DNA from: a virus
Strand: one strand, 5' to 3'
Virus record (IMG/VR): IMGVR_UViG_3300015603_000056
Coordinates: 1-20,718 of that record
DNA length: 20,718 bases
Shown: positions 1 to 20,718 of the stretch, piece after piece
Layout of the letters: each line of letters starts with the position of its first letter
Numbering within the stretch: position 1 is the first letter of the stretch
Translations under genes and position numbers: made by a program
The notes under the pieces: generated by a model
The model's database searches: none
What the model saw: only the letters and a program-made list of their open reading frames with translations
Told to the model about the DNA's origin: nothing

Positions 1-42
1 ATAGTCTTTTTAGGTTTCCTAGTAAGCACAATAGTCTTTTTA
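1..42. repeat. 12-bp direct repeat at the window edge
   Basis: The 12-mer ATAGTCTTTTTA occurs at 1-12 and again at 31-42, a 30-base period. The second copy overlaps the stop codon of the zinc-ribbon gene that ends at 40. No gene or terminator is visible in 1-39. Because the first copy starts at base 1, it could be the edge of a longer tandem array lying outside the window. Confidence 0.6.
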
Positions 43-324
43 TTTGATTTCGATGCCATAATTATTTATGATTGCCATTACAGAGTTTTCAACTCCTGTT
101 ATAACAACAATTTGATATAAGCTAATAACAAAAAACAAACAGATAAGGACCTTCGTTAAAGTAAAATATGATTTTTGTCCAATTTCTACTTGAATCAAAG
201 CATGACAATGAGGACATTTGGTCTTAAATTTTCCAACACCAATAATGTTGGCTGCTTTTATTAGGGTTTTTCTGCAAGAAGGGCAAGCTTTAGATAATCC
301 TAGATTTTTGCTTTCTTTTTTCAT
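40..324 (-). CDS. Small zinc-ribbon membrane protein
   Basis: 94 residues. Two CxxC knuckles (C-P-S-C near residues 14-17 and C-P-H-C near 37-40) form a likely zinc ribbon of the type that starts many small prokaryotic membrane proteins. A hydrophobic stretch around residues 57-77 is a probable single transmembrane helix, so the ribbon would sit on one face of the membrane and a short tail on the other. The ATG at 324 is preceded by an A/T-rich stretch with no Shine-Dalgarno site, 2 bases after the stop of the holin-like gene, so the two are probably co-transcribed. The location at the end of the late operon, beside a holin-like gene, allows a lysis or membrane role, but no specific function can be assigned. 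Confidence 0.6.
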   Translation of the reverse strand: MKKESKNLGLSKACPSCRKTLIKAANIIGVGKFKTKCPHCHALIQVEIGQKSYFTLTKVLICLFFVISLYQIVVITGVENSVMAIINNYGIEIK

Positions 325-326
325 AT

Positions 327-734
327 TTAATTTGATAAAAACCTACTAATAATACCAACAACAATGGTAAGTAACATTCCTGATATAAGAATATTTCTCC
401 ATACATTAAAATCTTCTTTTAAGACAAATAGATTATCTCTTGAAGACATTTTTTCTACAGTAATTATTAGTCCATCCACTTTTTGGTCCACTCTTTGAAG
501 TAAGTCATGGTCACCTGAAGTAGTTGCACTACTTACTTTCAATGCTTCACTAGCTTGTGTAGCCACAGTTTGTCTTGCACTTTCTGCTTGACTTGCTAGA
601 AGTTTTGAAGCATCTAATATTGCAGACGCTAAAAGTTTAGCATTTTCACCCGCGGCTTGGTTCACAAGTCTCAAGGCATTTTCTGCCGCTACTCTTATAT
701 CTTCTTTTGCTTTTGTTGTTGTGTCTTTCGCCAT
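327..734 (-). CDS. Coiled-coil protein with C-terminal membrane anchor, holin-like
   Basis: 135 residues. Residues 1-70 are Ala-rich and probably helical. A second helical stretch (about 78-105, with R-V-D-Q-K-V-D-G-L spacing) is typical of a coiled coil. A single transmembrane helix (about 112-132) begins just after F-N-V-W-R-N and ends with basic and polar residues. A cytoplasmic coiled coil plus a C-terminal membrane segment is the layout of XhlA-type phage haemolysin/holin proteins, though this one is longer. It lies downstream of the fibre genes, where T7-like phages keep their holin (gene 17.5). An extended -10 box lies 17 bases upstream of the ATG, so it may have its own promoter. No endolysin is seen in the window. 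The holin role is inferred from layout and place only. Confidence 0.45.
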   Translation of the reverse strand: MAKDTTTKAKEDIRVAAENALRLVNQAAGENAKLLASAILDASKLLASQAESARQTVATQASEALKVSSATTSGDHDLLQRVDQKVDGLIITVEKMSSRDNLFVLKEDFNVWRNILISGMLLTIVVGIISRFLSN

Positions 735-751
735 ACTATTTATTAGTTGTA

Positions 752-760
752 ATTATATCA
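752..760 (-). promoter_or_regulatory. Extended -10 promoter for the holin-like gene
   Basis: On the minus strand this reads TGATATAAT, i.e. TG-n-TATAAT, a perfect extended -10 element. It overlaps the stop codon of the preceding fibre gene and lies 17 bases from the ATG at 734, giving a leader of roughly 10 bases. A TTGACA just upstream is only 3 bases from the -10 box, so it cannot serve as its -35. Confidence 0.5.
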
Positions 761-3046
761 TGTCAACCACGCACTACCGTTCCAGTATTTTAATAACTTT
801 TCTGTCCACGCATTTCCGTCCCAGTATTTGAGTGGCTTCAATACCCACGCCGTCCCGTTCCAGTATTTGAGTCTGCCCGAGCTGGTGATGTTCGCGACGC
901 CAGTGATTGAGTGCGAGCTAACACCTGCGACGAGGATTTTAGCTATACCAGTTATAGTCTGATTTGTTACCAGTCCGATACGCGCCGTCCCTGTGAGAGT
1001 CTTTGTAGTGAGTAGTCCAATACGCGAGACTCCTGTCTCTGTCTTATTAGATGTTACTGAGATACGCGCTATACCCGTCTCGACCTTAGTCGATGTGCTC
1101 GTTACGACCACGTTCGCTGTTCCGCTTATAGTCTTAGTTGCCTTAGCGGTGATTCTTGCGACACCCTGAGTGGTTTGGCTTGCGATACCTGTGACGGCGA
1201 CTTTTGAGATGCCCGTTATGGTCTGTGAGGTCTTTGCTGTGACACGCGATACGCCGTTCTCGGTTTTAGTGCCTGTCGTGTTTACGAGTATCTTAGAAAC
1301 TCCAGAAAGGGTTTTAGAAGTGACGATTCCAACTCTCGACGTACCCGTCTCGGTTTTTGTAGTTACACTCGTGACCACTACATTGGCTTTACCAGTGACA
1401 GTTTGATTTGAAACCAGTCCAACACGAGCCTTGCCTTGAATTGTCTGAGGAGTAGCAGAGGTGACTACAACATTACCCTTACCAGTTATGGTCTGCGTAC
1501 CTTTTACCGTAATCCGAGAGACACCATAGATGGTCTGGCTCGCGGTTCCTGTCACCGTAATCTTTGCAGTACCAGTAATGGTCTTTGTATCTGTGACAGT
1601 CACCCGTGATGTACCTACGATATTTTTCGTCCTTGTGGCATTGACTAGGATGTTTGATACGCCTGTGAGAGTCCGAGATGTCACCAGTCCGATACGCGAT
1701 ACGCCAGAGAGAGTCTTTACAACTGACTCTTGGATACGAGAGATACCAGTGAGAGTCTTCGTTGTTACGAGCGCAATACGGGACGTACCCGTGAGTGTCT
1801 GATTCTGTGTCTTCTGAACCCGTGCCGTGCCACTGGTGGTCTGTGACGTAATTGATGTCGTGATGACATTCGCTGTTCCAGTCTCATTCTGGTAAGACGT
1901 TACCGTCACCCGAGATGTCCCAAGTATTGTGTGACTAGCAGTACCAGTGACAAGAATCTTTGCAAGACCAGTAATCGTCTGAATGACTTTCTCGGTGATG
2001 CGTGAGACGCCGGTGATGTCTTTCGTGCGAGTAAGGTTAACAAGGATATTTGATACGCCCGTGAGTGTTTTTACGGTGACCAATCCGATGCGAGATATAC
2101 CAGTCTCGGTCTGTGCAGTCGTTTTGGCGATACGGCTTGTACCAGTAATGGTCTGGCTAGTTGGTGCGCTACCCGATGGCGTGTAGTAGACCGTGACCCG
2201 CACGAAGTCGACCGCAGCGATTGCTGGTGCATAGATGTTTGCAACGCCAGTCACGGTCTGGACTGACTTAGCTGTTATTCGAGTTGTCCCTGTCTCAGTT
2301 TTTGCAGTAATTAACCCGATACGCGATTTGCCAGTGACTGTGCGTGACGTCGTTATCGCGACTCTACCCTTGCCTGTAATGGTCTTTGCGGTCGTTGCGG
2401 TGATTCGTGAGAGTCCTGTCTCGGTTTGGGTAGTCGTTGTGTCGCCTCCACCTAGGTCGCCAGCCTCGAAATCATCCGCTAAAACAGCGTTTGCATAGTG
2501 GTCTGCATTAAACATCACTCCAGCCCTCACCCCCGTCGTAATGGAGCTATCTGTTCCCTGCCACTGTTGAACATCATTTATATAAACAGTTAGGGTGGTC
2601 CCCTCTACAGTAAACTTAAATACGTCTCCGGTTGTAAAGTTATACGTAACGGTTGCTAAAATCGTATATGTCCCAGCCACAACTTTTCCGACTCTGAATC
2701 CTTTCGTTACTGGAGACCCACCGTTAGCTCCGAGACATGCCCAATAAGCAGTATTTGCACCACTATCAAAACGCAAAGCAGGGCCTACTTGATTGGACTT
2801 ATAACTTGACAGTGTCATTGCACCAATCGTTATCTTTCCATACATATCACTCCCTGAAAGGTCGCTCTCGGCTCTTGCCATGCTTTTCTGTCCTGCGGTT
2901 GTTCCTGGCAATCCCTGTAGTTGGTTACTTGATATTTTAAAATCCTGTAGGGTTCCGAGATATTCTGTCCACGAAAACCCGCCTCCTGAGTGTGCATCAA
3001 GCGAGGTGTTAGTAGTATCTGTAAATGCGTCTTGGATAATAGCCAT
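758..3046 (-). CDS. Repeat-rich tail fibre / receptor-binding-like protein
   Basis: 762 residues in three parts. Residues 1-197 look like a concanavalin/LamG-type beta-sandwich (alternating beta strands, Trp and Gly rich, motifs F-R-V-G-K and V-Y-I-N-D-V), plausibly glycan binding. Residues 208-725 are 34 tandem repeats of the form T-x-T-G-x-S-R-I followed by six mostly Thr/Val/Lys residues, likely a beta-rich shaft. Residues 726-762 are three copies of L-K-Y-W-N-G-x-A-W, a motif frequent in phage tail and appendage proteins. It lies 1 base after the start of the neighbouring protein's stop region and shares the same repeat unit with it, so the two are probably parts of one fibre or spike. 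The Thr-rich repeats could also accept sugars from the phage's own glycosyltransferases. There is no Shine-Dalgarno site. The overall role is inferred; the repeats are seen directly. Confidence 0.65.
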   Translation of the reverse strand: MAIIQDAFTDTTNTSLDAHSGGGFSWTEYLGTLQDFKISSNQLQGLPGTTAGQKSMARAESDLSGSDMYGKITIGAMTLSSYKSNQVGPALRFDSGANTAYWACLGANGGSPVTKGFRVGKVVAGTYTILATVTYNFTTGDVFKFTVEGTTLTVYINDVQQWQGTDSSITTGVRAGVMFNADHYANAVLADDFEAGDLGGGDTTTTQTETGLSRITATTAKTITGKGRVAITTSRTVTGKSRIGLITAKTETGTTRITAKSVQTVTGVANIYAPAIAAVDFVRVTVYYTPSGSAPTSQTITGTSRIAKTTAQTETGISRIGLVTVKTLTGVSNILVNLTRTKDITGVSRITEKVIQTITGLAKILVTGTASHTILGTSRVTVTSYQNETGTANVITTSITSQTTSGTARVQKTQNQTLTGTSRIALVTTKTLTGISRIQESVVKTLSGVSRIGLVTSRTLTGVSNILVNATRTKNIVGTSRVTVTDTKTITGTAKITVTGTASQTIYGVSRITVKGTQTITGKGNVVVTSATPQTIQGKARVGLVSNQTVTGKANVVVTSVTTKTETGTSRVGIVTSKTLSGVSKILVNTTGTKTENGVSRVTAKTSQTITGISKVAVTGIASQTTQGVARITAKATKTISGTANVVVTSTSTKVETGIARISVTSNKTETGVSRIGLLTTKTLTGTARIGLVTNQTITGIAKILVAGVSSHSITGVANITSSGRLKYWNGTAWVLKPLKYWDGNAWTEKLLKYWNGSAWLT
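761..871 (-). repeat. Three tandem L-K-Y-W-N-G-x-A-W motifs
   Basis: The last 37 codons of the fibre-like gene encode three copies (13, 13 and 11 residues) of Leu-Lys-Tyr-Trp-(Asn/Asp)-Gly-x-Ala-Trp. The copies are also similar at DNA level, each containing a CCAGTATTT stretch on the plus strand. Confidence 0.85.
872..2425 (-). repeat. 34 tandem 14/16-residue coding repeats of two classes
   Basis: The stretch encodes residues 208-725 of the fibre-like protein. Parsed at each T-x-T-G, it yields 34 units: 21 of 14 residues, 11 of 16, one of 35 (unit 5) and a last one of 13. Every 14-residue unit has Arg at position 7; every 16-residue unit has Asn or Lys there. Units 17-29 alternate 16-14-16 strictly, giving a 30-residue (90-bp) super-repeat. 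Confidence 0.85.
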
Positions 3047-3047
3047 A

Positions 3048-4841
3048 TTATGTTTGTGCGGAGATTGCTACGCCGAAGTTTGAGTTGTTGATGTCCGTTG
3101 CCGTCCACGTCTCACCCCATAGGTCGCCTGCTCCTCCGTAGGTTGCGTAGGCTTCAGAAGACGGCCACGCTGTCGCGCTCGACTTGTCTGTTGTGCCTAT
3201 TGAACCGTCCGACTTCACGATACGAATGGCGTTGTCGATTACCGTGCCGCTTCCGATGTTTGCACGCTGTACCTCCACCACGATGCCGTTGATGGTTGAC
3301 CCTGTAGGTATTGCGAATCCGAAGTTGGTGAGCTTGAGATACTCGCTAGGAGTCAGAGTTAGTGTTGCGGTGGCGTATGACCCGTCACTCGCTTCGGCGT
3401 AGGTTGGGTTCATCCATGCGACGCTACCGACCGCTGGGTCGCTTACGGCTGTGGCTGGCGCATCAGGCCCGACCGAGGCACTTGAAATGCTCGCCGTTCC
3501 TGTGGTGGTCTTAGTTGCTGTCGTGGTGATGCGGCTTGTGCCTGTTTCGGTCTTGGTGGTCTTTATGGTGATGCGCGACACGCCTGAGAGCGTCTTTGCT
3601 GTCACGAGTCCTATACGCGATGTACCAACTATTGTCCTCGCAGTGGAGATTTGGATTCTGCTCTTGCCTGTGATGGTCTTCGCGGTGCTTACTATTACTC
3701 TTGCAACACCTGTTTCTGTTTTTGTCGTCGTGGTGCCTCCTGCGGTGTAGGTGACGTAGATGGATGCTCTTGCGTTAGATATGATGAATCCATTGTTAGT
3801 AGTAGGGCTGGTATAATTATTACTGCCAGATTGATAACTAGAGGAATATCCAGTTGCAGTATCATAATATCCATTGCTACCGTTTTGATTTACAAATCCT
3901 ATTATGTAATTATATGAAGCAGTGAGACTAGGTGAGGTTGAAAATATGGATGTTGTCCATGCTTGAGACGCATTTTCGGCTACCGCATTACCGATTGCAT
4001 TTGTTATTACATATCCAGTAGAATTGTCCCAAATTACTCCCTTGATGTTGCTCGTGGATGTATAATTGCATGATGCGGTTAGACTATTTATTGTTGCACC
4101 CCCCACATCTGAAGGGCTAGTTACGATACCGTTGAAAGACCCGTTACCGAAAGTCAGTGACTTTGCAGTTGCTCCTGCCGTCGTATACCCAAACGTCGGG
4201 TCTACCAGTATCGGATACGTTGCAGTGTCGAGAAATGTCTGAGGAATCGTGATGGTTGCTATCCCAGACTGAGCGTCGATGTTCAGGTCGCACCAGACAG
4301 TAACCCCATTCGCGTCAGTGACGAATGGGCGGTAGATATGAAAAGCCTTACCAGTGCGGTATTCAGTTCCTCCTACGGTATTGTTCTTCTTCGTCGAGTG
4401 ATAAACAGCATAGGAACCGACAATATTGTCTGGTCGGGTTTGTCCTGCTTCAATCTCCGCCTGGGTAAGGGCGGGTTGGTAGAAGAAGTCGAGTCCTTTT
4501 GTCTGGAGTGTAAACTCGACTACGTTGCTTGCTGGTTTAGAAGCGAACTCCACTTCGAACTCGTGCCCTCCATCTTCGTCTCCAGTGTCTTTCGCGTAAA
4601 TACGGGCCGTGCGATGACCGCGTTTCCAGACAGACTTTCCGTTTGTGTCGGTAGAAACATCGGCACTCGGATAATCACCATCAGCGAGACGAATGGAGAA
4701 GTTTGTCTCGTTGTTCCAGTGCTTTATTTTGAGTTGAGGGTAAAAGAGAGACTCCTTCGTGTCTCCTATTTCAACGTCAATATGCCTGTTTTGATTGGCA
4801 TGTATCGTTGCTAGTTTCTTAGGAAAGTTTGAAGCGTTCAT
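3048..4841 (-). CDS. Tail appendage protein sharing the fibre repeats
   Basis: 597 residues. The N-terminal region (about 1-215) ends with Y-P-I-L-V-D-P-T-F-G-Y, a junction common in large phage and prophage surface proteins. Residues 216-368 form a Ser/Thr/Asn-rich beta domain resembling a jelly roll. Residues 375-454 hold six repeats of the T-x-T-G-x-S-R-I type, the same unit as in the downstream 762-residue protein, and residues 455-597 form a further beta domain with conserved-looking Pro/Gly turns (starting V-G-P-D-A-P-A-T-A). No enzyme motif is visible. The next gene starts 1 base beyond its stop, so both are in one operon. Probable virion surface or fibre component; binding to host glycan is possible but unproven. 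The start at 4841 lacks a Shine-Dalgarno site. Confidence 0.55.
   Translation of the reverse strand: MNASNFPKKLATIHANQNRHIDVEIGDTKESLFYPQLKIKHWNNETNFSIRLADGDYPSADVSTDTNGKSVWKRGHRTARIYAKDTGDEDGGHEFEVEFASKPASNVVEFTLQTKGLDFFYQPALTQAEIEAGQTRPDNIVGSYAVYHSTKKNNTVGGTEYRTGKAFHIYRPFVTDANGVTVWCDLNIDAQSGIATITIPQTFLDTATYPILVDPTFGYTTAGATAKSLTFGNGSFNGIVTSPSDVGGATINSLTASCNYTSTSNIKGVIWDNSTGYVITNAIGNAVAENASQAWTTSIFSTSPSLTASYNYIIGFVNQNGSNGYYDTATGYSSSYQSGSNNYTSPTTNNGFIISNARASIYVTYTAGGTTTTKTETGVARVIVSTAKTITGKSRIQISTARTIVGTSRIGLVTAKTLSGVSRITIKTTKTETGTSRITTTATKTTTGTASISSASVGPDAPATAVSDPAVGSVAWMNPTYAEASDGSYATATLTLTPSEYLKLTNFGFAIPTGSTINGIVVEVQRANIGSGTVIDNAIRIVKSDGSIGTTDKSSATAWPSSEAYATYGGAGDLWGETWTATDINNSNFGVAISAQT
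3480..3719 (-). repeat. Six coding repeats, same family as the fibre repeats
   Basis: Residues 375-454 of the 597-residue protein consist of five 14-residue units plus a final shorter one (T-T-T-G-T-A-S-I-S). All five full units have Arg at position 7, matching the 14-residue class of the neighbouring fibre-like gene. Confidence 0.8.
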
Positions 4842-4878
4842 TGGATTGGATGTCGTGGCATTGGATTGCCGCGTTCGT

Positions 4879-5250
4879 TTAGTTTATCTCCATCACTCGT
4901 TGGATGTTCTTACCATCTTTATCATTTGCCTGCCAGCCAAGACGATATATAACGTCATGGGCGAGTTCTTCCTGAGCTTGATTGAAGGAGTGCGTGTGTC
5001 TGCGCCAGAAGACGAGCCTGAAATCTTCTAACTTCTCCTCATGCATAGCGAAGGACACTCCGTCAATTTCGAAGTGTCCGTCGTCTAGGTTTACTAAATA
5101 GGTGTGCTCCCCGACAAGGGAGAACTTACTCACCTCGTCTTGTATGACGTCGGTAAAACACGAACCTGCTTCGTGTAGTACCGACTTATCTTCCTGCGTT
5201 TGCTTGTACGAACTGTCGTCTTTGTAGACTGCTTCGAATAGGTATTTCAT
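4879..5250 (-). CDS. Small conserved-looking phage protein of unknown function
   Basis: 123 residues, acidic, no membrane segment or signal peptide. It starts M-K-Y-L-F-E-A-V-Y-K-D-D and contains a patterned middle (L-D-D-G-H-F-E-I-D-G-V-S-F) and a distinctive F-W-R-R-H-T-H-S-F near residues 80-88, followed by Y-R-L-G-W-Q. This resembles short hypothetical proteins that I recall from phage structural operons, but I cannot name a family. The ATG at 5250 has no Shine-Dalgarno sequence. It lies between a virion-like protein (5306-5860) and the fibre genes, so a tail or appendage assembly role is possible. Confidence 0.6.
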   Translation of the reverse strand: MKYLFEAVYKDDSSYKQTQEDKSVLHEAGSCFTDVIQDEVSKFSLVGEHTYLVNLDDGHFEIDGVSFAMHEEKLEDFRLVFWRRHTHSFNQAQEELAHDVIYRLGWQANDKDGKNIQRVMEIN

Positions 5251-5305
5251 GGGATTGAAGGTTAGCTGTTGCTCGCGTATCTTGACAATATGCGAAAAAC
5301 ATTGC

Positions 5306-5860
5306 TCAGTTCTCTGCGTACTGGAGGGTCAAAACGACCGTCGCCGTATCCCCCGCGCTCGCTCCTGATGTCTGAAGCTGGGTTGTGAGGTAGTTCGTAT
5401 ATACCGTTGAACCAGTTGCTACGGCGGCTGTTGCTGCCATTGTAGCGGCTTCTGGACCAGTGATACCGAAGAACACCGCCACACCTGATGCGATTGCCGT
5501 CACTGACGTCATGTTGGTCGTGAGGTTCGTGTTCGCTGTTGCGCTTGGCGTCGTGTACGTAAGACCTGAAGTCGTAGTACACGCTGGTGCTCCCTTGAGA
5601 GTCAAACCAGTTCCGAGTGCCGTTGCGGTATGAGAGAACAGACCTGCACTGATGTTATTCCACGTTCCTGACAATTTACCGAAGTTCCAGATTTCAAAAC
5701 TGTTTGTCCCGTCGACGATAGGTGCTGCGGTGTATGCCGTAGCGTAGGTGTCTGAGGACTTCCAGTTTGTATCTGTGACTGCCGTGGTGCGGGTGGTACC
5801 TTTTGCAGGTGAACCTGCTGCCGTACCAGTGTCGCGATTAAATTCGAAGGTTGCTGCCAA
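5306..5860 (-). CDS. Putative virion protein, TTG start
   Basis: 184 residues, almost free of charged residues after position 40, very rich in Thr, Ala, Gly and Ser: a beta-rich composition typical of phage decoration or tail proteins. The C-terminus ends in a beta strand (V-V-L-T-L-Q-Y-A-E-N). The frame contains no ATG before the stop at 5882-5884, so the first plausible start is TTG at 5860 (giving M-A-A-T-F-E-F). The only alternatives upstream are a few rare codons such as ATA. The next gene upstream is 76 bases away and a TATAAT lies between them. No named family recognised; structural role inferred from composition and neighbours. Confidence 0.55.
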   Translation of the reverse strand: MAATFEFNRDTGTAAGSPAKGTTRTTAVTDTNWKSSDTYATAYTAAPIVDGTNSFEIWNFGKLSGTWNNISAGLFSHTATALGTGLTLKGAPACTTTSGLTYTTPSATANTNLTTNMTSVTAIASGVAVFFGITGPEAATMAATAAVATGSTVYTNYLTTQLQTSGASAGDTATVVLTLQYAEN

Positions 5861-5897
5861 ATTATTTGATATATTGGATGCCTATATCTGGCGTTAG

Positions 5898-5903
5898 ATT
5901 ATA
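5898..5903 (-). promoter_or_regulatory. Possible -10 box before the TTG-start virion gene
   Basis: On the minus strand this is TATAAT, 37 bases before the TTG at 5860, in the 76-base gap after the coiled-coil gene. It lacks the TG extension seen in the other promoters here and no good -35 is 16-18 bases away, so it is a weak call. Confidence 0.25.
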
Positions 5904-5936
5904 ATTGTGGGTTTAGCGACTTCACAGGTCGTATCT

Positions 5937-6740
5937 TTACGCGATATCGAACCAGAGTTGATTCAAGACTGGAGACGATGGTGCTGTTGCGGAGACGGTG
6001 ATTTGACCGCCTGAACCGCCACCTACTACTGCGAGAGGGTCGGCATCCGTTCCACTACCTGAAAGAGTGGTGTCGTGTTTTACCGTTTTGTTTATTAAGA
6101 ACGAAGTCCTTTGGTCTAAGATTCCTATTGCCCTATCTGAGATTCCTTTCTCTAGAGTGTCGAGACCTTTTATTGCTGAGATGTCGAGGCGTTCGTCTTT
6201 CTTGAGAGTTTCGAGAGAGTCTCTTATCGTCTCTGGTGTTTCGGGAGGCATCTTCGCCATCATCTCCGTCATCATCTTCTCGGTGTCGGGCATCGCAGAG
6301 TCCATTTTCTGCATCATCGCCTCGTGTTCGGATTTCATTGAAGACATTTCTATCTTCATCTTTTTATCCATTGCTACCGACATCTGTTCGTGCTGACCTG
6401 CGAGTTCATTGAACTTGTCGTTGAGACGCATCTTCATAAACAGAGTGTCTATGGCTTCTATCGTTCTCTTTTTTACATTCGCAAATGTCGTTTCGTTTGA
6501 GTCCTTTGTTTCTTGTACGGCTAGTTGGAACTCTTGTTTTAATTCTTTGAGCGCATCTGCGGAAGCAGAGATTTCAGTGTCAGCGACTTGAAGTTTGGCG
6601 TCTATCTTTCCGATAAGTTTCTGCTCTACAAGTGCGATTTGTTTCAGTGCGGCTTTGAAGGAGTCAATGAACTCGGCGCGAGTCAAGCCGTCATTCGCTA
6701 TCTTTAAGAGTTCTTGGAGTTTGAGAAGTTTCTCGTTCAT
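5937..6740 (-). CDS. Coiled-coil protein with fibre-like C-terminus
   Basis: 267 residues. Residues 1-110 are strongly helical with heptad-like spacing. A Met-rich helix follows (about 118-165, with repeated M-M). The C-terminus changes to a beta/flexible tail with H-D-T-T-L-S-G-S-G-T-D-A-D-P-L near 220-238 and S-A-T-A-P-S-S-P-V-L-N-Q-L-W-F-D at the end. Both C-terminal motifs are common in phage tail-fibre and baseplate-attached proteins, while the long helical N-terminus could trimerise. Transcription probably starts at the gene itself: TGGTATAAT lies exactly 6 bases before the ATG, predicting a leaderless mRNA, and the gap upstream (115 bases) contains a direct repeat. Likely a fibre or fibre-linker protein; exact role unknown. 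Confidence 0.55.
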   Translation of the reverse strand: MNEKLLKLQELLKIANDGLTRAEFIDSFKAALKQIALVEQKLIGKIDAKLQVADTEISASADALKELKQEFQLAVQETKDSNETTFANVKKRTIEAIDTLFMKMRLNDKFNELAGQHEQMSVAMDKKMKIEMSSMKSEHEAMMQKMDSAMPDTEKMMTEMMAKMPPETPETIRDSLETLKKDERLDISAIKGLDTLEKGISDRAIGILDQRTSFLINKTVKHDTTLSGSGTDADPLAVVGGGSGGQITVSATAPSSPVLNQLWFDIA

Positions 6741-6746
6741 AAAGAG

Positions 6747-6755
6747 ATTATACCA
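6747..6755 (-). promoter_or_regulatory. Leaderless extended -10 promoter (TGGTATAAT)
   Basis: The minus strand reads TGGTATAAT, then CTCTTT, then the ATG at 6740. With 6 bases between the -10 box and ATG, transcription should start at or next to the start codon. No convincing -35 is present, as expected for an extended -10 promoter, and no Shine-Dalgarno site exists. Confidence 0.65.
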
Positions 6756-6763
6756 TTATTAGA

Positions 6764-6819
6764 TAGGGGGGAGTTGATTTTCATAGAGGGGTGTGGTATA
6801 AGGGAGGGGATGATTTTCA
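6764..6819. repeat. Imperfect 20-bp direct repeat upstream of a promoter
   Basis: On the plus strand the two copies are TAGGGGGGAGTTGATTTTCA (6764-6783) and a 21-base version TAAGGGAGGGG followed by ATGATTTTCA (6799-6819), 35 bases apart start to start. Both lie just upstream of the promoter at 6747-6755 in the only clear gap of this half of the operon, a suitable place for a regulator to bind. Confidence 0.45.
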
Positions 6820-6855
6820 CTATTCTATTTGCATGGATTCTCTCAGAAATCATGT

Positions 6856-8550
6856 TTAGGGTTGTCCTAGTTGACTAGCGAACTTAGGTAATGCACGGTA
6901 AAGAACCGTTTTAATGCCTGGGTTCTTTTGAAGCACCTTTGTAATAGTAGAAGGGGACTCGCTTCCGAGCCATGCGGCAATACGAGTTTTAACCGCAGTA
7001 CTTTGCAATGCACTATCAAGTGCCGCTACAGTTGCACCGGCAAGGATTGCTGGAATTGCAGCACCACCAGTAGAAAGAGATGTTACAAGCGCAGTTGCTC
7101 CACCTACTTTTATAGGCATTGATATAATATTTGCTCTACTTACAATCGCATCTCTATGTTGAGTTGCCAATAATGCAGAAGTTAGGTCTGCATACTGTTG
7201 ATTTAACTTTGTTATCTCTGGATTATTTGTTCCTACTACACTATTGAGTTTTTCTTTCAATCCACCGTAGATATTTTTTAGAATATTGTTCACCACTTTG
7301 TCATCTGACGGATTCCCAGTGAACTTAGTTTGCCCAGATACCAAGTCTTTGAGTTGAAATGCTTCCTTCGGTGAAAGATTACTTAAATCCCTTGCTGTAT
7401 TCCCTATTTTTACAATGTTTCCATTTGCATCTACTCCATGCGCATAAAGAAGAGCATCTTTAGCGTTTTGTAGAGCCGTTACGATACTTTGATTACTCTT
7501 CCCACCCTTCGCCGCTTCCTGAATCGCACTATCAAGTTTAGTTATCTCTGTTGTAGCATTTATCTTAAGTCCAGCGTTTGCAGGGTTATCGTATACAGCA
7601 CCTATTTGAGTACCAATATCACGTTTAGCAGTTGATATATTGTGAGAGAAATCTTGGAGATTATTACCCGTGATACCCATTTCAGAAACAGTGCGCCCTG
7701 GGTCTTTCCCATAAGAGAAATTCGCCTGGCTAGGTTTTATGAGACTGTTTATAAATCTCGGAGCGGTATCTTTTGAAATTGCTACCCCAGCCTGAACACC
7801 GCCAATAAGTACAGGAGCAATTCCACCAACTAAAGTACCCATTCCTGGCTGCAGAGCATCCGTTCCTGTTTTTCCATTCTGTAGATTACCTGCGACATCA
7901 TATCCATAACCTGTCCCTGCTCCCACCGCTGAACGAATAGCGGTCTTTGTTCCTATATTTTTAAGTGTTGTACCAAGTGTTTTCTGAGCTACGGTAGTTG
8001 CAACAGGAGTTGCTGCTTTTCTTGCGGCAGAAGTTAACAAAGCGCCAGTCTCAGCACCTCTCGCTGCGACTCCATAACTTCCAGCAGACGCAATATCGAG
8101 CGCGGTTCCAGCGGCATGACCTAATACTTGTCCCGTAGTAGGGATATCAGGCATCTGAAAAATAGCTGGCTGTGCTTTATTAAGTAGAGTGTCGTAATGA
8201 GTGGTGTCCATTCCTTTCGATTGAGCTTTTATTTTCTCTGAAAGAAGTGTCTGAATATAGTTATTTTGGTCTGCTGATGCTCTTGTGGCATCGGCTATTT
8301 GTCCAGGAGCAGTTATTGCTGTTGCAATATCTTTACCCAGACCCTGTTCTGATGAAGTAAATGCATTGAATACTGATTTTCCAGCATCTACAATCTTACT
8401 CATCACTCCTTGCGGGGCAGGAGTTGGCGGAGTTACCACAGGAGCTACTGTTTGTTTACTCTGACGATAAGTAAGAATAGCGTTCTTTATGAAGTCATTT
8501 GATTTTCCTTGTGCGGTTGCTGTTTTCCATATTTGTTCTTCAGGATTCAT
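6856..8550 (-). CDS. Large virion protein, ejection/internal-type candidate
   Basis: 564 residues. The N-terminus (M-N-P-E-E-Q-I-W-K-T-A) is helical and followed by a Pro-rich linker (about 36-48). Gly/Ala-rich hydrophobic stretches occur at about 138-168, 205-258 and 478-515, separated by polar helical regions (about 290-460). Such amphipathic, Ala/Gly-rich large proteins next to the nozzle gene are typical of podovirus ejection (internal virion) proteins, which enter the cell envelope during DNA delivery. The start overlaps the stop of the upstream gene as ATGA (8550-8547), so the two are translationally coupled, and there is no Shine-Dalgarno site. I see no lysozyme or transglycosylase motif. 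The role is inferred from position and composition. Confidence 0.5.
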   Translation of the reverse strand: MNPEEQIWKTATAQGKSNDFIKNAILTYRQSKQTVAPVVTPPTPAPQGVMSKIVDAGKSVFNAFTSSEQGLGKDIATAITAPGQIADATRASADQNNYIQTLLSEKIKAQSKGMDTTHYDTLLNKAQPAIFQMPDIPTTGQVLGHAAGTALDIASAGSYGVAARGAETGALLTSAARKAATPVATTVAQKTLGTTLKNIGTKTAIRSAVGAGTGYGYDVAGNLQNGKTGTDALQPGMGTLVGGIAPVLIGGVQAGVAISKDTAPRFINSLIKPSQANFSYGKDPGRTVSEMGITGNNLQDFSHNISTAKRDIGTQIGAVYDNPANAGLKINATTEITKLDSAIQEAAKGGKSNQSIVTALQNAKDALLYAHGVDANGNIVKIGNTARDLSNLSPKEAFQLKDLVSGQTKFTGNPSDDKVVNNILKNIYGGLKEKLNSVVGTNNPEITKLNQQYADLTSALLATQHRDAIVSRANIISMPIKVGGATALVTSLSTGGAAIPAILAGATVAALDSALQSTAVKTRIAAWLGSESPSTITKVLQKNPGIKTVLYRALPKFASQLGQP

Positions 8551-10376
8551 AGTGTTGGAAGATTAGCCTTGAGCCAGTCTGAATACTCGTTACTGATAGG
8601 GACAACTGGCGGTGTCTTGCTCCCTGTCGCACCTCCCGATGTCGTACCCGCTGTTGCATCGTACTTATCTCCCACACCAAAGAGATTCCATACCTGTTTG
8701 TTTTGTGCGTTGATACTGCTCTGAAGAACTGTACCCATTTTACTCATCGAAGCGTTTAAACCCTTGCTGAATCCATCAAGACTTCCTGCTGCGAATCCGT
8801 TTTGGATAATCTCATCAGCTTTCTTCATGTCGGCTTCGGTTATTTGTCGGACGTTTCCGTTTACATCTATTTGACCAGAAAGAGCCGCATTATAGAGAGC
8901 AAACTCGTTTCTTAGTTGCTCAAGGTGGAACTTGTAGGTTGCCTGTGCAGGCGTGTTTAGCTGTTGACCCGCCCATATCTTTGCGACGTTCAGTCCTTTA
9001 AGGTTAGAGAGTCCAGCTTCTGTGGCAGCAGTAGATAGATTTGTGACAGTAGCAGCAAGTTCAGACTCGGCTACTTTTGCTTGGTTGTTTCTCAAAAGGT
9101 TCGCACCCACGGTCTTACTCAAGGCTCCGTACTGTGCTCCAAATGTTGAGATGTCTATGTTGTTCTTATTCGCCCAGCTGGCAGCTTCGGACATATACTG
9201 CTTTCTTTGCGCTGCAGTCATTCTGGTTAGAGCTGATGTACCTTGAGTCAGGTAAGCAAACGCAGGCATAGAAAGTCCAGTTTGAGCAAGAATACTTGAA
9301 GACTGTGGGTCGGTTACTATTGGGTCAGTAAGTGAAGGGTCATTGAGTTGAGCGATTTCCATACTAGTCTTCTGAACATCCAGTCCTGCCTTTTGAATCT
9401 GAAGTTGTTTTAGTTTATCAACATTGTAGCTACCGGCCGCCGCCATCACACTCGCTGCAGTTGCTCCAGGAACGCGACTTGCGGTATCTATCGCAGAAAG
9501 TACTGAAGCAGGTGCGCCGTTCTGTGAAGCGTTTGTGAGAGCGGTTGTATAGGCATCAGTTATTGTCTTGTGGTCGTTTGCCATTTGAGTGAGATTCGCT
9601 TGGACTTTTAGTTTCTCGCTTTCAGTTAAATCATTGTTCACCGCGTTTACCGCTAGCTGGTACAGATTTAACTTTTGAGTGTTCTGATTCTGAAGTGAAG
9701 TTACTTTGTCATTGACTATTGTTTGAGCCGCTGTAGCGTCTCCTGAGAGGACTTTATACGTTAAAGCTACGTTTGCTCGATTATTCTCGTATCTATCAGT
9801 GGCGGTGGCAATTTGCTGGTCTACAGCCCCTCCATATACACCTCCTGCATTCTTTTTGAGGTTATTTACCTCGTCTCGATATGCTTTGTCCATCTGGTCG
9901 AGCTGGTTTGATACGGCGGTGGCTTTTTGCTGTTTTTCATAAAGTTGCGTATCCGATTTGATTTGGTCTACTGCGGCGGACTGACCTGAAATATCCCCTG
10001 AAATACTTTGAAGCATCTGTTGAAGTGAATCCTTTTGAGGATTTGCTGGGGTTGCTGGCGGAGTAGTTGCATCTGTGGCGATAGAGGAAGTTACACCTGA
10101 GTTTGTCATCGCGAGACCATCTGTAGTTGGTGTTGCGGGTGGAGTTTGCAGGTTGTACGGGGTTGTTGGTGTCAAAGACGATGCAGTAATAGGAGTACCG
10201 CTCATTTTTGCATAATCTTGAGCATTTGCGATTAAACCAGGATTTGCCTTTTGGAAATTACCTAGAGTCGTGGAATCAACAGCAGGGAGTCCAGCCATCG
10301 CACCAGACATTACCTGTCCCGTGTTGTTATTTATCTTTCCTGACGTGCCGATGGGTGTGTCAAATGTTGTTGGCAT
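8547..10376 (-). CDS. Large coiled-coil virion protein, internal/ejection candidate
   Basis: 609 residues. Residues 1-115 are low-complexity, rich in Thr, Pro, Ala and Asn. Residues 115-340 are mostly long helices with coiled-coil character (Q-K-D-S-L-Q-Q-M-L-Q-S, then S-N-Q-L-D-Q-M-D-K-A). The rest alternates helices and loops with a Gly/Thr-rich tail (about 585-600). There is no signal peptide, membrane helix or enzyme motif. It follows the nozzle-like gene by 1 base and overlaps the next gene by 4 (ATGA), so the set is one transcription unit. In T7-like phages this place holds the internal virion proteins (genes 14-16). Tape-measure-like length is not expected in a podovirus, although a tape measure cannot be wholly excluded. 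Confidence 0.5.
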   Translation of the reverse strand: MPTTFDTPIGTSGKINNNTGQVMSGAMAGLPAVDSTTLGNFQKANPGLIANAQDYAKMSGTPITASSLTPTTPYNLQTPPATPTTDGLAMTNSGVTSSIATDATTPPATPANPQKDSLQQMLQSISGDISGQSAAVDQIKSDTQLYEKQQKATAVSNQLDQMDKAYRDEVNNLKKNAGGVYGGAVDQQIATATDRYENNRANVALTYKVLSGDATAAQTIVNDKVTSLQNQNTQKLNLYQLAVNAVNNDLTESEKLKVQANLTQMANDHKTITDAYTTALTNASQNGAPASVLSAIDTASRVPGATAASVMAAAGSYNVDKLKQLQIQKAGLDVQKTSMEIAQLNDPSLTDPIVTDPQSSSILAQTGLSMPAFAYLTQGTSALTRMTAAQRKQYMSEAASWANKNNIDISTFGAQYGALSKTVGANLLRNNQAKVAESELAATVTNLSTAATEAGLSNLKGLNVAKIWAGQQLNTPAQATYKFHLEQLRNEFALYNAALSGQIDVNGNVRQITEADMKKADEIIQNGFAAGSLDGFSKGLNASMSKMGTVLQSSINAQNKQVWNLFGVGDKYDATAGTTSGGATGSKTPPVVPISNEYSDWLKANLPTL

Positions 10377-10377
10377 A

Positions 10378-12396
10378 TTATTTTGATGGTTTATCTCCTG
10401 CGGTGATTATAGAAAACTTGTTTATTGGTATATCTCGTCCTCGGAGTTCGACTTTGAACTGAATCCACGAACTTTTTATTCCTAGAGGGATTTCCTCGTA
10501 TCCGTCTATGATAGAACCTCCAGTGTTGTCAATCGTTCCAAGTTTTATCCAGTTGTCTGCTATTATTTCCGATGTATCTCCTGCGGTGATGTTCGGGATA
10601 ACTTCGTCTATTATAACAGAATATGTAGAAGTAGCCGTGTCAATACTGGTGATATGTGCAGTATATCCTGCTCCCGCGCCTTCGATTATTTCCACTTCAT
10701 CTCCTACGGAAGCAGACTTGAAGTCTTTCGTAGTAGTGAGGACGGTGAATGTAGAACCATCTACCCACGTTGCGAGTCCTGTACTTGAATACGCGGTAGG
10801 TGTTGGGAGTCCTTGTTTATTTCGACTGCGATATTTAATAACGATTGAGTCAGTATCAAGGAAAAGAGTTTTGCAATAAGTACAAAGTTTTTGGAAAGAA
10901 TCTTTCACTCCAGACGCGGGGATTTCTGATGTGATGAAATGACCCCTGTTTCGTCCGAGTCCAAGGCTCATAATCGAATTGACCACACTATTCGTGTTGT
11001 CGTGCATAGAACCAGTGAACAGAATACTCGACGCGAAGAATTGCGTACTTGATACGGCACTCTTTAGTGCTATCGCCCCCGGGACGAGAGTTGATACACC
11101 TCCATTATTCGTTCGGTTTACCGCTAGAGTATCTCCACTTGGAGTCCCTGAAAGGATTATAAACCGTCCCGCAGAAGCATCTGATTGAGACAGGGCTAGT
11201 TGAATATCAGTTGAGTTAACTTTGATAGCAAAGTAATCTCTTGTAGCGTTTAATCCCGTGATATTCGTTACCGAGACGGCTCGTACTATATCCCCTGTTT
11301 CAAGCGAGTGTGTACCAACTCTTAAAATACTTGAGTTGAGGGCAGTGATAGTGAGAGTGTTGTATTTCGTGTATACGAATCCCGACTTATGATACAGACC
11401 GACTTCGGGGTCAAAGACATAGAGACCAGACGGTTGCGAATTCAAATACTTTGAGTCTGGATTCCCTTGCACTGAACCATCTATGTTCAGATAGAGAATA
11501 TCTCCTTCCGAAATCATTCCTCTCGCGGCGCATTTACCCGTGGTGTTTGAAGCACTTGCACTGGAATTGTTCCACTGGAACGAAGTATCGTATACAGGGA
11601 AATGAGTCAATTCATCAAATCCTCCTCCATTGAATCGGAGAACCTGTCCAAGACTTGATAAGACTGCCATCGAGTTTTGATATACACACCCTGAATAAAC
11701 CCAATCGCTATTCACTGGGTATCCTTGCTGCGCTGAAGTCCCGAGACCATTCCATATAAATAATTTAGCTGAACCGCCTAATGTATTCCTAGTACCAACA
11801 TATAAATTATTCCCATTCCAGCGCATCCACTCCACTGAATATTGAACTGGGATAGTAAGACTATTTGCTGAGTCTATCGTCCACCCTCCTGCAGTTGTCT
11901 GTTGTATGGTATTCCCATTTCCGACGCAAAGAGTATTTCTGTTTTCAAACACACAGAGAGGGTGAGGTACGTCTGCTGTTAATCCTGTAATTCTTCCAGC
12001 CGTCCACGCTCCCGATGCGAAGCTCGCTACAGTACCCGCAGCTCCTGTTGAATCACTCGACGCAGCTAAAGTATTTATATACGAAACCATATCCGACCCC
12101 GCGCCGATGAATGGCTGGTCAGTAGTCGGTTGAACGGTTGCTGTCCCCAAAGAAGGGTCGATGAGATACATCCTTCCACTACTTCCACTTGTCTTGCTTC
12201 TTGTAATGACGTAATCATTTACAATCGCCTGTCCAAGTCCAAGAGCGACGGTATCTACCGTTCCAGAGATAACTATCGGTTGTCGGGCAAGTTTCGCCAC
12301 TCCTGTTTCATTGAAGTCCATATTTCTTGTACGAACGATATCAGCGAAACCATTAACGCCTACTTTCCACTTTCCATTTGTAAAAGGTAGGTTCAT
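10378..12396 (-). CDS. Tail nozzle / tail tubular protein B-like (beta-propeller)
   Basis: 672 residues. The first two thirds contain recurring blade-like units with W-N-G, L-Y-V-G-T, F-N-G-G-G and Y-V-F-D-P motifs, as expected of a beta-propeller: M-R-W-N-G-N-N-L-Y-V-G-T near 200, L-F-I-W-N-G near 220, V-L-R-F-N-G-G-G near 260, G-L-Y-V-F-D-P near 330. Later domains (about 350-672) are beta-rich and end with a strand-rich module. T7 gp12 (nozzle) and P22 gp10 (tail hub/needle adaptor) are propeller proteins placed just after the adaptor in the gene order, as here. Size is also comparable to those families. The start at 12396 overlaps the previous stop (ATGA). The assignment is by architecture and synteny, not by a conserved catalytic motif. 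Confidence 0.6.
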   Translation of the reverse strand: MNLPFTNGKWKVGVNGFADIVRTRNMDFNETGVAKLARQPIVISGTVDTVALGLGQAIVNDYVITRSKTSGSSGRMYLIDPSLGTATVQPTTDQPFIGAGSDMVSYINTLAASSDSTGAAGTVASFASGAWTAGRITGLTADVPHPLCVFENRNTLCVGNGNTIQQTTAGGWTIDSANSLTIPVQYSVEWMRWNGNNLYVGTRNTLGGSAKLFIWNGLGTSAQQGYPVNSDWVYSGCVYQNSMAVLSSLGQVLRFNGGGFDELTHFPVYDTSFQWNNSSASASNTTGKCAARGMISEGDILYLNIDGSVQGNPDSKYLNSQPSGLYVFDPEVGLYHKSGFVYTKYNTLTITALNSSILRVGTHSLETGDIVRAVSVTNITGLNATRDYFAIKVNSTDIQLALSQSDASAGRFIILSGTPSGDTLAVNRTNNGGVSTLVPGAIALKSAVSSTQFFASSILFTGSMHDNTNSVVNSIMSLGLGRNRGHFITSEIPASGVKDSFQKLCTYCKTLFLDTDSIVIKYRSRNKQGLPTPTAYSSTGLATWVDGSTFTVLTTTKDFKSASVGDEVEIIEGAGAGYTAHITSIDTATSTYSVIIDEVIPNITAGDTSEIIADNWIKLGTIDNTGGSIIDGYEEIPLGIKSSWIQFKVELRGRDIPINKFSIITAGDKPSK

Positions 12397-12656
12397 ATGA
12401 GAGAGGGGACTTCGTAACGGACACCGTCTACAACAAGCAGAAACGTCTGTGCATACGCGGCGGGGACGTTTATGTTTTGTGCATTTCCAGTAAGACTAAG
12501 TGCCTGTGTCTTTGTAGTTGAGCCAGTCCCATTCCCTACAGGGACTCCGAGAGAGTTACGAGAAGCATCATCTACGGGATAGGAGAGTTGTTGGACTTTA
12601 CGCTGTTGCATCCATTCGTAGAGTTCTTTTAACTGCTGTGTTTGTTCGGGTGTCAT
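12393..12656 (-). CDS. Small phage protein of unknown function
   Basis: 87 residues. The N-terminal 20 residues are helical (E-Q-T-Q-Q-L-K-E-L-Y-E-W-M-Q-Q-R); the remainder is Gly/Ser/Thr-rich with a final beta-strand pair (T-F-L-L-V-V-D-G-V-R-Y-E-V-P). Possibly a small virion or assembly protein. It begins 2 bases after the upstream stop and overlaps the nozzle-like gene by 4 bases, so it is co-translated with both. I recognise no family. Confidence 0.55.
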   Translation of the reverse strand: MTPEQTQQLKELYEWMQQRKVQQLSYPVDDASRNSLGVPVGNGTGSTTKTQALSLTGNAQNINVPAAYAQTFLLVVDGVRYEVPSLI

Positions 12657-12658
12657 AT

Positions 12659-13471
12659 CTAGTTTTTTGACTGGTTAACCCAGGTCGTTACACTTTTAAC
12701 GACGTTACTCCACTTTCCTACTCCTTGAGCAACTACGGCACTTATCGTTCCGACGAGAGAAAATACTGCGGTAACAGGAGTCATTGCCGATGAGACTGCA
12801 CCACTCGGCGTTCCAGTGAGAGTGAACGCGCCGTCGATACTGAATCCTGCTGGTTTTATACTTACTAGAAATGTTGTGGAAGTTACAGCAGTGGAAATAG
12901 TTGCGGTGTACGCTCCTGTGGTTGTAATCGCAGTATAAATTCCGTATGCGCAAGTAATACTAGAATCATATATCTCTGTCCAAGTTGGGTTGTTGTTTGC
13001 CACTGCGTGTGCAGAAAGCGTAGCTCCTGTGCTAATCGAACCAGTAAATGCTATCAACACACAGTCGGGAGACATAGTCGGAGTGACAGCCGAACCGTTT
13101 GCTGTCGTGTCAGACGTTGTGTCTACATTTTTAGAGTGTACGTCAATCGCAGAAGCATCTCTCCATGTAGAAATACCAACTGCTGTTCGAGCAGTACCGC
13201 CAGAATCTCCAACTCCCCAAGAATAAGAAGCTCCCTCTGACGAAGCTATTTTATAGAATATACCTGACCATCCGTTGCCACCAGTTGCATCTGAGTCTAA
13301 AAGAGTCCACCCAGCAAACATTGCTATTGTAGCGTTCGAACTTGCAGAAGAAAAATGGGCTATCATCAAGTCACCGTCAACTGTTCCTGTAGGTTTGTTG
13401 ACGACTATATTCCAGCCCCCCCCGGGGGCGTTTCCTGAAGTATAGGCAGATGCAACAAACGTAACCTGCAT
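12659..13471 (-). CDS. Beta-rich virion protein
   Basis: 270 residues from the ATG at 13471. The frame also permits a TTG at 13480, but the ATG lies 1 base after the upstream stop and is the better choice. The protein is rich in Thr, Ser, Ala and Gly with regular beta strands, and starts M-Q-V-T-F-V-A-S-A-Y. Motifs such as N-K-P-T-G-T-V-D-G-D-L-M-I-A-H near residue 30 are common in phage tail and appendage proteins with a jelly-roll fold. Residues 208-240 form a second small domain (F-S-I-D-G-A-F-T-L-T-G-T-P-S-G-A) before a helical tail. A C8G5 run in the gene keeps the frame, so no assembly break is suggested. Structural role inferred. Confidence 0.55.
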   Translation of the reverse strand: MQVTFVASAYTSGNAPGGGWNIVVNKPTGTVDGDLMIAHFSSASSNATIAMFAGWTLLDSDATGGNGWSGIFYKIASSEGASYSWGVGDSGGTARTAVGISTWRDASAIDVHSKNVDTTSDTTANGSAVTPTMSPDCVLIAFTGSISTGATLSAHAVANNNPTWTEIYDSSITCAYGIYTAITTTGAYTATISTAVTSTTFLVSIKPAGFSIDGAFTLTGTPSGAVSSAMTPVTAVFSLVGTISAVVAQGVGKWSNVVKSVTTWVNQSKN

Positions 13472-13472
13472 A

Positions 13473-13907
13473 TCAAGCAATAGTCATCACTCCGTTAGCA
13501 CTCCACACTATCGTTAACGTCCCCGATGCTAGGGAGTAGGTAGAACCGAAATCTACATATCCAATGAGAGGTGATGTAGCACCCGTACCTGTTGATTTAT
13601 AGAGGACAGCGTACCGAGCTGAAAGGGCACTTGAAATCGTCCACGCCACGTCAGCCGCGTCGAACTTTGCTAGGTCTGAAGCAGCGACAACTGCACCCGT
13701 CTTACTTGCAAGCGTAGCTCCGCCTGCGGTATATCCTGTTCCTGTAGCTTCGTTTGCCGATACATCGTCCCAGAAGTCGTGAGCGTCTATATCAGGAGTG
13801 TATGCACTTGTTACCAATGCGAGTTTTATCGTGTCTGCCATAAGGTCTATCTTCGCCGAAGAATCGAACAGTTTGAGTTTATAATTATTGAATAGAATTG
13901 AGGACAT
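13473..13907 (-). CDS. Small conserved phage structural protein
   Basis: 144 residues. The pattern I-K-L-A-L-V-T-S-A-Y-T-P-D near residue 30, H-D-F-W-D-D-V near 43, G-T-G-Y-T-A-G-G-A-T-L near 56 and S-P-L-I-G-Y-V-D-F-G-S near 111 matches a small virion protein I know from many unrelated phage structural operons, whose precise role is not established. Beta-rich, no membrane segment. It lies between the adaptor-like gene (10 bases upstream) and the beta-rich gene at 12659. The ATG at 13907 has an A/T-rich upstream region without a Shine-Dalgarno site. Confidence 0.65.
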   Translation of the reverse strand: MSSILFNNYKLKLFDSSAKIDLMADTIKLALVTSAYTPDIDAHDFWDDVSANEATGTGYTAGGATLASKTGAVVAASDLAKFDAADVAWTISSALSARYAVLYKSTGTGATSPLIGYVDFGSTYSLASGTLTIVWSANGVMTIA

Positions 13908-13917
13908 AATATATTAG

Positions 13918-14637
13918 TTATCTACTAGAACGCACGACACTGCGAATAATCTTCTGTTCGTCTTTTGACCGCACCGAATACCACTCGGTCATTGATGCCT
14001 CCATTTCTCTAACTCTACCGACGAGGTCATTCTTCTGCGTAAGTTGTTTCGAAATTGCATAATCAGCCGACGCTTCGAGAGAAAGATACCGATGGAATAC
14101 CGCAGGTACACCGACTGCTTTCGTAGTATCATCAAATGCGAAATACGACGGCTTACGACGGTAATATACGGTAAGCCCGCTAGTCTTGGCATAATTTGGT
14201 GTTGGATAGAGATTTATTGTCCCGCCTGTTTTATCGTAGGCGAATGGCGTCCCTGTCGAAGTAGAAAGTTGTGTGAGGTACACACGCCCAAGAGGGTCGT
14301 TTATATCAAATGGATTTAACAGTATTTCATTCCCAGAACTATCCAATGCGGTTACTTTTACAACATCAAGAAACTCGACATCGAATGAGTAGTCCTTTTG
14401 CCCCAACACTAGGTCGGTGCTTCCTATAGGAAGGTCAGTGTAGTTGGTATCGTCAAATTGCCATCGCCCGTCTACCGACATGATGAGTGTTGCGAGTTTG
14501 TCGTATGCTCGATTTATACGCGCATTGAAATCATACAGACGAGCTGGATTATTAGAAATGTCTCCATAATTGCTAAAGACATTCTGTTCACAATCTTGGA
14601 TGAGTCCTTGCTTGGTATTAGTGTCGCTGTAAATCAT
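13918..14637 (-). CDS. Head-tail adaptor / tail tubular protein A-like
   Basis: 239 residues. The predicted alternation of helices and a central beta section fits the adaptor family of podoviruses (T7 gp11, P22 gp4): N-terminal helices (about 5-55), a beta core around L-G-Q-K-D-Y-S-F-D-V-E-F-L-D-V-V-K-V-T (78-96), a turn P-F-D-I-N-D-P-L-G near 106, Y-D-K-T-G-G-T-I-N-L-Y-P-T-P near 132-145, Y-Y-R-R-K-P-S near 157-163, then C-terminal helices ending in a basic tail. The motif of an outer strand ending in Y-P-T-P and then a Y-Y-R-R strand is typical of the family. Its product would join the portal to the nozzle. It is the first gene after the structured intergenic region and has an extended -10 promoter 41 bases upstream. 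Confidence 0.7.
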   Translation of the reverse strand: MIYSDTNTKQGLIQDCEQNVFSNYGDISNNPARLYDFNARINRAYDKLATLIMSVDGRWQFDDTNYTDLPIGSTDLVLGQKDYSFDVEFLDVVKVTALDSSGNEILLNPFDINDPLGRVYLTQLSTSTGTPFAYDKTGGTINLYPTPNYAKTSGLTVYYRRKPSYFAFDDTTKAVGVPAVFHRYLSLEASADYAISKQLTQKNDLVGRVREMEASMTEWYSVRSKDEQKIIRSVVRSSR

Positions 14638-14678
14638 GGGTCAAGTAATTAAACCTGCCGCAACACAGTGTTAGAAAC

Positions 14679-14687
14679 ATTATAGCA
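14679..14687 (-). promoter_or_regulatory. Extended -10 promoter for the adaptor/tail operon
   Basis: The minus strand reads TGCTATAAT (TG-n-TATAAT), 41 bases before the ATG at 14637. The leader contains a short AACACTGTGTT palindrome-like stretch. A TTGACA (14708-14713) lies 23 bases upstream of the box, too far for a normal -35, so the promoter is read as the extended -10 type. Confidence 0.55.
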
Positions 14688-15002
14688 CACATGAGTGTCT
14701 AATTCTTTGTCAAGTAATCCACACCCACCCTTTTCCCTTAGATAACTAAAGGAAAGTGATTGCGGGCATATAGGTTAGATAGAGAGTTACTTGAGATGAG
14801 GTGCTAATCATTGGGCTGGGCAAGAGGAAAATGATTGAACATTTTAGGTGTGGGAAAGGAACTTGTTTTCCCAGCTTTCGCATTAGAATCCCATCTCAAC
14901 TTAGGTTTATAAGAGCTGGTTTTACATGCGAAGCCCTTAAAGCATGAGTATATCTAACATACTTGCGCCGCAACACGCATTACGGTAATAGTACCAGCCC
15001 TA

Positions 15003-15092
15003 TGTCCAGTGTGCAACGTTGCGGGGGGGATAACTAAACCTAAGTCGAAAAATTAACCCCCATTACACACTGGACGCAAGGCTCGACCTCGC
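15003..15092 (-). ncRNA. Long hairpin plus T-arm-like mini hairpin, candidate RNA element
   Basis: The 10-bp stem 15004-15013 with 15066-15075 (GTCCAGTGTG and CACACTGGAC) encloses a G/C run pair, 15025-15029 with 15057-15061. Next to it, 15076-15092 on the minus strand forms a 6-bp stem with a TCGAG loop; seen as 5 bp plus a 7-base loop, it resembles a tRNA T-arm. The pair might act as a terminator or attenuator after the gene ending at 15100, though the U-tract is poor, or as part of the larger structured element. Confidence 0.35.
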
Positions 15093-15099
15093 GTATAAA

Positions 15100-15612
15100 T
15101 TACTTGAATTTAGCTTTCCATTCTTCGAGTCTATTGAATGTGGAGATGACAACTTTGCCGTTCTTCACCTGAGCGGTTTCAATATCTTCGTATTCTTTGA
15201 GCAGGGGTTTAACTTCCTTTTGAATGATAGGAATGACCTTGTCTTTTATCTTCTGGACCTTGAGAGCGAGTTTGTTTCGGTCTCGTTCCAATACTTCCTT
15301 GTCTTTAAGGATTTGCAGGTGTTCTTCCTTCATCTTCGCAGGGACGGCATTAAGTTTAGCCTCGTTGATTTCTTTGATGATGACGGAAAGTTCTTTATCT
15401 AGTTTCTCGATTTGTTTCACTATCACATCACCTCTATCTGTTATCTCTTTTGGTGGTACGATTTTAGCAGTGAGTGCCTTCTCCTTGTCTTCAAAGACCT
15501 TAGCTTTCTTTTCGATGGCTTCTATCTTCTGTGAGATTTTTATACCATCAGCAACGATGCCGTCTTTCATAAGAAGTAGGTCGCGGAGTTTTGTGTTGTC
15601 GAGTGTAATCAT
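15100..15612 (-). CDS. Coiled-coil protein of unknown function
   Basis: 170 residues, rich in Lys, Glu, Ile and Leu, with long heptad-type helices from about residue 20 to 150, broken near K-I-V-P-P-K-E-I-T (50-58) and N-A-V-P-A-K-M (89-95). It reads as a long hairpin of antiparallel helices. The C-terminus (S-T-F-N-R-L-E-E-W-K-A-K-F-K) is compact. No enzyme motif, no membrane segment. It follows the GT2 gene by 4 bases and is the last gene before the structured non-coding block. A TAAATT sits 6 bases before the ATG at 15612, the same spacing as the leaderless promoters, but lacks the TG extension. A scaffold- or fibre-chaperone-like role is possible; nothing proves it. Confidence 0.6.
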   Translation of the reverse strand: MITLDNTKLRDLLLMKDGIVADGIKISQKIEAIEKKAKVFEDKEKALTAKIVPPKEITDRGDVIVKQIEKLDKELSVIIKEINEAKLNAVPAKMKEEHLQILKDKEVLERDRNKLALKVQKIKDKVIPIIQKEVKPLLKEYEDIETAQVKNGKVVISTFNRLEEWKAKFK

Positions 15613-15616
15613 AGTG

Positions 15617-16342
15617 TTAATTTAATCCTGCTTTTAATATACCGTACTTATCGTACAACGCTCGGTGTTTCTCGAATATATATTTATACAATTCTTGGCG
15701 ACGTGGATGCGTTGTGGCTTGTGTCATCTGTCCGTCGTGGACACGATAACGAAGAGCAATGAAGTCAGATACGTTGACGTGGTATCCAGCTGCTAACATT
15801 CTAATCCACAGCTCCCAATCCTCGAAACCATTTGTGATAATCTCGCTCTCATCATAACCTCCGACCTCTACCCACGCCTTACGAGGGAATACGGCGTTAC
15901 AGAAGATGGTATTTGTTTGCAGGAGTCTTTCTAGTGTCGGTGAAACAGTGGGGACGTTGATTATATATCTCTCATCAAATTCCATAAGTGCGCATTGAGC
16001 GATAGCCATGTCATCAGTTAAGAGTTTCATATGCTCTTCAATTCCTGCAGGAACTAACTTGTCGTCGGGGTCTAGGCACATAATGTACTCTCCTGTTGCT
16101 CTCTCAATTCCTACGTTACGAGCCGAAGAGTTCCCTCCATTCTCCTTTTCAATAAGAATGATGTTTGAATCTGTGTGTTGTGCGATAAGTTCTTTAGCGA
16201 CTTCGACAGTGTTATCTTTTGCACCGTCTGAAACGATTATTATCTCATGCGCTTTGTGAGTCTGGTTTACAACCGACTCAACGCACTCTTTTAAGTAGTG
16301 TCCGTAGGCAAACGAAGGGATGATAACGGAGACTGTTTTCAT
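15617..16342 (-). CDS. Family 2 glycosyltransferase
   Basis: 241 residues, a complete GT-A fold. It starts with V-S-V-I-I-P-S-F at residues 4-11, has the nucleotide-binding S-D-G (38-40), G-G-N-S-S-A-R-N (69-76), the metal-binding D-P-D-D (91-94), and E-D-W (174-176) as the likely catalytic-base motif. Family 2 enzymes transfer a sugar from a nucleotide-sugar donor to an acceptor; the acceptor here is unknown. The start overlaps the HNH gene stop (ATGA, 16342-16339), so its translation is coupled to an endonuclease that probably inserted later. With the other two transferases it would decorate a phage virion protein, or alter host surface sugar during infection. Confidence 0.88.
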   Translation of the reverse strand: MKTVSVIIPSFAYGHYLKECVESVVNQTHKAHEIIIVSDGAKDNTVEVAKELIAQHTDSNIILIEKENGGNSSARNVGIERATGEYIMCLDPDDKLVPAGIEEHMKLLTDDMAIAQCALMEFDERYIINVPTVSPTLERLLQTNTIFCNAVFPRKAWVEVGGYDESEIITNGFEDWELWIRMLAAGYHVNVSDFIALRYRVHDGQMTQATTHPRRQELYKYIFEKHRALYDKYGILKAGLN

Positions 16343-16866
16343 ATCTGTTTTTTTAGTCCTTTATTTCTTAAAAATGCTACGTGTCGTCTTTCTTTATCAA
16401 ATTTTAGATGGCAAGAAACACATAGCCTTTTCCAATCTTTTAAGTCTCTTCTGTACTCTCCACTTATATTAGCCCAGTGAATCTTGTATGTATTTGTAAA
16501 TCGTCTCCTACAGTCTTCACATACGATTGGCTGCCCCTTCTCTTTGACTACCCATTCATGCAATGCTCCATACCCCACATCGTCTCCTTTCCATGATGAT
16601 GCATTCTCTCCTCCAAATTGAGGAAGTTTCAAACCCTTATTCCAAGGAACCTGACCTAGATGTGAGACTCTAAACTTCTCTACGTCTTCTTCAGACCTTT
16701 TTTTGCCAAACCAATATTTACTATTGTTCTTTTTTATATTATCTTTGTGTTCTTCACTCAGTTTCCTTCCAGTAAGAGTTCTACTAATATCTGGTCTCTT
16801 CTTACCAAGTTTAGCTAATCTCATTTTTAATCTTGTTTCAGGAGTGATAGTCATTTTATAAATCAT
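16339..16866 (-). CDS. Free-standing HNH homing endonuclease with NUMOD3-like repeats
   Basis: 175 residues. The N-terminal part carries short basic helical repeats of the NUMOD3 type (G-R-K-L-S-E-E-H-K at 33-41 and G-K-K-R-S-E-E-D at 54-61), which bind DNA, followed by P-W-N-K-G (74-78). The HNH nuclease with zinc-binding C116-x-x-C119 and C149-x-x-C152 spans about 95-155, with H130 as a likely catalytic His and H153 after the last Cys. It is not inside a recognisable intron: neighbouring GT genes have natural ends. Start may be ATG at 16866 or the ATG four codons later. It shares motifs with the intron endonuclease, so both derive from the same homing family. Its 4-base overlap with the GT2 gene suggests it inserted precisely at a gene boundary. 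Confidence 0.85.
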   Translation of the reverse strand: MIYKMTITPETRLKMRLAKLGKKRPDISRTLTGRKLSEEHKDNIKKNNSKYWFGKKRSEEDVEKFRVSHLGQVPWNKGLKLPQFGGENASSWKGDDVGYGALHEWVVKEKGQPIVCEDCRRRFTNTYKIHWANISGEYRRDLKDWKRLCVSCHLKFDKERRHVAFLRNKGLKKQI

Positions 16867-16880
16867 ATCAGATTATGTAG

Positions 16881-17465
16881 TCAAAGTCTAATCCAAGTTT
16901 GTGGACAAACGGTTCTTTCTACTCCGTCGCTAAACCAATGCTCTTTTGAAGGAAATACTATTTTGGTTGCGTAGGGAGCTAAAAATGCCCCCCACCAAGA
17001 CCAGCTAGAATTTGCCCCGATAATTCCCTTGCAACTAGCAAATAAATTCATGTCAGCTATCTCATCCCCCTTATCCATCACCTTAACACTTGGATTATCT
17101 TTAAACTTCTCTAAACACCATTCAGGGTCATCACTGAACACTAAAAATTCATCATCTGGGAATAAAGACATCCCTTTTTCATAATATGAAGTCTCGCTTA
17201 AATTAAAATGAAATGGATTATCGCAATACTTCGGTTCCTTAAGGTTAATAGGATTTCCTGCTCTTCGAACGTGTACGGCTATCTTGTTTGTCATCTCGGG
17301 AATACCTTGACTGTAGAGTTGGCGTATCTCGTCGGCGTGGTCTTCAAAGAATGCTAAATCCTGAAAATAGAAATCTATGTTGAGTTTGCGTGCGTAGGAG
17401 TAGAGAAAGGCATACTGGAACATTGAGTTTCCGAGCCGACCGAAGATACGCGAAGGAGGAATCAT
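16881..17465 (-). CDS. Family 11 glycosyltransferase (alpha-1,2-fucosyltransferase-like), shortened
   Basis: 194 residues from the ATG at 17465, whose ATGA overlaps the stop of the upstream glycosyltransferase; a GTG-like start further upstream would lie inside that gene. Family 11 motifs are G-R-L-G-N-S-M-F-Q-Y-A near residue 8, I-A-V-H-V-R-R-A-G-N near 68, and G-A-N-S-S-W-S-W-W-G-A near 150. They suggest GDP-fucose-dependent transfer. The usual motif is H-x-R-x-G-D-Y; here R-A-G-N replaces R-G-D-Y, so the expected Asp is missing. Family members are about 290 residues, so roughly one third is missing, mainly between motifs 1 and 2. Sugar chemistry is therefore uncertain, and the enzyme could be degenerate. 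Confidence 0.78.
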   Translation of the reverse strand: MIPPSRIFGRLGNSMFQYAFLYSYARKLNIDFYFQDLAFFEDHADEIRQLYSQGIPEMTNKIAVHVRRAGNPINLKEPKYCDNPFHFNLSETSYYEKGMSLFPDDEFLVFSDDPEWCLEKFKDNPSVKVMDKGDEIADMNLFASCKGIIGANSSWSWWGAFLAPYATKIVFPSKEHWFSDGVERTVCPQTWIRL

Positions 17466-18538
17466 TTTAGTAACGTGGCGTAAGCCTGCTCCCAACGCCA
17501 TGCGTTTTTATCGATGTCGTATTTTTCTTTGACATATTCGTAGGCATCTTCTCCCATCTTAATTCTTAATTCCTTATCCGTAATAAGTTTCTCAATTTCA
17601 GGAATCCATTGCGAGTTATCAGTCACAATAACCATATGTTTCGCATCGTCAGGGTCAACCTGATACGGAGATTTTCCGTCTGGGAAGCCAGAAGCTATGC
17701 AAGCGGTTTTGAACATCGAAGCCTCAAGGAATTTAAGATTTGATTTTGCGTGGTTAAAATAATTATCGATTCTAGGAATAATCATCATGTCCAACTTCAA
17801 TGAGTTGAGTTTGTCGTAGTATTTGTCAGCGTTGACCGTTGGATGCCACTCTACATTCACTGAGTCAAGGAACTTGTACTCGTCTCTATAAATCTTATTC
17901 ACCAGTGGGTTCTCTTTATTGCGCGGTGGCAGGGAGAAGAAGACAAATTGAACCCGCTTGTCGTTCTCGTAGTGTCTGATTATCGGTGCTACGAGGTCTA
18001 TATCAGAAGATACGCCTAGTGAGCCAGTTACTCCGATTCTAACCACATCTGACTCATTTCTAATGGGCTCATCGAAGTAAAATGGGTCTACACAGTTAGG
18101 AAGAACAACTACGTTTGAGTTTAATTTTCTATATTCATCTGCTAGGAACTCTGTTGTGGTAGTAACGAGGTCTGCTTCGATTATTGCCCCGTCAGCTCGC
18201 TTGCTTATACTTTCCATTCCCCTGTTTACTCTTTCTTGAGTGAAATAGTCGTTGATTTTGACAGCTCCGACGTCCTTATATGTGTCATCATTTTCGTACA
18301 CGCACTTCTTCCCATTTTCCTTCATCAGTCTCATCATCTCAAGCCTTCCTCGGTCTTCTGGACGATGAAAAACTACTATCTGAGCATCTCTAAGTGCGCT
18401 CGCCTTATCTTCTGGAGTTCTAGCTAGTGAGTTTAGAGAAGTGTAGTCTCCATCCCATCCATTAGCTACGAGTGGTAAAAGACATCGGACGTTATAGCAG
18501 CCACTAATTCCTGACGATATGAAAAATACGCGACTCAT
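17462..18538 (-). CDS. GT-B type glycosyltransferase (family 4-like)
   Basis: 358 residues. An N-terminal Rossmann domain begins R-V-F-F-I-S-S-G near residue 3, with V-V-F-H-R-P-E-D (about 53-60) and V-Y-E-N-D-D-T-Y (about 80-87). The second domain begins V-R-I-G-V-T-G-S-L-G (about 165), followed by nucleotide-sugar-binding helix segments with K-F-L-E-A-S-M-F (about 265-273) and ends with the C-terminal helix typical of family 4 (Y-E-Y-V-K-E-K-Y-D-I). This is the two-domain GT-B layout and the length is normal. The start overlaps the small upstream gene as ATGA (18538-18535), and the stop overlaps the fucosyltransferase-like gene, so the three are coupled. Confidence 0.8.
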   Translation of the reverse strand: MSRVFFISSGISGCYNVRCLLPLVANGWDGDYTSLNSLARTPEDKASALRDAQIVVFHRPEDRGRLEMMRLMKENGKKCVYENDDTYKDVGAVKINDYFTQERVNRGMESISKRADGAIIEADLVTTTTEFLADEYRKLNSNVVVLPNCVDPFYFDEPIRNESDVVRIGVTGSLGVSSDIDLVAPIIRHYENDKRVQFVFFSLPPRNKENPLVNKIYRDEYKFLDSVNVEWHPTVNADKYYDKLNSLKLDMMIIPRIDNYFNHAKSNLKFLEASMFKTACIASGFPDGKSPYQVDPDDAKHMVIVTDNSQWIPEIEKLITDKELRIKMGEDAYEYVKEKYDIDKNAWRWEQAYATLLK

Positions 18539-18690
18539 TGTTCATCAGCACGACGAATAACAGCTTTTGTAACAGGATTTATTACGTTCCCAAATTTATC
18601 AAACATCTCCCGTTCTCTTTTAATGTTAGTCGCAACTACCACTTTTCCACTAGGGACTGTCCCGCTTCGTTCCGCAACGTGTATATTCAT
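18535..18690 (-). CDS. Small leading protein of the glycosylation cassette
   Basis: 51 residues from the ATG at 18690. The frame could be extended to a GTG at 18741, but that would run through the terminator hairpin, so the ATG is preferred. The protein is basic and polar, with K-R-E-R-E-M-F-D-K-F-G-N-V (residues 24-36) and a C-terminal R-R-A-D-E-Q. It is the first gene after the capsid terminator, with a leaderless extended -10 promoter exactly 6 bases upstream. Its 4-base overlap with the GT-B gene couples their translation. No family recognised. Confidence 0.6.
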   Translation of the reverse strand: MNIHVAERSGTVPSGKVVVATNIKREREMFDKFGNVINPVTKAVIRRADEQ

Positions 18691-18696
18691 AAATAA

Positions 18697-18705
18697 ACTA
18701 TACCA
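18697..18705 (-). promoter_or_regulatory. Leaderless extended -10 promoter (TGGTATAGT)
   Basis: The minus strand reads TGGTATAGT, then TTATTT, then ATG at 18690: exactly 6 bases between the -10 box and the start codon, as in the promoters at 6747 and 20220. It starts right after the U-tract of the capsid terminator, so the two signals are packed within about 50 bases. Confidence 0.6.
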
Positions 18706-18711
18706 CACCAA

Positions 18712-18744
18712 ATAAAAAAGGTGAGGACAAGTTATCCCCACCTT
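18712..18744 (-). terminator. Rho-independent terminator after the capsid gene
   Basis: On the minus strand a 10-bp stem, AAGGTGGGGA (18744-18735) and TCCTCACCTT (18727-18718), has one G-U pair, a 7-base loop, and is followed by a T run to about 18714. The A-C on the plus strand becomes G-U on minus, confirming direction. It lies 21 bases past the capsid stop codon. Confidence 0.85.
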
Positions 18745-18765
18745 CTCTATTAACCTTTTTAGGGT

Positions 18766-19650
18766 TTAGACGACAGCGTTAATCAAAACACCGCCCGTCG
18801 CGCGATTCAACACAACTCCGTAGAGTATATCTGCCGTTGTGATGGTAGAAAGATACTCAGGAGCGTAGTTGGACTGAACACGCACGCCGTTCGAACCGAC
18901 CATTGACGTACCCTTTGAGCCACCAGACCCAAGAGGGGAGGTTGCCCAATGAATAGCGTCAGGGACTGCCAAAGCTGCTGCCTTACCACCGAGGACGGTA
19001 GTAATCTGTGAAGTGACGTAGACAGGCGTACCGTAGAGGTAAGCTGCAGGACGCTTCATAGATGGGTCCATAGATGGGGAGTTGACTGCAAGGGAGAACT
19101 TATCGATACCTTGAATCTGCTTCCAGAACATATTTGGAGTCACGAAGAAGGCTGCTTCCTCAAGGTCAACACCAGTTGTTTCCAAGTATGCAAGAGATGC
19201 ACGAATATCGGAATCACCGAATGTGTTTGCGGAAGAACCAACAGCATTTGTGAAGTCCTTGAAAAGGGTCACGATTGCTGTGTCGAGCTTCTTTGCGATT
19301 GCGTATCCACAGTTCTTAGCAAAGCGTTCCATAATCGAATATGAATGCTGAGCCTGAGCTGCTTCACGGTCTTCGATAGCGAACGAAGCCTCATACCACT
19401 GGTCGACAGTAAGAGTTACCTTAGTGTCAGTACCCGTGTTCAAAGTAACCATCGTCGAATTCGCTTTCGCCGATGCGGTGAACTCAGTCGTGGAAGGAGT
19501 ATACAGAGTATCTCCGCCACCACTCAATTCATCACTGCGGTCTGTGAAGAAGGCAGCTGCAACGAGTTTCGCACGATAGAACTCGTTGACTTTCTGACCC
19601 CAAACTAATGGGATGTATGCATCAAGGGATGCGCTTGTCTCTGTGTTGGT
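18766..19650 (-). CDS. Major capsid protein, exon 2 (294 residues)
   Basis: The main exon of a HK97-fold major capsid protein resembling P22/T7-like podovirus coat proteins. The frame is open well upstream of the apparent TTG start at 19527, and its extra residues (T-N-T-E-T-S-A-S-L-D-A-Y-I-P, then W-G-Q-K-V-N-E-F-Y-R-A-K-L-V, then D-R-S-D-E) are conserved-looking N-arm and helix. Later parts are equally typical: G-G-D-T-L-Y-T-P-S near residue 46 of the exon, S-F-A-I-E-D-R-E-A-A-Q-A near 87, then an E-R-F-A-K-N-C-G-Y-A-I-A-K-K-L-D spine helix. The exon begins at 19650, after the intron, because the only in-phase splice leaves codon ACC. Spliced to exon 1 the protein is 298 residues. A terminator follows 21 bases downstream. 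Confidence 0.85.
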   Translation of the reverse strand, partial: TNTETSASLDAYIPLVWGQKVNEFYRAKLVAAAFFTDRSDELSGGGDTLYTPSTTEFTASAKANSTMVTLNTGTDTKVTLTVDQWYEASFAIEDREAAQAQHSYSIMERFAKNCGYAIAKKLDTAIVTLFKDFTNAVGSSANTFGDSDIRASLAYLETTGVDLEEAAFFVTPNMFWKQIQGIDKFSLAVNSPSMDPSMKRPAAYLYGTPVYVTSQITTVLGGKAAALAVPDAIHWATSPLGSGGSKGTSMVGSNGVRVQSNYAPEYLSTITTADILYGVVLNRATGGVLINAVV

Positions 19651-20213
19651 CAGTTTTGTTGCTTAGCTCTTCCTTTATAGTTATCCGTAAGTTTATGACA
19701 TTCTTCACATAAGGTTACGCCGTTGTTTATGTTCCACAATTCATCACACTTAGATGCTTCTACAGTATTTTTAAGTTCGTGTTCCTTAATAATCTGTGAA
19801 AATCCCTTTATATGATGTGCTGTTACATATCCTCTTGCGCCACACACTTGGCAAGTCCAGTTGTCCCGCATGAAGACTTCTAATCTCCACTTTATATATT
19901 CGGGCATTCGGCGAAGTATCTTGTCTATTTTTGCGATACCTCCCTTCCAGTTCCAATGGTTCTCTCTTGCTCGTTTCCTATTATCAGTTTTATTTCTTTC
20001 TGATGTCCATGGAGCTGGTTTGCCTTTATTAGGAGCAGGTTTTCCCTTGTGGGCAATACTCAATTTCTTCTTTGTCTCTTCAGACATTGGTTTGCCCTTA
20101 TTCCAAGGGGTGAATCCTTTTTTGAAAGCATGCTCTAGCGGAGCTTTCCCCACGTGAGACATTTTCATGTTCAATTTGGCTTCATCTGTATGCTTGTATC
20201 CTTTCGGATTCAT
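19650..20213 (-). CDS. Intron-encoded HNH homing endonuclease
   Basis: 187 residues from the ATG at 20213; a start 39 bases further up at 20252 is possible but would fall within intron stem P9.1. NUMOD3-like repeats (G-K-P-M-S-E-E-T-K-K-K-L-S, 40-52; P-N-K-G-K-P, 61-66) precede the nuclease: R-D-N-W-T-C121-Q-V-C124, H133-H134-I-K, W160-N-I-N-N (161-164), C169-E-E-C172-H173. The two CxxC pairs bind zinc; H133/H134 and the N residues are the expected catalytic site. The protein would cut intron-less alleles and so spread the intron. The gene lies after the intron core, with its own leaderless promoter, and its TGA stop spans the 3' splice site (TG at 19652-19651, A at 19650). Confidence 0.88.
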   Translation of the reverse strand: MNPKGYKHTDEAKLNMKMSHVGKAPLEHAFKKGFTPWNKGKPMSEETKKKLSIAHKGKPAPNKGKPAPWTSERNKTDNRKRARENHWNWKGGIAKIDKILRRMPEYIKWRLEVFMRDNWTCQVCGARGYVTAHHIKGFSQIIKEHELKNTVEASKCDELWNINNGVTLCEECHKLTDNYKGRAKQQN

Positions 20214-20425
20214 ATACTTAGTATAACATTTTCGAAGAACTGAGATAGTCATTTCTGCTATCTTCCGTGTCTTTATTTATACACACGGCTCGGACTATTG
20301 CTTAGTATCTAGTTGATACTCCCGATTGTTTAGTCTCTGCACCTGCACGATTTCTCTGCTTGGTGAGCGTTGCCCTGTCGGGTTTTCGCCATTGATTAAA
20401 TCAGGTTTTAATTTCCCAAAAGTCT
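19651..20425 (-). ncRNA. Group I self-splicing intron in the capsid gene
   Basis: 775 bases. Conserved core elements occur in order on the minus strand: P1, exon ATTTCCT (20432-20426) with GGGAAAT (20417-20411), ending in the required U-G pair; P3, CCTGATT (20405-20399) with AATCGGG (20327-20321); P4, GGCG (20390-20387) with CGCT (20369-20366); P5, CCC with GGG (20382-20380, 20375-20373); P6, CACC with GGTG (20365-20362, 20343-20340); P7, GACTA (20335-20331, within CAGAGACTA) with TAGTC (20297-20293); P8, AGTATC with GATACT (20320-20315, 20309-20304); P9, CCGTGT with ACACGG (20288-20283, 20270-20265); P9.1, AGATAG with CTATCT. P7.1/P7.2 inserts are absent, so it is not subgroup IA. The last intron base is G (19651), with CT before it able to form P9.0. 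P10 is weak. Confidence 0.88.
20214..20228 (-). promoter_or_regulatory. Leaderless extended -10 promoter for the endonuclease
   Basis: On minus: TGTTATACT, then AAGTAT, then ATG at 20213. The 6-base spacing equals that of the promoters at 6747 and 18697. It lies after intron helix P9.1, so the nuclease can be transcribed separately from the capsid mRNA, as is common for homing endonucleases. Confidence 0.55.
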
Positions 20426-20437
20426 AGGAAATGCCAT
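20426..20437 (-). CDS. Major capsid protein, exon 1 (Met-Ala-Phe-Pro)
   Basis: Four codons, ATG GCA TTT CCT, ending at the P1 U-G splice site. Reading on without splicing meets a TAA stop after 9 codons, so an unspliced message makes only a 9-residue peptide. Joined in phase 0 to exon 2 it gives M-A-F-P-T-N-T-E-T-S, a natural capsid N-terminus. There is no Shine-Dalgarno sequence within 15 bases of the ATG; the nearest purine run (GGGGGAAG) is about 28 bases upstream. A start elsewhere in exon 1 is not possible without leaving the gap after the 20476 gene. Confidence 0.75.
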
Positions 20438-20475
20438 AGTTTAAGTTTTAATGAACTAATGGCTTCCCCCGTGAC

Positions 20476-20715
20476 CTAGCGAGCTTTCGATAGTGCCATG
20501 TGTTCCTCGCGAGAGAGTCCTGGAGTGTTGAAAGTCTTTTTGACTTGCGCTGCTCCTGCTCCTCTTGAGGCTGGCATACTAGCGGCTGCTTGCTTTTGGT
20601 CTTTCTCAAACTTCTCTTTCACCGCAACGAATATAGGGTCTGCTTGAGCTTTCAGTAGAGAAATGCCTTGTACTGCTGCGACTTTTTTGAGTTGCTCCAT
20701 GAGCTTCTCATCCAT
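20476..20715 (-). CDS. Protein in the scaffold position, N-terminus possibly outside the window
   Basis: 79 residues from an ATG at 20715, but the frame is open to the window edge, so this may be only the C-terminal part. It is helical and charged (L-M-E-Q-L-K-K-V-A-A-V, then F-E-K-D-Q-K-Q-A-A-A), and ends with a basic, Gly-rich segment and a helix, P-G-L-S-R-E-E-H-M-A-L-S-K-A-R. A helical protein with a short basic C-terminus, placed just before the capsid gene, fits a scaffolding protein; a small minor capsid protein is an alternative. The capsid gene begins 38 bases downstream. No sequence signature proves the role. Confidence 0.45.
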   Translation of the reverse strand: MDEKLMEQLKKVAAVQGISLLKAQADPIFVAVKEKFEKDQKQAAASMPASRGAGAAQVKKTFNTPGLSREEHMALSKAR

Positions 20716-20718
20716 GCC

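Follow-up and report, generated by a model that had tools for sequence, protein, structure and literature searches.

Layout of the capsid locus

The window, meaning the whole 20,718-nt stretch of viral DNA that was analysed, carries on its minus strand a major capsid gene in two pieces, and the insertion between them has the features of a group I intron with a homing endonuclease frame. The main elements, with the evidence for each in brackets, are the following.

20426-20437, minus strand: exon 1 of the major capsid gene, ATGGCATTTCCT, codons 1-4 (sequence; intronless relatives start MAFPTNTET)
19651-20425, minus strand: group I intron, 775 nt (leave-one-out covariance model; RF00028, 23.3 bits; folding)
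18766-19650, minus strand: exon 2 of the major capsid gene, codons 5-298 and stop (PHROG 267 major head protein, E 3.8e-20; related loci)
19650-20252, minus strand: homing endonuclease frame with NUMOD3 and HNH_2 domains (Pfam, 4.1e-9 and 1.4e-7; relative in L104)

Exon 1 measures 12 nt, and exon 2, whose first letters are ACCAACAC at 19650, is preceded by a frame with stops throughout; the first-pass annotation had noted an in-frame stop there. Joined, the two exons give an open, phase-matched (0/0) protein of 298 residues with the N-terminus MAFPTNTETSASLD (at greater length, MAFPTNTETSASLDAYIPLVWGQ...), which bears out the phase match claimed earlier. This spliced N-terminus is exactly the MAFPTNTET with which intronless relatives begin, in line with the start M-A-F-P-T-N-T-E that had been predicted, and at least 25 intronless family members start with MAFPT. 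In one further relative, L055, the capsid frame starts near 3980 with ACG where others have ATG, before GCATTTCC; this is either an odd start codon or a sequence error.

The named capsid relatives of exon 2 are distant and come from cyanophages such as A-4L and Pf-WMP3, the latter being 26% identical to the window capsid over 71% of the query. A-4L is assigned to Saffermanviridae, and its genes run in the order portal, scaffold, capsid, tail tube. A scan of genome contigs for capsid relatives found none.

Ribozyme core and splice sites

The ribozyme assignment rests chiefly on a covariance model trained on ten related-phage introns, the window's own excluded. This model matches the window at 20409-20243 with 104 bits (E 5.6e-26), its sole match in the 20.7 kb, and also detects two introns absent from its training, the second intron of L083 and that of L094. 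Such a family-specific model was built because an Rfam scan of the window at the gathering threshold returned nothing. Specifically, RF00028, the check proposed in the first-pass annotation, scores 23.3 bits from 20453 to 20271 (E 0.0014) against a gathering score of 50, which is a library cut-off and not a biological definition; the second L018 intron (87.7 bits) and the L094 intron (59.6 bits) pass it. Free folding of the 851-nt transcript returns P3-P6, P8, P9, P9.1 and a P9.2 that encloses the endonuclease frame (z -5.56; 0 of 20 shuffles equally stable), and the core folded without that frame (z -4.89) forms P1 too. The helices are placed as follows.

20411-20432, minus strand: P1, exon strand 20432-20426 (ATTTCCT) with the internal guide 20417-20411 (GGGAAAT), U.G pair at the 5' splice site (compensatory change TTTCCCT/GGGGAAA in L072)
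20321-20405, minus strand: P3, 20405-20399 with 20327-20321, enclosing P4 to P6 and P7's 5' strand (11 introns show 10 distinct versions of the helix, with canonical pairing at 75 of 76 positions)
20293-20335, minus strand: P7, the G-binding helix, 20335-20331 (GACTA) with 20297-20293 (TAGTC) (A-T to G-C covariation in L016, L017 and L047)
20319-20315 with 20309-20305, minus strand: P8 (hand-set helix table)
20244-20288, minus strand: P9 (20288-20283 with 20270-20265) and P9.1 (20262-20258 with 20248-20244, tip CAGAAATG) (folding; helix table)
19665-20241, minus strand: P9.2, 20241-20234 with 19672-19665, its loop holding the endonuclease frame (folding)

The earlier reading from the letters, which had seen a four-codon frame, a P1 ending in a U.G pair and the core helices P3-P9 in order, agrees with this layout: P1, P3, P7, P8, P9 and P9.1 all lie where they are expected. 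Because the MAFFT alignment goes wrong for the window from P3 to P8, pairs were counted on hand-set helices anchored by P7. Across the introns, P1, P3, P8, P9 and P9.1 each occur as 9 to 11 distinct helices with 99-100% canonical pairs; hand-set helices favour the structure, so this count is supportive and no proof alone, and the independent test is the leave-window-out model. The U.G pair at the 5' splice site is present in all 13 introns tabulated.

At the other end, the last base of the intron is G, at 19651. P10, which pairs the guide with the 3' exon, amounts by inspection to one base pair in the window and to four or five pairs in L016, L018 and L041. The first-pass annotation had called P10 weak and the 3' site consequently somewhat uncertain; the weakness stands, and the site is not in doubt, because intronless alleles and three introns at the same site fix it. 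Specifically, the intronless L008, L009, L010, L011 and L013 start MAFPTN or MAFPTH, and their junction reads TTTCC[T/G] joined to AC[A/G], or nearly so. A search of IMG/VR for the exact spliced or empty junction gave no match, the spliced form being hardly expected there.

The intron endonuclease

The endonuclease frame has its first ATG at 20252 and a likelier one at 20213, and its TGA stop (19652-19650) spans the 3' splice site. It is an addition to the first-pass annotation, which makes no mention of it. One further element lies just upstream of the second start.

20220-20228, minus strand: extended -10-like box TGTTATACT, its end 6 nt upstream of ATG 20213; putative promoter of the endonuclease (motif score)

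The placement of this box suggests that a shorter endonuclease of 187 residues may be made from a leaderless mRNA with its own promoter. Boxes of this kind also stand 6-8 nt before the endonuclease start in L104, L072, L047, L018, L078, L082, L014 and L041. When a hexamer must score at least 5 of 6 and lie 4-9 nt upstream of the start codon, 10 of the 13 intron endonuclease genes have one, compared with 35 of 512 control frames (Fisher 1.9e-9, an optimistic value since the start codons were picked by eye, some with the box in mind).

The window also contains a second NUMOD3 endonuclease at 16339-16866 on the minus strand, between glycosyltransferase genes, which is 45% identical to the endonuclease of the codon-4 intron in L047. 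Checked for a surrounding intron, this gene looks free-standing, because the covariance model has just one match in the window, the capsid intron.

Leader hairpin and competition for exon 1

The capsid leader folds into a hairpin that takes in the same exon bases as P1.

20426-20470, minus strand: leader hairpin, 5' arm about 20470-20456, 3' arm about 20440-20426, covering exon 1 in full, start codon included (folding; shuffles)

The partner of the 5' arm, GGGGGAAGCC, is the start codon together with exon 1. Among the leaders of the window's clade, eight are equalled by only 0-5 of 200 shuffled versions, and the outer part of the hairpin covaries, with GGGGAA/TTTCC in the window, GGTA/TACC in L023 and GTGA/TCAC in L003. 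The conserved hairpin is likewise present in L041, L078, L039, L030, L027, L045, L023 and L003. Two details are new here, namely that exon 1 is one arm of a conserved, start-hiding hairpin that competes with P1, and that a -10-like box accompanies the endonuclease starts.

Because exon 1 is just 12 nt long, a single RNA segment has three mutually exclusive partners: the hairpin, the P1 guide and the initiating ribosome. On this basis splicing and translation initiation might gate each other, the endonuclease being made separately from its own leaderless promoter, an arrangement we consider unlikely although conceivable. A related reading, in which the start-codon hairpin and P1 form a regulatory switch that couples splicing with capsid translation, for example by splicing or ribosome loading opening the hairpin late in infection, appears improbable. 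It draws on the whole of exon 1 lying in the 3' arm, on the matching hairpin changes across the window's capsid clade, and on full-transcript folding that favours the hairpin over P1 while forcing P1 costs just 2 kcal/mol. However, the inner half of P1 stays paired when it is forced, intronless relatives have the hairpin too, which makes it independent of the intron, and by the shuffle test it does not reach significance in L072, L104 and L047, whose introns share the window's site. A designed switch is for these last two reasons a possibility and not a finding. The conflict between hairpin and P1 nevertheless makes a regulatory effect of splicing possible to test, and the control of late expression suggested in the first-pass annotation is a proposal of that kind.

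Introns across the capsid family

Two IMG/VR capsid scans and one site-specific pattern scan yielded 74 distinct capsid genes, 12 of which contain introns (14 introns at seven sites). The sites, with the loci and the endonuclease types or other particulars recorded for them, are listed here.

After codon 2: L094 (first exon 6 nt)
After codon 4: window, L047, L072, L104 (HNH with NUMOD3)
At the IP..W motif: L016, L017, L041 (LAGLIDADG)
One base past the IP..W site: L018
At VTL-N: L014, L078 (Endonuclease VII type)
Two codons before the VTL-N site: L082, L104
At N-V-FW: second intron of L018 (weak LAGLIDADG match)

The family introns carry HNH, LAGLIDADG and EndoVII endonucleases, and the L041 intron has lost most of its frame. 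Joining the exons around nine introns in one script restored the capsid frame in 9/9, each of these introns being preceded by U and having G as its last base; the remaining introns were joined separately, apart from the second one in L104, where the available sequence stops short of the 3' end. That intron (7235-7520 in L104) sits near VTL-N, and its endonuclease resembles that of L082. In L044, a weak match to the intron model (5293-5450, E 0.006) lies directly downstream of the capsid gene.

The comparison with L104 bears on mobility. The endonucleases of the two codon-4 introns are 69% identical over 129 residues, whereas the adjoining capsids, compared over the 72 residues with which exon 2 begins, are 51% identical, the pattern that horizontal homing would be expected to give. 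In a tree built on 71 capsid rows, the full-length genes carrying a codon-4 intron, three in all, stand apart from one another, and well-supported branches force at least two changes of the site label, with a bootstrap that had not quite settled. Some relatives have an intron at the codon-4 site and others lack one, in a distribution that simple vertical inheritance does not give. Horizontal homing is the simplest reading of the identities and the tree, and these comparisons agree with a selfish homing element.

Taken together, the sequence, the conserved core, the exact intronless alleles, the introns at the same and at other sites and the scattered codon-4 intron on the capsid tree make it almost certain that a mobile group I intron follows codon 4 of the gene for a phage major capsid protein; its splicing activity, cleavage specificity and homing are what we infer from them. 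The position after codon 4 was also the core claim of the first-pass annotation, and it holds on the PHROG 267 match, the ribozyme core, the intronless alleles and the three same-site introns. The transcript would fold into a ribozyme in which guanosine attacks directly 3' of the U in the U.G pair that closes P1, and the 12-nt exon 1 would then be joined to exon 2 in an mRNA for the 298-residue capsid protein. In turn, the endonuclease encoded in the P9.2 loop would cut intronless capsid alleles at the conserved site between MAFP and T, and repair would copy the intron into the cut allele.

A decayed intron, with a capsid made from a downstream TTG at 19527 (253 aa) or a defective phage, is very improbable: the TTG frame does exist, but it is without conserved residues, among them WG, N-F-Y and FFTDRS, found in relatives, which begin at MAFPT or similar, and the core, splice sites and endonuclease are intact. 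That assembly put the insertion into the gene as an artefact or chimera is scarcely credible, for although the window is a virus record out of a metagenome collection, different introns lie at exactly the codon-4 site in three contigs from other samples. An intein was rejected because of the in-frame stops, and a group II intron because there is no sign of one and the group I core fits.

Known capsid introns and significance

Group I introns in capsid genes are already known, and what stands out in the spliced, mobile intron proposed here is the 12-nt first exon and the way introns crowd into a single gene family. The closest parallel in which splicing is proved, by RT-PCR and N-terminal sequencing, is the capsid intron of the mycobacteriophage LittleE (PMC3706429), which like that of the window is a probable group I intron in the major capsid gene with an endonuclease frame, a U preceding the 5' site and a terminal G (PMC3706429). 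It differs in its mid-gene insertion (nt 496, PMC11855218), its LAGLIDADG-like frame on the opposite strand and its different phage group. The lactococcal phage Tuc2009 also has a group I intron in a capsid gene, according to its citation in PMC3706429. Recurrent group I introns in the major capsid gene, as in the window's family, are reported for the Delta and Zeta groups of crAss-like phages, with one capsid gene in five fragments (PMC7886860); these are large gut phages of Bacteroidetes, and the parts of that report consulted do not describe a first exon of 6-12 nt (PMC7886860). The I-PfoP3I intron of cyanophage Pf-WMP3 shares with the window an HNH endonuclease in a group I intron, whereas it lies in a DNA polymerase gene and is described as group IA2 (PMC3428280); in the window intron, P7 and P3 are separated by just 3 nt, which leaves no room for P7.1/P7.2.

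In bacterial protein genes, translation and ribozyme folding conflict, and ribosomes can chaperone T4 introns (PMC3984707). The 12-nt exon of the window would be an extreme case of this conflict, since first exons of 12 and 6 nt put splicing within the landing site of the ribosome. For annotation, the family is a warning that gene callers will overlook or wrongly place the N-terminus in capsid genes of this kind. Beyond this, 12 intron-bearing genes among 74, with seven sites and three endonuclease types, constitute a natural series on how homing elements pick essential genes, and the small first exons allow tests of how translation and ribozyme folding are reconciled under coupled transcription and translation.
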